In this document: one piece after another, positions 1 through 64,000 of the stretch
Position numbering within the stretch: the stretch's first letter is position 1
How the letters are laid out: each line of letters starts with the position of its first letter
Assembly (NCBI RefSeq): GCF_019968905.1
Contig: NZ_CP079946.1
Location: forward strand, 8,467,356-8,531,355
Length of the DNA: 64,000 nucleotides
Source: Corallococcus sp. EGB
GTDB lineage: Bacteria; Myxococcota; Myxococcia; Myxococcales; Myxococcaceae
Direction: 5' to 3'
The notes under the pieces: generated by a model
What the model saw: the letters and a program-made list of their open reading frames with translations, nothing else
What the model was told of the DNA's origin: nothing
Databases searched by the model: none
Program-made: the position numbers and the translations under genes

Positions 1-138
1 CGCGTCCACGTCCGAGCCCGCATCCGCGTGGGTGCCGGCATCCACGATGTCGCCCGAAGGCAAGGGAGCGGGCTCGGAGTCGCCCGCGCACGCCCCCAGG
101 GCCATCAGCGCGCCGAGCGCGAGCAGCAGGCGCCTCAT
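1..138 (-). CDS. Lipoprotein, N-terminal part only (cut by left window edge)
   Basis: The visible 46 residues begin MRRLLLALGALMALGACAGD, a lipoprotein signal peptide with a lipobox ending in Cys17, then an acidic, Ala/Gly/Asp-rich linker of the kind seen in the neighbouring cobalamin-regulated lipoproteins. The ATG (138-136) overlaps the TGA of the upstream gene (137-135) as ATGA, so the two are very probably translationally coupled and share the cobalamin riboswitch at 1630-1765. By analogy with the parallel unit at 2261-4353, where a linker lipoprotein is followed by a cell-surface lipoprotein, this may be a second copy of that surface protein; this is inference because the body of the protein is outside the window. 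Confidence 0.75.
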   Translation of the reverse strand, partial: MRRLLLALGALMALGACAGDSEPAPLPSGDIVDAGTHADAGSDVDA

Positions 139-1445
139 CGCAGGCCCGGCTCCTGCTTGATGCGCACGAGGCGGCGGCCGTTGACGTCCGTCACGCCCAC
201 GAGCAGGTCCGAGCCCAGCGACGACAGCAGGTCCACGGCCGTGCACGCGTCCGTGGCGTTGAGCACCGCCTGGCGCGTGCCCACGCTGATGGGCTGGTTG
301 CCGCCCAGTCCGGGCGTGAGCGAGAAGCGCGACACGTCGGTGGCGCCGCTGTAGGTCCCGCGCACCACCGCCACGCCGTTGCCGAAGCCCGCGGCGGCGG
401 TGAAGTTGCTGCCGACGTCCAGCTTCGGCTCGGCCGTGAGCTCCACCGGCGTGCGCGAAGCCAGCGCCGTGTCCAGCTTCGTGCTGGACACGGCGTAGGC
501 CACGTTCACGTACGTGTCCTGCAGCGCGTAGCCGAACACCGCGATGCCGTTGTTCGCGATGGCGGAGAAGCCGTTGGCGGCCGCCTCCGCCGGGAACGCC
601 ACCACCTTGGCGGCGGTGTAGGGCCTGGCGGAGGTCACCAGCGCGTAGATGCCCTGGCCGTTCACCTCCACGTCCACGCCGCCGCCATTGATGAAGAACG
701 CATCCATGATGCCCACGGCGGTGCAGTTGTCCGGCGCGTTGAGATAGGTCGTCGCCTCGCGCGCGGACGGATCCACCACCGCGACGGAGCCCGGGGCGGG
801 GAAGCCGCTCTTCGTATAGCCCGCGAGCAGGCGCGTGCCGTCATAGGCCAGGGAGAAGGACGGGAAGGTGGCGGCCGGGTTGGCGCGATCCGCGGGCGCG
901 AGCACCGTGTCGATCGCCGTGTTCCCCAGCGTCACCTCCGGCCAGGTGCCCAGCGAGAAGATGTCACGGCCCGTGGCCGTCTCGCGCAGCGCGAAGAGCG
1001 AGTACGTGGGTCCGGGCGTGGACACCACCGCGCGCACCTCCGGGGACAGGGACGCGGACTCCGCGACGGCGAAGCCCGTCTGGAGCTGGAGCGTGCCCAG
1101 CACCTGCTCACGGGGCAGCGGGGCGCAAGCGACCGTGCCGCCGTCCGTGCCGGTGCCACCGTCGGTCTCCGTCCCCGCGTCCGTGCCGGTGCCCGCGTCG
1201 GTGTTGGTGCCCGCGTCGGTGTTGGTGCCCGCGTCGTCCCCTTCGATGCCGTCGGAGACCTGGGTGCACTTCGCCTCGACACAGGCCCAGGCCTGACCCG
1301 CCGGGGCCGCGCCCTTGTCCCGGCAGTCGAAGACGTCCACGCACTCGTCGCCGCAACCCGTGCCGCCCAGCATCACCGCCAGCAGGGTCCCCATCAGCGC
1401 CGCGCGCTGGCCCTTCGTGCCCATCCGCTTCGTGTCGGTCCGCAT
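135..1445 (-). CDS. Cobalamin-riboswitch-controlled surface lipoprotein (paralogue of 2947-4353)
   Basis: A 436-residue lipoprotein. The signal peptide (residues about 8-30) ends in a GGTGC lipobox; it is followed by a small Cys motif (GDECVDVFDCRD...ACVEAKC) and then a low-complexity linker of repeated DAGT/TDAG units at about residues 75-105. The C-terminal 330 residues are a beta-rich domain without an obvious named family. It is clearly paralogous to the protein at 2947-4353: shared blocks include LGTLQLQ, TPGPTYSL, SLGTWP, GYTKSG, LDVGSNF and GSDLLVGV. The start at 1445 is chosen because AGGAGCGAGGA lies just upstream and the signal peptide starts there; an upstream extension would run through the riboswitch. 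A role as an outer-surface B12-binding or B12-handling protein is inferred from the riboswitch. Confidence 0.85.
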   Translation of the reverse strand: MRTDTKRMGTKGQRAALMGTLLAVMLGGTGCGDECVDVFDCRDKGAAPAGQAWACVEAKCTQVSDGIEGDDAGTNTDAGTNTDAGTGTDAGTETDGGTGTDGGTVACAPLPREQVLGTLQLQTGFAVAESASLSPEVRAVVSTPGPTYSLFALRETATGRDIFSLGTWPEVTLGNTAIDTVLAPADRANPAATFPSFSLAYDGTRLLAGYTKSGFPAPGSVAVVDPSAREATTYLNAPDNCTAVGIMDAFFINGGGVDVEVNGQGIYALVTSARPYTAAKVVAFPAEAAANGFSAIANNGIAVFGYALQDTYVNVAYAVSSTKLDTALASRTPVELTAEPKLDVGSNFTAAAGFGNGVAVVRGTYSGATDVSRFSLTPGLGGNQPISVGTRQAVLNATDACTAVDLLSSLGSDLLVGVTDVNGRRLVRIKQEPGLR

Positions 1446-1629
1446 CGCGTCCTCGCTCCTGGCCTCTCCGCACGGAGGCGGAAGGCGTTCCCCTGGCGGG
1501 AAGGCGCGCGGACGGAAGGCACCGGACCGCCGGGCGCGCGTGTCGCACCCTGGAGGCCTGCCTTCGCCGTCAGCTCCCCGCGGAGGTTCCGGTCTGTCGC
1601 CGGCACCTCCTCGCGGAGGACGCCGGGTC

Positions 1630-1765
1630 GTCGCCAGGTCTTCGGACTCGCGGGAGCGGCGCTCGTGAGAACACCGCTCCTGCTCACCGCTGCGGGGCAG
1701 TCCCGGACTCGCACCGGGTTCCCTGGAAGCCCTCACGCCCCATGGCATGAAGACATCGATGACGG
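1630..1765 (-). promoter_or_regulatory. Cobalamin riboswitch 1
   Basis: Read on the minus strand, this stretch carries the conserved B12-box blocks: GGGAACCCGGTGCGAGTCC, then CTGCCCCGCAGCGGTGAGCAG, and finally a GCGAGTCCGAAGACCTG block at about 1632-1652. It lies 185 bases upstream of the ATG at 1445. A GC hairpin (CCTCC/GGAGG arms, 1606-1619) follows it, and a segment at about 1577-1598 (GACCGGAACCTCCGCGG on the minus strand) is shared with the leader of riboswitch 2. The outer boundary (P1) is approximate. Such aptamers normally switch expression off when adenosylcobalamin is plentiful. Confidence 0.88.
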
Positions 1766-1794
1766 GGCGGGACTATGGCGCCCCTGCGACAAAG

Positions 1795-2118
1795 TCAATG
1801 CGCCACGGGTTCACCGCGGCGCTCCCGCAGCAGCACGTAGCGCCGGGTGCTGCCGTCCACGACGACGGTGGACACCACGCGCCAGCCTTCCGCCCCCAGA
1901 CGCTGCAGCTCCGCGAGGTCCTCGTCCGGGCCCTCGCGTTTGACGAAGGTGTACTCATACGCCGGTGGCGACGGAGGCGCGGGAGGAGACGGAGGCGCTT
2001 CCTTCCGCGGCGCGGGGCGGGACGTCTGGGCCCGGACCTCCGAGGGCACGAGGGTTGTAGCGGCCGCGCCGAGCAGGACGCCCGGCAACACGACGAGTGA
2101 GGCGAGACGACGGTTCAT
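1795..2118 (-). CDS. Small exported protein with a DUF4177-like C-terminal domain
   Basis: A 107-residue protein. Residues 1-31 form a Sec-type signal peptide (MNRRLASLVVLPGVLLGAA...VRA), followed by a Pro-rich spacer (PPSPPAPPSPPA). The C-terminal 55 residues (YEYTFVKREGPDEDLAELQ...GAEGWRVV, ending in RRYVLLRERRG) look like the short alpha/beta DUF4177-type domain, in which 'LNELGAEGWELV' is typical. No function is established for the family. The gene sits between riboswitch 1 and the lipoprotein at 2261, with 142 bases upstream, and no clear Shine-Dalgarno precedes the chosen ATG, so the start is less certain. There is no evidence that it belongs to the cobalamin units. Confidence 0.7.
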   Translation of the reverse strand: MNRRLASLVVLPGVLLGAAATTLVPSEVRAQTSRPAPRKEAPPSPPAPPSPPAYEYTFVKREGPDEDLAELQRLGAEGWRVVSTVVVDGSTRRYVLLRERRGEPVAH

Positions 2119-2260
2119 GGAAGCGCACCCGGGGGAGGAACAGCGGGCATGTAATGCCGCCACCTCCACCCCGGAAGCCTCGTGCGGCCCGGACGCACGG
2201 TATGAGCGCGCGAAGCGGCCGGGACCGTCCGCTGGAGAACGGCCCCGGCGCTCCTGACGG

Positions 2261-2938
2261 CTACGGCAACTGCACGCCGTTCACCACCGCGACGGCATCC
2301 AGGTCGAAGCCGCCGCTGATGCCCGCGTAGCCGTTGGCGCCCGAGTCGCGGATGCGCACGAAGCGGGCGCGGGTGAGCCCCACGCTCGCCAGGTCGAAGC
2401 CGTCACCGCCCGCCACGGCCGGGTCGGTGGCCGGGATGCCGTTGGCGGGGTGCGAGTACACGGGCGTGACGCCCGCGCAGCCCGGGTAGTTGTTCGCCAC
2501 GTCGGACGACGCGCACGGGAACTCGTGCCAGGTGACGCCGTCATCGCTGACGGCCACCACCCCCGTCTCCGCGAACGGCTTGCCGTTGGGCTTGATGAAC
2601 GGGTTCTCGAAGACGAGCAGGTCCACGCCCGGCCCGTCCGTCACCGCGATGTCGGTGAACTCCAGCACGATGACGCCGTTGCGCCCGAGCGACAGCACGT
2701 CCAGCGAGCCCGAGCCCGCGCCCTCCCCTTGCGGAGCGCCCAGCACGATGCCCGGCAACTGGCTCTGACCGAAGCCCGCGCCCGCGCCCGGAGAGAAGGA
2801 CACGATGCGGTCCGCGAATGGATCCCCCACGAGCGACTGGGTCTGGGTGGAGTCCTGCCACGCCTCGCCGCCGCACGCCACGGTGAGGAGCGCGGTGAAG
2901 CCCAGCGCGAACGACCGCGGAAGAAGGGTCTTCTTCAT
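2261..2938 (-). CDS. Cell-surface lipoprotein of the BtuB-associated type
   Basis: A 225-residue lipoprotein with signal peptide MKKTLLPRSFALGFTALLTVAC (Cys22 lipid site). The mature part reads as one compact beta-sandwich-like domain with VSFSPGAGAGFGQ, VLGAPQGEG, SLGRNGVIVLEF, DLLVFENPF, VSDDGVTWHEFPC and GGDGFDLASVGLTRARFVRI motifs in order. Proteins with this string of motifs are commonly annotated only as 'cell surface protein' and are often found beside cobalamin-regulated TonB receptors; that association is from memory of the family. The ATG lies 8 bases after the TGA of the linker lipoprotein (2947), so both are on one transcript under riboswitch 2. Likely located on the outer face of the outer membrane and helping to capture B12; the exact role is unknown. 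Confidence 0.85.
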   Translation of the reverse strand: MKKTLLPRSFALGFTALLTVACGGEAWQDSTQTQSLVGDPFADRIVSFSPGAGAGFGQSQLPGIVLGAPQGEGAGSGSLDVLSLGRNGVIVLEFTDIAVTDGPGVDLLVFENPFIKPNGKPFAETGVVAVSDDGVTWHEFPCASSDVANNYPGCAGVTPVYSHPANGIPATDPAVAGGDGFDLASVGLTRARFVRIRDSGANGYAGISGGFDLDAVAVVNGVQLP

Positions 2939-2946
2939 GGGCAGCC

Positions 2947-4353
2947 TCACGGGGCCTGCTGGATGCGGACCAGGCGCGCGCCGTTCTTGTCGTCCACGCC
3001 GACGAGCAGGTCCGAGCCGATGGCGGTGAGCCCGGTCACGCTCGTGCACTGGTCCACGTAGACGAGGACCGGCTGACGGGCGCCGACGGTCACGCTCGCG
3101 CCACCGTCCGCCACGGTGAAGGCGAAGCGCGAGACGTCCGTGCCGGCGAAGTTGTAGTCGGGCGGGACGTAGTCGCCGCGGAGCACCGACACGCCCTCGC
3201 CGTGGCCCGAAGCGGCGACGAAGTTGGAGCCCACGTCGAGCGCGGGCGCATCCGCCACGCTGAACGGCGTGCCGGAGGTGAGCGCCTGGGAGATGAGCGC
3301 CGGGGCCACCGCGCGGCCCTCGTTGAGGAAGGTCACGTCGGAGAAGTAGCCGAGCATCGCGACGCCGTTGGTGGACACGGCGGTGAAGCCGCTGCCGCCC
3401 GTCTCCGGCGGGAGCGTGCCCACCTTCAGCGCGGTGTACGGCGTGACGTCCGTCTTCAGCGCGTAGACGGCCAGGCCGGCCGACACCGTGTCGAGCCCGC
3501 CACCGTTGACGAGGAACGCACCCGGCACGACGCCCGCGGAGAAGTTGCTCGGCGCGGAGACGTAGGTGGAGCTGGCGGGCGCGGCGGCGTCATACACGCC
3601 CACGGAGCCCGGGAAGCCCGCGCCGGACTTCGTGTAGCCGGTGAGGACGCGCTGGCCATCCGTCTCCACGAAGGGGCTGAGGAAGAGCGAGGCGGAGGGC
3701 CCCCGGTCGGAGGGAGCGGCCACGTTGAACAGCGGCGACGTGCCCAGCGACACCTGCGGCCACGTGCCCAGCGAGTACAGCGCATGCGGACCGGTGTAGC
3801 CGTCCGACACCACCGTATAGAGCGAGTACGTGGGGCCGGGCGTCACGCCCACCGGGCCCGCGGCCGACGGCAGCGTTGCGGCCTCACCGGCCACGAAGCC
3901 CGCCTGGAGCTGGAGCGTGCCCAGCTTCGGGTCGTACGTGGCGGTCTTGCACGGATCCGTGCCGGAGTCGGGCTCCGTGCCCGCGTCGGTCCCGGTGCCA
4001 GCGTCGGTCTCCGTGCCCGCGTCCGTGCTCGTCCCGGCGTCAGTGCCCGTGCCCGCGTCCGTGCTCGTCCCGGCGTCAGTGCCCGTGCCCGCATCGGTAC
4101 TCGTGCCAGCGTCCGAGCCCGTCCCGGCATCGGCCTCCGTGCCCGCGTCCGGCACGGCGACGGGCGTCTGCTCGCACTTGCTCTCGACGCAGGTGTAGCG
4201 CTTCCCCTCGGCGGCGGTGCCCTTGTCGCGGCAGTCGAAGTCATCGACGCACTCATCGCCGCAACCGGTGCTGGTCAGCGCCATCGCGAGGGCCGTCATC
4301 ACCCACGCGAAGCCCTGGAGTCCCCGTCCCGTCATCATCCGCTCTGTCTTCAT
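2947..4353 (-). CDS. Cobalamin-riboswitch-controlled surface lipoprotein with TDAG-repeat linker
   Basis: A 468-residue lipoprotein. The signal peptide ends ALAMALTSTGC, then a Cys motif (GDECVDDFDCRD...YTCVESKCEQ), then an extended Thr/Asp/Ala/Gly linker of about eleven six-residue units (DAGTST, DAGTGT and similar, residues about 80-145), then a beta-rich C-terminal domain of about 320 residues shared with the protein at 135-1445. The start is at 4353, preceded by AAGGGAG; an ORF extension to 4383 has no such signal. It is first in a two-gene unit with 2261-2938 and is preceded by its own cobalamin aptamer. No enzymatic motif is visible. A spacer-tethered extracellular B12-binding domain is the simplest inference. 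Confidence 0.85.
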   Translation of the reverse strand: MKTERMMTGRGLQGFAWVMTALAMALTSTGCGDECVDDFDCRDKGTAAEGKRYTCVESKCEQTPVAVPDAGTEADAGTGSDAGTSTDAGTGTDAGTSTDAGTGTDAGTSTDAGTETDAGTGTDAGTEPDSGTDPCKTATYDPKLGTLQLQAGFVAGEAATLPSAAGPVGVTPGPTYSLYTVVSDGYTGPHALYSLGTWPQVSLGTSPLFNVAAPSDRGPSASLFLSPFVETDGQRVLTGYTKSGAGFPGSVGVYDAAAPASSTYVSAPSNFSAGVVPGAFLVNGGGLDTVSAGLAVYALKTDVTPYTALKVGTLPPETGGSGFTAVSTNGVAMLGYFSDVTFLNEGRAVAPALISQALTSGTPFSVADAPALDVGSNFVAASGHGEGVSVLRGDYVPPDYNFAGTDVSRFAFTVADGGASVTVGARQPVLVYVDQCTSVTGLTAIGSDLLVGVDDKNGARLVRIQQAP

Positions 4354-4504
4354 CCGCGACTGCTCCCTTGCATCGCCCCCCACGGGCGAGGTGAATCCAA
4401 GGGGCGTGGACGGAGAGCGGACCGCGCACGAGGGACACGTCAGGACACGACACGCCGCGCGAGCGGAAGACCTCCGTCACCTCCCCTCGGAGGCTCCGGT
4501 CTGG

Positions 4505-4522
4505 CCATGCCCGGAGGCATGG
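4505..4522 (-). promoter_or_regulatory. Hairpin directly after cobalamin riboswitch 2
   Basis: A perfect 7-bp stem (CCATGCC/GGCATGG) with a CGGA tetraloop lies 3 bases past the 3' end of the aptamer on the minus strand. There is no T-run after it, so it is more likely part of an expression platform or a pausing structure than a classic intrinsic terminator. Confidence 0.45.
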
Positions 4523-4524
4523 GT

Positions 4525-4745
4525 CGTGGCAGGTCTTCGGACTCGCAGGCGCGGGAGCCCCTCATCGGGTCACCCACCTACTGACCGTCGCTTCCCAGCC
4601 CATCCGTGGGCCAGTGCTTGCGAGGACGGCGTTCGTTCCTGCTCACCGCTGCGGGGCAGCCCCGGATTCACACCGGGTTCCCTTTTCAACGTCGCACCGT
4701 GCGCGGATGCGGCGTACCAACGACGCGCGCTGGAGTATGGCGGAC
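4525..4745 (-). promoter_or_regulatory. Cobalamin riboswitch 2
   Basis: The minus strand carries, in order, GGGAACCCGGTGTGAATCC, GGGGCTGCCCCGCAGCGGTG, a variable arm of about 75 bases, and GCGAGTCCGAAGACCTGCC (4527-4545). These are the canonical conserved elements of the adenosylcobalamin aptamer. The 3' edge is firm; the 5' edge is estimated from the expected P1/P2 stems. It lies about 170 bases before the start of the lipoprotein at 4353. Its core and downstream leader are closely similar to riboswitch 1, consistent with duplication of the whole unit. Confidence 0.92.
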
Positions 4746-4778
4746 GGCAGGGCTTGTCAATACAAGCGGGCCAACGCC

Positions 4779-6386
4779 TCACGGCACCGCGACGATGTCG
4801 ATGGCATTGGACACCTGGCGCCGAGGGTCCACCGGGCATGCCTCCAGCGCCGGGCCCGCCGCCTGCGAAGTGGAGCTGCCGCGCCGTTCAACGAGCTGTC
4901 CGTCGCGCACCTCCACCACGAACACGCGGCCCGCGTTCACGTCCGTGACGTATACGGCATTGCCTACCACGGCGAGCCGTCCTCCCACCGCGAGGTTGCA
5001 GCCGCTCTCCGGTCCCCCCGTGCAGCCCGGCGACAGCGCATACGACGCCACCGGCTTGTCGTCCTTCACCAGCACCAGCCCCGTGGCACGCACGGACTTC
5101 GCGCGGTAGCCGCTCGCGGTGTCGAACACCGCCTCGCCCAGGCAGCTCACCACCAGCTGGCCCCCCACCTCCACCACGTCGCCCGCGTTGAGACAGTCCT
5201 TCGCGCCCAGGTCGATGGCACGCACCCCGCCATCCGCCGGGTCGATGCGCGCGAGCATCCCGGGCCCGTTGGGCAGGTAGTCATTCGCGGGGTTCAGGTT
5301 GGTGAGCGCCACGTAGACGCCCGCGTCCACGGACACCGCCGCGTACGGGAGCGCCATCGTCATCCCGCCGTCGAAGGACTTCAGGTCCAGGCCCGTGAGC
5401 GGAACGGTGTCCACGAGCCGGGGCTTCTCCGGGTCGCTCACGCTGACGCGAGCCACGGCGTTGCCCTGCTTGAAGTCGGAGCCGGCCGTGCCGAACAGCG
5501 GGATGTAGAACGTGTCGCCGCGCTTCGCGATGACCTGCGGGCTGGTGTTCGCGCCCAGGTTCACCTGCCCCACCGTGCGCAATCCCAGTCCCCCGCCCTG
5601 CGAGGCCCCTTCCCGCTTGAGCACCTGGAGCGTGTTGTTGACCGAGTCGAGGACATACACATACGGAGGATCCACGAGGATGTCATTGGGCGAGGAGGCC
5701 ACCGCGCCCAGCGAGTCCTCCTCCGCCACCGTCCCCAGCGCCCCCGCCGGAGCCTGCGACAGCACCGAACGCGCCGCGTCCGCCGCCAGCACCACGCCAT
5801 CCCAGGCCGCCAGCGCCTGCACGCCCGAGCCGAACTGGCGCCGGGGCCCCATCCGGTCCGTCCCCGCCTGGATGCCCACCAGTTGCCCATTGGTGTAGCA
5901 GGCCGTCACCACGTCATACATGCACCGGCCCGCGTGGCAGGACTGCACGTCCGGGCACACCGTGCCGCAAGCGCCGCAGTTGAGCGGATCCGTCGCGAGC
6001 ACGACGCAGCTGTCGCCGCACCGCTCGGCACCGGCGGAGCAGCCTTCGCGGCAGGTGCCGGACTCGCAGACCTGCCCGGAGGGACACGCGGCGCCGCAAG
6101 CGCCACAGTTCAACGGGTCGCTCGCGAGCGCGACGCAAGCATCACCACAAGCCTCCGTGCCCGGCTGGCATCCGCACACGCCCGCCTGACACGCCTCTCC
6201 CGCGCCGCACGTGGCACCACACGCGCCGCAGTTCGACGGGTCGCCCTGGAGGTCCACGCATTCGGCGCCACAGACGTTCAAGCCCGGGGTGCACAGGACC
6301 TTCTCCTCCGGGCAGCCGGTGAGGAGCGCCGCAGCCAGGGCCGACAACAGCAGCGCGCACCGGGCATCAGGGAGGCGAAGCGACAT
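4779..6386 (-). CDS. BtuG-like Cys-rich beta-propeller lipoprotein, partner of the B12 TonB receptor
   Basis: A 535-residue lipoprotein (lipobox LLTGC, Cys25). Residues about 30-150 contain three or more copies of a Cys-rich unit (CG-x2-CV-x-L-x2-DP-x-NCGACG), a repeat common in myxobacterial secreted proteins. The rest is a beta-propeller-like domain with YncE-type blade signatures, for example SPNDILVDPPYVYVLDSVNN and AVVGNAVYVTDVNAGRVFVV. In Bacteroidetes, BtuG is a lipid-anchored beta-propeller that caps BtuB and binds B12 very tightly. The same logic fits here because the start (6386) lies inside the end of the receptor gene (stop at 6367), giving a 20-base overlap and one transcript from riboswitch 3. 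Homology to BtuG itself is inferred from fold signature and context, not from an alignment. Confidence 0.8.
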   Translation of the reverse strand: MSLRLPDARCALLLSALAAALLTGCPEEKVLCTPGLNVCGAECVDLQGDPSNCGACGATCGAGEACQAGVCGCQPGTEACGDACVALASDPLNCGACGAACPSGQVCESGTCREGCSAGAERCGDSCVVLATDPLNCGACGTVCPDVQSCHAGRCMYDVVTACYTNGQLVGIQAGTDRMGPRRQFGSGVQALAAWDGVVLAADAARSVLSQAPAGALGTVAEEDSLGAVASSPNDILVDPPYVYVLDSVNNTLQVLKREGASQGGGLGLRTVGQVNLGANTSPQVIAKRGDTFYIPLFGTAGSDFKQGNAVARVSVSDPEKPRLVDTVPLTGLDLKSFDGGMTMALPYAAVSVDAGVYVALTNLNPANDYLPNGPGMLARIDPADGGVRAIDLGAKDCLNAGDVVEVGGQLVVSCLGEAVFDTASGYRAKSVRATGLVLVKDDKPVASYALSPGCTGGPESGCNLAVGGRLAVVGNAVYVTDVNAGRVFVVEVRDGQLVERRGSSTSQAAGPALEACPVDPRRQVSNAIDIVAVP

Positions 6387-8361
6387 GGGAATCCTCCGGA
6401 GGAGCTGGGTCGAGCGCCACGGCGAGCGTCACGTAGGCGGCGCGGCCGGGCAGCGGCATGCCGGTGTAGTCGGCGGTCCGCGCATCGAGCAGGTTCTTCA
6501 CATCGAACGACACGGTGAGGTCCGGCCGGTGCAGGAAGGTGCTGGAGGCCCCCACGTTCACCCAGGTGCGCGAAGGCAGGGACAGCCGCGCTTCGCCCAC
6601 GCGGTTGATCAACTGCGCGGACTGGACGAGCACCTCCGTGCGGCCGTTGAGCCAGTCCGGCCCCACGCGCAGCCGGCCCACCCACTTGTGGCGGGGACGG
6701 TACGGCAGCTCCTTGCCGAAGTAGCGCGGGTCGCCGTAGCGGTTCTGGGTGCGGGTCCACGCGTAGCTGCTGGTGGCGGTGAGCCACGTTCGCGGCCGGG
6801 CCTCCACCTCCACCTCCGCGCCCCACACGCGCGCGGCGGCGAAGTTGTAGGGCTTGGCGAGATTCGGCGGATACAGCTCGTAGGCGATGAGGTTCTCGTA
6901 CACCGCCGCGAAGCCGCCCGCGGTGACGCTCCAGCGGTCGTCACGCCACAGGGCCGCGGCGTCCACGGACAGGGCGCGTTCGGGCTTGAGCTCCGGGTTG
7001 GGCAGCAGCAGCCCCTGGCGGATGTAGAGCTCCAGGAACGACGGCGCGCGGTGGGACTGGCCCGCGTTGGCGCGAACACCGAAGCCGTGCCCCAGGTCCA
7101 CGCTCGCGCCCAGCTTGGGCGACAGGAGCGAGAATTGCCCCACGCGCTCCACGCGCAGCGAGGGCGCCAGCGTCAGGCGCTCGGAGAACAGGGACAGTTC
7201 GTCCATGGCCATGACGCTCGCGCGCCACCATGACGCGGCCTGTGCGCCCACGGCCTGCGTGACGGACTCCGACGACCCGGCGAGCGTGACGGCGAGCGCG
7301 TTGCGCCCCAGCACCGCGCGCCCCTCCACCTCCACGCCCCCCACGGTGTAGTGCTGCGCGCCGGAGTCCACGCCGGTGGTGCCGCCGCTGACGTCCAGCC
7401 AGTCGCGGCGGAAGAAGCCACGGGCACTGCCCTCGCCCGTGTCGCCGAAGGGCCGTGCCCAACGCGCCCCCCATGACAAACGGGTCTGGGCCTGTCGGCG
7501 GGACACGGTGGGGTTCTGCACGGTGCCCGCGAGCGCGCGGTCCTCCAGCGACAGCTCCGCCAGCACGTCCACGCGTCCGCCACCGTCCAGGCCGCGCCGG
7601 TACTTCAGGAGCGCGCCACCGCCGCGCGCGTCATTGCGCGTGCGCACCTCCTGCGTGAGCGGGTTGTCGTCGAGCGCGGGCAGCTCATCCACGCGGTAGC
7701 TGAAGTCGCCCTGGGAACGGCCGCCGTGCAACAGCACCAGCGCCTGACCCTCGAGCAGCGCGCCCGACGCGGCGACGTGGGCCGTCACGGTCTCGAAGCT
7801 GCCATAGGTGACCTCGCCGCTGGAGAGCAGCCGCGACGAAGGCGCGCGCGTGACGAGGTTGACCGCGCCGCCCAGGCCACCCGCGCCGTAGCGGGCTCCG
7901 GCCGCGCCACGGAGGATCTCCATGCGCTCCAGCAGCGCGACGGGGATGAGCGACAGGTCCGCGACCCCACCCGCGCCGTTGAGCGGAATGCCGTCCAGGA
8001 ACACGAGCACGCCGTTGGAAGACGCGCCGCGCACCACGAGGCTCTTGCTCTGTCCGTAGCCACCGGAGTCCTGCACGACGAGGCTCGCGGATCCACCGAG
8101 CAGCTCCGCGGTGTCGCGAGCCTCGCCCGCGCGTTCGCGGGCATCGATGACGGTGATGGCGCCGGTGGGGTCGCGGCGGGGAACGGAGTCGACGGGAGCT
8201 TCGGGGACGTCCTGGCCGATGACCTCGACGGTGGGGAGGACGAACTCGGGAAGCGGTGGCTCACCGGCATCGGGCGCAGGCGTCTCCTGCCCGGCCTGGG
8301 CCTGTCCCTGGAAGCTGAGCGCCAGACCGATGAAAGCCCGGGCGAGAAGCGAGCGCCACAT
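6367..8361 (-). CDS. btuB: TonB-dependent vitamin B12 outer-membrane receptor
   Basis: A 664-residue outer-membrane beta-barrel receptor. An N-terminal signal peptide (MWRSLLARAFIGLALSFQGQAQA) precedes a TonB-box-like VEVIG (about residue 45) and a plug domain with SLVVRGASSNGVLVFLDGIPLN and ERMEILRGAAGARYGAGGLGG. The barrel then follows with NAGQSHRAPSFLELY, PELKPERA and a late TARTADYTGMPLPGRAAYVT strand; about 15 extra residues (ALDPAPPEDSHVASPP) follow the usual end of the barrel. Length is close to the usual 600-700. The cobalamin riboswitch upstream gives B12 or a corrinoid as the likely substrate. The start at 8361 fits the signal peptide; a longer ORF would run into the aptamer. It is first in an operon with the propeller lipoprotein. 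Confidence 0.88.
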   Translation of the reverse strand: MWRSLLARAFIGLALSFQGQAQAGQETPAPDAGEPPLPEFVLPTVEVIGQDVPEAPVDSVPRRDPTGAITVIDARERAGEARDTAELLGGSASLVVQDSGGYGQSKSLVVRGASSNGVLVFLDGIPLNGAGGVADLSLIPVALLERMEILRGAAGARYGAGGLGGAVNLVTRAPSSRLLSSGEVTYGSFETVTAHVAASGALLEGQALVLLHGGRSQGDFSYRVDELPALDDNPLTQEVRTRNDARGGGALLKYRRGLDGGGRVDVLAELSLEDRALAGTVQNPTVSRRQAQTRLSWGARWARPFGDTGEGSARGFFRRDWLDVSGGTTGVDSGAQHYTVGGVEVEGRAVLGRNALAVTLAGSSESVTQAVGAQAASWWRASVMAMDELSLFSERLTLAPSLRVERVGQFSLLSPKLGASVDLGHGFGVRANAGQSHRAPSFLELYIRQGLLLPNPELKPERALSVDAAALWRDDRWSVTAGGFAAVYENLIAYELYPPNLAKPYNFAAARVWGAEVEVEARPRTWLTATSSYAWTRTQNRYGDPRYFGKELPYRPRHKWVGRLRVGPDWLNGRTEVLVQSAQLINRVGEARLSLPSRTWVNVGASSTFLHRPDLTVSFDVKNLLDARTADYTGMPLPGRAAYVTLAVALDPAPPEDSHVASPP

Positions 8362-8401
8362 GCTCCGCCTTCCGCTCCCTCCGTCGAAGAGAGAAGGCCT
8401 C

Positions 8402-8420
8402 GCGGCAGGACCGCTGCCGC
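8402..8420 (-). promoter_or_regulatory. Hairpin directly after cobalamin riboswitch 3
   Basis: A perfect 7-bp stem (GCGGCAG/CTGCCGC) with a 5-base loop lies between the aptamer and the btuB start, about 40 bases before the ATG. No T-run follows. It could be a transcription-pause or anti-sequestering element of the expression platform. Confidence 0.45.
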
Positions 8421-8424
8421 ACCC

Positions 8425-8660
8425 CTGGGCAGGTCTCCTGGCTGACAGGCTCCAGACGTGGGCGCACGCTGCGCCCTTCTGGAAGGAACCCTCCACCTTC
8501 CCTTCGCGGAAGCGAAAGTGGTGACAGCCGAGGCTTCCGGCCCTGGACCTCAGGGCAACCCGTTCACAGTGGCGGGACCGCGCCGGACTCGCACCGGCTT
8601 CCCTCTTGAAGGCCCGGCATGGGCACCCAAGGGCCCGGTCCTTCTAGGAGGTCACCCCCA
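8425..8660 (-). promoter_or_regulatory. Cobalamin riboswitch 3 (btuB leader)
   Basis: The minus strand shows GGGAAGCCGGTGCGAGTCC, then GGTCCCGCCACTGTGAACGG, a long variable arm that includes a stem-loop-rich 8480-8540 segment, and the closing block GTCAGCCAGGAGACCTGCCC (8427-8446). These match the conserved cobalamin aptamer more closely than the other two copies, especially the CCGCCACTGT box. The 5' limit is approximate. It should repress the btuB operon when intracellular adenosylcobalamin is high. Confidence 0.95.
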
Positions 8661-8702
8661 ACCCGTCAAGGCGGGGCCACGCCCAGGGTTGTCTTCATCG
8701 CC

Positions 8703-8731
8703 TTGACAAACGGAACCATGTTCCGAATATA
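8703..8731 (+). promoter_or_regulatory. Promoter of the aldo/keto reductase gene
   Basis: A perfect -35 hexamer TTGACA (8703-8708) is followed after exactly 17 bases by AATATA (8726-8731), a usable -10. The whole spacer is a palindrome (see the operator at 8711-8725), so a regulator bound there would block RNA polymerase. The A/T-rich -10 stands out from the surrounding GC-rich DNA. Confidence 0.65.
8711..8725. promoter_or_regulatory. Operator 1 in the reductase promoter spacer
   Basis: A perfect inverted repeat CGGAAC-CAT-GTTCCG fills the gap between the -35 and -10 elements. It shares the GGAAC-N3-GTTCC core with operator 2 at 8742-8758. Site size and placement are typical of a dimeric TetR- or MarR/HxlR-type repressor; no such gene is adjacent. 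Confidence 0.65.
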
Positions 8732-8741
8732 CGGACCCATA

Positions 8742-8758
8742 CCGGAACAAGGTTCCGG
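8742..8758. promoter_or_regulatory. Operator 2 downstream of the -10
   Basis: A perfect inverted repeat CCGGAAC-AAG-GTTCCGG. Its centre is 32 bases (about three helical turns) from that of operator 1, so two dimers would bind the same face of the DNA. It ends 29 bases before the ATG of the reductase. Confidence 0.65.
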
Positions 8759-8787
8759 ATACCTCACCCGCAGGAAGCGAGGAAGCC

Positions 8788-9771
8788 ATGACGTCGACCC
8801 ACCGCACGACGCAGCTCGGCAGGACGGGCCCGCAGGTGTTTCCCATTGCCCTCGGCTGCATGGGCATGTCCGGGGCGTACGGGCCATCTGACGAGAACGA
8901 GAGCATCGCCACCATCCGCGAGGCGATCGACCGTGGGGTGACGCTGCTCGACACTGGCGACTTCTACGCCAGTGGGCACAACGAGCTGCTCATCCGCCGG
9001 GCCATCGAGGGCCAGCGCGACAAGGTGCAGCTGTCGGTGAAGTTCGGAGCCATGCGTGGGCCGGACGGGGCCATGGTGGGCTTCGACGGGCGCCCCGCGG
9101 CGGTGAAGAACTTCATCACGTACAGCCTGCGGCGGCTCGGCGTCGATGACATCGACGTCTACCGTCCCGCCCGGCTGGACCCGACCGTCCCGATTGAAGA
9201 CACGGTGGGAGCGATCGCCGACCTGGTGAAGGGCGGCTACGTGCGAAGCATCGGGCTCTCCGAGGTGGGCGCGGAGACGATCCGCCGCGCGGCGAAGGTG
9301 CACCCCTTGAGCGACCTGCAGATCGAGTACTCGCTCATCACGCGCGACCCGGAGAAGACCCTCTTCCCCACGCTCGCGGAGCTGGGCATGAGCGCGACCC
9401 TGTACGGCGTGCTCTCCCGAGGCCTGTTGACGGGAGCGAAGGCGGAAGGAGCCCGCCTGCACTACCCGCGCTTCACGGGTGAGGCGGGCCAGCGCAACGC
9501 TGAGGCCGTCGCGCGTTTCCACGCGTACGCCGCGGAGCGAGGGATGACGCCTGCACAGCTCTCCGTGGCGTGGGCGCTGGCGAAGCAACCGGCGCTCGTG
9601 CCCGTGGTGGGCGCACGCACGCGCAAACAGCTGGTCGATGTACTCGGCGCGCTCGAGAAGCCCCTGTCGTCCGACGACGTGGCCACCGTCGAGGCGATCC
9701 TCCCCAAGGAAGCCATCACCGGCAGCCGCTACCCCGAGCAGCAGATGAAGATGCTCGACAGCGAGCGCTGA
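8788..9771 (+). CDS. Aldo/keto reductase family protein lacking the catalytic His
   Basis: A 327-residue NADPH-dependent aldo/keto reductase-fold protein of full family length. It has the N-terminal GCMGMSGAYG segment, Asp55 and Tyr60 in LLDTGDFY and Lys85 in LSVKFG. At the place of the catalytic His (normally YYQHRVDP) it reads YRPARLDP, so residue 128 is Ala. The cofactor-binding end (PVVGARTRKQLVDVLGAL) is intact. The start follows a good AGGAAG site and a well-formed promoter with two operators. The substrate cannot be told. It is transcribed alone; the next gene is convergent. Confidence 0.85.
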   Translation: MTSTHRTTQLGRTGPQVFPIALGCMGMSGAYGPSDENESIATIREAIDRGVTLLDTGDFYASGHNELLIRRAIEGQRDKVQLSVKFGAMRGPDGAMVGFDGRPAAVKNFITYSLRRLGVDDIDVYRPARLDPTVPIEDTVGAIADLVKGGYVRSIGLSEVGAETIRRAAKVHPLSDLQIEYSLITRDPEKTLFPTLAELGMSATLYGVLSRGLLTGAKAEGARLHYPRFTGEAGQRNAEAVARFHAYAAERGMTPAQLSVAWALAKQPALVPVVGARTRKQLVDVLGALEKPLSSDDVATVEAILPKEAITGSRYPEQQMKMLDSER

Positions 9772-9813
9772 ACCTCTTTCCACGGGAGGCGGAGGTGGGA
9801 GGCCCCCACCCCG

Positions 9814-10929
9814 TCAACGCGCGGCCCGTGTGGTCCGGAGCCGCTGCTTCCGCCCCTGGGGCTTGCGCTTCGGGCCTCCCATCGTCGCGGCCCGCCTGCT
9901 CGAAGCGACGTCCACATCCGCTCCGGTACTGATTTCGAGCCTCGCACGCGCGGACTCAATTGCACGGTGGAGACGTTCCTGAAGGACCTCACGCGGAGGC
10001 AGCTCAGTCAGGTACTCCGCGACATGGATTCCGCGCGCATCGAGATCGAGGTACTCGACCGTCTCGCGCTTCTTGCCCGCGCACAGGATGATGCCGAGCG
10101 GAGCCTGCTCGGCAGGGTGGCGCTCATGGCGATCGAGCCACCGCAAGTAGAGCTCCATCTGACCGGAGTCCGAGGCCTTGAAGTCGCCAATCTTGAGCTC
10201 GATGGCGACGAGCCTTCGCATGCGCCGATGGAAGAAGAGCAGGTCGACGTAGTGGTCGTCGCCATCGAGCGTGATGCGCTTCTGTCGTTCGACAAAGGCG
10301 AAGCCCACGCCAAGCTCGAGCAGGAAGCGCTCGATCTCGCGGAGGATGGCTGACTCGAGATCCTTCTCGCTATAGGTGTCGGAGAGCTCGAGGAAATCGA
10401 GCATGTATGGGTCTTGGAACACGAGCGACGGCGTGAGCTGGCCCTCCTCGCGTAACGCCGAGAGTTCACCGCGAATGAGTTCCTCCGGCTTCTTGGAGAG
10501 CGCCGTGCGCTCGAAGAGCATGCTGTCGATCTTCTGGGCCAGCGTCCGCGTAGACCAGCCCTCGACCCGGCACATCTCCGCGTAGAACGTACGCTTCAGC
10601 TCGTCCTCGATGTAGATGAGCTGCTTGAAATGGCTCCAGGACAATTGTCTCCGCAGTGCGGAGACAATCTCGGGTGAGGGGAAAGCCTCTGCGAATCGGA
10701 GCATGTGCCGGAGTGATTTCTCACCGAAGCCGCGCCCGTAGCGTGCCTCCAATTGTCTCCCCGCTGCGGAGACAATCTGGCCACCGTATTCCGCGCGCTG
10801 TCCCCCCGTCACCTGGGTGAGGACGCGATGCCCCAGTTGCCAGTACAGCGTCGTGAGCGCGGCGTTCGCGGCGACCGCCACCTGCTTGCGAGACGCCTCG
10901 ATCATGGAGCTGAGGTCGTGAACGAGCAT
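9814..10929 (-). CDS. YhcG/DUF1016 family PD-(D/E)XK nuclease-domain protein
   Basis: A 371-residue protein of the YhcG (DUF1016) family. The N-terminal half carries the family helices and motifs (ALTTLYWQLGHRV, GRGFGEKSLRHMLRFAEAFP, LSWSHFKQLIYI). The C-terminal domain has a PD-(D/E)XK nuclease core, visible as DDHYVDLLFFHR then LVAIELKIGDF (Asp...Glu-X-Lys). The C-terminus is a basic tail (RKPQGRKQRLRTTRAAR). The start at 10929 is set by an AGGAGG site; the frame stays open upstream but without coding character. The cellular role of YhcG proteins is poorly known; DNA-repair or defence roles have been proposed. Two of the four palindromes described below are inside this gene. Confidence 0.88.
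   Translation of the reverse strand: MLVHDLSSMIEASRKQVAVAANAALTTLYWQLGHRVLTQVTGGQRAEYGGQIVSAAGRQLEARYGRGFGEKSLRHMLRFAEAFPSPEIVSALRRQLSWSHFKQLIYIEDELKRTFYAEMCRVEGWSTRTLAQKIDSMLFERTALSKKPEELIRGELSALREEGQLTPSLVFQDPYMLDFLELSDTYSEKDLESAILREIERFLLELGVGFAFVERQKRITLDGDDHYVDLLFFHRRMRRLVAIELKIGDFKASDSGQMELYLRWLDRHERHPAEQAPLGIILCAGKKRETVEYLDLDARGIHVAEYLTELPPREVLQERLHRAIESARARLEISTGADVDVASSRRAATMGGPKRKPQGRKQRLRTTRAAR
10644..10668. repeat. Palindrome copy 1 (inside the YhcG gene)
   Basis: Two perfect 12-base arms, ATTGTCTCCGCA and TGCGGAGACAAT, around a single G. It encodes the IVSALRRQL segment just before the LSWSHF motif of the YhcG protein, so the palindrome is under both coding and structural constraint. 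Confidence 0.75.
10752..10776. repeat. Palindrome copy 2 (inside the YhcG gene)
   Basis: Same outline as copy 1 with 9-base perfect arms (ATTGTCTCC/GGAGACAAT) and a 7-base loop; it encodes IVSAAGRQL. Confidence 0.65.
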
Positions 10930-11226
10930 CGAAACCTCCTGGTCGCTGGGAGCATCAACAAGCAGCTGACGCGAGCGTACCGTTGAGTCCTGGTGTGCCA
11001 CCGTCGCTGGAGATTTCCCAGCACGGTTCGAAGTCGCACCCATCATTTCAGGGACGCTGCTCGCTACCATCTTCACGGGATTCTTGCGCCTGCTCACGGC
11101 TCCAGCACCATGCACCACCGGTGCCACCGCACTTGATGCAAGCACCGAAGCTCGGTGCCTGCTCAGCAGGCCGCGTCTCTATACGAGAAGGAGGCCATCC
11201 GCCTTGGTGCGAAGTGGGTCTCCCCA

Positions 11227-11251
11227 ATTGTCGCAGCAGTGCTGCGACAAT
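11227..11251. repeat. Palindrome copy 3 (intergenic, variant arms)
   Basis: Perfect 12-base arms ATTGTCGCAGCA and TGCTGCGACAAT around a G. Relative to copies 1 and 4 the middle of both arms has changed together (TCCG to GCAG and its complement), so pairing is kept while sequence is not. Confidence 0.75.
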
Positions 11252-11293
11252 CTCCATGTCAGCGCGCCGAGGCTCCGCAAACAGTGCGCCCCC

Positions 11294-11320
11294 AATTGTC
11301 TCCGCAGTGCGGAGACAATT
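11294..11320. repeat. Palindrome copy 4 (intergenic)
   Basis: Perfect 13-base arms, AATTGTCTCCGCA and TGCGGAGACAATT, around a single G; its inner 25 bases are identical to copy 1 at 10644-10668. Confidence 0.75.
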
Positions 11321-11612
11321 CAGCCGCCCCCCCTCCGCCGACGAATAGCGACGGAAGACCTGGGGCGGGCGGAATCCGCCTGAACGCTCCACGCCATCAC
11401 CCCTTCTCACCGCGCAAGACACGCGTTGGAGCATCCACGCCCATCCCCGCGCGTGGACGCCGCGCACACCTCCGCACGGTGCGCTGACACGACCTCAGAG
11501 GAGCACGCCGCTGGCACGCGGACTGCTCAAGCCCGGACGCGACCTCAGGCGGTCGAGCCAGCGAGGTGCCCGGGCCGTGGTGGCGCGGGAGTCTGAAGGG
11601 GGAAGCGTGTCG

Positions 11613-11855
11613 ATGCTGATGGCGGGGAAGCGGTTGGCGGTGTTCTCCATCCGCGAGGGCAAGGGCGGGAGCATCTGGGTTCGCGCGGGCAGCGCGTTCG
11701 TCAACAAGGACGGTTCGCTCAACGTGCTGCTGGACGTGCTGCCCCTGGACGGGAAGCTGCACGTGCGCGAGGCGGCGGAGAAGCGGGACTCCGCGGCCGG
11801 CAATCGCTTCGGGGGCGAGCCCTCGCTGGAGGCGGGCGTGGGGGGCCACTCGTGA
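11613..11855 (+). CDS. Small conserved-looking protein of unknown function
   Basis: An 80-residue cytoplasmic protein, MLMAGKRLAVFSIREGKGG..., with a central SIWVRAGSAFVNKDGSLNVLL stretch that reads like a small beta-barrel domain, in the manner of proteins with 'RIGVAFENRDGSWNL'. The ATG at 11613 is 9 bases after AAGGGGGAAG; a GTG at 11607 is an alternative. Its TGA overlaps the GTG of the ComEA-like gene (GTGA), so the two form an operon. Function unknown. Confidence 0.65.
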   Translation: MLMAGKRLAVFSIREGKGGSIWVRAGSAFVNKDGSLNVLLDVLPLDGKLHVREAAEKRDSAAGNRFGGEPSLEAGVGGHS

Positions 11856-12205
11856 AGTGGGCCTGGGCATGGGTGTTGGGCTGCGTGCTGATGGGGCCGG
11901 GGCGTGCGGACGCCGCCAGCCCACGCATGCAACACGTGGGGGTGGTCAACCTGAATGAGGCCACGGCGGCGGAGCTGGACCTGCTGCCGGGCGTGGGTGA
12001 GAAGGCGGCGCAGCGCATCCTCGAGCACCGCAAGAAGCGGCCCTTCGGTCGCGTCGAGGAGCTGGTCCGGGTCAAGGGCTTCGGAAAGAAGAAGTTCCTC
12101 AAGCTGAGGGCCCACCTGGCCCTCACCGGCCCCACGACGCTCAAGGTGGAGCAGGTCCCCGCCTCCCCGCCGCCGGGAAGGGAGGGACACGTCACGAACC
12201 CATGA
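11852..12205 (+). CDS. ComEA-like helix-hairpin-helix protein, exported
   Basis: A 117-residue protein with a signal peptide (MKWAWAWVLGCVLMGPGRADA) and one helix-hairpin-helix DNA-binding domain: VNLNEATAAELDLLPGVGEKAAQRI, then FGRVEELVRVKGFGKKKFLKL. This is the ComEA arrangement, in which a periplasmic HhH protein binds incoming DNA during natural transformation; stand-alone HhH exports are also found in bacteria with no proven competence. The GTG start overlaps the TGA of the upstream gene. The C-terminal tail is Pro-rich and charged. No other competence gene is nearby. Confidence 0.82.
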   Translation: MKWAWAWVLGCVLMGPGRADAASPRMQHVGVVNLNEATAAELDLLPGVGEKAAQRILEHRKKRPFGRVEELVRVKGFGKKKFLKLRAHLALTGPTTLKVEQVPASPPPGREGHVTNP

Positions 12206-12488
12206 CAAGCACGACCTTCGGTTGAGTCAGGCTCACGAGGGCCGCCATTCCCGGGTCCCGGCATGTCCGGGGATGGCGGCTCTCTCTTGCCGGGATGACA
12301 CACCCGGCCAGCCGCAGGGGCCCCTGGCGTCATCGCCGCCCCCCAAGGCCCCCGGCCGGGCGGCCCCGTCCACCCACGAGCATCCCTTCCGGATTTTGCT
12401 GGAACGCCCGAGCCGACGCGCTAGGACACGCCCATCTTTGGAACACATCAGAAAGACAGGGAGGCCGGAGGTGAGGGAGGATGCGCCC

Positions 12489-13052
12489 ATGAAGGACACA
12501 CAAGCCCCGGAGTCGATTTCAGGCCCGGAAGGCAGCAAGTCCCGGGGTCCGCAGCATCAGCATCAGCAGCTGGGTGAGGTGCTGGAGTTCATGCGCCTCC
12601 TGTGGGCCGTGGATCACGGTCTGCAGTCCACGTCCAAGCGGATGGAGTCCACGCTGGGGCTCACCGGCCCGCAGCGGCTGGTCATCCGGCTGGTCGGGCG
12701 CTTCCCGGGCATCACCGCGGGCACGCTCGCCAACATCCTCCACGTGCACCCCAGCACGCTCACCGGCGTGCTCAAGCGGCTGGAGAAGCGCGGCCTGCTG
12801 GAGCGCAGGTCGGATCCGCTGGACGGCCGCAAGGCCCTCTTCGCCCTCACCGACGCGGGCCGCTCGCTGGACATCCCGTCCGAGGGCACCGTCGAGTCCG
12901 CCGTGCAGCGCGTGCTCGCCCGCCTGCCCCGCGACCGCATCGTCTTCACCCAGGAGGTGCTCAAGGCGCTCGCCGAGGAGCTGGGCGGCCTCTCCGCGGC
13001 CCTGGAGGACGCCCCGGCGGCCTCCCGCCCCACCTCCTCCGCAGAAGGCTGA
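12489..13052 (+). CDS. MarR-family transcriptional regulator
   Basis: A 187-residue winged-helix regulator. After a variable 35-residue N-terminus rich in His/Gln (QHQHQQ), the MarR core runs from about residue 35: LTGPQRLVIRLVGRFPGITAGTLANIL (helix-turn-helix), then HPSTLTGVLKRLEKRGLLERRSDPLDGRKALFALTDAG (recognition helix and beta-wing). The C-terminal dimerisation helix ends in an Ala/Pro/Ser tail. The ATG at 12489 is preceded by GGGAGG; longer upstream frames have no such site. It stands alone, 284 bases after the ComEA gene, so its targets are unknown. Confidence 0.88.
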   Translation: MKDTQAPESISGPEGSKSRGPQHQHQQLGEVLEFMRLLWAVDHGLQSTSKRMESTLGLTGPQRLVIRLVGRFPGITAGTLANILHVHPSTLTGVLKRLEKRGLLERRSDPLDGRKALFALTDAGRSLDIPSEGTVESAVQRVLARLPRDRIVFTQEVLKALAEELGGLSAALEDAPAASRPTSSAEG

Positions 13053-13290
13053 ACCGCCCGCCCCCTGCCCTCCCACCGTCCCCACCGGACGCAGGAGGGC
13101 ACCGGTGCCCCTTCCGCGTTGTCCCCAGAACCCTGCCGTCCGCCCCTCCTTCGTGCGGCGGACACAGGGGCCTTGTTTCCCGTCGTCCGCCCCCGCGAGG
13201 CACGCGCGAAGACGGCGGGAGTGCGCCACAATTGGGAAATAGCCCGCCCCGCCCGGGGTTGGCTCGCGACCGACGAGCGGACAAGCCAGC

Positions 13291-16200
13291 GTGAACCTCG
13301 AGACACCGCAGAGCCCCACCCCGGAGCTGCCGCCCCCGCCGCCTCCTCCGGCTCCGCCTCCCCAGGCCCGGCGCGAAGCGCGCTCCCGGGGCGTGGCGGA
13401 CCTGCTCGCCCGGGTGCGCGCCCGTCAGCGCCGCCAGCTGTGGGCCCAGGGCCTCCTGCTGGGCGCCGTCGCGGCCCTCGTGCTCCTGTTCGCGGCGGGC
13501 CTCCTGGGCCGCGCGGCGCCGGGGCTTGCCCGCGGCCTGATGTGGCTCGCCGTGCCGGTGGGCGCGGCGGTGGCATACGTCTTCGGCGTCGTGCTCGCGC
13601 ACCGGCAGGTGGGCGACGACACGCGCACCGCCCGGCTCGTGGGGCAGCGCCGCCCGGAGCTGTCGCTGGATGTGCTCGCGGCGGTGGAGCTGTCGCGCGA
13701 GCGCCGGGAGGAGGCCGGCTGGTCCCCCCAGCTCGCGGACGCGTTCCTCCGGCAGATGGACGAGCGGGCCCGCACGGTGGACCCCGGGCTCGTGGTGGAC
13801 CGCCAGCCGCTGCGCCGCGCGGCCATGGCGTCCGGCGGCGCGGTGCTGCTGCTCGCGGTGCTGATGTTCTTCGTGGGCGGCCGGTGGGCCGCGGGCTGGA
13901 AGCACCTGCATGAACAGGCCTCGCGCCCGGAGGCCGCCGCGCAGGCGGAGCCCATCACCGGCGACATCGAGCTCACCTACCGCTACCCCGCGTACACCGG
14001 CCTCGCGCCGCGCACCGTGCCCGGCACCAACGGCGAGGTCAGCGCGCCCGCCGGCACCGAGGTCGCGCTGAAGACGCGCTCGGACCGCCCCATCGAGCGC
14101 GCGGAGGTCGTCGTCAACGACCAGACGCTGCCCCTCTCCGTCACCGGCGGCCGCGAGCTCCAAGGCAGCTTCGTCGCGAAGCAGGGCGGCCACTACCACT
14201 TCGTCTTCTACGGCGCGCGCGCGAAGCCCATCGCGGTGGGCCCCGACATCCCCCTCACCGTGGAGGCGGACAAGGCGCCCCAGGTGACGCTGCTCACGCC
14301 GTCCACGGAGATTGAGGTCGACCCCGGCCAGAAGGTGACGCTCAAGTTCGAGGCCGCCGACGACTACGGCCTGTCCGCCCTGGCGCTCGTGTACCGCATG
14401 CCCGGCGCGAAGCAGGAGACGCGCGTGAACCTGCCGCGCGAGGACAGCCGCCGCAGCCGGGGCACCTTCAACTGGGACCTGGGCCCGCTCAAGCCCGCCC
14501 CCGGCGACCGCATCACCTACTACATCGAGGCGAAGGACAACGACGCGGTGGAGGGCCCCAAGAAGGGCGTCAGCCGCACGCAGACCCTGCGCGTCTACAG
14601 CGCCGCCGAGCACCGCCGCGCCGCCCTGGAGAAGGCGGAGGTGCTGTGGGGCCGGCTCGTGGACCACCTGGCGGACCGCCTGGAGGGCCCCGACCGCGCG
14701 AAGCAGAAGGACGCGCAGGCGGTGGAGTCCGCGAAGTCCGTGGACGCGAGCGGCCAGCAGCTCGCGGACGACTTCCGCGCGCAGGGCGGTGAGCTGTCGC
14801 GGGAGAAGGACGTGCCCAGGGAGATCATCTCCGCGCTCCTGAACATCGGCGGGGAGCTCAAGCGCAGCGTGGGCACCACCTCCGACTTCCGCCGCCTCTA
14901 CCTGCGCACCCAGCGCGCGCGCGGCGAGGACTGGGGCACCGGCACCCGGCTCACCGCCGTGGTGGAGGACGAGATCGAGGGCCTGGAGCGCGACATCCTC
15001 TACCTGGAGTCGCTCCTGGACCGGCAGAAGCTGGAGGCGCTCCAGGAGCTGACGAAGCAGCTGGCCAACGACCGCCGCGACCTGTCGCGCCTCATCGAAC
15101 AGTACAAGGCCAACCCGGACGAGGCCGCGCGCGAGCAGGTGATGCAGCAGATCCAACAGCTCAAGTCGCGCATCCAGGAGCTGATGCAGCGCATGGCCGA
15201 GCTGCGCAAGGGCATCCGCGACGAGCACCTCAACGCGGAGGCCCTGTCGGAGATGATGCAGCAGGAGGACATGCAGGGCGCCATGGACGAGGTCGAGCGC
15301 CTGATGCGGGAGGGCAAGGCGGACGAGGCCCTCGCGAAGCTCCAGGAGCTGGGCATGCAGATGGACGAGATGCTCGACTCCATGGACAAGTCCCAGGAGG
15401 ACTTCGGCGCGGAGCAGTACCCGGAGCTGGCGGAGAAGTTCGGCAAGTTCATGGATGACCTGAAGGGCACCCTGGACGAACAGCAGAAGGTGGCGGAGCA
15501 GACGCGCGCCCTGCGCGACCAGGCCCGCAACCAGAACCGCGACCGGCTCAAGGAGAAGGGCCAGGCCCTCAAGGACGAGCTCGCGCGCAAGGTGCAGCAG
15601 GTGCAGGAGCACTACCAGAAGCTCGACCCAGGCCGGCTCAACAGCCGCGCCGCCCGCCCGCTGGAGGAGGCCCAGTCGGAGCTGCGCAACGTGGAGAACG
15701 CGCTCAAGGTGGACGACTTCGACCTCGCCGCCGAGTCCGCCGCGCGCGCGGAGGACGCCGCGCGCCAGCTGTCCAGCATGGGCGAGCAGCAGCGCCAGCT
15801 GGATGAGATGTTCGGCAACCCGCCGGAGGTGCGGCAGCAGTCCGCGAAGCTCGCGGAGCAGCTCAAGAAGGACGCGCGCGACGTGGGGGACGTGAGCCAG
15901 CAGCTGCAGAACCTCTTCCCGCCGCCGGGCTCGCAGCTGTCGCAGCAGGAGAAGCAGCAGCTCCAGCAGCTGGGCCAGCGCCAGCAGCAGCTGGAGCAGC
16001 GCGCGCAGGGCCTGCGCCAGCAGATGGAGGACATGGAGCAGACGGCGCCGCTGTTCGGCGAGGAGGCCGGCCAGCAGATGGAGGAGATTGGCCAGCGCAT
16101 GGGGGAAGCCGCCCAGCGCATGCAGGGCCGCGACCCCGGCCGAGGCTACGGGGAGCAGCAGGCCGCGCTGGAGGGCCTCAAGCGCTTCCAGCAGCAGATG

Positions 16201-16434
16201 CAGCAGAGCCAGCAGGGCCGCAAGGGAGGCCGCGGGCTGCCCATGCCCATGGGCTCCGGCCGCCGCCAGGAGGGCAACGGCCGCGACCCGCAGGACAAGG
16301 TGGAGCTGCCGGACGAGGACGCGTTCCAGGCGCCTCGCGAGTTCCGCAAGGACCTGCTGGACGCGATGAAGCAGGGCGCGCCGGAGAAGTACCGCGAGCA
16401 GGTGAAGCGCTACTACGAGGAGCTGGTGAAGTGA
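13291..16434 (+). CDS. DUF4175-type large coiled-coil membrane protein
   Basis: A 1047-residue membrane protein. After a Pro-rich N-terminus there are two adjacent membrane helices (about residues 52-75 and 85-108) and a third at about 178-198, then beta-rich Ig-like segments (TYRYPAYTGLAPRTVPGTNGEV, TLKFEAADDYGLSAL) and a long Gln/Glu/Lys-rich coiled coil from about 480 to 1000. This is the layout of DUF4175 proteins, usually found next to MoxR, DUF58 and BatA genes; here those are 18 kb away at 34849-38868. The GTG start overlaps nothing upstream. The TGA overlaps the GTG of the peptidase gene, so the pair is one operon. Role unknown; cell-envelope stress or assembly is a guess from the family's neighbours. 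Confidence 0.8.
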   Translation: MNLETPQSPTPELPPPPPPPAPPPQARREARSRGVADLLARVRARQRRQLWAQGLLLGAVAALVLLFAAGLLGRAAPGLARGLMWLAVPVGAAVAYVFGVVLAHRQVGDDTRTARLVGQRRPELSLDVLAAVELSRERREEAGWSPQLADAFLRQMDERARTVDPGLVVDRQPLRRAAMASGGAVLLLAVLMFFVGGRWAAGWKHLHEQASRPEAAAQAEPITGDIELTYRYPAYTGLAPRTVPGTNGEVSAPAGTEVALKTRSDRPIERAEVVVNDQTLPLSVTGGRELQGSFVAKQGGHYHFVFYGARAKPIAVGPDIPLTVEADKAPQVTLLTPSTEIEVDPGQKVTLKFEAADDYGLSALALVYRMPGAKQETRVNLPREDSRRSRGTFNWDLGPLKPAPGDRITYYIEAKDNDAVEGPKKGVSRTQTLRVYSAAEHRRAALEKAEVLWGRLVDHLADRLEGPDRAKQKDAQAVESAKSVDASGQQLADDFRAQGGELSREKDVPREIISALLNIGGELKRSVGTTSDFRRLYLRTQRARGEDWGTGTRLTAVVEDEIEGLERDILYLESLLDRQKLEALQELTKQLANDRRDLSRLIEQYKANPDEAAREQVMQQIQQLKSRIQELMQRMAELRKGIRDEHLNAEALSEMMQQEDMQGAMDEVERLMREGKADEALAKLQELGMQMDEMLDSMDKSQEDFGAEQYPELAEKFGKFMDDLKGTLDEQQKVAEQTRALRDQARNQNRDRLKEKGQALKDELARKVQQVQEHYQKLDPGRLNSRAARPLEEAQSELRNVENALKVDDFDLAAESAARAEDAARQLSSMGEQQRQLDEMFGNPPEVRQQSAKLAEQLKKDARDVGDVSQQLQNLFPPPGSQLSQQEKQQLQQLGQRQQQLEQRAQGLRQQMEDMEQTAPLFGEEAGQQMEEIGQRMGEAAQRMQGRDPGRGYGEQQAALEGLKRFQQQMQQSQQGRKGGRGLPMPMGSGRRQEGNGRDPQDKVELPDEDAFQAPREFRKDLLDAMKQGAPEKYREQVKRYYEELVK

Positions 16435-18215
16435 GCCGCCGCACGCACGCGTCGTTCCCGGTCCCGTTCCTCGGTGCCCTGTGCGCCCTCCTCCTCGCCG
16501 TGCCCGCGGCCCAAGCGCAGCCGCCCGACGCGGCCCTCAAGGAAGAGGTGAAGCAGCGGCTGGGCAAGGTGGAGCAGTCGCTGGACGACTGGGACGTGGG
16601 CGCCGCCCGCCGCGAGCTGGCCGAGGTCGAGAAGCGCGTGCCGCCCGAGCTGGAGCCCCTGAAGTACTTCCAGGGGCGCGTGGCCTTCGAGGACGGCCAG
16701 TACGACGACGCGGTGACGCTCCTGGAAGGCGCCAACATCGAGGACAAGCCCGGCAGCTACCTGCGGCTGGCCAAGGACACGCGCGCCATCATCAAGGACC
16801 ACCAGCGCGCGGAGAGCGAGCACTTCATCTTCTTCTACCCGAAGGGCAAGGAGGAGATCCTGGTGCCCTACGCGCTGGAGACGCTGGAGTCCATCCACCG
16901 CGCGCTCGCGGAGGACCTGGGCTGGACGCCTCCGGGCAAGGTGCGCGTGGAGGTGGTGAACAACGCGCGCGAGCTGTCCCGCGTCAGCACGCTGACGGAG
17001 AAGCAGATCCGCACCACCGGCACCATCGCCATCTGCAAGTTCAACAAGCTGATGGTGACGAGCCCCAAGGCCGTGGCGCAGGGCTACGACTGGCAGGACA
17101 CGCTGGCCCACGAGTACGTGCACCTGGTGGTCAGCCAGCTGTCCCACAACACCGTGCCCATCTGGCTGCACGAGGGCCTGGCCAAGTTCCTGGAGTCGCG
17201 CTGGCGCGGCACGGGCGGACTGGCCATGACGCCCTCCACGCAGGCGCTGCTCGGCAAGCGCGTGAAGGAGGACAAGCTCATCCCCTTCGAGAAGATGCAC
17301 CCCTCCATCGCCATGCTGCCCACGGCCGAGGACGCGGCCACCGCGTTCGCGGAGGTGTTCTACGCCATCGACTACATCCACGGCACCAAGGGCACCGCGG
17401 GCCTGCGCACCCTCTTGCAGGAATTGAAGGCGGGCCAGCCGGACAAGAAGGCGGTGGAGGCGGCGACGGGCATGCCCTTCCCCCTCTTCGAGAAGACGTG
17501 GCTCGCCTACGTGAAGAAGCAGCCCTTCCCCCAGGAGCTGGTGCCGCGCGACGACCGCGTGGTGCTCAAGGAGGACGCCAAGGGGGAGAAGAAGGACAGC
17601 GAGAAGAAGGGGCGTGAAATCTCCTTCGGCGGCTTCTCCGAGGTGACCGAGGTGCCCGCGCGCAAGTTCGCGCACCTGGGCGAGGTCTTGCGCGAGCGCA
17701 ACCGCGTGAAGGCCGCCGCGGAGGAGTACGCGCGGGCGCACAAGCTGGTGGGCGACAAGTACGAGTCCGTCTCCAACAAGTTCGCGCTCGCGCTCCTGGA
17801 GCTGCGCCGGCTGGACGAGGCGGAGGCCGTGCTGCGCGGGTCGCTGCGCATGCACCCGGGCTCGCCCGCCACCAACGTGCACCTGGGCCGCATCCTGCTG
17901 TTCCGCAAGGACTACCCGAAGGCGAAGACGGCGTACCTGGAGGCGCTGGCCTCGGACCCGTTCGACCCGGAGATCCACGTGGCCCTCACGCGCATCCACG
18001 GCGCGCTGGGGGAGACGGCGCTCGCGACGCGCACGCGCGTGGCCGCCGCCAACCTCACGGGCCTCAAGCCCGATGACGTGGACCGCGCCGCCCAGGCCTT
18101 CCTGCGCGCGGAGGACGAGCTGTCGGAGACGAAGAACGTCCCCGCCAGCACGCCCGACGTCCCGAAGCCGGCGCCCGCGCCCGCTCCGAAGCAGGCGCCG
18201 CGGCCCGCGAAGTAG
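16431..18215 (+). CDS. Exported gluzincin metallopeptidase with TPR-like repeats
   Basis: A 594-residue protein with a signal peptide (cleaved after AVPAAQAQ). A TPR-like segment (residues 30-110) precedes a zinc-peptidase domain with HExxH in LAHEYVHLVV (about residue 227) and the third ligand/Glu segment IWLHEGLAKFLE 20 residues later, as in M1/DUF-type gluzincins. A second TPR block (residues 405-545: LGEVLRERNRVKAAAEEYARAH and two more repeats) and a Pro/Ala tail follow. It starts with GTG overlapping the stop of the DUF4175 gene, so the two are co-translated and probably work together in the periplasm. The substrate is unknown. Confidence 0.85.
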   Translation: MSRRTHASFPVPFLGALCALLLAVPAAQAQPPDAALKEEVKQRLGKVEQSLDDWDVGAARRELAEVEKRVPPELEPLKYFQGRVAFEDGQYDDAVTLLEGANIEDKPGSYLRLAKDTRAIIKDHQRAESEHFIFFYPKGKEEILVPYALETLESIHRALAEDLGWTPPGKVRVEVVNNARELSRVSTLTEKQIRTTGTIAICKFNKLMVTSPKAVAQGYDWQDTLAHEYVHLVVSQLSHNTVPIWLHEGLAKFLESRWRGTGGLAMTPSTQALLGKRVKEDKLIPFEKMHPSIAMLPTAEDAATAFAEVFYAIDYIHGTKGTAGLRTLLQELKAGQPDKKAVEAATGMPFPLFEKTWLAYVKKQPFPQELVPRDDRVVLKEDAKGEKKDSEKKGREISFGGFSEVTEVPARKFAHLGEVLRERNRVKAAAEEYARAHKLVGDKYESVSNKFALALLELRRLDEAEAVLRGSLRMHPGSPATNVHLGRILLFRKDYPKAKTAYLEALASDPFDPEIHVALTRIHGALGETALATRTRVAAANLTGLKPDDVDRAAQAFLRAEDELSETKNVPASTPDVPKPAPAPAPKQAPRPAK

Positions 18216-18547
18216 CTCCCCTCCCCGGCGACCCGCCAGCCGGGGCCGTGCCGCCATCCCCTGTCCTGCCTCCCGGGATGCCTAGCTTTCCGGGCACGAG
18301 GAGGACGGGATGGCGTTCCCAGACAGTCGTGCGGTGCTGAACGTCCGAGTCCGCGCCCGGGGGCAGTGGCGCTGTCCACTGGTGCACCCGCGCCCGGGCG
18401 CAACGTGAAGTGGCACACGTCCTCCTCCCCGCCCCCTGGGTCCGCTGTCGCGTCCTGCTCAAAGTTGCGCCGCGCGGATCCGGGGGTCACGGGTCCAACG
18501 ACCTTGTCCCGCCTCACTTCCGAGGCCCTGAAAAGGAGCTGCACCTC
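18216..18547. other. Intergenic region before the DUF4142 gene
   Basis: About 330 bases between two co-directional genes. No gene of convincing length is seen. The last bases carry the AAGGAG ribosome site of the next gene. No clear sigma-70 promoter or terminator could be identified. Confidence 0.4.
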
Positions 18548-19261
18548 ATGAAGCGCACCCTGCACGGAGTCACCCTCGCCGCGGTCCTCTTCACCGGCGG
18601 CATCTCTCTGGCCCAGAACGCCACGTCCGCAAACCCGCCTCCCGGCAAGACGACCACCGCGAAGGGCATGCTGGACTTCAAGGGCTTCGAGGTCCCCGCG
18701 GAGCCGAAGGCCTTCCTGGAGCGCCTGCACTACATCAACCAGTCGGAGATCAAGCAGGCCAAGCTCGCGCAGCAGAACTCGCAGAACCCGGACGTGAAGT
18801 CCTACGCGGACATGATGATCAAGTCCCATACCGACGCGGACAAGAAGGTCACGGACTATGCGAAGACCCAGAACATGAAGCTGACGGAGATGCCCACCCC
18901 CGCCAACGACACGGAGAAGAAAGCCATGGCCGCGGACAAGGCGGACATGGAGAAGCTCCAGGCGCTGAAGGGCGCGCCGTTCGACTCGGCCTATATGGCC
19001 GGCCAGGTGGCCGCGCATGACGCCGCCATTGGCAAGGTGATGGCCGCCCAGCACGGCATGAACGCCACGGGCGAGCTGGCCACGATGCTCACCACCCTCA
19101 CCAAGGAGCTGCCCCAGCACCGCGACATGGCCTACCAGACGCTGGGCAAGCTGAGTGAGGCCATGGGCGTGGGCGGCGGCGGCATGCAGGGCGGCACCAT
19201 GGACCACGGCTCCATGGGCGGCTCGACGGGCACCACCGGCGGTGCGACGAAGACGAAGTAA
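18548..19261 (+). CDS. Exported DUF4142 family protein
   Basis: A 237-residue protein with a signal peptide (MKRTLHGVTLAAVLFTGGISLAQ) and one DUF4142 helical bundle. Family features are FLERLHYINQSEIKQAKLAQQNSQNPDVKSYADMMIKSHTDADKKVTDYAK near the start of the domain and a later MAGQVAAHDAAIGKV helix. The C-terminal 35 residues are Gly/Met/Thr/His-rich and probably disordered. The domain resembles ferritin-like four-helix bundles, but no metal ligands are confidently visible. Start chosen for the AAGGAG 10 bases upstream. It is followed by a strong terminator, so it is transcribed alone. Confidence 0.85.
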   Translation: MKRTLHGVTLAAVLFTGGISLAQNATSANPPPGKTTTAKGMLDFKGFEVPAEPKAFLERLHYINQSEIKQAKLAQQNSQNPDVKSYADMMIKSHTDADKKVTDYAKTQNMKLTEMPTPANDTEKKAMAADKADMEKLQALKGAPFDSAYMAGQVAAHDAAIGKVMAAQHGMNATGELATMLTTLTKELPQHRDMAYQTLGKLSEAMGVGGGGMQGGTMDHGSMGGSTGTTGGATKTK

Positions 19262-19284
19262 TGCAGCCGCGGTGAAGCATGGGG

Positions 19285-19319
19285 CGCCTCCTGGGAAGTA
19301 CATTCCCGGGAGGCGTTTT
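19285..19319 (+). terminator. Intrinsic terminator after the DUF4142 gene
   Basis: A 13-bp stem (CGCCTCCTGGGAA paired with TTCCCGGGAGGCG, one G-T wobble) with a GTACA loop, followed by TTTT. It is 23 bases after the stop codon. Confidence 0.85.
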
Positions 19320-19339
19320 CGCGTGCATGATGCCGCGTC

Positions 19340-19618
19340 ATGTCACGACTGATTGCCCTGGCCGCCTGCGTCTCCGTGCTGCTCGTCACCGGCTGCTCCA
19401 ACAACGCCGACGCCATCTGCGACTACCGCAAGGAGTGCTTCAACGCCGAGCTGGATACCGGCAAGTGCGCGGAGAAGATTGGCGCGTGGGAGGACGAGGT
19501 GAAGAGCGAGAAGGACACCCGCCGCAATCGCTCGGCGAACTGCGCGGAGTGCATCTCCGGCCGGAGCTGCTCGGAGGTCGCCGCCAACTGCATCCCGGAG
19601 TGCATCACCATTCCTTGA
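19340..19618 (+). CDS. Small Cys-rich lipoprotein
   Basis: A 92-residue lipoprotein. Signal peptide MSRLIALAACVSVLLVTGC, lipid site Cys19. The mature 74 residues contain eight further Cys (ICDYRKECF, GKCAE, ANCAECISGRSC, ANCIPECI), suggesting a compact disulfide-bonded domain. The ATG is 20 bases after the terminator of the preceding gene, so its promoter must overlap that gene's 3' end. No family recognised. Confidence 0.78.
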   Translation: MSRLIALAACVSVLLVTGCSNNADAICDYRKECFNAELDTGKCAEKIGAWEDEVKSEKDTRRNRSANCAECISGRSCSEVAANCIPECITIP

Positions 19619-19630
19619 TGCGCGCGGGAG

Positions 19631-19655
19631 CCCCTGGGGCCCGGCGCCCCAGGGG
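19631..19655. terminator. Bidirectional terminator-like hairpin between convergent genes
   Basis: A perfect 10-bp stem (CCCCTGGGGC/GCCCCAGGGG) with a 5-base loop sits between the convergent ends at 19618 and 19674. T-runs are weak on both sides. Confidence 0.6.
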
Positions 19656-19673
19656 TCGTTGCTTCCGGAGGCG

Positions 19674-21704
<2,031 letters not shown>

Positions 21705-21830
21705 GAGGAGGTTCCTCCGGAGAGATGGAACCCGGACCGTGCCCTCGGGAGGGCGGACTGTCCACCGATGGATGCGGGCCCTGCTGGAATGGTTGGAAGG
21801 CCCTGACGCGCGGTGCTACAGATTCAGCCC

Positions 21831-22451
21831 ATGAGCGAAACCATCGTCGTCCACGTCTGGTCCGACTTCGTTTGACCCTGGTGTTACGTCGGCCTCGGTG
21901 AGGTCGAGAAGCTGAAGAAGGAATACGACGTCCAGGTGGAGTGGCACCCCTACTTCCTGCGCCCGGAGACGCCTCCGGAAGGGCTGCCGTTGCCCGAGTA
22001 CGTGCGCCAGGGGATGAAGGACCCCAACAACCCGCTGAAGCTCCGCGCCGCCAAGGCCGGTCTGACCATGGTGCAACGGGACATCATCCCGTCCACGCGC
22101 CGCGCGCATGAAGCGGCGGAGTACGCGCGCGCCATGGGCAGGCTGGAGCCCTTCCAGGCCGCCATCCTGCGGCGCTACTGGAGTGAAGGTCATGACCTCT
22201 GGCAGTGGGACACGCTGCGGGCCGCGGGCGTGGAGGCCGGGGTGGATCCGGACGAACTCCAGCGCGCGGTGGAGGAGGGCCGGTACCGGCGGGTGGTGGA
22301 GGAGTCCGTGCGCGAGGCCCAGGAGATGGGCATCCGCGCGGTGCCCACCTTCATCCTGGGGGAAAAGCTGGCCATCCAGGGCGCGCATGAGTACCCGTCG
22401 TTCCAGCGGGCCATGCAGCAGTTGGGTGCGAAGCCGAAGAAGCAGGGCTGA
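21831..22451 (+). CDS. Probable selenoprotein: DsbA/FrnE-family oxidoreductase with a Sec-Pro-Trp-Cys active site
   Basis: A 206-residue thioredoxin-fold protein if the in-frame TGA at 21873-21875 is read as selenocysteine. The reading frame from the ATG at 21831 is MSETIVVHVWSDFV, then TGA, then PWCYVGLGEVEKL. Relatives have Cys-Pro-Trp-Cys at this place (SDFVCPWCYVG), so the TGA is exactly at the nucleophilic Cys (residue 15), with the resolving Cys at 18. Both sides of the TGA match the family, and the rest is intact to a normal C-terminus: HPYFLRPETPPEGLP, the helical insert, IRAVPTFILGEKLAIQGAHEY with the cis-Pro. A bSECIS-like hairpin follows at the right distance. Alternative: a nonsense mutation or sequencing error, with a residual 171-residue product from 21936. 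The promoter region is shared with the divergent peptidase gene. Confidence 0.82.
21889..21907 (+). promoter_or_regulatory. bSECIS-like hairpin for UGA recoding
   Basis: An 8-bp stem (TCGGCCTC/GAGGTCGA, one G-T wobble) closed by a GGT loop, within the coding sequence. The loop begins 21 bases after the TGA (21873-21875). Bacterial SECIS elements bound by SelB are short hairpins immediately downstream of UGA with G and U in the apical loop at about this distance. Confidence 0.7.
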
Positions 22452-22455
22452 GGCG

Positions 22456-23709
22456 CTACAGGCCCTTCACCAGGATGAGCAGCCGCGCGAAGGTCTCCGG
22501 ACCTTCGCCGGCCAGGCCCCTGGCGAAGTCCAGGAACGTGGGCGCCTGCTCCACGTGCTTGGCGACGACCTGGAACGACTCCACGGCGGCGGCGTCCAGC
22601 GCGGCCACGGGCGTGCCGGGCGCGGCCAACAGCGCCACCACGGCGGGGTGCCCGAGCAGCACCCAGCGCGCCACGGAGGCGCGCAGCACGAGCAGGAACA
22701 CGGCGTTCAGGAGGCTCTCGGCCTCGGTGAACGGGTGGCGCAGGACGTGGTTGAGCGCGTGGTGCAGGAAGTACTGGTGCACGCGCTCCCCGTGCAGGGA
22801 CTCCAGGGCGGAGCGCCGGCCGGCGTGGAGCCGCCACGCGTCGTCGGGACGCGCGTCCGCGCCACCGTAGGACGCGCGCACGTCGCTCATGAGCGAGAGG
22901 AAGCGCGGGCTGCTGACCGCGGCTTCGCGTGAGCGGAGCACGGCGGCGCAGATGCCGGCCCACGGGCCTCCGGGCAGCTCCAGCGCATCGAGCTGCGCGC
23001 GCAGGGACGTGAGGGTGTCCGCGGAGTCATACTCACGAAGGATGCTCGCGAGCCGCTCCGAATCTGCTGGTCCGAACGCCGCCGTCCCCGGGAAGTAGAA
23101 GCCGCCCAGGTCCAGCGCCATGCGGCCCAGCGCGAACAGGCGCGCGGCGAACGGGGCTTCGCGCCGGCTCAGGAGCCGCAGCATCGCTTCGCGCACGGCG
23201 TCCGCGTGGGCCGTCCACGCGTCGTCCCCCGCCGCCACCTGCCTCGCGACCTGGGGACGCAGGGCCTGCTCCTCGGGCACGGGCTCGCGCACCAGCGCGT
23301 CCTCCGCCAGCAGGCACAGGCGCGCGGTCTCCGGACACGCGAGCGACCCGGCCATCTCCACCTGTGCGCCCCAGCGCGTGAGGACTCGCGGGAAGACGGA
23401 GCAGCCGTCCGGCAACACGGGCTCACCGTACCGGCGCTGGAGCGAGCACAGCTTCGCTTCGTCCAGGAAGGCGCAGTGTCCGTCCGCGCGCTTGCCCAGG
23501 ATGCCGGCCTGCTGGCCCGTGGCCCCGTCCGGGTTCGGAGCAATCAGCGCCGCGACGCGCGCTTCGTCCGGCGTGCCCGCGACCTTCTGGCGCAGCAGGC
23601 TCCAGCGCGGCTCGCTGATGGGCACCGTGAGCCCGGCGCAGCAGGTGTCCTCGCACGCCTCCGCGATGCAGCGGAAGCGCGCCATGTAGCGAGGGGCGGA
23701 GGCGGTCAT
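22456..23709 (-). CDS. FliB-type (flagellin lysine N-methylase-like) Cys-cluster protein
   Basis: A 417-residue protein with an N-terminal Cys-rich cluster of the FliB/YkgJ kind: RFRCIAEACEDTCCAGLTVPI (about residues 12-32), GHCAFLDEAKLCSLQRRYGEPVLPDGCSVFPR (about 77-108), then SLACPETARLC. These match the metal-binding head of proteins annotated as flagellin lysine N-methylase; the remaining 280 residues are helical and less conserved. In enterobacteria FliB methylates flagellin, but myxobacteria glide without flagella, so the substrate here must differ. The ATG is 10 bases after the stop of the PilZ-Hsp70 gene, so they form an operon. Confidence 0.82.
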   Translation of the reverse strand: MTASAPRYMARFRCIAEACEDTCCAGLTVPISEPRWSLLRQKVAGTPDEARVAALIAPNPDGATGQQAGILGKRADGHCAFLDEAKLCSLQRRYGEPVLPDGCSVFPRVLTRWGAQVEMAGSLACPETARLCLLAEDALVREPVPEEQALRPQVARQVAAGDDAWTAHADAVREAMLRLLSRREAPFAARLFALGRMALDLGGFYFPGTAAFGPADSERLASILREYDSADTLTSLRAQLDALELPGGPWAGICAAVLRSREAAVSSPRFLSLMSDVRASYGGADARPDDAWRLHAGRRSALESLHGERVHQYFLHHALNHVLRHPFTEAESLLNAVFLLVLRASVARWVLLGHPAVVALLAAPGTPVAALDAAAVESFQVVAKHVEQAPTFLDFARGLAGEGPETFARLLILVKGL

Positions 23710-23719
23710 GGGCCCCAGT

Positions 23720-26700
23720 CTACTTGCGGCCCAGGGCCTTCTTCACGAAGCCCCAGAAGCGGCCCGCGCGGTCCTTGAGGTCCGCGCCCCGGCGCTCCTC
23801 GGCGGCGTTCACCGCCTCCTTGCTGACCTGGAGCTGCTTCTGGAGCTCCTCCGGCGAGTAGCGCGTGGCGAGCGTCGCCTTCACTTCCTTGCGCGTCGAA
23901 TACTCACGCGCCTCCACGTGCAGCACGCATTCGGAGTCGAGCTTCAGCGTCACGGCCACGCGCACGGAGCCCTTGGGCCCGCGCGGCAGGCCCTCCATGC
24001 GCACCGTGCCCAGGTATTCGTTGGCGGAGATGTGGTTGTCCTCGCCCTGGAAGATGGACAGCTCCATCCGCTCTTCGTTGTCCTGCGACGTGCTGATGGC
24101 GAACGAGCGCTGCGTGGGCAGCGGGCTGTTGCGCTCGATGACGCGCTTGAAGCCGCCGCCGGGCATGGCCACGCCGATGGTCATGGGCAACACGTCGATG
24201 AGCACCACGCTGCTCACCTTGTCCACCGAGCCCGAGTACAGCGCCGCGCCCAGCGCCACGGCCTCGTCCGCGTTGACGCTCGCCTGCGCGTTCTTGCCGA
24301 ACAGCCCCTTGAGCTTGTCGCGCACCAGCGGCATGCGGCTCATGCCGCCCACCAGGATGATGTCGTCCACCTCCGAGGCCTTCAGCTTGGAGTCCAGCAG
24401 CACGTCGCGCACCACGTCGACGGTGCGGTTGAGCAGCGGGTCGCAGATCTTCTCCAGCTCCTGCCGCGTCATCGTCACGCGCAGGTCCCTCGGGCGGCCC
24501 GCGTCGTCCATCATCAGCATGGGGATGTGGACCTCGAAGGTGCTGCGCTCGGACAGCGCCATCTTCGCGCGCTCGGCGGCGTCGCCCACGCGCGACAGCG
24601 CGATGCCGTCCCCGTTGAACGCGATGCCTTCCTTCTCCTGGAAGCGCTCCAGCAGGAAGTCGACGATGAGGTTGTCGAAGTCGATACCGCCCAGGAAGAT
24701 GTCGCCGCCGGTGCCCAGCACCTCGAAGACGTTCTTCTCGATGCGCAGGATGGTCGCGTCGAAGGTACCGCCGCCCAGGTCGTAGACGAGCACCTTCTTG
24801 TTGAGCTCGCGGTTGAGGCCGTATGCGAGCGCCGCGGACGTGGGCTCGTTGAGGATGCGCTCCACCTTGAGGCCGGCCATCGCGCCCGCCTTGCGGACCG
24901 CTTCACGCTGGGGCTCGGAGTAGTAGGCCGGCACCGTCACCACGGCGCGCTCCACCTTCTGGTTGAGGTGGGATTCGGCCATCTCCTTGCACTCGCGCAG
25001 GATGATGCCCTGCACCTCTTCCAGCGACAGCACGTCGTTGCCCAGGCGCACGGCGGCGCGGCCCGCGGCGTCGGGGGTGATTTCGTAGTGGAAGCGCTCG
25101 CGCACCTGCTTCACCACGGCGCTGTCGTAGGGACGGCCCACCAGGCGCTTCGCGCCGTAGATGGTCTGCGTGGGCCGCAGGACCAGCTGGTTCTTCGCGC
25201 GGTGGCTGACGAGCAGCTTGTTCTGCGCGCTCAGCGAGATGACGGACGGGATGGTGTTGTAGCCCTCGCGCGAGCGGAGCACGACGGGCCGGCCGTTGGT
25301 CAGGAGCGCCACGCAGGAGTTCGTGGTGCCCAGGTCGATGCCGATGACCGGCCCCGTGCCGGACAGCGGCTGCTGTGGCGGCGTGAGGTAGATGGGCCGC
25401 ACCTGGCCGTTGGCATCCAGGGGGGCCGGCGCGGCGGGCACCGGCGCGGCGGCGGGCGCGAGCATCGCGGGGGCGCTCGGCGCGGCGGGCGCGGACGGGG
25501 CCTGGCGCACGGAGGGAGGCAGCGCGCTCGGCTGCGGCGGCGGGGCCACGGGCCGGGGACGCCCCGGGGAGGACACGGGCTCGCGCGCCAGCTCCAGCGG
25601 CCCGTCGTCGTCCACGGACAGGTCCAGGTCGAACTCAGTGCTGCCACCGGAGGAGCGCGGCGGCGCGGGCGGCTGCGGCGGCGCGGGCGGCACCGCGCGG
25701 CCCCAGGACGATGCCGGCTCCAGGGCGAGGTCGGGCGCGCGGCCCGCCGTGGGGCCAGGCGCCGCGGGACGATTGGCGAAGGAGCCGGGCTCCAACGGCA
25801 GCTCACCGGGAGCACGCGCGGCAGGACGCCCCGCCACGGATCCGGGCTCACGGCCCAGGCCCGGCACAGCAGCACGGCCCGCGGATCCGGGCTCCAGTCC
25901 GAGACCCGGCGCGGCCGGGCGACCGGCGGAGGAGCGCGGCTCAAGCCCCAGGCCTGGCGCGGCACGGCCCGCGGATCCGGGCTCCAGTCCCAATCCAGGC
26001 GCGGCACGGCCCGCGGCGGAGCCGGGCTCACGCCCCAGTCCCGGCGCACGGCCCGCTGCGGACCCGGGCTCACGCCCCAGTCCCGGCGCACGGCCCGCTG
26101 CGGACCCGGGCTCGCGGCCCAGTCCCGGCGCGGCGGCACGGCCGGGCGAGGACGCCGGCTCACGCCCCAGCGGCGGACGCTGACGGCCCGACGACTTGGG
26201 CTCGTGCGCCAGCTCCAGCGGGTTGTCGTCCAGTGACGACAGGTCGAAGTCGAACTCGGTGCTGCCGCCGGAGGACGGAGCGGGGGCCGGCGGCGCGGGC
26301 GGCTTCACCGCGGGCGGAGGGGGCGGAGGGGCCGCGCGCTGCACGGGCGCCGGAGGCACCGGCGCGGCGCGAGGTGGCGGCGCGGACTCGAAGGCATCCG
26401 AGAAATCCAGCTCGAACCCACCCGCGTCGCCCGCGCCCGAAGCCGCGCTGTCCTCGACGGAGAGGCCCACTTCGATGGGCACCTCTTCCAGCGCCTGGCC
26501 CATGGCGATGGGCGCGTCCACGCTCGGAGGCTCGAGCTCGAAGTCGAGCCCGGGCAGCGGTTCATCATCGCCCGACAGCACGCCCTGCACGGCGGGCGGA
26601 GGCGTGCCCGCGATGAGCTCGTCCAGCGGGATGTCCACGTCGTTGGCGGAGTCCGCCTCCGCCAGGCCCAGCGCCTCGTCCGGAGTCCCCAGCGAGAACG

Positions 26701-27340
26701 GCTCATCCGCGCCGCCCAGGGACAGCGGCTCGTCCACCGCGAGCGCGGGGCTGGACGGTGCATCCAGGTCGTCGAACAGGGAGTCGAGCGCGGCCCCACC
26801 CGAGGCGGGACGCGCGGGCGCGGCAGGCGGCGCGACAGCGGCGGGACGCGCGGGGACGGCGGCGGGCCGGGGCGCGGCAGCGACAGGGACCGGCGCGGCC
26901 ACGGGCGGACGCACGGGCGCGATGCCCGGCGCGGCCAACGGCGCGATGCCCGGCGCCACGACCGGCGCGATGGAAGGCAGCGGCGCGGCGACCGGCGCGG
27001 CTCCGCCCGCCTTGCGCTGGAGCATCATGTCCACGAGCGCGCGGCTCGCGGTGTCCAGCTCCTGGAACTGCAACCCCATGCCCGGAGGTCCCGCGGGGTC
27101 GTTCAGCTCGCGCACCCAGCGCACCGTCGCGGTGCCCTGGAGCACGCGCACGCCGTTGGCGATCTGCACCTCGAAGCGCACGGGCGTGCCCACCGCCTGC
27201 GGCGTGCGCGAGCGGATGAACATGCCCCCAGGGCTGATGTTGGTGGCGAACTCCTCGGTGAAGCTCCCCACGGACTCATGCTTGAGCTTCACCAACAGAC
27301 CGACCGACTTGCGGTCCGAGGTACGCCGACCTTGATCCAT
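23720..27340 (-). CDS. PilZ-Hsp70 fusion protein with long Pro/Ala/Gly repeat linker
   Basis: A 1206-residue fusion. Residues 1-110 are a PilZ domain of the type common in myxobacteria (RRTSDRKSVGLLVKLKHESVGSF, NISPGGMFIRS, GMGLQFQEL). Residues about 110-655 are a low-complexity Pro/Ala/Gly linker with acidic patches, including about eight repeats of GLGREPGSAAGR/GLGLEPGSAGR and two copies of an S-T-E-F-D-F-D-L block. Residues about 660-1206 are an Hsp70 ATPase with VIGIDLGTTNSCVALL, VYDLGGGTFDATIL and DDIILVGGMSRMPLV, then the substrate-binding beta domain; the helical lid of DnaK is mostly missing, replaced by a short charged tail (FVKKALGRK). The classical 'RxxxR' c-di-GMP motif of PilZ is not obvious. 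It is first in an operon with the FliB-type gene. Confidence 0.9.
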   Translation of the reverse strand: MDQGRRTSDRKSVGLLVKLKHESVGSFTEEFATNISPGGMFIRSRTPQAVGTPVRFEVQIANGVRVLQGTATVRWVRELNDPAGPPGMGLQFQELDTASRALVDMMLQRKAGGAAPVAAPLPSIAPVVAPGIAPLAAPGIAPVRPPVAAPVPVAAAPRPAAVPARPAAVAPPAAPARPASGGAALDSLFDDLDAPSSPALAVDEPLSLGGADEPFSLGTPDEALGLAEADSANDVDIPLDELIAGTPPPAVQGVLSGDDEPLPGLDFELEPPSVDAPIAMGQALEEVPIEVGLSVEDSAASGAGDAGGFELDFSDAFESAPPPRAAPVPPAPVQRAAPPPPPPAVKPPAPPAPAPSSGGSTEFDFDLSSLDDNPLELAHEPKSSGRQRPPLGREPASSPGRAAAPGLGREPGSAAGRAPGLGREPGSAAGRAPGLGREPGSAAGRAAPGLGLEPGSAGRAAPGLGLEPRSSAGRPAAPGLGLEPGSAGRAAVPGLGREPGSVAGRPAARAPGELPLEPGSFANRPAAPGPTAGRAPDLALEPASSWGRAVPPAPPQPPAPPRSSGGSTEFDLDLSVDDDGPLELAREPVSSPGRPRPVAPPPQPSALPPSVRQAPSAPAAPSAPAMLAPAAAPVPAAPAPLDANGQVRPIYLTPPQQPLSGTGPVIGIDLGTTNSCVALLTNGRPVVLRSREGYNTIPSVISLSAQNKLLVSHRAKNQLVLRPTQTIYGAKRLVGRPYDSAVVKQVRERFHYEITPDAAGRAAVRLGNDVLSLEEVQGIILRECKEMAESHLNQKVERAVVTVPAYYSEPQREAVRKAGAMAGLKVERILNEPTSAALAYGLNRELNKKVLVYDLGGGTFDATILRIEKNVFEVLGTGGDIFLGGIDFDNLIVDFLLERFQEKEGIAFNGDGIALSRVGDAAERAKMALSERSTFEVHIPMLMMDDAGRPRDLRVTMTRQELEKICDPLLNRTVDVVRDVLLDSKLKASEVDDIILVGGMSRMPLVRDKLKGLFGKNAQASVNADEAVALGAALYSGSVDKVSSVVLIDVLPMTIGVAMPGGGFKRVIERNSPLPTQRSFAISTSQDNEERMELSIFQGEDNHISANEYLGTVRMEGLPRGPKGSVRVAVTLKLDSECVLHVEAREYSTRKEVKATLATRYSPEELQKQLQVSKEAVNAAEERRGADLKDRAGRFWGFVKKALGRK

Positions 27341-27519
27341 GGTTCGGCACTGTCGCGTCCGGGGGCCATTCCCTCAAGTAGGTTCTGCCCCCCTGCCCGT
27401 CCGGCAGGTGCTCGTTCGAGACCTCCAGGTGCGCGTCTGACTTACCTGTATGTCCCCGCTATCCTGGACCTTCGCTGCTCCAAGGAAGCAGTCCGGGTTT
27501 CCCGGACGGGAGTCCTCCG

Positions 27520-28662
27520 ATGAACGCGGTCCCCCATGTCGCTCCGGTTCCGCTGCATGCGCGGTGGTTGGTGGACCGGCGGCACGACCTGCGCTCCACG
27601 GTCGGGGGCCTGGGCGCGAGCCTGGCGCTGATGGCGCTGCACGTGCTGGGCGGCGTGAGCGGGCCGCCGCTGTGGTGGGCGTGGGTGTTGCTCCTGGACG
27701 GGCCGCACCTCTTCGCGACGGTGTCGCGCACGTACCTGGACGCCCGTGAGCGGAGGACGCGGGCGCGGCTGCTCTGGGGCAGCCTGGGCTGGTTCGCGGC
27801 GGGGCCGACGGTGTTCGCGGTGTCGGTGCTGGCCGGGCAGCGCTGGCCGTTCGCGGTGTTCGTGACGCTGGCGGCGCTGTGGGCGTACTGGCACGTGGTG
27901 CGGCAGCACTACGGCATCATGGTGCTCTACCAGCGCAAGGCCGGGGAGCAGGACGCGTGGGACCGGCGGCTGGACAGCGTGACCCTGTACGTGGGGCTGC
28001 TGGCGCCGTTCGTGGCGTTCGCGCTGACACATCCGGGGGCCCGGCGCCGGTTGGGACTGATGGCGGAGCCCACCTGGGAGGCCGGCGTGGCGCACGCGTG
28101 CTTCGCGCTGGTGCTCGCGGTGGTGGGGGTGCTGGCGGCCCGGCAGGTGTGGCGGTGGCGCCGGAGGCTGGGGGTGAACGGGCCGAAGCTGCTGATGCTC
28201 GGCGCGGCGCTGGGGCTGACGTCGCTGGTGTTCTGGCCGTCGGTGTCGCGGCGGATGGACTTCCTGATGTTCACCGTGGCGGTGACGGCGTTCCACAACG
28301 TGCAGTACCACGGCATCGTCTGGTTCTTTCACCGCAACCGCTACCACGCGCAAGGCGTGGACCCATCCGCGTTCGGGTGGGCACCGAAGGTGAGCCAGCG
28401 CTTCATCGTCTACGCCCTCTGCGGGCTCGCCTTCACGCTGGCGTACCGGGCATTGGGCTGCGGCATGGGCGTGCACCCGGGCTGCGGCGCGTTCGACGCG
28501 AAGGTGGCGCTGGGCGGCGCGGGGCTCACGCTGCGCGACCTGATGGAAGGCTTCATCTGGGGCTTCGCGCTGCACCACTACTTCCTGGACCAGTACATCT
28601 GGCGCGTGCGCAAGGACGCGGGGCTGAACCAGGACCTCAAGCTGGGCACGGCGACGGCTTAG
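27520..28662 (+). CDS. Polytopic membrane protein with conserved-looking His clusters, unknown function
   Basis: A 380-residue integral membrane protein with about eight hydrophobic helices (for example TVGGLGASLALMALHVLGG, WAWVLLLDGPHLFATV, TLYVGLLAPFVAFALT, LLMLGAALGLTSLVFW). His residues recur at helix ends: DGPHLF, WHVVRQHYG, FHNVQYHGIVWFFHRNRYH and FALHHYFLDQYIWR. This pattern suggests metal or haem binding, or a di-iron membrane oxygenase/desaturase-like site, but no named family is recognised and the exact motif of fatty acid desaturases is absent. GGAG precedes the ATG. It stands alone, divergent from the PilZ-Hsp70 operon. Confidence 0.75.
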   Translation: MNAVPHVAPVPLHARWLVDRRHDLRSTVGGLGASLALMALHVLGGVSGPPLWWAWVLLLDGPHLFATVSRTYLDARERRTRARLLWGSLGWFAAGPTVFAVSVLAGQRWPFAVFVTLAALWAYWHVVRQHYGIMVLYQRKAGEQDAWDRRLDSVTLYVGLLAPFVAFALTHPGARRRLGLMAEPTWEAGVAHACFALVLAVVGVLAARQVWRWRRRLGVNGPKLLMLGAALGLTSLVFWPSVSRRMDFLMFTVAVTAFHNVQYHGIVWFFHRNRYHAQGVDPSAFGWAPKVSQRFIVYALCGLAFTLAYRALGCGMGVHPGCGAFDAKVALGGAGLTLRDLMEGFIWGFALHHYFLDQYIWRVRKDAGLNQDLKLGTATA

Positions 28663-28784
28663 CCTGGTGGTGACAGTCCCAGGATAAGGTCTCCCTCTGG
28701 CAACCCTTCACGCCGGTCGCATCATGAGCGCCGTGAGCAGGGCCGACCGGGGCATCCGGTGGCCTGCGTGAGGGAGCACTTCGC

Positions 28785-29810
28785 ATGCGTTATCGGCTGT
28801 TCGGCCGCACGGGCCTTTACGTCTCGGAACTCTGTTTCGGAGCAATGACCTTCGGCGGGAAGGGCTTCTACGAGCCCATTGGTAGGACGGCCCAGGCCGA
28901 GGCCGACCAGCTCGTGTCCATCTCGCTCGAGAGCGGCATCAACTTCTTCGACACCGCTGACGTCTACTCCGAGGGCGAGTCCGAGAAGATCCTCGGCAAG
29001 GCCCTCGGCGCGCGCCGCAAGGATGTCGTGCTCGCCACGAAGGTGCGCGGCAAGGTCGGCCCGGGCCCGAACCAGCAGGGCCTCTCCCGCGCTCACATCA
29101 TGAGCTCCATCGAGGGCAGCCTGAAGCGCCTCGGGACCGACTGGGTCGACCTCTACCAGATCCACGGCTTCGACCCGGTGACCCCCTTCGACGAGACCCT
29201 GCGCGCCCTCGACGACGTGATCCGCTCAGGCAAGGTGCGTTACGTCGGCTGCTCGAATCTCGCGGCATGGCAGCTCGCCAAGGCCAATGGCATCGCGGCG
29301 CGCCAGGGTTGGACCCGCTTCGAGTCATTGCAAGCCCACTACACGATCGCCACCCGCGATCTCGAACGCGAGCTCGTGCCTCTGCTGAACGACGCGCAGA
29401 TGGGGCTCATGGTGTGGAGCCCGCTCTCCGGGGGCCTGCTGTCCGGAAAGCAGGGTCGTGACGGCAAAGGCCCTGACGGCTCGCGCCGGGCCAGCTTCGA
29501 CTTCCCGCCCGTCAACAAGGACCGCGCCTTCGACTGCATCGACGCGATGCGGAAGATTGGCGACGCCAGGGGAGCGAGCGTCGCATGCGTCGCGCTTGCG
29601 TGGCTGCTCGCGAGGCCCCACGTCTCCGCGATCATCGTCGGCGCGAAGAACGAGGAGCAGCTCAGGGACAACCTGAAGGCGAGCGACTTCGTGCTCGACC
29701 CCGCCGAACTCGCCGAGCTCGACAAGGTGAGCGCACTGCCCGCCGAGTACCCAGGCTGGATGATCGATTTCCTGGGCAACCTGGGCAGGGCGCCGAAGAA
29801 CGCTCGCTGA
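28785..29810 (+). CDS. Aldo/keto reductase
   Basis: A 341-residue aldo/keto reductase with the full catalytic tetrad: Asp56 and Tyr61 (FFDTADVYSEG), Lys86 (ATKVRG) and His127 (DLYQIHGFDP). The cofactor end (SAIIVGAKNEEQLRDNLKASDF) is complete. It is of the 'general stress/oxidoreductase' type of family 11/12, acting on small aldehydes or ketones with NADPH; the substrate is not known. Start after AGGGAG. Two broken redox genes and several redox-linked regulators lie in the next 4 kb, so this is an accessory oxidoreductase region. Confidence 0.88.
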   Translation: MRYRLFGRTGLYVSELCFGAMTFGGKGFYEPIGRTAQAEADQLVSISLESGINFFDTADVYSEGESEKILGKALGARRKDVVLATKVRGKVGPGPNQQGLSRAHIMSSIEGSLKRLGTDWVDLYQIHGFDPVTPFDETLRALDDVIRSGKVRYVGCSNLAAWQLAKANGIAARQGWTRFESLQAHYTIATRDLERELVPLLNDAQMGLMVWSPLSGGLLSGKQGRDGKGPDGSRRASFDFPPVNKDRAFDCIDAMRKIGDARGASVACVALAWLLARPHVSAIIVGAKNEEQLRDNLKASDFVLDPAELAELDKVSALPAEYPGWMIDFLGNLGRAPKNAR

Positions 29811-29852
29811 CGTCGACTGTTGCCGGCTGGAAGGCCTTCGAGCGGTCAATAA

Positions 29853-30157
<305 letters not shown>

Positions 30158-30170
30158 TAGACTGCGGCCC

Positions 30171-30998
30171 GTGACTGCCGCCCCCCTGTCGTCTCCGCGC
30201 TCCGAGCTGGGGCACTTTCTCCGGACGCGCCGGGCGCGGCTGCGGCCGTCCGATGTGGGGCTGCCCGAGGGCGTGCGGCGGCGCACGCCGGGGCTGCGGC
30301 GCGAGGAGGTCGCGCAGCTCGCCGCCGTGGGGGTGAGTTGGTACACGTGGCTCGAGCAGGGGCGCGACATCCAGGTTTCGGAGGCGATGCTCGAGCGACT
30401 TTCGAGCGCGCTGCGCCTCGATGCGGCGGAACGTTCGTACCTGTTCGAGCTTGCCCAAGGTCGCTCGCCCCGTCCGGTTGCCGCAACGCCGCCGATCGTG
30501 AGCCCCCTGCTCGCACACACGATCGAGGCGCATCGTCATCCGGCGGTTGTCTCGACCGTGCGCTGGGACGTCGTCGCAATGAACGGGCCCGCGCTGAAGC
30601 TTTGGGGTGATCAGCGTGGCACGAATGCCCTGCGGAACACCTTCCTCGGCAAGGTACCGCCGCTCGCCACGGTGGAGCGCGAGGCACACGCCCGAAACCT
30701 CGTTGCGCGCTTTCGCGCGGAAGCCGCGCGCGCGGGTGCCCATGAGCAGTTCCAGGAGCTTGCGGACGAGCTGATGGCGAAGAGCCCCGAGTTCCGCCGG
30801 CTCTGGACGCAGCATGACCTGCATGCCGAACCCGAGGGCATGAAGGTCGTCGACCTCCCCGGAACCGGCCGCATCGAGCTCGCGCACGTGACGCTGATGC
30901 ACATCGAGCCGGATGCACGCGCTCTTCGAGTCCTCTTCTATTCTCCCGCCGGCCCCGAGAGCGCGCAGCGGATGGCGCGTGCTCTCGCAGAACGTTGA
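30171..30998 (+). CDS. XRE/MmyB-type transcriptional regulator
   Basis: A 275-residue regulator. The N-terminal HTH (residues 9-85) contains LGHFLRTRRARLRPSDVGLP, then RRTPGLRREEVAQLAAVGVSWYTWLEQGRDIQVSEAMLERLSSALRLDAAE, a signature of the MmyB group. The C-terminal PAS-like ligand domain (residues 110-270: HPAVVSTVRWDVVAMN, RNTFLGK, HVTLMHIEPDARALRVLFYSP) is complete; in relatives it is predicted to bind a small hydrophobic ligand. It starts with GTG at 30171. Homologues often regulate neighbouring short-chain or aldo/keto reductase genes, which fits the genes just upstream; this is inference. Confidence 0.88.
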   Translation: MTAAPLSSPRSELGHFLRTRRARLRPSDVGLPEGVRRRTPGLRREEVAQLAAVGVSWYTWLEQGRDIQVSEAMLERLSSALRLDAAERSYLFELAQGRSPRPVAATPPIVSPLLAHTIEAHRHPAVVSTVRWDVVAMNGPALKLWGDQRGTNALRNTFLGKVPPLATVEREAHARNLVARFRAEAARAGAHEQFQELADELMAKSPEFRRLWTQHDLHAEPEGMKVVDLPGTGRIELAHVTLMHIEPDARALRVLFYSPAGPESAQRMARALAER

Positions 30999-31059
30999 AA
31001 GCACGAGGGACGTGCTGCGCTGCGTGGACGGATGCCATCGCCTCCAAGGGTGCAGGCCG

Positions 31060-31575
31060 TCAGCGCTCCTGGGCTCGAGCGCGACGGGCCTTGCGCGCCA
31101 TGGCCTTCTCATAGGTGGCCTGCAACTCCTGAAACACCGAGCGCGCCGGGCGTGGCGCGTTCAGGTGCAGGTGGCGCAGCTCCTCCATGAACGCGTCCCA
31201 GAGTGGCGGGCCGCCCTGCTCCAGCAGCTCCGCGCGCACGGACAGCTCCTCGCTCGGGCGCGTGTGCCGGCGGCCCCAGGCCCCCATGTGCGAAAGCAGG
31301 GGCACCAGCTGGATGGACGCCTCCGTGAGGCTGTAGATGCCCTTCTGCCGGTGGTTCGGATCCTGACGTCGCGCCAGCAGGCCGGACGCGGTCAGGCGCT
31401 TCAACCGGTCCGCGAGGATGTTGGACGCGATGCCCTCCTCGCTCTGCTCCAGCAGCTCGCCGTAGGTGCGCCGGTTCCCGAACATGACGTCGCGGATGAC
31501 GATCAGGCTCCAACGGTCGCCAAGCTGTTCGAGCGTCAGGTTGATGGGACAGCCGGAGCGCCCTTGCTGCGTCAT
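31060..31575 (-). CDS. HxlR-family transcriptional regulator
   Basis: A 171-residue winged-helix regulator: CPINLTLEQLGDRWSLIVIRDVMFGNRRTYGELL (residues 9-42), EEGIASNILADRLKRLTASGLLARRQD (recognition helix) and KGIYSLTEASIQLVPLL (wing). HxlR proteins respond to redox or electrophile stress. The 96-base gap to the divergent glutathione S-transferase gene holds two inverted repeats, so it very probably controls that gene and itself. The C-terminal 50 residues are Arg-rich and more variable than usual for the family. Confidence 0.88.
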   Translation of the reverse strand: MTQQGRSGCPINLTLEQLGDRWSLIVIRDVMFGNRRTYGELLEQSEEGIASNILADRLKRLTASGLLARRQDPNHRQKGIYSLTEASIQLVPLLSHMGAWGRRHTRPSEELSVRAELLEQGGPPLWDAFMEELRHLHLNAPRPARSVFQELQATYEKAMARKARRARAQER

Positions 31576-31596
31576 GCCCGTCCTTTCGGGTTACCA

Positions 31597-31611
31597 CTTG
31601 CAGCATGCAAG
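31597..31611. promoter_or_regulatory. Inverted repeat in the hxlR-GST intergenic region (site 1)
   Basis: Arms CTTGCA and TGCAAG with a GCA centre. It also contains the ACCACTTGC half-site found in the larger repeat at 31629-31653. Confidence 0.5.
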
Positions 31612-31628
31612 CAGTCTGGGTACGGTTC

Positions 31629-31653
31629 AACCACTTGCAATCAACAAGTGGTT
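31629..31653. promoter_or_regulatory. Inverted repeat in the hxlR-GST intergenic region (site 2)
   Basis: Perfect 9-base arms AACCACTTG and CAAGTGGTT separated by 7 bases. It lies 19 bases before the GST ATG and is the most likely operator for the divergent HxlR regulator. Confidence 0.65.
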
Positions 31654-31671
31654 GGACGGAAAGGTTCCACG

Positions 31672-32331
31672 ATGTCGCTCGCGCTCTACGGTCATCCCTT
31701 TTCCTCGTACACGCAGAAGGTGCTCATCGCGTTGTATGAGAACGGCACGCCCTTCGAGTTCCGCTGTATCGGGCCAGACACGCCCCAGCACTCGGCCGAA
31801 TGGTTGCGCCGCTGGCCGCTGCGCAAGTTCCCCATGCTGCTGGATGGCGAGCGCGACATCGTCGAGACGAGCATCATCATCGAGTACCTCCAGCTCATGC
31901 ACCCCGGGCCCGTGCGTCTGCTGCCGACGGCTCCGAAGGCCGCGCTGGACGTGCGGTTCCTCGACCGCTTCTTCGACCTGTACATCATGAACGCGGCCCA
32001 GCACGCCGTGGACGGCGCGCTGACGGGGGACGCCACCAAGCGCAAGGACGGCATGGCCATGGCCGTGGAGAAGCTGGAGCGCGCCTATGGGTGGCTCGAA
32101 GGACAGCTGGCCGGACGCACCTGGGCCGCGGGCGAGGACTTCACGCTGGCGGACTGCGCGGCCGCGCCCTCCCTCTTCTACGCGGACTGGACGCACCGCA
32201 TCTCCGAGTCCTATCCCCAACTGCGCGCCTACCGCTCGCGGCTGCTGGCGCGTCCGTCCTTCGCCCGCGCGGTGGAAGAGGCGCGGCAGTACCGGCCCCT
32301 CTTCCCCCTGGGCGCGCCGGACCGGGACTGA
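31672..32331 (+). CDS. Glutathione S-transferase
   Basis: A 219-residue GST. The N-terminal thioredoxin-like domain has LYGHPFSSYTQKVLIALYENG, the cis-Pro segment RKFPMLLDGERDIVETSIIIEYL (Pro of KFPML and the ETS glutathione-binding motif), and the C-terminal helical domain carries AGEDFTLADCAAAPSLFYADW, the usual N-capping box. The active-site residue of this class is probably Ser11 or Ser12. Start at 31672. It is transcribed away from hxlR and is likely derepressed by electrophilic or oxidative stress. Confidence 0.88.
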   Translation: MSLALYGHPFSSYTQKVLIALYENGTPFEFRCIGPDTPQHSAEWLRRWPLRKFPMLLDGERDIVETSIIIEYLQLMHPGPVRLLPTAPKAALDVRFLDRFFDLYIMNAAQHAVDGALTGDATKRKDGMAMAVEKLERAYGWLEGQLAGRTWAAGEDFTLADCAAAPSLFYADWTHRISESYPQLRAYRSRLLARPSFARAVEEARQYRPLFPLGAPDRD

Positions 32332-32355
32332 AGCTCCGAACGAGCGGCGTGGCCT

Positions 32356-33095
32356 TCACGGCGACGTGGGAGCAGGGGCTGCGCGGATGACGACCTTGCC
32401 GAAGACGCCTCCGCGCTCGGACCGCTCGAACGCCTCCGTGGGTGGCGGGAGGAGCTCTCCGGCCTGGAGCTTCCCCGCGAGCTCCCGGGCGGACGGCTTC
32501 GTGACGAGCACCAGCTCCTTCTGACGACGGAAGGGGCCGAGCAGCGAGGAGGACATGAGCGACAGCGGGGACGGCTCGAACCCCACGTACCTGCCGCGAG
32601 GCGTGAGGAGGTTACGCGCCTCGACGAAGGACAGCTTCGTGCTCAGGTCGAAGACGACGTCGAACCGCTCGCCGAGCATCGAGAGCGGCCCGGCGCGGAA
32701 GTCGTGGACCACCGGGGCACCGTACTGCCGCGCCGTGGCCAGACCGGCGGCGGAGGTGACGGCGGTGACGTGCGCGCCACGCGACCGGGCGGGTTGGATC
32801 AACATGAGCCACACACCGCCCGTGGCGCCGTTGACGAGGATGCGCTCTCCAGGAGCGACGCGCGCGACGTCACGCAGGGCCTGGAGCGCCGCGAGCCCCA
32901 CCACCGAGGCCGCCGCGGCCCCGACGTCGTCGAGCCCTGGCGGAACCCTGGCGACGGGGGTCGCCGCGACCGTGATGAACTCGGCGAGCGTTCCCTCACA
33001 CATGCCTCCGGGGAAGCCGAACACGCGGTCTCCGACCGAGAAGCCGTCGACGCCCGCCCCACCTCATCGACGACACCGGCGAAGGATGCACGCAT
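32356..33095 (-). pseudogene. Frameshifted, N-truncated quinone oxidoreductase (MDR family)
   Basis: The main frame (32356-33024) encodes the Rossmann half of a zinc-independent quinone/alcohol oxidoreductase: GTLAEFITVAATPVARVP, LAALQALRDVARV, ERILVNGATGGVWLMLIQPAR and GRYVGFEPSP. Reading upstream in that frame gives GVDGFSVGDRVFGFPGG, but the preceding MRASFAGVVDEVG (from 33095) is in a different frame, with the switch at about 33055. The first 50 or so residues of the catalytic domain are absent, as the neighbouring gene begins at 33171. Normal relatives read 'GVVDEVGPGVDGFSVGDRVFG'. Not functional unless the sequence carries an error and a distant start. Confidence 0.75.
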
Positions 33096-33170
33096 GGGTC
33101 CGCGGACTCGTGCACGACGCGGTACGCGCCGTGGGCCTGGCGACCGCGTAGGCCCACGGCTCCGTCAGGT

Positions 33171-34562
33171 TCAGGGCGTCACGAGGCGCAGGAACGCATC
33201 CTGGTTCCACGTGTCGCCCGCGCCGTCGCGCTGCCAGCCGGACACCACCAGCCCGGAGCCCGGCGCCGCCACCAGCGCCGTCGTCGCCAGCGAGCAGGTG
33301 CTGCTCTGGCACGCCTTGGGGGCCAGCGTCTTCGTGCCCAGCAGCGCGCCGTCCGCCGCGTAGCGGGTGAGCGTGTTGCCGCACGCCGCCGCCACCGGGC
33401 CCGCGGGCTCCACCGCCGCCACCGTACCCACGGACGCCGTGCCGCACGTGGGCTGCCTCACCCAGCGCTCCTGACCGTCCGCCGCCGCCGTCAGCACGAA
33501 CGGGCCGCCCTCATCCAGCGCGACGCCGTTCCACATCAGCAGGCCCACGGCCTCACCCGCCACCGCGACCGTGCCGTCCGCGCCCACCGACACGGAGCCC
33601 ACGCGCCCGTTCACGCCCGGCACCTCGCGGCCCCACGCGAGCGTCCCGTCCGCGCCGAACGCCAACACCACGAAGCCCCCCGTGCCCCGCGCGTCGAACG
33701 TGCGCCCGTCCACCGTCACCGGCCCCACCAGCCGCCCGGCCACCACCGACGTGCCCGTCCCCGACAGCGCCACCGCCGACAGCAGCGTGCCCTCCTTCGC
33801 GCCGTCGAACGTCTTCGTCCAGCTCACCTTGCCGTCCGCCGCGTAGCGCACCAACCGGGGCGTGTGGACCTCCGGCGTCCACTCCTCGCCCAGCGCCACC
33901 ACGCCGCCCGCCGCGTCCGCCGCCACCGCGTAGACCTTCTGGCCCACGCGGCGCTGCCACTCGGGAGCGCCCGCCTGTGAGAACTTCACCAGGAAGCCGT
34001 CCTGCGCCTCGCCCAGGCCGAAGTCCGCCGAGTACAGGAACGCGTTGCCGGACAGGAACACCGCGCCGTCAGCTCCCGTGGAGCCCGCCACGCGCAGGTC
34101 CGACAGGCGGTTGCGCTCGAACTCCTTCGCCCACCGCTTCGCGCCGTCCGCCGAGTAGCGGGACAGCGTCAGCACCAACCGCTCCCCCTCCACCTGCTCG
34201 CGGTCCTCGTCCGAGCGCGGCGTGCCGGACGTCACCCAGAGCACATCTCCGCCCCGCCCCACGGCCACGCTCGCGCCCGTGTCGTCCTGCGGGCCGCCCT
34301 GCGTGAGCGACCAGAGGCTGGCCGCCGGGGTCGCGGGCCGGGGCGCCTCCGCCGAGGGAGCCTGCGTAGGCGCCTGGGTCCCGGCCGAGGGAGCCGCCGT
34401 CTCCGGGGCCGGGAGGGGCACGGACTCCGGGGCTTCCTCACCGCCCGTCACATCCCCAGCTTCGTCTGCCAGAGCACCACCGCATGCAGCGCCAGCCAGC
34501 CCGAAGAGTCCCGCGCCCAGAAGTGCCCACCCGCCCCAGATGACTCGCCGTGCTGAACGCAT
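33171..34562 (-). CDS. Lipoprotein with beta-propeller-like repeats
   Basis: A 463-residue protein. The signal peptide ends LFGLAGAAC (Cys27 lipid site), followed by an acidic/Pro-rich spacer (residues 28-80). The rest has six or more repeats of a blade-like unit with ADG- and AAG-turns, for example YSADGAKRWAKEF, RYAADGKVSWTKTF, AFGADGTLAWGREV and VGADGTVAVAGEA, in the manner of the SBBP/PQQ-like propellers common in myxobacterial surface proteins. Two Cys pairs near the end (PTCGTAS...AACGNT and KACQSSTC) may form disulfides. No catalytic motif. Role unknown. Confidence 0.8.
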   Translation of the reverse strand: MRSARRVIWGGWALLGAGLFGLAGAACGGALADEAGDVTGGEEAPESVPLPAPETAAPSAGTQAPTQAPSAEAPRPATPAASLWSLTQGGPQDDTGASVAVGRGGDVLWVTSGTPRSDEDREQVEGERLVLTLSRYSADGAKRWAKEFERNRLSDLRVAGSTGADGAVFLSGNAFLYSADFGLGEAQDGFLVKFSQAGAPEWQRRVGQKVYAVAADAAGGVVALGEEWTPEVHTPRLVRYAADGKVSWTKTFDGAKEGTLLSAVALSGTGTSVVAGRLVGPVTVDGRTFDARGTGGFVVLAFGADGTLAWGREVPGVNGRVGSVSVGADGTVAVAGEAVGLLMWNGVALDEGGPFVLTAAADGQERWVRQPTCGTASVGTVAAVEPAGPVAAACGNTLTRYAADGALLGTKTLAPKACQSSTCSLATTALVAAPGSGLVVSGWQRDGAGDTWNQDAFLRLVTP

Positions 34563-34848
34563 GCCGTGCTCCCATGCCTGCCCTGCCCCATCGCAGGTGC
34601 CTTGGGAACGTAAGCAGTGTGTCCGCGGTGCGGCATTCCCCCCTCCCCATGGGGGCCTGAAGCAGGCCGGGGGGCGGACGGGGGGCCGGGCGCGGGGCCG
34701 GGTGGACCCGCATGCGGCCCGTATGCGTCACGGGGGTGTCCGGCACGGAATACCGGCGGTCTGGAACGGTTGGCACCCCACGCTCGGGGCCCCAGGGCGA
34801 CGGAAACCGTTGGTCCGCCCCCGCCGCGCCGATTAAGAGAACCCTTCC

Positions 34849-35877
34849 ATGGAAAGCGCCGCCCCCGCCCCTCTCCCCCCGTCCGACGCCACTCCCGAGG
34901 ACCTGCGCGCCGTCGAGGAGCTTGCCCAGGCCCGCAGCGCCATCGTCGAGCAGATTGAAAAGCGCGTCGTCGGCCAGCGGGACGTGGTGGAGCACCTGCT
35001 GATTTCGCTCTTCAGCCGCGGCCACTGCCTCTTCGTGGGCGTGCCGGGCCTGGCGAAGACGCTGCTCATCTCCACCCTGGCGGACGTGCTCAACCTGTCC
35101 TTCAACCGCATCCAGTTCACGCCGGACCTGATGCCGTCCGACATCACCGGCACGGACATCCTGGAGGAGGACAAGACGACGGGCCGCCGCTCCTTCCGCT
35201 TCATGCAGGGCCCGCTGTTCGCGAACATCATCCTCGCGGACGAGGTGAACCGCACGCCGCCCAAGACGCAGGCCGCGCTGCTCCAGGCCATGCAGGAGTA
35301 CCGCGTCACCGCCGGCGGCCGCACGTACCCGCTGGAGCTGCCCTTCCTCGTCTTCGCGACGCAGAACCCCATTGAACAGGAGGGCACCTATCCCCTCCCC
35401 GAGGCGCAGCTGGACCGCTTCATGTTCCTGGTGGACGTGGGCTACCCCACCGCCGAGGAGGAGGTGCAGATCGTCAAGAGCACCACCGCCGGCGCGCCGC
35501 CGAAGCTGGAGAAGATCCTCTCCCCCGAGCGCATCCTGGCCCTGCAGGAGCTGGTGCGCCGCGTGCCGGTGCCGGACCACGTGGTGCGCTTCGCGGTGGA
35601 GCTGGTGCGCAACACGCGTCCCAAGGAAGCGGGCGTGCCGGACTTCGTGGCGAAGAACGTGTCGTGGGGCGCGGGGCCTCGCGCGAGCCAGTACCTGGTG
35701 CTCGCGGCCAAGGCGCGCGCCATCCTCAACGGCCGCTTCGTGGCCACGGTGGAGGACGTGCGCGCGCTGGCGAGGCCCGTGCTGCGCCACCGCGTGCTGC
35801 CCAACTTCACCGCGGAGAGCGATGGCATCACGTCCGTGAAGCTCGTTGATCAGCTCCTCACGGTGGTGAAGGGCTAG
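34849..35877 (+). CDS. MoxR-family AAA ATPase
   Basis: A 342-residue MoxR ATPase. Walker A is GVPGLAKT (about residues 64-71), Walker B IILADEVNR (about 128-136), sensor 1 VFATQNPIEQEGTYPLPEAQLDRF and the arginine-finger/lid region follows; the usual 320-340 length is met. MoxR proteins act with von Willebrand factor A proteins as chaperones for envelope or metal-cofactor proteins. It is first of three genes in the order MoxR, DUF58, BatA, the classic arrangement. No strong ribosome site precedes the ATG. Confidence 0.93.
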   Translation: MESAAPAPLPPSDATPEDLRAVEELAQARSAIVEQIEKRVVGQRDVVEHLLISLFSRGHCLFVGVPGLAKTLLISTLADVLNLSFNRIQFTPDLMPSDITGTDILEEDKTTGRRSFRFMQGPLFANIILADEVNRTPPKTQAALLQAMQEYRVTAGGRTYPLELPFLVFATQNPIEQEGTYPLPEAQLDRFMFLVDVGYPTAEEEVQIVKSTTAGAPPKLEKILSPERILALQELVRRVPVPDHVVRFAVELVRNTRPKEAGVPDFVAKNVSWGAGPRASQYLVLAAKARAILNGRFVATVEDVRALARPVLRHRVLPNFTAESDGITSVKLVDQLLTVVKG

Positions 35878-35890
35878 GCGCTCTCCATCC

Positions 35891-36772
35891 ATGGCGCTGC
35901 TCGACGCCCAGACATTGTCCCGCCTCCAGGGCGTGAAGCTGCGCGCCCGCGCCGTGATGGAGGGCGTGCTGTCCGGCCTCCACAAGAGCCCCCATCAGGG
36001 CCAGAGCGTGGAGTTCGCCGAGCACAAGGAGTACGCCCCCGGCGACGAGCTGCGCCACCTGGACTGGAAGGCCTACGGCAAGTTCGACAAGTACTACGTC
36101 AAGCGCTTCGAGCATGAGACGAACCTGCGCTCGGTGATGGTCGTGGATGCGTCCGCGTCCATGGGCTACCAGAGCGGCGCGCTGTCCAAGCTGGATGTCG
36201 CCAAGACGCTCGCGGGCGCGCTCAGCTACCTGCTCGTGCGCCAGCAGGATGCGGCGGGACTGGCCCTGATGGTGGGCGGCGCGTTCAAGGACGTGCCGCC
36301 CCGCGCCTCCGCCGGCCACCTCAACGTGCTGCTGGACGCGCTGGAGCACACGCAAGCCAAGGGCCCCACGGACCTGGGCAGCGCGGCGGATCATCTGGCG
36401 GAGGTGCTGCCCCGGCGCTCCACGGTCATCGTGCTGTCGGACCTGCTGGATGAACGGCAGGAGGCGCTCAAGCGCATCCTGGCCCTGCGGCAGCGCAAGA
36501 ACGACGTGGCGGTGTTCCACCTGGTGGATCCGGCGGAGCTGACGTTCCCCTTCGACGACCCCACCCTCTTCCTGGACATGGAGGGCGAGGGCCGCATCGA
36601 GGTGAACCCGCGCGAGATCAAGCAGAGCTACCTGGAGGAGTTCGGCGCGTTCCTCGCGGACGTGAAGGCCCGTTGCGCCGAGGCCGACGTGGACTACGAG
36701 CTGGTGCGCACGGACGAGCGGCTGGATGAAGTGCTGCTGCGCTTCCTGGGGCGTCGCGGGAGGCGAAGGTGA
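35891..36772 (+). CDS. DUF58 domain protein
   Basis: A 293-residue protein with the DUF58 hallmark segments: MEGVLSGLHKSPHQGQSVEFAEHKEYAPGDELRHLDWKAYGK (about residues 22-62), then a von Willebrand-like MVVDASASMGYQ (about 81-92) carrying the DxSxS metal-site motif, and later VIVLSDLLDE. DUF58 proteins are standard partners of MoxR. It starts 13 bases after the MoxR stop, and its stop overlaps the GTG of the next gene. Confidence 0.92.
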   Translation: MALLDAQTLSRLQGVKLRARAVMEGVLSGLHKSPHQGQSVEFAEHKEYAPGDELRHLDWKAYGKFDKYYVKRFEHETNLRSVMVVDASASMGYQSGALSKLDVAKTLAGALSYLLVRQQDAAGLALMVGGAFKDVPPRASAGHLNVLLDALEHTQAKGPTDLGSAADHLAEVLPRRSTVIVLSDLLDERQEALKRILALRQRKNDVAVFHLVDPAELTFPFDDPTLFLDMEGEGRIEVNPREIKQSYLEEFGAFLADVKARCAEADVDYELVRTDERLDEVLLRFLGRRGRRR

Positions 36773-38868
36773 CGTTCGGCAACCCGTGGTTCCTGTTGGG
36801 CGCGCTGGGTGCGCTCATCCCCGTGCTGGTGCACCTGTTCGACCGGCGCCGGCCCCGGGCGCATCCGTTCGGGCCGCTCGCGTTCGTGCTGCGCAGCCAG
36901 AAGCGCACGGCGAGCCGGCTCAAGCTGAAGCGGCTGCTCCTGTACGCGCTGCGCACGCTCATCCTGCTGGCCATTCCGGTGGCACTGGCGCGGCCGGAGC
37001 TCACCCGTGACGCGCAGGCGGCCACGGTGACGCGCGGGCCCGCGGCCACGGCGGTCATCCTGGACGCGTCGCTGTCCATGCGCTGGTCGGACGGCACGTC
37101 CAACTTCGAGAAGGGCCGCGACGAGGCGCGCGACGCGCTCAAGGACCTGCTGCCGGAGGAGCCCGCGACGGTGATGGTGTGCACGACGTCGCCGGAAGCG
37201 CCACCGCCGCCGGGCTTCGACCGCGCCCGCCTGCGCTCGCTGGTGGACGAGGCGAAGCCCACCTATGGCACGGCGGACCTGTCGCGCTGCCTGGACATGG
37301 CCGCGCGCTCGCTGGAGGAGAACCCGATGCCGGGCAAGCGCCTGGTGGTGGTCTCCGACATGACGGCCTCGGGCTTCCGGCTGGAGGCGCCGCCGCCCAC
37401 GGTGAAGGGGCCCACGGGCGCCATGGTGAAGCCGGAGGTCGTGCTGCGCGACGTGGCGTCCGGGCGCGAGTCGCTGGACAACCACGCGCTGGTGGACCTG
37501 CGGGTGGAGCCCGCGCTGCAGGCGGGGCCGCGCGCGTACCAGTTCACCTTCACGGTGCGCAACTTCGGCACGAAGCCGGCGAAGGACCTGGAGGCCGCCG
37601 TGCGCGTGGGCGAGTCCACGCTGGCCAAGGGCTTCGTGGACGTGCCCGCGGGCGGCACGACGCAGAAGACGCTGACGGTGCGCTTCCCGCAGGGCGGCAC
37701 GGTGGTGGGCCAGGTGACGCTCGCGCCGGACGCGCTGGCGGAGGATGACCGGCGGGCCTTCGTGCTGCCGGTGCCGCGCGGATTGAAGGCGCTGGTGGTG
37801 AACGGCTCGCCGCATGCGACGCGCTACCGGGACGAGGCCTTCTTCGTGGACGCGGCGCTGACTTCACCGGGCTCACCGGTGGAGGTGGCGGTGCGCGACG
37901 CGGAGGTGGGGCTGCGCGAGGACTTCAGCGCGTACGACCTGGTGCTGCTGCTCAACACGACGGCGCCTTCGGAGGAAGAAGCGCAGAAGCTCACGACCTT
38001 CGTGGAGAACGGCGGCGGCCTCTTCGTGAGCGTGGGCGACCACGTGAACCCGGAGGCGTACAACCAGCGGCTGGGCGCGCTCCTGCCGCGCCCGTTGCGC
38101 CTGGTGCGCACCAGCGCGGAGCGCGAGGACCCGGACGCGGAGACGAAGACGGCGAAGCTGGCGCAGGTGAAGGTGGACCATCCGCTGTTCGCGCCCTTCA
38201 CGGGCCGCGCGGAGGAGGGGCTCATCGGGGCGCGCTTCTACAAGTACATGCTGCTGGAGGCGGACAGCCCGTCCGCACCAGGCACCAGTCAGGTGCTGGC
38301 CACGTACGAGGACGGCGCTCCGGCGGTGGCGGTGGCTCGGCGGGGCAAGGGGCGCGTGGCGCTGTTCACCAGCACGGTGGACCGCGACTGGAGCGACTTC
38401 GCCATCCGGACCAGCTTCCTGCCGCTCATGCAGCGCTTCGCCGCGTACCTCACGGGCTCCCTGGAGGAGCGCGAGGAGGTGCGCGTGCGCGTGGGTGAGT
38501 CCGTGACGCTGCATCCGGAGGGCACGCAGAAGGTGACGGGTGTGCGCGCGCCGGACGGCAGCGACGTGCCGCTGAAGGCCCAGCCGGACGGCTCGTTCGT
38601 GGCGGGGCCCACGGTGGAGCCCGGTGTGCACTCGGTGCTGGGCGCGGATGGCAAGCCCGTGGCCGCGCTGGACTTCGCAGCCACGCTGGACCCGGCGGAG
38701 AGTGATTTGACGCGCGTGCCCCAGGACACGCTGACGGCCTACTTCGGCGAGGACACGGTGAAGGCCTCCACGGGGGACGCGGACAAGCCCGCCGTGCCGC
38801 TGTGGACGTGGCTCATCCTGGCCGCGTGCCTGGCGTTCTTCTTCGAGGGCACCCTGCTCCGGAAGTAG
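36769..38868 (+). CDS. BatA-type membrane protein with von Willebrand A domain
   Basis: A 699-residue inner-membrane protein. The N-terminus has the BatA/aerotolerance pattern MTFGNPWFLLGALGALIPVLVHLFDRRRPR, a second helix (LLYALRTLILLAIPVALARPEL), then a VWA-like domain with VILDASLSMRWSDG (about residue 90-103), a CARDB-like stretch (YQFTFTVRNFGTKPAKDLEAA), a GATase-like segment around VENGGGLFVSVGDH, and a C-terminal helix (PLWTWLILAACLAFFFEGTLL). It starts with GTG overlapping the DUF58 stop (GTGA), closing the MoxR operon. Confidence 0.88.
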   Translation: MTFGNPWFLLGALGALIPVLVHLFDRRRPRAHPFGPLAFVLRSQKRTASRLKLKRLLLYALRTLILLAIPVALARPELTRDAQAATVTRGPAATAVILDASLSMRWSDGTSNFEKGRDEARDALKDLLPEEPATVMVCTTSPEAPPPPGFDRARLRSLVDEAKPTYGTADLSRCLDMAARSLEENPMPGKRLVVVSDMTASGFRLEAPPPTVKGPTGAMVKPEVVLRDVASGRESLDNHALVDLRVEPALQAGPRAYQFTFTVRNFGTKPAKDLEAAVRVGESTLAKGFVDVPAGGTTQKTLTVRFPQGGTVVGQVTLAPDALAEDDRRAFVLPVPRGLKALVVNGSPHATRYRDEAFFVDAALTSPGSPVEVAVRDAEVGLREDFSAYDLVLLLNTTAPSEEEAQKLTTFVENGGGLFVSVGDHVNPEAYNQRLGALLPRPLRLVRTSAEREDPDAETKTAKLAQVKVDHPLFAPFTGRAEEGLIGARFYKYMLLEADSPSAPGTSQVLATYEDGAPAVAVARRGKGRVALFTSTVDRDWSDFAIRTSFLPLMQRFAAYLTGSLEEREEVRVRVGESVTLHPEGTQKVTGVRAPDGSDVPLKAQPDGSFVAGPTVEPGVHSVLGADGKPVAALDFAATLDPAESDLTRVPQDTLTAYFGEDTVKASTGDADKPAVPLWTWLILAACLAFFFEGTLLRK

Positions 38869-38894
38869 CCCCGCCCCGGGAGGCGCTTCTGCAA

Positions 38895-38919
38895 AACCTG
38901 TCCGACTGTCGGACAGGTT
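38895..38919. repeat. Palindrome after the BatA gene
   Basis: Perfect 11-base arms AACCTGTCCGA and TCGGACAGGTT around CTG, 27 bases after the stop. It is preceded by a short A-run and followed by TTC, so it could act as a terminator in either direction, or be a dispersed genomic palindrome; only one copy is in this window. Confidence 0.6.
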
Positions 38920-39057
38920 CGCACGGGGCGCCGCTGGCGGGGAGGCCCCAACCTGGAAGCTTCGGGGCCGGCCCGCTCCGCGCCCTGACAGGCAGACGAC
39001 GCTCGGGGTTCGCGCGCAGTGCCCCAGGGGCGGCGGGGTCTGCCAGACTGCGCGGCC

Positions 39058-40167
39058 GTGAGCCCTGCTTCCGCCCTCTATCGCGACTGCGCCCGCCTCT
39101 TCATGGTGGGCTTTCCTGGCACCCGCATCGACGCCGACCTCGCGGCGTTGATGGATGAAGGCATCTACGGCGCCATCCTCTTCAAGCGCAACGTGGGCAC
39201 CGCGGCGGAGACCGCGGCGCTGTGCCGTGACATCAAGACTCGCGCGGGCCGGCCCTTCATCCTCTCCGTGGATCAGGAGGGCGGCCGGGTCGCGCGCCTG
39301 CGCGGTGAGCCCTACACGTCCCTGCCGCCCATGCGTGAGCTGGGACAGCGCGGCGACGAAGCCCTGGCCGAGCGCGTGGGCCGCCTGCTCGCACACGAGC
39401 TGCGCGCCGTGGGCTTCGACTGGGACTTCGCGCCCGTGCTCGACGTGGACACCAACCCGGCCAACCCGGTGATTGGCGACCGCAGCTTCAGCCGCGACCC
39501 GGTGGAGGTGGGCCGGCTGGGCGTGGCGCTCGCGAAGGGACTGGAGGCCGGCGGCGTGGCGTCCTGCGGAAAGCACTTCCCCGGCCATGGCGACACGACG
39601 ACGGACAGCCACCTCACCCTGCCGAAGCTCCCGCACGACCTGGAGCGCCTGCGCCGCGTGGAGCTGGTGCCGTTCCAGGCCTTCGCGAAGGCGGGGCTCG
39701 CGTCGCTGATGACGGCGCATGTGCTGTTCGACGCGCTGGAGCAGGGCGTCCCCGCGACCATGAGCCACCGCGCGCTGCACGACCTGCTCCGCAAGGAGCT
39801 GGGCTTCGACGGCGTGCTCGTCAGCGATGACCTGGAGATGAAGGCCATCGCGGACCACTACTCGGTGGCGGAGGCCGCGGTGCAGGGCACGCTCGCGGGC
39901 GTGGACCTGTTCCTCGTGTGCCACAAGGCGGATGTGCAGCGCACCGCCATCGAAGCCCTGGTGAAGGCGGTGGAGTCCGGCCGCGTCCCGCGCGAGCGCA
40001 TCACCGAAGCGCACCGGCGCCTGGACGCGCTCGCCGCCCGCTTCGCGCACCCCGCCGAGGACCGGCTCGCCACGCTGGGCGACGCGCAGCACCGCGCGCT
40101 GGCCGAGGGCCTCGCCAGTGCCTTCACCGGCAAGGACCCCACGGAGGTCATGCTCGCGTCGCGTTAG
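39058..40167 (+). CDS. nagZ: Beta-N-acetylhexosaminidase (glycoside hydrolase family 3, NagZ-like)
   Basis: A 369-residue family-3 glycosidase. Motifs in order are GAILFKRNV, LSVDQEGGRVARLRG, DWDFAPVLDVDTNP, the NagZ-type loop CGKHFPGHGDTTTDSHLTLP (His acid/base in the GHGDT loop, about residues 170-190) and VLVSDDLEMKAI (Asp nucleophile, about 256). NagZ removes N-acetylglucosamine from peptidoglycan fragments in the cytoplasm during wall recycling; no signal peptide is seen, in agreement. The GTG at 39058 is chosen over a longer frame with non-coding character. The C-terminal 60 residues extend the catalytic domain. Convergent with the next gene, sharing 4 bases. Confidence 0.88.
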   Translation: MSPASALYRDCARLFMVGFPGTRIDADLAALMDEGIYGAILFKRNVGTAAETAALCRDIKTRAGRPFILSVDQEGGRVARLRGEPYTSLPPMRELGQRGDEALAERVGRLLAHELRAVGFDWDFAPVLDVDTNPANPVIGDRSFSRDPVEVGRLGVALAKGLEAGGVASCGKHFPGHGDTTTDSHLTLPKLPHDLERLRRVELVPFQAFAKAGLASLMTAHVLFDALEQGVPATMSHRALHDLLRKELGFDGVLVSDDLEMKAIADHYSVAEAAVQGTLAGVDLFLVCHKADVQRTAIEALVKAVESGRVPRERITEAHRRLDALAARFAHPAEDRLATLGDAQHRALAEGLASAFTGKDPTEVMLASR

Positions 40168-40535
40168 TGGGTGGCGTGCCTGGAGCCCAGCTCGGAGCCC
40201 TGTCCCATGGGGCCCTCGAAGCGCAGGGCGCCGCCCCGGTCTCCGGGCACCGGCTCCTGGGGCGTGGTGAAGCCGGGCGCGCCAATCTGGTTCTGCATGC
40301 CCTGGGCACCAGCGGGCTGCGGCTTCAGCGGCGAGCCCTTCGCGTCGGTGAGGACGGTTGTACCGGAGCCCCCCGTCCCGGGCGGCGCGGGCTGCTGCGT
40401 GTTGGCGACGCCCTGATAGCGGCTCCCCGCGCGCGGCATCAAGGGCTTGCCACGGTTGCAGCCGGGGCCGACCAGCGCGGCGGTCGCGGCGCACACCGCC
40501 ACCAGCGTCCAGTGATGAAGCCTCTTGGATTGCAT
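40164..40535 (-). CDS. Small lipoprotein, Gly/Pro-rich
   Basis: A 123-residue lipoprotein. The signal peptide MQSKRLHHWTLVAVCAATAALVGPGC ends with Cys26; the mature chain (RGKPLMPRAGSRYQGVANTQ and onward) is low-complexity and likely disordered. AAGGAG lies 8 bases before the ATG. It is 3'-overlapped by 4 bases with the convergent glycosidase gene. No family recognised. Confidence 0.7.
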   Translation of the reverse strand: MQSKRLHHWTLVAVCAATAALVGPGCNRGKPLMPRAGSRYQGVANTQQPAPPGTGGSGTTVLTDAKGSPLKPQPAGAQGMQNQIGAPGFTTPQEPVPGDRGGALRFEGPMGQGSELGSRHATH

Positions 40536-40623
40536 GGGCTGCTCCTTCCGGAAGCCGCGAGGGCCTCGACAGAAGGAGTGGCCACCCCGGCGCCCCACCG
40601 GGAGTGGCGGACCGGAGCACGAA

Positions 40624-40651
40624 CGCCCGCTGGCACGCTGGCCGGCGGGCG
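40624..40651. repeat. GC-rich inverted repeat between two lipoprotein genes
   Basis: An 11-bp stem (CGCCCGCTGGC/GCCGGCGGGCG, one wobble) with a 6-base loop lies 20 bases past the stop of the gene at 40671-41204. It may be its terminator, though no T-run is present. Confidence 0.45.
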
Positions 40652-40670
40652 CTCCCTGGGACCTTCCCCG

Positions 40671-41204
40671 CTACTCGCGGTTGCGCAGGTAGATGGGCAG
40701 GGTGCTGATGTAGGCGTAGGGCTCCTCGAAGCCGCGCGTGCCCTCGTTCGCCGTGGAGACGTTCCAGCCGCCCAGACCTTCCGCCGCGGGCGAGTAGGTC
40801 GCCCCGCCGAGCACGCCGTAGCGGTGCGCCATCATGCCGCCCGCGTCGTCCCACTTGGAGTTGTTGGACTTGCCCTCCTTGGCCGGCGTGCGCGGGTCGA
40901 TGCTGGAGCCGATCTTCCCGATGGTGGAGTTGTAGCCCCGGTCCACCGTCAGCACGTGCGGGGTCAGCTTCGCGGCCACGTCGCCATGGTGCGCGTCCGC
41001 GGGGTTCTCGTGCCCCTGCTGCTCGGCCACGTTGTAGACGGCCTCCGGCTGCGCCCCACGCTGCGCGAAGGCATTGCCCCGCGACTCATCCGGCTGCTTG
41101 CCGCCCGTCTCCGGCAGCCCGCCGCAGGCCGTGCCCAGGAGCACGCCCGCCGCCAGCGCCGCCGCTCCCATCCACCGCTGAATGCCTCGCTCGCGCATGT
41201 TCAT
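40671..41204 (-). CDS. Lipoprotein of unknown function
   Basis: A 177-residue lipoprotein, signal peptide MNMRERGIQRWMGAAALAAG followed by VLLGTAC (Cys27). The mature part has AQRGAQPEAVYNVAEQQGHENPAD, VDRGYNSTIGKIGSSIDPRTPAK and a C-terminal GGWNVSTANEGTRGFEEPYAYISTLP segment. No domain recognised. GGCGGAG precedes the chosen ATG; a second ATG 12 bases upstream is possible. It is separated from the peroxidase gene by 232 bases with an 11-bp GC stem at 41274-41314. Confidence 0.7.
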   Translation of the reverse strand: MNMRERGIQRWMGAAALAAGVLLGTACGGLPETGGKQPDESRGNAFAQRGAQPEAVYNVAEQQGHENPADAHHGDVAAKLTPHVLTVDRGYNSTIGKIGSSIDPRTPAKEGKSNNSKWDDAGGMMAHRYGVLGGATYSPAAEGLGGWNVSTANEGTRGFEEPYAYISTLPIYLRNRE

Positions 41205-41273
41205 CGTCTCCGCCATCCCCGAGGAATGGTCATGCCGTCCTCGCCCACCACCGGGCATCCACCCGGGGGCAGG

Positions 41274-41314
41274 CCCTGCCGGCCGCCCGCTGTCCGGCCC
41301 GGAGGCCGGCAGGG
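41274..41314. repeat. Long-loop inverted repeat downstream of the thiol peroxidase gene
   Basis: Perfect 11-base arms CCCTGCCGGCC and GGCCGGCAGGG separated by 19 bases. On the plus strand it is followed by TTT, on the minus strand it is not, so a terminator role for the minus-strand peroxidase gene is uncertain. Confidence 0.4.
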
Positions 41315-41436
41315 TTTCATGGTGAACGGCCAGCCCCGCCCGGGGAGAGAGGGGCCAGCCACGGGCGCAGGCATACACGGTCCCGGCCTCCCTGTCCCGC
41401 CAGGAGTGCACCGGCGCCCGCCCCCCACGCCCCGAG

Positions 41437-42048
41437 TCAGGCGCGAGCGCCCTTCCGGGCCGCGCCCTTCGCCGCCGGTTTCTTGACAGTCGCGGCCTTC
41501 GCGCCGGCCGCCGGGGCCTTCTTCACCACGGCCTTCGGAGCCTTCGCCGGAGCCTTCTTCGGAGCCTCGGCCGCGTCCGCGCCGCCGCCCTGGAGCGTGG
41601 ACAGGACCTCCGCGACGTGGCCGGCCACCTTCACCTTGGGCCACACGCGGACGACCTTGCCGTCCGGGCCGATGAGGAAGGTCGCGCGGATGAGGCCCAT
41701 GAACTTGCGGCCATAGAGGGACTTCTCGCCCCACACGCCATACGCGTCCGCGAGCGCGTGATCCGGATCCGCCAGGAGCGAGAACGGCAGCCCCTGCTTC
41801 GTGGCGAACTTCTGGTGCGAGGCGACGCTGTCCGGCGACACGCCCAGCACCACCGCGCCGGCCTTCACCAGCGCGGAGTGCTCGTCGCGGAAGTCACACG
41901 CCTCCGTGGTGCAGCCGGGGGTCGCGTCCTTCGGGTAGAAATAGAGGACGACGTGCCGTCCCTTGAACTGCGAGAGGGAGACGGTGGCGCCGCTCTGGTC
42001 GGGGAGCGAGAAGCCGGGGGCCTTGTCACCTGCTTGGGGCATGGGCAT
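41437..42048 (-). CDS. bcp: Bcp/PrxQ-type thiol peroxidase with a Lys/Ala-rich tail
   Basis: A 203-residue peroxiredoxin. The AhpC/TSA fold has FYPKDATPGCTTEACDFRD with peroxidatic Cys46 and resolving Cys51 in the one-domain PrxQ arrangement, then GVSPDSVASHQKFATKQGLPFSLLADPD and RATFLIGPDGKVVRVW. This family reduces H2O2 and lipid peroxides using thioredoxin. Unlike normal 150-160-residue members it has a C-terminal extension from about residue 160: a chain rich in Lys, Ala and Pro (KKAPAKAPKAVVKK, GAKAATVKKPAAKGAARKG), like the tails of histone H1-like bacterial proteins. Two nearby ATGs (42048, 42042) are both possible. Confidence 0.9.
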   Translation of the reverse strand: MPMPQAGDKAPGFSLPDQSGATVSLSQFKGRHVVLYFYPKDATPGCTTEACDFRDEHSALVKAGAVVLGVSPDSVASHQKFATKQGLPFSLLADPDHALADAYGVWGEKSLYGRKFMGLIRATFLIGPDGKVVRVWPKVKVAGHVAEVLSTLQGGGADAAEAPKKAPAKAPKAVVKKAPAAGAKAATVKKPAAKGAARKGARA

Positions 42049-42110
42049 GCGTCGGTTCAATACCCAGACCCTGGTGGCTTCTCAACTCCGCGCGAGCGGC
42101 GTGAAGGGCC

Positions 42111-42608
42111 TCAGTGCGCGGCTTCGCCCGGCGGGTGGACCTCTTCGCCCGGCGGGTGGCTGTTGGCCTCCAGCTGGACCAGGTCCGTCTGGCAGGTCTC
42201 CAGCGCCTTGCGCAGCAGGTTGCGCGTCGCGTCCGAGCGGGACTCGCCCATCTTCTTCGCGAGCGACTCGCACGCGGCGCGCTTGGCCTCCACTTCGCTG
42301 GCGCCCTGCCCCGTCGCGCCGGGCCGGGCCAGGGGGCGCGGCGGGAGCTTCTCCTGGGCGGCCTTCAGCGCGGCCAGCCGCTTCTCGGCCTCCGGGCGCG
42401 CCTTGGACTCCTTGGGGACGGCCTCGAACTGGGCGGCGACCTCGCTCCACGCGGGGTCCTGCGAGGGGAGGTTCTGGTTGATCAGCTCCTGATAGCGATC
42501 CTCGGCCTTCTTCAGTTGCTCCGGGCCGGGGTCGTTGGAGCAGCCCGACAGGGCGAGCAGCCCCGCGAGCAGCAGCGCGGCGGAAGTTCGGGGATGGGCA
42601 ATGCGCAT
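42111..42608 (-). CDS. Helical lipoprotein of unknown function
   Basis: A 165-residue lipoprotein with signal peptide MRIAHPRTSAALLLAGLLAL ending SGC (Cys23). The mature chain is mostly charged helix (EQLKKAEDRYQELINQ, EAEKRLAALKAAQEKL, AACESLAKKMGESRSDATR) and ends in a His/Pro tail (HPPGEEVHPPGE). AGGAGGA precedes the ATG. Its promoter region is shared with the divergent metal-transporter gene (57-base gap). Confidence 0.78.
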   Translation of the reverse strand: MRIAHPRTSAALLLAGLLALSGCSNDPGPEQLKKAEDRYQELINQNLPSQDPAWSEVAAQFEAVPKESKARPEAEKRLAALKAAQEKLPPRPLARPGATGQGASEVEAKRAACESLAKKMGESRSDATRNLLRKALETCQTDLVQLEANSHPPGEEVHPPGEAAH

Positions 42609-42665
42609 GGTGTGGGACGTCCTCCTGCTGGCCACAGGGTTAAACCACGGCTAGGGTGCGCCGTC

Positions 42666-43307
42666 GTGGCTCCCATCCTGCTCGCCTTCCTGCTCGGTCT
42701 GTCCCAAGGCCTGCTCCACGCCCTGGGGCCGGACCACTGCGCCGCCATGGCCACGCTCGGCACCCTGGGCGGCGGCCGGCGCCGCGTCGCGCTCATGACG
42801 GCGCTGCGCTTCGCCCTGGGCCACGCGGCCATGCTGGGCGGCATCGCGGCGGTGTGCCTCTTCGCGGGCGTGGGCCTGTCGGAGACCTTCGAGCGGTGGG
42901 CGGAGGTGTTTGGCGGCGCGGTGCTGGTGGCGCTGGCCGTCACCGCCCTGCTCTTCCCGCACAGCCTGGACCACGGCCACCCGCACCTGCCCGGCCACGA
43001 CCGCGAGCCGCACGAGCACGTGCACACCGTGAGCACCGCCGCGGGCGCCTTCATGGCCGTGAGCGGCGTGCGGTCGCTGCTCATCGCGCTGCCCCCGCTG
43101 CTCGTGGGCGGCAGCATGAGCCTGTCCGCGTGGACGTACCTGCCCGGCTTCGCGCTGGGCATCCTCATCGGCATGGGCGCGGTGGGCCTGCTCTTCGCGG
43201 AAGGGCTGTCGCGCGCCAACGCGCGCCTCAACCTGTGGATCCAGCGCGGCGTGGCGCTGGGCTCCGGCGCGCTGGGCCTGTTCTGGATCGGCTCGCGGCT
43301 CGGCTGA
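42666..43307 (+). CDS. NiCoT/HupE/UreH-like metal transporter
   Basis: A 213-residue membrane protein with about six helices and the NiCoT signature His-X4-Asp-His: LLHALGPDHCAAMATLG (His18, Asp23, His24). A second His/Asp-rich segment (HSLDHGHPHLPGHDREPHEHVH, before helix 4, split here for clarity at HPHLPGHD) is a likely metal-sensing or -binding loop between helices. Members import or export Ni2+ or Co2+. A link to the cobalamin genes at the left end is possible but there is no riboswitch here. It starts with GTG at 42666; the 57-base gap to the divergent lipoprotein gene must carry both promoters. Confidence 0.78.
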   Translation: MAPILLAFLLGLSQGLLHALGPDHCAAMATLGTLGGGRRRVALMTALRFALGHAAMLGGIAAVCLFAGVGLSETFERWAEVFGGAVLVALAVTALLFPHSLDHGHPHLPGHDREPHEHVHTVSTAAGAFMAVSGVRSLLIALPPLLVGGSMSLSAWTYLPGFALGILIGMGAVGLLFAEGLSRANARLNLWIQRGVALGSGALGLFWIGSRLG

Positions 43308-43364
43308 GGTGACGTCGCACGGCGGGGCCCTGGAAGCAGGGCCCCTTCTTCCGGCACCGGGCCG

Positions 43365-44687
43365 CTACTGGCGCTTGTCCAGGATGCCCAGCGCCATCAT
43401 GGACACCAGGAAGCCGTAGACGACGTGCTCCGGCCGGTTGGCGAACGCGAGCAGCTCCGCCACCACGCGGTTGCCGTCAATCTTGGGCAGCAGCTCCGCC
43501 TCCCAGCGCTCCAGCTCCACCTCGTTGAGGCCGTAGGCGGGGGCGACGGCGGGGATGAGCCGGTCCTCGGGCTGGAGCAGGCGGCGCAGGCGCTCCGGCT
43601 TGTAGAGCTTCTTGATGCCCCGGACGATGAGGTTCGCCGGGTGCACGTCCAGCTTGATGGACTCCGAGGAGGCCTTCTCCTTGAAGCTCATCACGTACGT
43701 GCCCTCCTCCCAGGAGAAGAGCGAGTAGATGATGGCCTTCACCTGCTGGCCCACGTAGTACAGCCGCTCGGTGTCCTTGAGCAGGGCGCGCTCCACCAGC
43801 ACGTCGCCGGTGCGCCGGTGGCTCTGCGCGGCGACGGCGGAGGCGTCCTGGAGCTGCTCGGGTTTGATCTTCCCCACGCGCACCAGGAACTGCCCGAAGC
43901 GGTCCGCCAGCAGGTTGGAGAGCGCGAACACCGGGGTGCCGTTCTCGAAGTAGACGACCTTCTTCACCTTGCCGCGCTGCACGCCCAGCTCGCCCGTCTC
44001 GCGCGACAGGTAGAAGGCGGTGAGCAGCGAGGGCAGGTTGTCCTTCAGTTCGCCCCGGCGGCTGCCCGGAGCGCCCGCGCCCACGGGCAGCGGATCCGGC
44101 GGACGGCCCGGCGTGGGGGGCCGCACCTGGGTGGTGGACACCTTCTGCATGGGCGTGGCGGTGAGGTTGGCGCCGCGGATTTCGGCCGTGAGGTTGCCGC
44201 CGCCGGTGACCTTGATGCGGCCGGTCAGCTCCATGGCGTCCTGCGGGCCCTCCTCCTCCACGTCGATGTCCAGCTCCACCTCGAAGGCGTCCTGCATGGA
44301 GGCGGCGGGGACCTTCTTCTCCGCGGGCAGCACCTTGGCCACCGCTTCCAGCAGCTTCTGGGCCTCGAAGGGTTTCTCGAAGTAGCCGGCGGCCTGGTAC
44401 TTCTGGCGCGCCTCGGTGGCGTGCTTGCCGCCCTTGAAGACGCCGGTGATGAAGAGCAGCGGCAGCTGGGGGTTGTCCTTCCGCAGCGTGTCCGCCAGGT
44501 GGTAGCCCATCATGTCCGGCAGGAGGATGTCCAAAACGGCACAGCCGGGAGGCTGGGCGCGGGCGGACTCGATGGCCTGCTTTCCACGGCTGGCGCCAAC
44601 GACCTCATACCCTGCGTCCTCGAACAGCTGCGTGAGGAGGGAGAGGAGCTCCTGGTTGTCGTCCACGACGAGGATTCGAGGCGCCAT
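43365..44687 (-). CDS. Response regulator with C-terminal DUF4388 domain
   Basis: A 440-residue two-part regulator. Residues 1-115 are a CheY-like receiver: Asp9/Asp10, phospho-acceptor Asp53 (CAVLDILLPDM), Thr81 and Lys105 (YFEKPF). A linker (residues 120-210) carries an acidic strand and a Pro-rich spacer, followed by a DUF4388 (PatA N-terminal-like) domain from about 215: LKDNLPSLLTAFYLSRETGELGVQRGKVKKVVYFENGTPVFA, with later GQFLVRVGKI and RRTGDVLVERALL. This architecture is common in myxobacterial motility and social signalling. No sensor kinase is adjacent. Confidence 0.88.
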   Translation of the reverse strand: MAPRILVVDDNQELLSLLTQLFEDAGYEVVGASRGKQAIESARAQPPGCAVLDILLPDMMGYHLADTLRKDNPQLPLLFITGVFKGGKHATEARQKYQAAGYFEKPFEAQKLLEAVAKVLPAEKKVPAASMQDAFEVELDIDVEEEGPQDAMELTGRIKVTGGGNLTAEIRGANLTATPMQKVSTTQVRPPTPGRPPDPLPVGAGAPGSRRGELKDNLPSLLTAFYLSRETGELGVQRGKVKKVVYFENGTPVFALSNLLADRFGQFLVRVGKIKPEQLQDASAVAAQSHRRTGDVLVERALLKDTERLYYVGQQVKAIIYSLFSWEEGTYVMSFKEKASSESIKLDVHPANLIVRGIKKLYKPERLRRLLQPEDRLIPAVAPAYGLNEVELERWEAELLPKIDGNRVVAELLAFANRPEHVVYGFLVSMMALGILDKRQ

Positions 44688-44812
44688 CGCGGGGGGACCG
44701 TAGCAGATTCGGACGCCGGGGCGGCCAGCGTTTCCAGGGAACGCCGGACGGCCGCCCGCTTCAGAGGATGGGTGCAAGCGCCTCGCTGGGGCGTTAGGGT
44801 GGCGCCCGCCTC

Positions 44813-45145
44813 ATGTCCTCCCTCTTCGCCCGCATCTGCCCGGCAGGGCTCCTGGCCGGATTCCTCCTGTTCTCCCCCCTGGCAGTCCATGCCCAAGAGG
44901 GCCCGCAGCAGGACGCGGGCCGGCCGGACGACCCCAACTCCCCGGAAGGGGATGACAACACCGGGCGCGTGCCCACCAACTGCCGGACCAGCAACGACTG
45001 CGCGACGCGCTTCAGCTGCACCTCGGGCAAGTGCAAGTACACCGGCGTGCGCGAGGCGGAGACGCAGGGCTGCATGCTGGGGCCCTCGGCGGCGCTGATG
45101 GTGCTGGGCGTGGCCGCCGTGGCAGGCTCGCGGCGCCGCCGGTAG
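44813..45145 (+). CDS. MYXO-CTERM-like surface protein, small
   Basis: A 110-residue exported protein. After a signal peptide (to AVHAQ) comes an acidic spacer, a Cys motif (NCRTSNDCATRFSCTSGKC), and then a C-terminal tripartite sorting signal: Cys (TQGCMLGP), a hydrophobic helix (SAALMVLGVAAVAG) and a final RRRR. This is the MYXO-CTERM pattern thought to be processed by a myxobacterial sorting system for surface display. It is followed 41 bases later by the methyltransferase gene. Confidence 0.82.
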   Translation: MSSLFARICPAGLLAGFLLFSPLAVHAQEGPQQDAGRPDDPNSPEGDDNTGRVPTNCRTSNDCATRFSCTSGKCKYTGVREAETQGCMLGPSAALMVLGVAAVAGSRRRR

Positions 45146-45186
45146 CCGGCAGGCCCTCCTCCCCCCTCTCCACGGAGCGACGCGCG

Positions 45187-46227
45187 ATGCGGCTGGGCCT
45201 GAAGGCGGACAACCTCCTGGAGCGGGTGGCGGACTTCCTGAACCTGGCGCCGCAGCCGCTGGCGCACGCCTTCTTCGGGATGATGGCGTCGCGCACGCTG
45301 ATGGCCGGGGCGCGGCTGGGCGTCTACGCGGCGCTCGCGGACGGCGCGGCGACGGCGGAGGCGCTGGCGGCGCGGCTCAAGACGAGCACGGAAGGGATGC
45401 GGGCGCTCCTGGAAGCGCTCATCGCCTGCGAGGTGGTGGAGCTGCACCGGGGCCGCTTCCGGCTGGCGCCCCGGGCGCGGCGGTGGCTGGACCCGCGCTC
45501 ACCGCAGGCCATCACGGCGTTCCTGGAGTTCAACTACGCCCAGTGGGACTGGTGGGGGCAGCTGGAGAACGCGGTGAGGAGCGGGCAGTCGGTGGACATC
45601 CACCAGTTCGCCCCGGACGACCCGCGCTGGCGCGACTACATCCAGGCCATGTACCAGCTGGCGCGGCTGGCCTCGCCGGAGGTGGCGGCGAACATTCCCC
45701 TGCCCCGGGGAGCGAGGCACCTGCTGGACCTGGGCGGCGCGCATGGCTGGTACGCGGCGGAGCTGTGCCGGATGCACCGGGGGCTGAAGGCCACGGTGGT
45801 GGACCTGGAGGGCAGCGTGCGCGTGGGACGGGAGATCATCGCCCAGGCGGGGCTGTCGCACCGGGTGACGCACAAGGAAGGGGACGTGCTGACCGCGGAG
45901 CTGGGCGGGCCGTATGACGGCGTGCTGCTGTTCCAGGTGCTGCACCACCTGACGCCCGCGCAGTGCGTGGCGCTCTTGAGGCGCGTGCGCGGCGCCATGG
46001 TGTCGCGGGGCACGTTGGCGGTGCTGGAGTACCTGCGCGAGGAGCGGGATACGCAGGGGACGTCCGCGCCGCTCATCGGGCTGCACTACTTCCTCACGTC
46101 CGGCGCGGCGTCGTACACGCCCGCGGAGGTCGAGGGCTTCCTGGATGACGCGGGCTTCAAGGTGCAGAGCACGCGGCCCATCCGGCATCTGCCACTGCAG
46201 ACGTTGATCATCGCGCAGCCGGACTGA
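45187..46227 (+). CDS. Class I SAM-dependent O-methyltransferase
   Basis: A 346-residue methyltransferase of the hydroxyneurosporene/caffeate O-methyltransferase type. The N-terminal dimerisation/winged-helix part (MMASRTLMAGARLGVYAALADGAATAEALAARL) is followed by the SAM-binding core HLLDLGGAHGWYAAELCR (motif I), ATVVDLEG (acidic motif II), GDVLTAELGGPYDGVLLFQVLHHL and a C-terminal LEYLREE strand. The catalytic His of plant enzymes aligns near FQVLHHL. The substrate is unknown; it may methylate a small phenolic compound. GGAG precedes the ATG. The 3' end overlaps the convergent hydrolase by 20 bases. Confidence 0.85.
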   Translation: MRLGLKADNLLERVADFLNLAPQPLAHAFFGMMASRTLMAGARLGVYAALADGAATAEALAARLKTSTEGMRALLEALIACEVVELHRGRFRLAPRARRWLDPRSPQAITAFLEFNYAQWDWWGQLENAVRSGQSVDIHQFAPDDPRWRDYIQAMYQLARLASPEVAANIPLPRGARHLLDLGGAHGWYAAELCRMHRGLKATVVDLEGSVRVGREIIAQAGLSHRVTHKEGDVLTAELGGPYDGVLLFQVLHHLTPAQCVALLRRVRGAMVSRGTLAVLEYLREERDTQGTSAPLIGLHYFLTSGAASYTPAEVEGFLDDAGFKVQSTRPIRHLPLQTLIIAQPD

Positions 46228-47332
46228 CGGGGCCGTCCGTGGCTTGCTGGACCTGAAGGTCACGTGGCTTCGGCCCATAGGCCTCCCGCTCTTGCTCCAG
46301 GTGCAACGGCAGCGGCGGCACGTCCCGCCCCTCGCCGAAGCCGAGCGCCCAGAAGCGCGGCCGCACCTCTTCACTTAGAAGGAGCCGCAAGAGCAGGTAC
46401 TTCGCTTCGTCCTGGCCGTCCCACGCCATGGGGAAGGTGCCGTAGTGCATCGCCACCGACGTGCTGGAGCGCAGCACGTGGTGCGCCTTCAGCGCGTCCT
46501 CCGGCCCCATGTGCACCGGGTGCAGGACGCGCGGGCGGAACGCGCCAATGGGCAGCACCGACAGGCGCATGGGCCCGAAGCGCTCGGCGATGCGGTCGAA
46601 GTGCGGCCCCAGCCCCGTGTCACCGGCGAAGAGCACCGGACCGCCGGACGTCTCCAGCACGTAGCCCGCCCACAGCGTCTCCTCCTGGTCCGTCAGCCCC
46701 CGGTTCGAGCGGTGCTGCGCGGGCACCGCCCATATCTTCAACCCCGGGGGACCGCTGCGCGCGGCCTGCCACCAGTCCAGCTCCTCCACGCGCTGGAAGC
46801 CCTCGTTCATGAGCAGCTCTCGGTTGCCCAGGCCCACGAGGAAGAGCGGATGGTGCGCTTCCTCCAGCCTCCGCAGCGTGGGCAGGTCCATGTGGTCGTA
46901 GTGGTTGTGGCTCACCACCACGACGTCGATGGGCGGCAGGTCCTCGAAGCGGATGCCCGGGGGCCGGACGCGCTTGGGCCCCACGAAGGACACGGGGCTC
47001 GCCCGGTCTGAATAGATGGGGTCCGTGAGCACGTTCACCCCGTCCGCCTGGAGCAGCACCGTGGCGTGGTTGATGAACGTCACGCGCAGCCCACCCGGGC
47101 CCACGCGCTCCGGCGGCTTCGGGCCATGGGGCACGTCCGTGAAGTCGCTCCAGGGCCCGCGCTTCTCCTCCATCGCGGCCCGCACCAGCGTGAGCGGGGA
47201 CAGCCTGGGCGCGTCTCCAATGTTCTGGAACGACTCGCCGTCGAAGTGGTCCGTCACCGGGCCCCGGTGCACGGTGCCGGCGAAGCAGCCGGTGAGCAAC
47301 GACAGGGCCAGCCCGGGCCACAGCCGCGTCAC
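46208..47332 (-). CDS. Metallo-beta-lactamase-fold lipoprotein (NAPE-PLD/UlaG-like)
   Basis: A 374-residue lipoprotein hydrolase. Signal peptide TRLWPGLALSLLTGC (Cys16 or 17), then the MBL fold with TFINHATVLLQADGVNVLTDPIYSDR and the zinc motif VVSHNHYDHMDLPTLRR (HxHxDH), later a His in PAQHRSNR, the Asp in LFAGDTGLGP and the final His in SVAMHYGTF. The overall outline is that of N-acylphosphatidylethanolamine phospholipase D and UlaG-like lactonases. The GTG start at 47332 is chosen because it overlaps the TGA of the preceding lipoprotein gene (GTGA) and gives a good signal peptide; a longer frame has no such features. Confidence 0.87.
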   Translation of the reverse strand: MTRLWPGLALSLLTGCFAGTVHRGPVTDHFDGESFQNIGDAPRLSPLTLVRAAMEEKRGPWSDFTDVPHGPKPPERVGPGGLRVTFINHATVLLQADGVNVLTDPIYSDRASPVSFVGPKRVRPPGIRFEDLPPIDVVVVSHNHYDHMDLPTLRRLEEAHHPLFLVGLGNRELLMNEGFQRVEELDWWQAARSGPPGLKIWAVPAQHRSNRGLTDQEETLWAGYVLETSGGPVLFAGDTGLGPHFDRIAERFGPMRLSVLPIGAFRPRVLHPVHMGPEDALKAHHVLRSSTSVAMHYGTFPMAWDGQDEAKYLLLRLLLSEEVRPRFWALGFGEGRDVPPLPLHLEQEREAYGPKPRDLQVQQATDGPVSPAAR

Positions 47333-47904
47333 TTGATGACGATGGTCCAGTCGCATTCGAACGGCTCTCCGTCGAGGGTGGGCAGCACGTAGCGCGAGGC
47401 CTGGATGCTGGCGAGCGCCTGCGCCAGCAGGTCCGGAGGCAGCGTCGTATCCCGCACCTCGCATTGCTGGGGCACGCCGCCCTGCACCAGCCGGCACGTC
47501 ACGCGCACGTGGTGCTTGCGGCCCTCGCGCCAGCGCTCGAAGGCCTCCTGGAACACCGGGTCGTCCGGAGGGCCGCCGCGCACGCGCCGGGGCTCCTTCA
47601 CGTGCTGGGCCAGCCAGGAACAGGCGTCCTTCACCTGTCCGTCACACGCCTTGCCCATCAGCGACAGCGCGCGCAGCCGCTCCGGGCCCTGCGCGTTCAC
47701 GGCGAGCAGGGTGAGCGCCTCGTCGAAGCAGGTCTTCGCCGTGCGCACCGTGCAGTCCTGCGTGGTGACCGGAGGCGTGCCCGAGGCGAAGGCCCCCACG
47801 GGCGCGGGGCGCATGCGGTCCTCGGCCACTCGCGCGGGGTCGCTGCGCCGCGGCCCGCATGCGGACAGCAGCACCAGGGACAGGAGGAAGGGGCGCCAGG
47901 TCAT
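47329..47904 (-). CDS. Lipoprotein with TonB C-terminal-like domain
   Basis: A 191-residue lipoprotein. Signal peptide MTWRPFLLSLVLLSAC (Cys16). The middle has Cys pairs (QDCTVRTAKTC, KACDGQVKDACSWL) typical of myxobacterial lipoproteins, and the C-terminal 65 residues read like the TonB carboxyl domain: HVRVTCRLVQGGVPQQCEVRD, LPPDLLAQALASIQASRY, LDGEPFECDWTIVI. It is followed by the MBL-fold gene in a GTGA overlap, so the two are co-expressed. Role unknown. Confidence 0.8.
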   Translation of the reverse strand: MTWRPFLLSLVLLSACGPRRSDPARVAEDRMRPAPVGAFASGTPPVTTQDCTVRTAKTCFDEALTLLAVNAQGPERLRALSLMGKACDGQVKDACSWLAQHVKEPRRVRGGPPDDPVFQEAFERWREGRKHHVRVTCRLVQGGVPQQCEVRDTTLPPDLLAQALASIQASRYVLPTLDGEPFECDWTIVIK

Positions 47905-48051
47905 GGCGCCATCGTAGACGGCCCGCGCCCGGGAAGGGACGTCCGCGCCACGGGACGGCGGCCGGGGCCAGTGACAGGTGGGTGTCGAAGCTCCCCAGGA
48001 AGGTGCTCCACCCCTGCTCATGGGTCCGGGTGAGCACGCAGCCCCGTGGGG

Positions 48052-49560
48052 TCAGCGCCGGCGCGCGGCTTCGAGCGCTCGGGCCAGGATGCGCGTTCCT
48101 TCGCGAAGCGCGTCGGGGCGCACGCCGCCAAAGCCGAAGACGAGACCGGACTCGCGGCGGCGGCCCAGGAAGTAGTCAGACAGGGCGGCGACCTCCACGC
48201 CCCGCCGGGCGGCTTCATCTCGGACGCGCAGGTCGGACAGCGGCGCGGCCAGGGACGCGCGGAGCTGCATGCCGGTGTCACAGGGGCGGGGCACGAGCAC
48301 GCCCGAGCAGTCCGCACGCAGGGCGTCGAGCAGCGCCTCCCCGCGCTCGCGGTATGCCGCGCGCATCCGGCGCAGGTGCCGGGCGAAGTGCCCGTCCGCG
48401 AGGAATGCGGCGAGCGCGGCCTGCTCCAACGTGGAGGCGGGCGAGGGCGCGGCGGCGCGGGCGGCGCAGAAGACATCCACCAGGGAGGGCGGCGCGACGA
48501 GGAAGCCCAGGCGCAGGCCGGGGAACATCGACTTGCTGAACGTGCCCACGTAGACGACGCAGCCGGCTTCATCCAGTCCCTGGAGCGCGGTGAGCGGACG
48601 GCCGCGATGGCGGAACTCGCTGTCGTAGTCGTCCTCGAGGATCCACGCGCGGGTGCGTTCGGCCCACTGGAGCAGCGCCATCCGCCGCGACAGGCTCAGC
48701 GTGACGCCCAGTGGATACTGGTGGGATGGCGCCACCAGCGCGACCCGGGCACGCGGCGCACGCGCAAGCCCCGCGCTCACGTCGAGCCCCTCTCCATCCA
48801 CGGGGATGGGCACCGGACGGCCTCCAGCGGCGAGCACGGCGCGGTGCGAGCCGGGATAGCCGGGGTCCTCGATCCAGACGGAGTCACCCGGGTTCAGCGC
48901 GAGCCGGAGGACTTCATCGAAGGCCTGCTGGGTGCCCGCCGTGATGAAGACCTGCTCGGGAACGCAGCGCACGCCCCGCGACGCGGACACATGGCTGGCG
49001 ATGGCTTCGCGCAGCGGCGCATGGCCCGAAGGGTCACCGCCGTCGAACAGCCCCATGCTCGCGCGAGCATGAACGCGAGACACCGTGCGGGCCCAGCGCG
49101 CGGTGGGGAACAGGTCCAGCGCGGGCACACCGGGCCGGAAGGCGCGAGGCGCGGCGCCCAGGCGTGGAGCACCGCTGGACGTGGACTTCAGCGCCCGTGC
49201 GGCGTCAGCGAGCCGCGGCCCCCGAGAGGCACGGAGCCGGGTGCTGGGACTCCGGGTCCCGGAACGCGGGACGTCTGCGGCGAGGAGGGGCAGCTCGGGC
49301 GCGACGCGCGTGCAGGAGCCCGCACGGGCCACGAGGTAGCCCTCCGCGATGAGCGCATCCAGCGCCTGGAGGACGGTGCTCCGGGCCACGTCCAGCTCGG
49401 TGGCGAGCTGGCGGGACGAGGGGATCCGCAGCCCGGGCGCCAGCGCTCCCGAGAGGATGCGTGCACGGAGGCCCTCGAAGAGCTGCTCATGGAGCGGCGT
49501 GGAGCTCCGCGAATCGAGCCGCAAGAGGAGCGAGGATGCGACGCCGTTGGAGGTCTTCAA
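48052..49560 (-). CDS. MocR/PdxR-type GntR regulator with aminotransferase domain
   Basis: A 502-residue regulator. Residues 20-90 are a GntR winged helix (LHEQLFEGLRARILSGALAPGLRIPSSRQLATELDVARSTVLQALDALIAEGYLV); the rest is a fold-type I aminotransferase-like domain with DYDSEFRH and the PLP-lysine in VYVGTFSKSMFPGLRLGFL. MocR proteins of this kind bind PLP and control vitamin B6 or amino-acid metabolism. The frame is open only from a TTG at 49560 and lacks a ribosome site, so the start is uncertain. An inverted repeat spanning the divergent promoter (49559-49608) is the likely operator. Confidence 0.88.
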   Translation of the reverse strand: MKTSNGVASSLLLRLDSRSSTPLHEQLFEGLRARILSGALAPGLRIPSSRQLATELDVARSTVLQALDALIAEGYLVARAGSCTRVAPELPLLAADVPRSGTRSPSTRLRASRGPRLADAARALKSTSSGAPRLGAAPRAFRPGVPALDLFPTARWARTVSRVHARASMGLFDGGDPSGHAPLREAIASHVSASRGVRCVPEQVFITAGTQQAFDEVLRLALNPGDSVWIEDPGYPGSHRAVLAAGGRPVPIPVDGEGLDVSAGLARAPRARVALVAPSHQYPLGVTLSLSRRMALLQWAERTRAWILEDDYDSEFRHRGRPLTALQGLDEAGCVVYVGTFSKSMFPGLRLGFLVAPPSLVDVFCAARAAAPSPASTLEQAALAAFLADGHFARHLRRMRAAYRERGEALLDALRADCSGVLVPRPCDTGMQLRASLAAPLSDLRVRDEAARRGVEVAALSDYFLGRRRESGLVFGFGGVRPDALREGTRILARALEAARRR

Positions 49561-49608
49561 CTGGTATGGCCGATTCAGCGGGAAGTGGTCTTCATGACCC
49601 TACCAGTT
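49559..49608. promoter_or_regulatory. Inverted repeat between mocR and the NIPSNAP gene
   Basis: Half-sites AACTGGTA (49559-49566) and TACCAGTT (49601-49608), perfectly complementary, separated by 34 bases. They cover the proposed start of the MocR gene and the promoter of the NIPSNAP gene, fitting autorepression plus control of the divergent gene by one looping or large dimeric regulator. Confidence 0.55.
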
Positions 49609-49650
49609 CCCTGGCAAGGATGGCTCCGCACCCGCACCCCGGAAGCCCCC

Positions 49651-50370
49651 ATGCCGTCCCTGTCCCCCTGCTGCTCGGTCCTCGAGCTGCGCCAGTACAC
49701 GCTGCGTCCCGGTCAGCGGGACGTCCTCATCTCGCTCTTCGAACGGGCCTTCATCGAGTCGCAGGAGGCCACCGGGATGCACCTCATCGGTCAGTTCCGC
49801 GACGAGGACCGTCCGGACCGGTTCGTGTGGATGCGAGGCTTCCGTGACATGGACTCGCGGCGAGAAGCCCTGAGCACGTTCTACGGCGGGCCCGTGTGGA
49901 AGGAGCACCGGAACGCGGCGAACGCGACCATGCTGGACTCCGACAACGTCCTGCTCTTGCGGCCAATCACAGGCATTGCCCATCCCAGCGCGCCCCGGCC
50001 GGCCCCCGGAACGGACGCCCGTCCTCCGGCACGGGTAGAGCTGACGCTCTGCCATCTGAAGGCCCCGGCCGATGAAGCCCTCGCGGCCCGATTCGAACAC
50101 CACGTGCGCCCGGTGCTCACGGAGCTGGGCGCTCCGCCGAAAGCCCTCTTCCAGACCGAGCCCGCGGAGAACACCTTCCCGGCCCTGCCCGTGCGCACGG
50201 GCGAACACGTCTTCGCGTGGCTCACCGTGTTCCCGGATGCGGAACATCACCGGGGGCACCTCCGACGCCGAGCCGCTGCACCGGCCTGGGCGGAGCCGTT
50301 GCAGGCGTGGCTGAGCGCGCCGCTCGAACACCTGACGTTGTCCCCCACCGCGCGCTCCGAGCTGCGCTGA
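49651..50370 (+). CDS. NIPSNAP family protein
   Basis: A 239-residue protein with an N-terminal NIPSNAP domain: SVLELRQYTLRPGQRDVLISLFERAFIESQEATGMHLIGQFRDEDRPDRFVWMRGF, followed by a less conserved second copy of the ferredoxin-like fold (RVELTLCHLKAPADEALAARFEH, EHVFAWLTVFPDAEHHRGHL). No enzyme activity is firmly known for the family; many are linked to small-molecule or redox metabolism. The ATG at 49651 (after GGAAG) is chosen because the upstream stretch contains the operator. It is the probable target of the divergent MocR regulator. Operon with the following gene, 25 bases later. Confidence 0.82.
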   Translation: MPSLSPCCSVLELRQYTLRPGQRDVLISLFERAFIESQEATGMHLIGQFRDEDRPDRFVWMRGFRDMDSRREALSTFYGGPVWKEHRNAANATMLDSDNVLLLRPITGIAHPSAPRPAPGTDARPPARVELTLCHLKAPADEALAARFEHHVRPVLTELGAPPKALFQTEPAENTFPALPVRTGEHVFAWLTVFPDAEHHRGHLRRRAAAPAWAEPLQAWLSAPLEHLTLSPTARSELR

Positions 50371-50395
50371 CCCCTTCTCCAAGAGGACCCCATCC

Positions 50396-50884
50396 ATGAA
50401 GCCCCTTCCCCCACTGCCCACGGGCGACGTGCACGACTTCGACTTCCTCATGGGTGAGTGGACGTGCGTGAACCGGAAACTCCGGCAGCGGCTCGCGGGC
50501 AGCGACGACTGGGACGTGTTCACGTCCAGGATGCGCTGCCAGCCCCACCTGGGCGGCCTGTCCAACGTCGAGGAGACCGTCTTCGAGCGGGGCTTCTCCG
50601 GCATGGCGCTGCGCCTGTTCGACGCGAAGGAGCGCCGCTGGTCCATCTACTGGGTCGACAGCCGCCACGCGGTGCTCCAGCCGCCCGTGCGCGGAGGCTT
50701 CACCGGCGACCACGGCCGCTTCTACGGCGAGGACACCGAGGGCGGCCGCCCGGTCCAGGTCGCGTTCCAATGGACCCGCCTGGGCCATGACCGGGCGCGG
50801 TGGGAGCAGGCCTTCTCGCTCGACGGAGAGACGTGGGAGACCAACTGGGTGATGGAGTTCACCCGCGTGACGGACACCGTCTGA
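50396..50884 (+). CDS. DUF1579-like small protein
   Basis: A 162-residue protein. It reads DVHDFDFLMGEWTCVNRKLRQRL at the N-terminus and then alternating strands ending in WEQAFSLDGETWETNWVMEFTRV, in the manner of small calycin-like DUF1579 and related proteins that sense or bind small ligands. No motif of catalysis is visible. It lies 25 bases after the NIPSNAP gene on the same strand, so probably in the same operon. Confidence 0.75.
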   Translation: MKPLPPLPTGDVHDFDFLMGEWTCVNRKLRQRLAGSDDWDVFTSRMRCQPHLGGLSNVEETVFERGFSGMALRLFDAKERRWSIYWVDSRHAVLQPPVRGGFTGDHGRFYGEDTEGGRPVQVAFQWTRLGHDRARWEQAFSLDGETWETNWVMEFTRVTDTV

Positions 50885-50969
50885 GGACTCCCACCTCCGT
50901 CACTGGACCGCTCACCGGCACCTCCGGTTGAATGCGCGCGCAGTCCACCCTGTCCCGGGGGTTCGTTCC

Positions 50970-51200
50970 ATGCGCCGTCTGCTCGCCGCCGTTCCGCTGC
51001 TCGCCCTCTTCGGCTGCTCCTACGTGGGCATCGGCGTGACCCCGAGGAGCCGGCTCGGGACACAGCCCGCTGAGCCTGTCGGGCCCGTGAGCATCCGCGT
51101 GGGCAAGTCCGACAGCACGCTGGCCGCGCCCGAGACCGAACAGACGGATGCGCCCGCTCCGGCGAAGGAGGCGACCGACGCTCCTGGCGCGACGCAGTAG
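50970..51200 (+). CDS. Small lipoprotein
   Basis: A 76-residue lipoprotein, MRRLLAAVPLLALFGCSYVG, lipid site Cys16. The rest is short and charged, with no domain recognised. Its start is after TTCGTTCC with no strong ribosome site. Confidence 0.6.
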   Translation: MRRLLAAVPLLALFGCSYVGIGVTPRSRLGTQPAEPVGPVSIRVGKSDSTLAAPETEQTDAPAPAKEATDAPGATQ

Positions 51201-51320
51201 CGTCTCGCGGGATTGTGAACGGACCGGCGCGGAATCGGTTCGACAGGCCGTGGCGCCTCGGGAAGCATCCGCGCTCCGCCGCCCGCCACCTGAAGGCGGG
51301 CCGCGCTCCGGAGCCTCCCG

Positions 51321-52004
51321 ATGAAGCCCCATGTCATCTGCCACATGGTCTCGTCCATCGACGGGCGCATCGTCGTCAAGCATTGGCCCGACCCGGCGTC
51401 GATGCGCGGCGAATACGAGCGCACCGCCGCCACCTTCGACGCGGACGCCTGGATGTGCGGCCGCATCACCATGGAGGACTTCGCCGCGGAAGGGGACGTG
51501 GCCAAGCCTGCTCCTGCCTCTCCCCTGCCCCGCACGGACTTCGTCGCGCGCAAGGACGCGGAGTCCCACGCCATCGCGCTGGATGCCCACGGCAAGCTGA
51601 GCTGGGACTCCGGCGCCATCGACGATGATCACCTCGTCGTCGTGCTCACCGAGTCCGTCCCCGACGCGCACCTCGCCCACCTGCGCGAGCGCGGCGTGTC
51701 TTATGTCTTCGGCGGCAAGCAGGACATCGACTTCGCCCGCGTGCTGGAGAAGCTCGGGGACCGCTTCGGCATCAAGACCGTGCTGCTGGAGGGCGGAGGC
51801 GGCATCAACGGCTCGTTCCTCGCGGCGGGCCTCATCGACGAGGTGAGCCTCCTCGTGTACCCCGCCGCGGACGGCCTGCCCGGCACGCCGACCCTCTTCG
51901 ATCGGCCCCAGGGCTCCACCGGGCTGGGCGCCGCGCTGGAGCTCACCCACGTGGAGCGCCGGGACTCCGGCATCGTGTGGCTCCGGTACCGCGTGCGGCG
52001 CTGA
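51321..52004 (+). CDS. RibD C-terminal/dihydrofolate reductase-like protein
   Basis: A 227-residue NADPH-binding reductase-like protein of the RibD C-terminal family: MKPHVICHMVSSIDGRIVVK at the start, then DAWMCGRITMEDFAAEG, LVVVLTESVPDAHLAHL, FGIKTVLLEGGGGINGSFLAAGLIDEVSLLVYP. The GGGxxN/LxEGGG segment is the family hallmark. Stand-alone members reduce various small molecules; here it is not next to riboflavin genes, so its substrate is unknown. It is transcribed in the same direction as the genes before it, 120 bases downstream of the lipoprotein. Confidence 0.82.
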   Translation: MKPHVICHMVSSIDGRIVVKHWPDPASMRGEYERTAATFDADAWMCGRITMEDFAAEGDVAKPAPASPLPRTDFVARKDAESHAIALDAHGKLSWDSGAIDDDHLVVVLTESVPDAHLAHLRERGVSYVFGGKQDIDFARVLEKLGDRFGIKTVLLEGGGGINGSFLAAGLIDEVSLLVYPAADGLPGTPTLFDRPQGSTGLGAALELTHVERRDSGIVWLRYRVRR

Positions 52005-52035
52005 GCCCGTCCGGGGCGGCCTGGCGGACCGGGCC

Positions 52036-53493
52036 TCAGGCGGACGGCGGGGAGCGCAGCAGGGTCGCGGACTCGTAGAGGCTCTGCTTCTGGAAGACGC
52101 CCGCGGCGGACGTGTCCTTCTCCAGCCTGTCCTGCACGCGCTTGGGCAGCTGCGCGTAGAGGTCCTGGCCCAGCAGCCCTTCAATCTGATCCACCGGGAC
52201 GCGCGACTGCTGGAGCAGCGGGAGGATGTCCTCCTTCTTGGACGGGCCGTCCTTCATGTTCGGCACCATGTACGCGAACATGGACAGGTTGCCGTTGGGC
52301 AGCTCCAGCAGCACCGTCTTGAAGTTGTGCGTGGGGACCGCGATGCGCCGGCCGTCCTTCGAGCCCGTCGTCTGGAGGGACTCGGGCGGCAGCGGCTTGC
52401 CCTTGTCGTCGAGGAACAGGTTGCCCGTGACGATGTAGGCCTTGCCGCCGGTCTCCTTCACCATCTCCGACACGCCGCGCTCCAGCGTGCGCCACACCTG
52501 CTGGTTGTGGTTGCCGTGCTGGGGCGCGATGTTGCTCATGTAGTGGCTCTCGTTCATCGCCGCCTGCGTGGGCGAGTCCTCGGCCGGCTTCATGTGTCCC
52601 CGGTCGAAGCCGGTGCCGTTGTAGTCGGCGTCCACCACGCCGCCCTTCAGCTCCGGATCCCGCACGAAGGTGCTGTTGAGCCGGCTGACGTCCGCGGGGG
52701 TCTCCTTCACGTCCGCGGCGGACAGCATGTAGCTCACGAACGTGGGCACGTTCTTGTCCGTGTCCATCAGCGTGCGCGAGTACTCCTTCACCAGGTTCAG
52801 CCCGGGCGTCGCGCCGCTTCCCCCCACGCCCTGGAGCGGATCCAGCTCGCCAGCCACCTCCGCCACGCGGCTCTGGAAGGCGGCCATCTGCTGGTCCGGC
52901 ACCCACTGCGTGTTGGCGGCCGTGCCCGTGCCCTGGGCCTGGTTCGCCTTGGACGCGTTGATGTAGGCCGTCAGCTCGTCCGCGGAGAGCTCTCCGTCGC
53001 CGTTGCCGCCCAGGAGGTCCGCGCGCTTCGCCACGGACTGCTGCCAGGGGCTGTCGAAGCTGTCCACCTTGACGGACTGCGCGCCGCCCTGAAGCTTCGC
53101 ATCGAGCGCCGCGCGCTGCTGCTGGATGGCCGTGGAGGTGAGGAACTGCGCGTCCGTGGGCGCGGAGAGGTACGCCTCCAGCTCCGCCGCGGACACCTGG
53201 CCGTTCGCGGCCCGGCTTCCGTCAGCGCCCTCGTCCGCCGCGTGCAGCAGGCGCCCCTGCCAGCTTTCATCCGTCCAGCCGAACTTCTGCTGGAGGTCGG
53301 AGATGGCCACTTCCTTGGTGGCGGAGCGCTTCCAGCTTCCCCCCGTGGGCGCCACGACGTTCGTGGCGGGCGCGCTGACGGGAGCATCCGCTCCGGCGGG
53401 CACCGCGGTGTTCGCGGGCGCGGCGGTGGGGACAGCGGCATTCGCGAGCGTGGGGCGCGGGGTGGAGACTCGCGTCGGGATTCTCGGCGACAT
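52036..53493 (-). CDS. DNA/RNA non-specific endonuclease family protein with EF-hand-like motif
   Basis: A 485-residue nuclease. The C-terminal domain (from about residue 270) is of the Serratia-type His-Me fold: GFDRGHMKPAED (catalytic His of the DRGH motif, about residue 297), with NIAPQHGNHNQQVWRTLE supplying the metal-site Asn. The N-terminal half is low-complexity Ala/Pro/Thr then two helical segments, one carrying a calcium-loop-like GGNGDGELSADELTAYI (EF-hand type, DxDxDG-related). No classic Sec signal peptide is seen at the start, so export, if any, may use another route. It could be a secreted predatory or self-defence nuclease. Transcribed alone. Confidence 0.85.
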   Translation of the reverse strand: MSPRIPTRVSTPRPTLANAAVPTAAPANTAVPAGADAPVSAPATNVVAPTGGSWKRSATKEVAISDLQQKFGWTDESWQGRLLHAADEGADGSRAANGQVSAAELEAYLSAPTDAQFLTSTAIQQQRAALDAKLQGGAQSVKVDSFDSPWQQSVAKRADLLGGNGDGELSADELTAYINASKANQAQGTGTAANTQWVPDQQMAAFQSRVAEVAGELDPLQGVGGSGATPGLNLVKEYSRTLMDTDKNVPTFVSYMLSAADVKETPADVSRLNSTFVRDPELKGGVVDADYNGTGFDRGHMKPAEDSPTQAAMNESHYMSNIAPQHGNHNQQVWRTLERGVSEMVKETGGKAYIVTGNLFLDDKGKPLPPESLQTTGSKDGRRIAVPTHNFKTVLLELPNGNLSMFAYMVPNMKDGPSKKEDILPLLQQSRVPVDQIEGLLGQDLYAQLPKRVQDRLEKDTSAAGVFQKQSLYESATLLRSPPSA

Positions 53494-53641
53494 GCGGTGA
53501 ACGTCCTCGGGGCCGGCGGGGTGTGATGATCGGGGAGAGGCCCCTCCCCTTCATCGTCGAAGTGACGCCGTGCCCGGTTGCGTCGCGCCGCCCATTTTTC
53601 TCAACGGTCAGGGCGTTTTTCGGTCCGGTGGGACCCGGCTG

Positions 53642-54202
53642 TCACTTAATGCCGGATTTCGAGGGGGGCGGAGGGCGGTGTCCGTCGGGCCGGGCGTGCT
53701 GGACGGCGTGGACGATGCGGGCTTCGGCCTGGAGTTTTTCGACGACGGCGGCAGGCAGGCGGGCGCGCTCGGCGGCGACGGCGAGGGTGATCAGGAAGGC
53801 CTCGCTGACGGGTCCCTGCGTGGAGGTGTTGCGCGCGGCGGGGGTGAAGGCGTGGGCGTCCACCACGGTGCCATTGGCGGTGCGCACCTTCACCGGGCGC
53901 TCCTCGGCGGCGAAGGCGAGCGCGGTCTCCAGGCGGGCGAGGACGGGCCAGGACTCGGTGGCGATGGAGCGCAGGCGCCCGGACAGCCGGTGTCCGGGAG
54001 CCTCCACCAGGCGTGCGACCCGGCCGCCCCAGTTGGGCACGTGGACGTCATAGACGACGTCCACGTCCAGGGCCTCGGCGAGCTCACCCTCGGGGAAATC
54101 GGGCACGGGGGGCAGGCCATGCAGGTGCCGGCTCGCCGCGGCCGGAGCCAGGTCGAGGGAGAATGCGAACCAGGGACGCGAAGCCACGGGGCCAGATGCC
54201 AT
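53642..54202 (-). CDS. Gamma-glutamylcyclotransferase-like domain protein (tentative)
   Basis: A 186-residue cytoplasmic protein starting MASGPVASRPWFAFSLDLAP. Segments such as VDVVYDVHVPNWGGRVARLVEAPGHRLSGRLRSIATESWPVLARLE and later VKVRTANGTVVDAHAFTPA fit the beta-grasp-like gamma-glutamylcyclotransferase fold ('F..y.fdl...G.L..v....w..L.r.E...v.v'), but the catalytic Glu is not confidently placed. It starts inside the end of an upstream broken frame (54084-54578) with which it overlaps. Function unproved. Confidence 0.6.
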   Translation of the reverse strand: MASGPVASRPWFAFSLDLAPAAASRHLHGLPPVPDFPEGELAEALDVDVVYDVHVPNWGGRVARLVEAPGHRLSGRLRSIATESWPVLARLETALAFAAEERPVKVRTANGTVVDAHAFTPAARNTSTQGPVSEAFLITLAVAAERARLPAAVVEKLQAEARIVHAVQHARPDGHRPPPPSKSGIK

Positions 54203-54578
54203 GGGCCGAGTGTCCCCGGCACACGGCGATGGAACAAGGGCCGTGGGTGCAGAACCGCATGGCATCCAGGGCGGCCACCATCCTGCCGACGTCGCAGGCG
54301 TAGAAGCCGGCCGAGTCCAGGTTGTTGATCTCCCCGTCGTACAGCCCGTCCTCGTGCATGAAGACGTCCAGTGCGCACGCGCGGTCCAGGCCCCACGTCT
54401 CCGCCATGCGCTGCACGAGGGGCTGGACCTCCGGCTCCACCTGGGACGAGGCCACCCCCGGCTGCTGCGGCACGTCCGCGAAGCGGTGCACCGTGGCGTC
54501 GGCGTTCAGCAGGTGCGCGCCCAGGTGCTTCCGCCAGACGCGGAAGTCGAACTGATCATCGAGGAAGGCGCCGGGGGT
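54084..54578 (-). pseudogene. Fragment resembling the end of an ATP-grasp (DUF4343-like) protein
   Basis: A frame open across this stretch encodes GAFLDDQFDFRVWRKHLGAH, LLNADATVHRFADVPQ and then, with no start codon in a good position, GLDRACALDVFMHEDGLYDGEINNLDSAGFYACDVGRMVAALD. The second part matches the C-terminal 'ALDV...EiN....GfY.cD' pattern of ATP-grasp DUF4343 domains. Upstream, the only ATG-led piece (MHGVVQLDP) is in another frame. The downstream end runs through the start of the next gene. A frameshifted, shortened gene is the best reading; a real gene with a non-standard start is the alternative. Confidence 0.5.
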
Positions 54579-54653
54579 CCAGCTGGACGACCCCGTGCAT
54601 GCGCGACTCCGTGGACGATGGCCGCCGCGCGGACGTGGTCACGCGGAGGGGGC

Positions 54654-55775
54654 TCACGTCACCACGGCGGCGAGGATGCGCTCGAAGAGCCAGGGGGCGC
54701 GGCCCAGGAGGCGCACCACGGGCCTGCGCAGTCGCGGGCGGCGCGCGAGCATCAGCAGGCCTTGCGTGGTCCACGCGTACTTGCGGAACACCTGCTGGAA
54801 GGTGCGCTCGTAGGGCAGCAGCGTGTCGTGGCCCGCGCCCTTCGTCAGGGCATCGGGGAGCAGCGCGCCCAGGGACTCCGCGCAGGCGAAGGCGAGCGTG
54901 AGCCCTTCACCTGTCAGCGCGTCCACGTAGCCCGCGGCGTCGCCCACCAGGGCGAAGCGATCCGCGATGCGTGTGCGGGCCACGCGTGCCAGGGGACCGG
55001 CGCCTCGCGGATGCGAGTCCGGCTCCGCGCCATTGAGCTTCTCCGCCAGCCGAGGGAAGCGTTCCAACATCGCGTCGAAGCTCACGCGGCCCGACACGGT
55101 GCCGTCCTCCCAGAGGAACGCGATGCCCACGCGCTGTGCTCCCGCCGGCGTCACGTAGGCCTCGACGCCGGAGGCGAAGTGCACCTCGACGTAGGGCGTC
55201 CAGGGCACTCGCCGGAAGTGCCGGCGCAGCCCGTATCGCCCGGGCGCGTCCCGCTCCACCTCCAGACCTTCGGCCCGGCGCAGCGGGGAGTTCAAGCCGT
55301 CCGCCGCGACCAGGAAGCGCGCGGACACGCGGCCCACGGGCGTCTCCAGCGTCACCCCATCCGGCGTGCGCACGTGCGAGACGACATGCGTGTGCTCGCG
55401 CAGGTCCACGCCCACCTCGCGCGCTCGGGTCGCCAGCGCATGGGACAGGGCGAGCCTGCGGACGCCGAGCCCACCGGGCGCGGGCAGCTTCCCTTCCGCC
55501 GTGCTGCCGTCCTCCTGCACATAGCGGATGCCCACGAAGGGCGAGCTGTCGCTCCGGTCCAGGTGCGTGAGCGCGCCCAGCCGCTCCAGCGCCGCGAGGC
55601 CCGAGGGCATCAGACCTTCACCGCACGCCTTGTCCACGGGTGTGGACGCGCGCTCCACCACCACCGTGTCCAGCCCGCGCCGCGCCGCCGTGATGGCCAC
55701 CGCGAGCCCCGCCGGGCCTCCTCCCACCACGACCACGTCGTGTGGCTTCACGAGTCCTGCCACATCACGAGTCAT
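54654..55775 (-). CDS. FAD-dependent oxidoreductase of the type III PKS operon
   Basis: A 373-residue flavoprotein of the geranylgeranyl-reductase/phenol-hydroxylase-like family. Residues 14-23 are the FAD GxGxxG motif (VVVVGGGPAG); GEGLMPSGL and ARFLVAADGLNSPLRR follow, and LVGDAAGYVDALTGEGL (about residue 275) is the second FAD motif. In the Streptomyces srs locus a flavoprotein (SrsC) hydroxylates the alkylresorcinol ring; the same placement here suggests ring hydroxylation to a quinol/quinone or a related redox step. The ATG overlaps the end of the acyl-AMP ligase gene. It is the last gene of the operon. Confidence 0.85.
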   Translation of the reverse strand: MTRDVAGLVKPHDVVVVGGGPAGLAVAITAARRGLDTVVVERASTPVDKACGEGLMPSGLAALERLGALTHLDRSDSSPFVGIRYVQEDGSTAEGKLPAPGGLGVRRLALSHALATRAREVGVDLREHTHVVSHVRTPDGVTLETPVGRVSARFLVAADGLNSPLRRAEGLEVERDAPGRYGLRRHFRRVPWTPYVEVHFASGVEAYVTPAGAQRVGIAFLWEDGTVSGRVSFDAMLERFPRLAEKLNGAEPDSHPRGAGPLARVARTRIADRFALVGDAAGYVDALTGEGLTLAFACAESLGALLPDALTKGAGHDTLLPYERTFQQVFRKYAWTTQGLLMLARRPRLRRPVVRLLGRAPWLFERILAAVVT

Positions 55776-57522
55776 GCTCCGAGCGCACCATCGCCAGCGC
55801 GCTCTTCGCCATCTCCACCGCGAGCCCCACCGCGCCCACCTTCTTCGGCGCGGTCAGCTCTCCAGCCAGATAGCGCTTCAACGCCTCGCTCCGTCGCAGC
55901 TTGCCGCTGGACGTGCGCGGCAGCGTCCCCGGCTCCAACAGCTTCACCGTGTGCGGCTGCACGCCCGTGGCATCCACCACCGCCGCGCGGATGTCCGCCT
56001 CCACCGAGGCCACGTCCGCGCCTCGCTCCGCGCGCTCGGCCAGGATGAGCAGCGCTTCGTCCTCGCTGCCTTCGGGCGTGAAGCCCAGCGCCACCGCGCA
56101 GCCCGTGCGCACGCCGTCCACCTTGAGCAGCGGATCCTCGAAGGACTGCGGCGCGTGGTTCGCCCCACGGATGATGACCAGGTCCTTCGCGCGGCCCGTC
56201 AGGTACAGCTCTCCGTCCGCGCTGAAGCCCAGGTCGCCCGTGTCCAGCCACCCCTCCCCCACCAGCGCCCGCGCCGTGGCCTCCGCGTCCTCGAAGTAGC
56301 CGCGCATCACCGACGGCCCCCTCGCGAACACGCGGCCCACCTGGCGCTCCGGCAGCTCCGCGCCGTCCTCGCCGCGCACCTGCACCTCGAAGCCCGCCAC
56401 CGGCGCGCCCACGCTCACCAGCGTCCGCTTCCCGTCGCGCGCCTGCCCCTCACGCGCCAGCGCATCCGGATCCACGCCCAGCTCGCGCGGGCCACGGCCG
56501 CCAGGAGGGAACGTCACCGCCAGCGACGCCTCCGACAGGCCGTACACCGGCCGCAGCGCCCTCGCGGAGAAGCCCCACTTCTCGAAGCGCTCCGCGAAGC
56601 GGCGCAGCGTCTCCGCGGACACCGGCTCCGCGCCGTTGAGCGCGTGCAGCCACCCGGACAAGTCCACGCCCTGGAGGTCCGCGTCCTTCACCCGCTTCAG
56701 GCACAACCCATACGCGAAGTTCGGCGCGGGAGACACGAAGCCCCGGTGCCGCGACAGCGCGCGCAGCCACAGCGCGGGCTTCACCAGGAACGTCTCCGGC
56801 GCAATCAGCACCAGGCTGCCCGGGTAGTACAGCGCCGCGAGCACACAGCCGATGAGCCCCATGTCGTGGTACAGCGGCAGCCAGCTCACACCCACCGGCG
56901 TCACGCCTGGGGTCACCGGCATCGCCGCCTCCAGCGCCGCCACCTGCGCCACCAGCGCCCCGTGCGTCAGCGCCACCGGCTTCGGCTCCACCGTGGAGCC
57001 CGAGGAGAACTGGATGAGCCCCAGCGCGTCGGGCCCCACCTCCACCTCCAGGTCCTCGTCGCCGTGCATCACCGCGTCCACGGTGTGGCAGCCCAACCTG
57101 GGCCGCGCCAACGCCATGCTCGGGCCCAGCAGCAGCCGCACGCGCGTGTCCGTCAGCACCACCGCCGCGCCCGTCAGCTGGAGCATCCGCCCCGTCGAGC
57201 GGTGGTATTCGTCCAACCGCCCCAGCCGCACCGGCGGATACAGCGGCACCGGCACCGCGCCCGCCAGGAGCGCGCCGAAGTACGCGTCCATGAACGCGGG
57301 CGACGTGGGTAACAGCAGCGCCACCCGGTCCCCCGGACGCACGCCCAGCCGCGCCAGCCCTCCCGCCGCGCGCTTCGCCCGGCGGTAGACCTGGGACCAC
57401 GGCAGGGACGTCTCGTGCTCGGAGGCGTCCACGAACACCAGCCCCAGCGACGTGTGCGACGTCGCCTTCAACATCGCGTTCACCGTGGCGTGCTTCAGCG
57501 CCGGCAGCGGCGGCCCCTTCAC
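55765..57522 (-). CDS. Fatty acyl-AMP ligase (FAAL-like)
   Basis: A 585-residue adenylate-forming enzyme with the motifs LIQFSSGSTVEPKPVALTH (P-loop, A3), GVSWLPLYHDMGLIG and FVSPAPNFAYGLCLKRV (FAAL-typical), RPVYGLSEASLAVTFPP (A5), GWLDTGDLGF (A7) and VIIRGANHAPQSFED (A8). The fatty acyl-AMP ligase subgroup activates free fatty acids and loads them on carrier proteins instead of CoA. In this operon the ACP gene directly upstream (GTGA overlap) is the expected acceptor, so the two would feed a fatty acyl starter to the type III PKS. Confidence 0.88.
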   Translation of the reverse strand: MKGPPLPALKHATVNAMLKATSHTSLGLVFVDASEHETSLPWSQVYRRAKRAAGGLARLGVRPGDRVALLLPTSPAFMDAYFGALLAGAVPVPLYPPVRLGRLDEYHRSTGRMLQLTGAAVVLTDTRVRLLLGPSMALARPRLGCHTVDAVMHGDEDLEVEVGPDALGLIQFSSGSTVEPKPVALTHGALVAQVAALEAAMPVTPGVTPVGVSWLPLYHDMGLIGCVLAALYYPGSLVLIAPETFLVKPALWLRALSRHRGFVSPAPNFAYGLCLKRVKDADLQGVDLSGWLHALNGAEPVSAETLRRFAERFEKWGFSARALRPVYGLSEASLAVTFPPGGRGPRELGVDPDALAREGQARDGKRTLVSVGAPVAGFEVQVRGEDGAELPERQVGRVFARGPSVMRGYFEDAEATARALVGEGWLDTGDLGFSADGELYLTGRAKDLVIIRGANHAPQSFEDPLLKVDGVRTGCAVALGFTPEGSEDEALLILAERAERGADVASVEADIRAAVVDATGVQPHTVKLLEPGTLPRTSSGKLRRSEALKRYLAGELTAPKKVGAVGLAVEMAKSALAMVRSEHDS

Positions 57523-57794
57523 GGGTGCGCCCCCACGTCCGGCTTCGCGGCCCCGACCCGCGCCGCCACCAGCCGCGCCAGGTCCTCCACCGTGCGCACG
57601 CCCTGCGCGTCCTCCTCCGACAAGAGCACCCGGAAGCGGTTCTCCAGTCCCACCGCCAGCACCGTCAGCCCCAGGCTGTCCAGGTGCAGGTCGCGCAGGA
57701 GGTCATGCGTGGGCACCACCTCGCCCTCGAACTCCAACTCCTCCCGGACGATGCGGCGGATCTCCGCCATCGCCTCCCTCTCGACGTCAGCCAC
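57519..57794 (-). CDS. Acyl carrier protein
   Basis: A 91-residue acyl carrier protein. The phosphopantetheine site is Ser40 in LLRDLHLDSLGLTVLAVGLE, the standard DSL motif; flanking helices (VEREAMAEIRRIVREEL, GVRTVEDLARLVAARVG) complete the four-helix fold. It starts with GTG overlapping the ICMT-like gene, and its stop overlaps the acyl-AMP ligase start, so production is tightly coupled to both. It likely carries the fatty acyl group from the ligase to the polyketide synthase. Confidence 0.9.
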   Translation of the reverse strand: MADVEREAMAEIRRIVREELEFEGEVVPTHDLLRDLHLDSLGLTVLAVGLENRFRVLLSEEDAQGVRTVEDLARLVAARVGAAKPDVGAHP

Positions 57795-58362
57795 GGCGAA
57801 CCTCCGGAATGAAGCGGGGGCGGTGGGCGAAGGCCTCGGAGTACATCGCCCCGAGCGCCGCCTCCTCCGCGCGGATGCGCACGCAGAGCAGCGCCGCGTT
57901 GCCCACCGTGAAGACCACCGCCGTCACCCACGCCCCGTGGATGAGCGGCACGCACAACAGCTCCAGCACCACCGCCACGTAGTTCGGATGCCGCAGGAAC
58001 CGGTACGGCCCGCCCGTCACCGGCGCCAGCCCCGGCACCACGATGATGCGCGAGTTCCACCGGTCTCCCAGCGTCCCGATGGCCCAGTACCTCAAGCCCT
58101 GCGCCACCACCGCGCCCGCCAGCGCCGCCACGCTCCACGCGCCCCAGAAGGGCCGCTGGAGGCCGAACACCTCCGCGACGCACGCGACGAGGAACAGCGT
58201 GTGGAACACGACCATGAACCGGTAGTGCCCCTGCCCGGTCTCCACCCCGCCCCGCGCGAAGGCCCGCGCCGCGTTGCGCTTGGAGAGCACCAGCTCCAGC
58301 AGCCGCTCCGCGACGAGCAGCGCCATGAAGCCCGCGAACAGCGTCTGCGTGCCGGTCACCAT
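57787..58362 (-). CDS. Isoprenylcysteine carboxyl methyltransferase-type membrane protein
   Basis: A 191-residue membrane protein with about four helices. The C-terminal part has the ICMT/PEMT-type motif: GDRWNSRIIVVPGLAPVTGGPYRFLRHPNYVAVVLELL (SAM-contacting R-H-P-x-Y), then a helix and LCVRIRAEEAALGAMYSEAF. In phenolic lipid loci (srsB) a methyltransferase of this family O-methylates the resorcinol ring. The ATG overlaps the PKS stop by 7 bases. It may work at the membrane on the hydrophobic product. Confidence 0.85.
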   Translation of the reverse strand: MVTGTQTLFAGFMALLVAERLLELVLSKRNAARAFARGGVETGQGHYRFMVVFHTLFLVACVAEVFGLQRPFWGAWSVAALAGAVVAQGLRYWAIGTLGDRWNSRIIVVPGLAPVTGGPYRFLRHPNYVAVVLELLCVPLIHGAWVTAVVFTVGNAALLCVRIRAEEAALGAMYSEAFAHRPRFIPEVRRG

Positions 58363-59453
58363 CGCACCAGCACCATCTCCGCGCAGAAGCCCGGACCCAT
58401 GGCCATCACCACGCCCCAGTCGCCCGGTTGCGCGTCCGCCTCCTCCAGCGTCTCGCCCAGCACGAAGAGCACGGACGCGCTGGACAGGTTGCCCACCTGC
58501 TTGAGCGACCTCCACGAGCGCTCCAGCGCGCCCGCCTCCAATTCCAGCGCGGACTCGAAGCCCTCCAGCACCTTGGGGCCGCCGGTGTGCGCCACCCAGT
58601 GCCGCACGTCCTCGCGGGTCAGCCCGTGCTCCTTGAGGAAGCCGTCCACGTTGCCGCGGATGTGCTCCTTCACCAGCTGCGGCACCTTGGCGGACAGCAC
58701 GACCTTGAAGCCCGTGTCCACCACGTCCCAGCCCATCACCCGTTCGGTGTCCGGATAGAACACCGACCGCGAGCCCACGACGCGCGGGCCCCGCGCGGCT
58801 CCGGAGCCCGGGGCCTCCGCGCCCCGCAGCACCACGCACGCCGCGCCGTCCCCGAAGAGGCCGGAGGCGATGATGTTGGGAATGGACAGGTCCTCGCGCT
58901 GGAGGGTGAGCGAGCACAGCTCCGTGGCGATGAGCAGCGCCGTCTGCCTCGGGAACGCGCGCAGGTAGTCCGACGCGCGCGCCAGGCCCGCCGCGCCCGC
59001 CACGCAGCCCAGGCCGAAGATGGGCGTGCGCTTCACGTCGTCACGCAAGCCCATCCGGTTGACCAGCCGCGCGTCCACGCTGGGCGTGGCGATGCCCGTC
59101 ACCGTGACGAAGAAGACGTGGTCCACGTCCTTCGGGCCGAGCCCCGCGCGCGACAGCGCCTCCCTCGCCACCTGCTCCGACAGCTCCGTGGCCACGCGGA
59201 TCCACGCGTCGTTGCGCTGCTGGAACGTGGCGAGCGCCGGGTACGCCTCCAGGGGCAGTGCCAGGTGCCGGCCGCCCACCTGCACGTTGCGGTGCAGGTC
59301 CTCCAGCCGCTCCAGGTTGAAGTGCTTCGTGGCCCACAGGCCGCGAAGCGCCGCGATGAGCTCTTCCTGGCTGGCGTAGTGCGGCGGGAGCGCACGCCCC
59401 ACCGCGCTCAGGGATGGGGATGGCGCGGCGTCGTGACGGGTCGTGCTGGGCAT
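58356..59453 (-). CDS. Type III polyketide synthase (alkylresorcinol/alkylpyrone-type)
   Basis: A 365-residue chalcone/stilbene synthase-fold enzyme with the full catalytic triad: Cys150 (PIFGLGCVAGAAGL), His289 (VAHTGGPKVLEGF) and Asn322 (GNLSSASVLFVL). GFGDGAACVVL-like motif reads GLFGDGAACVVL (about residue 199). Bacterial members condense fatty acyl starters with malonyl units into alkylresorcinols or alkylpyrones. It is first in a five-gene operon with an ICMT-type methyltransferase, an acyl carrier protein, a fatty acyl-AMP ligase and a flavoprotein, all overlapping, so starter supply and tailoring are co-produced. Confidence 0.92.
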   Translation of the reverse strand: MPSTTRHDAAPSPSLSAVGRALPPHYASQEELIAALRGLWATKHFNLERLEDLHRNVQVGGRHLALPLEAYPALATFQQRNDAWIRVATELSEQVAREALSRAGLGPKDVDHVFFVTVTGIATPSVDARLVNRMGLRDDVKRTPIFGLGCVAGAAGLARASDYLRAFPRQTALLIATELCSLTLQREDLSIPNIIASGLFGDGAACVVLRGAEAPGSGAARGPRVVGSRSVFYPDTERVMGWDVVDTGFKVVLSAKVPQLVKEHIRGNVDGFLKEHGLTREDVRHWVAHTGGPKVLEGFESALELEAGALERSWRSLKQVGNLSSASVLFVLGETLEEADAQPGDWGVVMAMGPGFCAEMVLVRW

Positions 59454-59599
59454 GAAGTCCTGGAGGGTCCCACGCGGGGATTCGAGTCCCCAGGCTTAAT
59501 CAGCGGCAGGGCGGGATGCGATGGCCTATCGACCGGGCTGCATCCCCCTGAACCCCACCGGAGCCCCACACTGTTGCACACGCGACGCCCCGCGCGGGG

Positions 59600-59957
59600 C
59601 TACCGGCAGCGCCCTGTCACGTTGTCGCAGCGCCCTTCGACGCAGGGGTAGAGCCACCAGGGATGGCCCCCGCCGGCGGTGGGGAAGCCGCGGCGCCGGG
59701 CCCAGGGGGACTCCACGTCGAAGCAGAACCCGCCCGACGAGCGGGGCGGGCTCGATGCACAGGTCGCAGGAGCCGGTGTAGACCGGGCCGGGGTCACCCC
59801 CCTGGCCCTTGGCGTGGCACCGCACGCCGTCCGGCTGACACTCCTGGGGGATGGAGGCATCCGGGCTGACGGACGTGCATGGCAGGCCGGCCTCACAGAC
59901 GCCCGGGTTGCAGGGCCGCGGATGCGCCGCGCACGTTCCTGGCGGCTCCCGTCACGA
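59600..59957 (-). pseudogene. Frameshifted remnant of a Cys-rich exported protein
   Basis: One frame (from about 59957) reads PGTCAAHPRPCNPGVCEAGL, PCTSVSPDASIPQECQPDGV, RCHAKGQGGDPGPVYTGSC and DLCIEPAP. A different frame then continues with SSGGFCFDVESPWARRRGFP, TAGGGHPWWLYPCVEGRCDN and VTGRCR before a stop. Joined at about 59745 they give one Cys-rich protein (about 14 Cys) in the style of myxobacterial secreted domains. No signal peptide or start remains upstream, where the first frame meets a TGA. It lies between the PKS operon and a divergent lipoprotein gene. Confidence 0.55.
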
Positions 59958-60005
59958 CTCGGCTACGGTCGCGCGGCGGCGGCCGGGCCGTGCAGGGGAA
60001 TCCAC

Positions 60006-61271
60006 ATGACTCGCTTTTTCGTGGGCTGGGGCACCGCCGTGCTGTGCGCCGTCCTCGCATCGGGCTGCGCACAAGAGGAGGGGTTCGAGGTCTCGGGCCA
60101 GGTGCTGTCGGCGCGGGGGCCCGTCCCCGCCGCCGTGGTGACGCTCGGCGCAGGCATCCTGACGCGGACGGATGAGACGGGCCGCTTCACCCTGAGCAGG
60201 GTGAAGCCCGGCGCGCACACGCTCCACCTCCGCTTCGAAGAGGACGGCGCCGCCGTGGAGGACCAACGCGACGTCAATGTCTCCGGGGACGTGCAGCTCG
60301 AAACCCTCACGCTGCCGGTGCCCGTGGAGCTCACGGCCCAGGAGGGGGCGCGGACGGTGGAGGATACGAAGGTGGTGCTCCAGTGGAGCCGGGCCTTCGC
60401 GCGCGGCTTCCGGGAGTACAAGGTGTACCGCCACACCACGTCCGGCCTGGACGAGTCCACGGGGACGCTCATCCACGTCACCACCGACCGCGAGGACACG
60501 CGCTTCGAGAGCCCCGAGGCGCCTGGAATGAAGTACTTCTACCGGGTCTTCGTGATGAACGACCTGGGGCGGCTGGGTGGCAGCAACATCGCGTCCTTCA
60601 CGCCCCAGGCCTACGTGCCGCCCGCGGCGCTGTCGCTGGGACAGCCGGTGTCCGCGCACGTGTACCGGAGCACGCCCCACGGCTTCTTCCTGGACGCGAC
60701 CGCGCCCGCCTACCGCGTGGAGCACTCGGGCGACATCGAGCTGCGCGTGATGGACGCGTCCCGGCAGGAGCTCTATGTGGAGCAGCCCCGCGCCATCATG
60801 ATGAGCGGACACCCGCTGCTGTTCCTGTCCCGGCGCGCGGAGCGGCTGAACTTCCAGGTGGACCTGCTCGACCTCTACGGCCTGACGCGCGCGCCCTACA
60901 CCCTGAAGGTGAGCGAGCAGAGCCTCGCGGCCCAGGGCACGCTCCTCCCGGGGACCCCACTGTCCACCGAACTCTCCGCGGGCGCCGTGCGGGTGCTCCA
61001 GTTCGACGCCGTGGCCGGGACGCACTACCGGTTCACCACGGAGTCCTCCGCGCGAGGAGCGCCCTCGTCGAACGAGGTGCTCACCTTCGCCTCCGTCTTC
61101 GGGGCGGACGTGGCCGCGCCCTACGTCTGGGACCAGCAGGTGGGCCTGAAGGACTCGCCGACCTCGACGGAGTTCACCGCGACGCGCACCGAGCGGCTGA
61201 CCATCACGGTCGTGGCCGCGTACTGGTGGGACCCGACCACCGTCACCGCGACGGTGGACGTCCTCCCGTAA
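60006..61271 (+). CDS. Lipoprotein with carboxypeptidase-regulatory-like and Fn3-like domains
   Basis: A 421-residue lipoprotein (MTRFFVGWGTAVLCAVLASGC, Cys21). The first mature domain has FEVSGQVLSARGPVPAAVVTLGAG, TDETGRFTLSRVKPGAHTLHLRF, the carboxypeptidase regulatory-like beta-sandwich; the next resembles a fibronectin type III domain (FREYKVYRHTTSG, MKYFYRVFVMNDLGRLGGSN). The last 200 residues are beta-rich and unassigned. It is probably a surface-anchored adhesin or scaffold. Promoter elements are not obvious. Convergent with the SDR gene, 3 bases apart. Confidence 0.85.
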   Translation: MTRFFVGWGTAVLCAVLASGCAQEEGFEVSGQVLSARGPVPAAVVTLGAGILTRTDETGRFTLSRVKPGAHTLHLRFEEDGAAVEDQRDVNVSGDVQLETLTLPVPVELTAQEGARTVEDTKVVLQWSRAFARGFREYKVYRHTTSGLDESTGTLIHVTTDREDTRFESPEAPGMKYFYRVFVMNDLGRLGGSNIASFTPQAYVPPAALSLGQPVSAHVYRSTPHGFFLDATAPAYRVEHSGDIELRVMDASRQELYVEQPRAIMMSGHPLLFLSRRAERLNFQVDLLDLYGLTRAPYTLKVSEQSLAAQGTLLPGTPLSTELSAGAVRVLQFDAVAGTHYRFTTESSARGAPSSNEVLTFASVFGADVAAPYVWDQQVGLKDSPTSTEFTATRTERLTITVVAAYWWDPTTVTATVDVLP

Positions 61272-61274
61272 CGC

Positions 61275-62069
61275 TCAGGCGATGGTGTCCACCACGCCGC
61301 CATCGACGCGCAGCGCGGCGCCGGTGGTGGCGGAGGCCTGGGGCGACGCGACGTAGACAATCATGTTCGCCACCTCCTCCACGCTGGAGGCGCGGCGGAG
61401 GATGGAGCTGGGCCGGTTCGCCCGGATGAAGTCCGCGGCGATGTCCTCATAGGAGCGGCCCGTCTTCTCGTGCTCCTCGCGGACCATCTGGCGGAAGCCG
61501 TCGGACACGGTGGGCCCCGGCAGCACCGAGTTGACCGTGACGCCCGTGCCCGCCATGCGCTTGGCCAGGCCGCGCGCGACGGACAGCTGCGCCGTCTTGG
61601 TGACGCCGTAGTGGATCATCTCCGTCGGGATGTTCAGCGCGGACTCGGAGGAGACGAACACCACGCGGCCCCAGCCCTGCTTCTGCATCCCCGGCAGGTA
61701 CGCGCGCGACAGCCGCACGCCGGACAGGACGTTCGCCTCGAAGAAGCGGCTCCAGTCCTCGTCGGGCACGTCGAAGAAGTCCTTCGGCTGGAAGATGCCC
61801 AGGTTGTTGATGAGGATGTCGCAGTGGGGGTGCGCCGCGACGAGCGCCTTGCAGGCCTCCGCCGTGCCCAGGTCGCCGGCGAAGCCCTTCACCGTCGCGC
61901 CCGGGGCCGCCTCACGCACCGCCGCGATGGCGCGGTCCACCGCCTGCTGCGTGCGGCCGTTGACGATGACCGCGGCGCCCGCCGCCGCCAGCCCCTTCGC
62001 CGCGGCCAGACCGATGCCGGCCGTGGAGCCGGTGACGAGGGCAATCCTTCCAGTGAGTTCGATGCGCAT
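61275..62069 (-). CDS. Short-chain dehydrogenase/reductase
   Basis: A 264-residue SDR. Cofactor motif GSTAGIGLAAAKGL (TGxxxGxG), NNLGIF (NNAG-like), catalytic Ser in VSSESALN and Tyr/Lys in HYGVTKTAQ (YxxxK). The Ala of NNAG is Leu. It ends with the usual VDGGVVD. Acts on an unknown alcohol or ketone with NAD(P)H. It is divergent from a LysR gene across 110 bases; the palindrome at 62163 is the likely control site. Confidence 0.9.
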   Translation of the reverse strand: MRIELTGRIALVTGSTAGIGLAAAKGLAAAGAAVIVNGRTQQAVDRAIAAVREAAPGATVKGFAGDLGTAEACKALVAAHPHCDILINNLGIFQPKDFFDVPDEDWSRFFEANVLSGVRLSRAYLPGMQKQGWGRVVFVSSESALNIPTEMIHYGVTKTAQLSVARGLAKRMAGTGVTVNSVLPGPTVSDGFRQMVREEHEKTGRSYEDIAADFIRANRPSSILRRASSVEEVANMIVYVASPQASATTGAALRVDGGVVDTIA

Positions 62070-62162
62070 GGGGTGTCCCGGGGAAATGAGGAGAACGGCG
62101 CTGGCCCGAGGGTATGCGGTCCGCGAGCCTCCGAAACAATGGCCACGCCGCGCAAACCAGCA

Positions 62163-62177
62163 TTCGATATTTTCGAA
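62163..62177. promoter_or_regulatory. LysR-type operator between SDR and LysR genes
   Basis: TTCGA-TATTT-TCGAA, an inverted repeat containing the T-N11-A LysR box (T62164 to A62176). It ends 3 bases before the proposed LysR ATG and is A/T-rich in GC-rich surroundings. Confidence 0.6.
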
Positions 62178-62179
62178 CA

Positions 62180-63118
62180 ATGGATCGCTTCGACGAGATG
62201 GAGCTGTTCCTCGACATCGCCCGGCGCGGCAGCCTGTCCGCCGTCGCGCGAGCCCGGGGCGTGGCGCCCTCCACGGTGACGCTGGGGCTCCAGCGGCTGG
62301 AGGCCCGGCTGGGGGTGCGGCTGCTCGCCCGCTCCACGCGCCGGCTGTCGCTGACGCCCGAGGGCGAGGGCTACCGCGCGGACTGCGTGCGCATCCTGGC
62401 CGACCTGGCGGAGAGCGAGGCGACCGCGGGCGGGCGCGAGGGCCCCCTCACCGGCCTCCTGCGCGTCACCGCCACCAATGACTTCGGCCGCGCGCGGGTG
62501 GCGCCGCTGGTGGACGCGTTCCTCCGGCTCCACCCGGGGGTGCGCGTGGAGCTGGTGCTGAGCGACGGGGTGCTGGACCTCATCGAGGAGGGCATCGACG
62601 TGGCGCTGCGCTTCGGGCCGCTGGCGGACTCGCGGCTGACGGCGCGGCGCATCGTCTCCGGCCGGCGCGTGGTGTGCGCGGCGCCCGCGTACTGGGCCCG
62701 CCACCCGCCGCCGCGCAGGCCCGCGGACCTCCCGCGCCACAACTGCCTGGTGCTCGCGCGGCCGGGCGCGCCGCAGACGAGCTGGGCGTTCCGCGACGAG
62801 GACGGCCGCGTCTTCCACGTGCGCGTGTCCGGGGACCGCACCGCCAACGACGGCGGCGTGCTGAAGGACTGGGCCCTGGCGGGCGCGGGCGTCATCCTCA
62901 AGTCCACCTGGGATGTGGAGTCCCTGCTCGCCTCCGGCCACCTGGTGTCCGCGCTGGACCGCTTCATGCTGCCGGACATCGACCTGCACGCGGTCCACAC
63001 CGCCGGCCGCGAACCGGGCCGCCGGCTCGCGGCCTTCCTCGCGTTCCTGACTGAACACCTGCCCCCGTCCTCCGGGCCCGCCGCTCCGGGCCGGCGGCGC
63101 GCGGGCCGGAGCCGCTGA
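62180..63118 (+). CDS. LysR-family transcriptional regulator
   Basis: A 312-residue LysR regulator. N-terminal winged helix: MDRFDEMELFLDIARRGSLSAVARARGVAPSTVTLGLQRLEARLGVRLLARSTRRLSLTPEGEGY, then the periplasmic-binding-like ligand domain with VTATNDFGRARVAPLVDAFLRLHPGVRVELVLSDGVLDLIEEGIDVALRFGPLADS. The ATG at 62180 is chosen from the family's normal start, though the operator lies right before it. It presumably controls the divergent short-chain dehydrogenase and itself. The C-terminal tail is Arg/Pro-rich. Confidence 0.9.
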   Translation: MDRFDEMELFLDIARRGSLSAVARARGVAPSTVTLGLQRLEARLGVRLLARSTRRLSLTPEGEGYRADCVRILADLAESEATAGGREGPLTGLLRVTATNDFGRARVAPLVDAFLRLHPGVRVELVLSDGVLDLIEEGIDVALRFGPLADSRLTARRIVSGRRVVCAAPAYWARHPPPRRPADLPRHNCLVLARPGAPQTSWAFRDEDGRVFHVRVSGDRTANDGGVLKDWALAGAGVILKSTWDVESLLASGHLVSALDRFMLPDIDLHAVHTAGREPGRRLAAFLAFLTEHLPPSSGPAAPGRRRAGRSR

Positions 63119-63232
63119 AAGCCTTGCAATCCCTTTCTGTCCTGCCAGCAACGACAGACAGCGCTCCCGACCAGCGTCGCTTTCCCAGACAGGCCGCTAG
63201 CATCCGGCCGTTCGTGCGCTTGGGGGGACGTA

Positions 63233-64000
63233 ATGAAGATGGTCTGTGTTGGCGGGGGCCCTGCCGGGCTCTATTTCTCGATCCTGGCGAAGCTGTCCAA
63301 CCCGAAGCACGACATCACCGTCGTCGAGCGCAACCCTCCGGGCGTGACGTACGGGTGGGGCGTGGTCTTCTGGGATGACCTGCTGGACGACCTCTACCGG
63401 AACGACCCGGTGAGCGCGCGGCGCATCGCGGAGGCCGCGGCGCGCTGGGACACCCAGGAGATATACCTGCGCGGCCGGCACGCGACGCACATCGGTGGCT
63501 ATGGCTTCGCGCTGGGGCGCGACCGGCTGCTGGACATCCTCGTCCGGCGCGCGACGGGGCTGGGGGTGGACGTCCGCTTCGAGCAGGACGGCACGGACCT
63601 CTCCGCGCACATGGACGCGGACCTGGTCGTCGCCTGTGACGGCGTCAACAGCCGGCTCCGCCAGCGCCACGCGCAGCACTTCCAGACGCACGTGGAGGAG
63701 GGACGCAACAAGTACCTCTGGCTGGGCACCGACAAGGTGTTCGACGCCTTCACCTTCGCCTTCGAGGAGACGCCCGCGGGTTGGATCTGGTTCCACGGCT
63801 ACCGCTTCAACAACGCGACCAGCACCTGCATCGTGGAGTGCCAGGAGGCGACCTGGAAGAAGCTGGGCTTCGACACGCTGGGACCGGACGCCACCATCCG
63901 GAAGCTGGAGGGCATCTTCCACAGCCGGCTCCAGGGCAAATCCCTGCTCAATCAGTCGAAGGGCATGGGCCGTGCGTCCTGGCTCAACTTCAAGCGCGTC
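63233..64000 (+). CDS. FAD monooxygenase, N-terminal part (salicylyl-CoA 5-hydroxylase/anthraniloyl-CoA monooxygenase-like), cut by right edge
   Basis: The first 256 residues of a flavoprotein, open to the window edge. It begins MKMVCVGGGPAGLYFSILAKL with the FAD-binding GxGxxG, then VVERNPPGVTYGWGVVFWDD, DLVVACDGVNSRLR and ETPAGWIWFHGYRF. This matches the N-terminal hydroxylase half of bifunctional salicylyl-CoA 5-hydroxylase/anthraniloyl-CoA monooxygenase, which continues with an old-yellow-enzyme-like half in complete members. These act on CoA-linked aromatic acids in aerobic degradation. GGGGGGA precedes the ATG. Whether the second half is present lies outside the window. Confidence 0.82.
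   Translation, partial: MKMVCVGGGPAGLYFSILAKLSNPKHDITVVERNPPGVTYGWGVVFWDDLLDDLYRNDPVSARRIAEAAARWDTQEIYLRGRHATHIGGYGFALGRDRLLDILVRRATGLGVDVRFEQDGTDLSAHMDADLVVACDGVNSRLRQRHAQHFQTHVEEGRNKYLWLGTDKVFDAFTFAFEETPAGWIWFHGYRFNNATSTCIVECQEATWKKLGFDTLGPDATIRKLEGIFHSRLQGKSLLNQSKGMGRASWLNFKRV

Follow-up and report, generated by a model that had tools for sequence, protein, structure and literature searches.

The window analysed here is a 64,000-nucleotide stretch of the genome of Corallococcus sp. EGB, which comprises 9,431,171 bases in one contig. On its forward strand, positions 21831-22451 form the full CDS of a presumed selenoprotein of 206 aa, with an ATG start and a TGA end, and the product matches the DsbA/FrnE fold (PF01323, E 1.8e-31; FrnE chains, E 1e-25). 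The frame is interrupted exactly once, by a TGA at 21873-21875 (codon 15), and closes with a second TGA at 22449-22451. The internal TGA occupies the first position of a UPWC motif, in the context VVHVWSDFV-U-PWCYVGL, and is the putative site of selenocysteine (Sec) insertion. This confirms what the first-pass annotation had claimed, namely a TGA in frame where a Cys-Pro-Trp-Cys motif would have its first Cys, with PWC directly following, in a frame that is otherwise intact. The presumed resolving cysteine, Cys18 (21882-21884), is the sole Cys encoded in the frame and an invariant column in the 22 rows of our alignment A4. Pro172 of the VPTF motif (22344-22346) is the proline expected in cis opposite the active site, a role that we assign from thioredoxin-fold enzymes; it is likewise invariant in the 22 rows, as is Thr173.

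As the annotation had it, a table-11 ORF listing gives only a shortened frame from 21936; this has 171 aa, starts with GTG, ends at 22451 on the forward strand and lacks the active site. Standard gene callers would cut short a gene whose product is most likely a small disulfide-handling enzyme with Sec in its active site. An open frame around one TGA is not in itself telling: over the six frames, the window has 41 in-frame TGAs with more than 150 stop-free codons on either side, so that such arrangements are common and not beyond chance. Promoter and terminator scans over 21690-22500 found neither.

The gene lies between two genes on the reverse strand. The divergent upstream neighbour (19674-21704) encodes an S9 prolyl oligopeptidase; the convergent downstream neighbour (22456-23709) encodes a 417-aa protein that matches no Pfam family at E 0.001 and may be FliB-like. 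Beyond it on the reverse strand, 23720-27340 encodes a protein of 1206 aa in which a long stretch rich in Pro and Ala separates a PilZ domain at the N-terminus from an Hsp70 domain at the C-terminus. Elsewhere in the window, three cobalamin riboswitches exceed the gathering score within about 7 kb (1616-1775, 4511-4737 and 8411-8645, all on the reverse strand).

Family and predicted fold

When a residue is put in for the TGA, the translation matches PF01323 DSBA at 109.8 bits, above the cut-off of 25.6. A phmmer search aligned residues 2-201 to Deinococcus radiodurans FrnE (E 1e-25), with the TGA opposite the first Cys of CPWC. The AlphaFold model has a pLDDT of 92.5 and a pTM of 0.89, and in Foldseek its five best PDB matches are all entries of D. 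radiodurans FrnE (E 3.7e-16 and TM 0.84 for 5co3), followed by SCO1869. In the predicted fold, codon 15 comes immediately before helix 16-31 on its N-terminal side, and strand 5-11 precedes it. The protein therefore has a CP(W/F)C site in a DsbA-type fold, the first Cys being replaced by TGA, and its nearest solved relatives are FrnE proteins; the DsbA/FrnE assignment made in the first pass is supported by both sequence and predicted fold. A C-terminal CX4C motif, which many FrnE proteins have but not all, was looked for and is absent, Cys18 being the only Cys of the protein.

Another family model, NF041057 (Rcas_1661 family thioredoxin-like (seleno)lipoprotein), is likewise thioredoxin-like and was matched by 19 of the 22 A4 members at E 1e-5. 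It covers only residues 94-197 of the window protein (E 8.8e-9) and was rejected as its family, the score being 35.3 bits and the cut-off 190.

The SECIS-like hairpin

Within the CDS, an 8-bp stem (21889-21896 paired with 21900-21907, forward strand) carries an apical GGU loop (21897-21899). The candidate SECIS hairpin thus spans 21889-21907 and was assessed by folding, orthologue comparison and synonymous constraint. The first-pass annotation had described such a hairpin 21 bases past the TGA, and it is present, with 21 nt from TGA to loop. The published bSECIS model calls for a loop of 3-9 nt, a stem of 4-16 bp, a G in the first two loop positions, a spacing of 16-37 nt and an MFE of -7.5 kcal/mol or lower (PMC13188914), and the hairpin fits it in every respect (GGU, 8 bp, 21 nt, and -10.7 kcal/mol for the hairpin alone).

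The same model is fitted by 15.4% of random window positions (n=4000), and by 5.35% of the 4000 at an energy equal or better. Only when a stem of at least 8 bp, that energy and a loop starting with GGU are all required does the count fall to 2 of 4000. Among the Cys codons of four neighbouring genes, 6 of 20 passed at the -7.5 cut and none of 20 at -10.7. Fold z-scores were only -0.20 to -0.41, shuffled sequences folding about equally well. Since roughly 15% of random positions in this GC-rich window fit the model and shuffles fold alike, the hairpin alone proves nothing, and we rejected it as stand-alone proof. Chance is exceeded only when TGA and hairpin are taken together, as both are conserved in 39 copies, counting that of the window.

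Codon 15 and the hairpin among orthologues

We searched 145 genomes of the order, and 100 of them had a match at E 1e-20; the codon aligned to the window TGA could be read in 108 of the 110 loci fetched. Group A, defined by about 43% identity or more and the UPWC type, comprises 67 orthologues including the window protein. Its codon 15 is TGA in 39 (in 39 genomes and 11 genus codes) and a Cys codon in the other 28 (14 TGC, 14 TGT). A second DsbA-like subfamily, group B (UPFC type), has 22 TGA and 5 Cys copies, group C (UPWCYLST type) has 3 TGA copies, and the remaining 11 loci have Cys. Across the 108 loci read, no codon other than TGA or a Cys codon was found at this position, which is the alternation that the annotation had proposed looking for in homologues.

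The hairpin follows the codon. In group A the bSECIS model was fitted by 39 of 39 TGA copies vs 3 of 28 Cys copies, and, with the 108 loci pooled, by 62 of 64 vs 6 of 44, the latter rate being close to the 15.4% background of random window positions. The corresponding counts are 21/22 TGA and 1/5 Cys in group B, 2/3 TGA in group C and 2/11 Cys among the others. Loops in the group-A TGA copies are GGU, GUG, GGC or GGUCG, at a spacing of 20 or 21 nt. The three passing group-A Cys copies (L029, L030 and L031), all from the Corallococcus genus group, keep the 8-bp stem with a GCC loop; this is probably a SECIS decaying after a change from Sec to Cys.

The other two TGA subfamilies deserve mention in their own right. 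The TGA copies of group B (L088-L094, L096-L100, L102-L106, L108-L110, L113 and L115) have a hairpin, GCAGCCUGGUCAGGCUGC, placed 32 nt from TGA to loop and nearly invariant in copies of 22 genomes; in several of them the lowest-energy hairpin is a different one. In the third, L107, L112 and L116, one of the three copies falls outside the bSECIS model.

When A4 was searched against 195 genomes of the phylum, nothing beyond the order matched at E 1e-40. Among the best 80 of 142 relatives, the nearest named ones are from Corallococcus, with 93-95% protein identity. The 63 loci read from this contig scan (L147-L209) all have Cys; since all 63 also show the search pattern DFVCPWCY, the scan says nothing on TGA forms elsewhere. 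Two genomes, G111 and G095, have one TGA inside the match though codon 15 is TGT, and this is probably the terminal stop because a shorter match lacks it. In one genome of the Corallococcus group (G068), the group-A copy (L125) comes in two separate match pieces with Cys at the codon position, and could be a broken gene or an assembly error.

Synonymous constraint

For identical amino acids, we compared the fraction of codons that are the same at +6 to +12 after the TGA, under the hairpin, with that from codon +26 onward (37 Sec and 25 Cys rows; the pairs are not independent). Sec-Sec pairs of 60-80% protein identity gave 0.899 under the hairpin vs 0.624, and none of 167 other 7-codon windows was as high. 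At 80-90% identity the values were 0.992 vs 0.725 (0 of 169 other windows as high), and at 40-60% they were 0.821 vs 0.554 (2 of 148). Cys-Cys pairs gave 0.713 vs 0.691 (76/169 windows as high, 60-80% identity) and 0.597 vs 0.752 (143/169). The conservation of synonymous sites under the hairpin is thus unusual among TGA copies, whereas Cys copies show nothing out of the ordinary. Sec-Cys pairs of 80-90% identity, which involve the Corallococcus Cys copies, reached 0.984 (2/169 as high), in line with the stem being kept in those copies.

Of the alignment cells in the stem, 98.9% pair in TGA copies vs 75.0% in Cys copies. Covariation was considered as the main proof and found weak: in TGA copies two of the eight base pairs show changes on both sides and four never vary, and the Cys control also beats its own shuffles (3 of 500 reach its score), so that a high score does not discriminate.

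Selenocysteine machinery

The annotation had proposed a search of the same genome for selA, selB, selD and a tRNA-Sec gene, and all four were found: selA at 565 bits, selB at 319, selD at 388, and tRNA-Sec at 70.5 (gathering score 47), for which ARAGORN reads the anticodon TCA. Six further, weaker hits of the tRNA-Sec model fall in this genome, one of them, at 47.6 bits, just above the cut-off. The model exceeded its cut-off in 5 of 14 control genomes too, so that weak hits mean little; only the 70.5-bit match backed by ARAGORN was counted.

Of the 145 genomes of the order, 121 have tRNA-Sec, 128 selA and 118 selB. Among the 39 genomes with a group-A TGA copy, selA was detected in every one, tRNA-Sec in 38 (all except G010) and selB, at E 1e-60, in 37 (all except G087 and G134). 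For the 28 group-A Cys copies, selA, selB and tRNA-Sec occur together in 25 of the genomes; because most Cys copies therefore sit in competent genomes, the machinery is a weak discriminator of Sec and Cys states inside the order. In genome G076 (100% estimated completeness, two contigs), tRNA-Sec, selA and selB are all missing at the thresholds used; its group-B copy has TGT, and G077-G082, of the same genus code, show all three genes.

A second likely selenoprotein of the Corallococcus sp. EGB genome is a formate dehydrogenase alpha homologue with one in-frame TGA (L214:1501-2250, G000:C1:9357938-9358687). Its context, NQARI*HASTV, resembles, as we take it, the Sec site in the E. coli formate dehydrogenases. 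Another such homologue (G000:C1:5279126-5281128) falls into two match pieces two bases apart in different frames, and could be a broken gene or a sequence error.

Interpretation of the in-frame TGA

Taken together, the alternation of TGA and Cys, the hairpin in all 39 TGA copies and the presence of the machinery support well the Sec active site claimed in the first pass. We are highly confident that the gene encodes a FrnE-type (DsbA-fold) thiol-disulfide oxidoreductase, probably cytoplasmic, with Sec as the putative attacking residue. For the window protein, SelB recruitment, Sec insertion, redox activity and cellular location are what we infer. The ribosome would arrive at the UGA of codon 15, and the hairpin, beginning 13 nt past it, would recruit SelB with Sec-tRNA-Sec, such that Sec would be inserted in place of termination; the terminal TGA of the same gene would terminate normally. 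The substrate, a disulfide or another oxidised thiol, would then be attacked by the selenol of Sec15, and the mixed selenylsulfide would be resolved by Cys18. With Cys18 as its only Cys, the protein would depend on an external thiol system to reduce and regenerate the U-C pair. A role in stress protection, as for Deinococcus FrnE, would be a guess by analogy.

Three other readings of the TGA have to be weighed. The codon might be read through as another amino acid by a near-cognate Trp or Cys tRNA, with no part played by the Sec machinery; low-level readthrough of UGA does occur in bacteria. However, the codon alternates with Cys only and never with Trp, the gene itself uses TGA as its terminator, Sec genes are present in the genome and the hairpin tracks the TGA, all of which makes this reading highly improbable.

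It is similarly hard to credit that the TGA is a true stop, with the first 14 codons a leader peptide and a shorter protein made from the GTG at 21936, even with an open frame of 171 aa from that codon. A product starting at residue 36 would have neither strand 5-11 nor helix 16-31, and no active site. Moreover, Cys orthologues at the syntenic locus read through the position, and the residues preceding the TGA are conserved together with Cys18.

Least probable of all is a pseudogene or an artefact, with a DsbA gene of the Cys type hit by a nonsense mutation or misread in sequencing, since the single TGA that breaks the frame is indeed one base from TGC or TGT but recurs with an open downstream frame in all 39 group-A copies and again in 22 of 27 group-B copies, with both hairpin and synonymous constraint tracking it.

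Synteny and Sec/Cys exchange

We compared the gene neighbourhoods of 46 loci, 16 of them named (L130-L145) and 30 not (L017-L046). The S9 peptidase and the 417-aa protein flank the gene in Corallococcus, Citreicoccus and the genus group of Myxococcus (g19), in TGA and Cys copies alike, and in many of these loci a DnaK gene comes next. None of these neighbours was found within the flank examined at the Archangium loci (L032, L033, L043, L139 and L140) or at L040. Both in Corallococcus and in the genus group of Myxococcus, Sec and Cys forms therefore share one locus by synteny.

A quick tree of 72 rows, including a Chloroflexota outgroup, gave at least six changes between Sec and Cys, of which the starred branches force only two. 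We consider it about an even chance that the order has at least three Sec-containing DsbA-like subfamilies (UPWC, UPFC and UPWCYLST), with repeated exchange of Sec and Cys at one syntenic locus and relic stems left behind. If so, myxobacteria would offer a natural series of matched Sec and Cys enzyme pairs, in which changes may have gone both ways.

Comparison with known selenoproteins

We take COG2761 to be the FrnE group. Selenoproteins of the DsbA-like UxxC class (COG2761) were reported in 2005 from the Sargasso Sea (PMC1088965), and a DsbA-like selenoprotein of Anaeromyxobacter dehalogenans, among others, in 2006 (PMC1794560). DsbA 1 to 3 followed in 2008 from Global Ocean Sampling data (PMC2398784), a 2016 survey gives the figures 41 and 45, taken here as organisms and genes (PMC5029168), and a 2026 review lists a 'DsbA-like protein form 1' under PF01323 (PMC13188914). 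The first-pass annotation was thus right to call DsbA-like UxxC proteins a known class (PMC1088965, PMC1794560, PMC13188914). In the main texts of selenoprotein papers (e.g. PMC1088965 and PMC13188914; supplementary tables and subscription papers lie outside this scope), the strings 'Myxo' and 'Myxococc' are absent, and Anaeromyxobacter occurs once in the main text of PMC1794560; an earlier listing of this gene may nevertheless exist.

The UxxC proteins of COG2761, known from the marine metagenome and other records, are likened to the window protein by their published description. They have the same DsbA Pfam domain, Sec as the first residue of UxxC, a SECIS-like hairpin a short way downstream and widespread Cys homologues. 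The Anaeromyxobacter dehalogenans protein is, like the window protein, myxobacterial and DsbA-like, and has the Sec that is presumed in the window protein (PMC1794560). It probably belongs to group B, with UPFC and hairpin GCAGCCUGGUCAGGCUGC at 32 nt; group B has about 28-40% identity to the window protein.

D. radiodurans FrnE (5cnw, 5cp1, 5co3, 5coh and 5xwh) has CPWC at the matching position, with Cys where the window protein would have Sec. Its C-terminal CX4C, proposed to serve in regeneration, has no counterpart in the window protein, and some other FrnE proteins lack it as well (PMC8945050). The D. radiodurans frnE mutant has a greater sensitivity to cadmium and diamide (PMC8945050).

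Because Sec and Cys orthologues occupy one locus, and 25 of the 28 Cys copies are in competent genomes, the benefit of Sec to a soil bacterium and the decay of a SECIS once Sec has given way to Cys can be asked about in this order, which offers orthologous Sec and Cys enzymes in related species. According to the 2026 review, selenoproteins are seldom kept by aerobic bacteria (PMC13188914). The myxobacteria of this group usually count as aerobes, for which a presumed Sec gene conserved in 39 genomes is a mild surprise. Most likely, the gene is a further member of the known DsbA-like selenoprotein family and not a new kind of selenoprotein.
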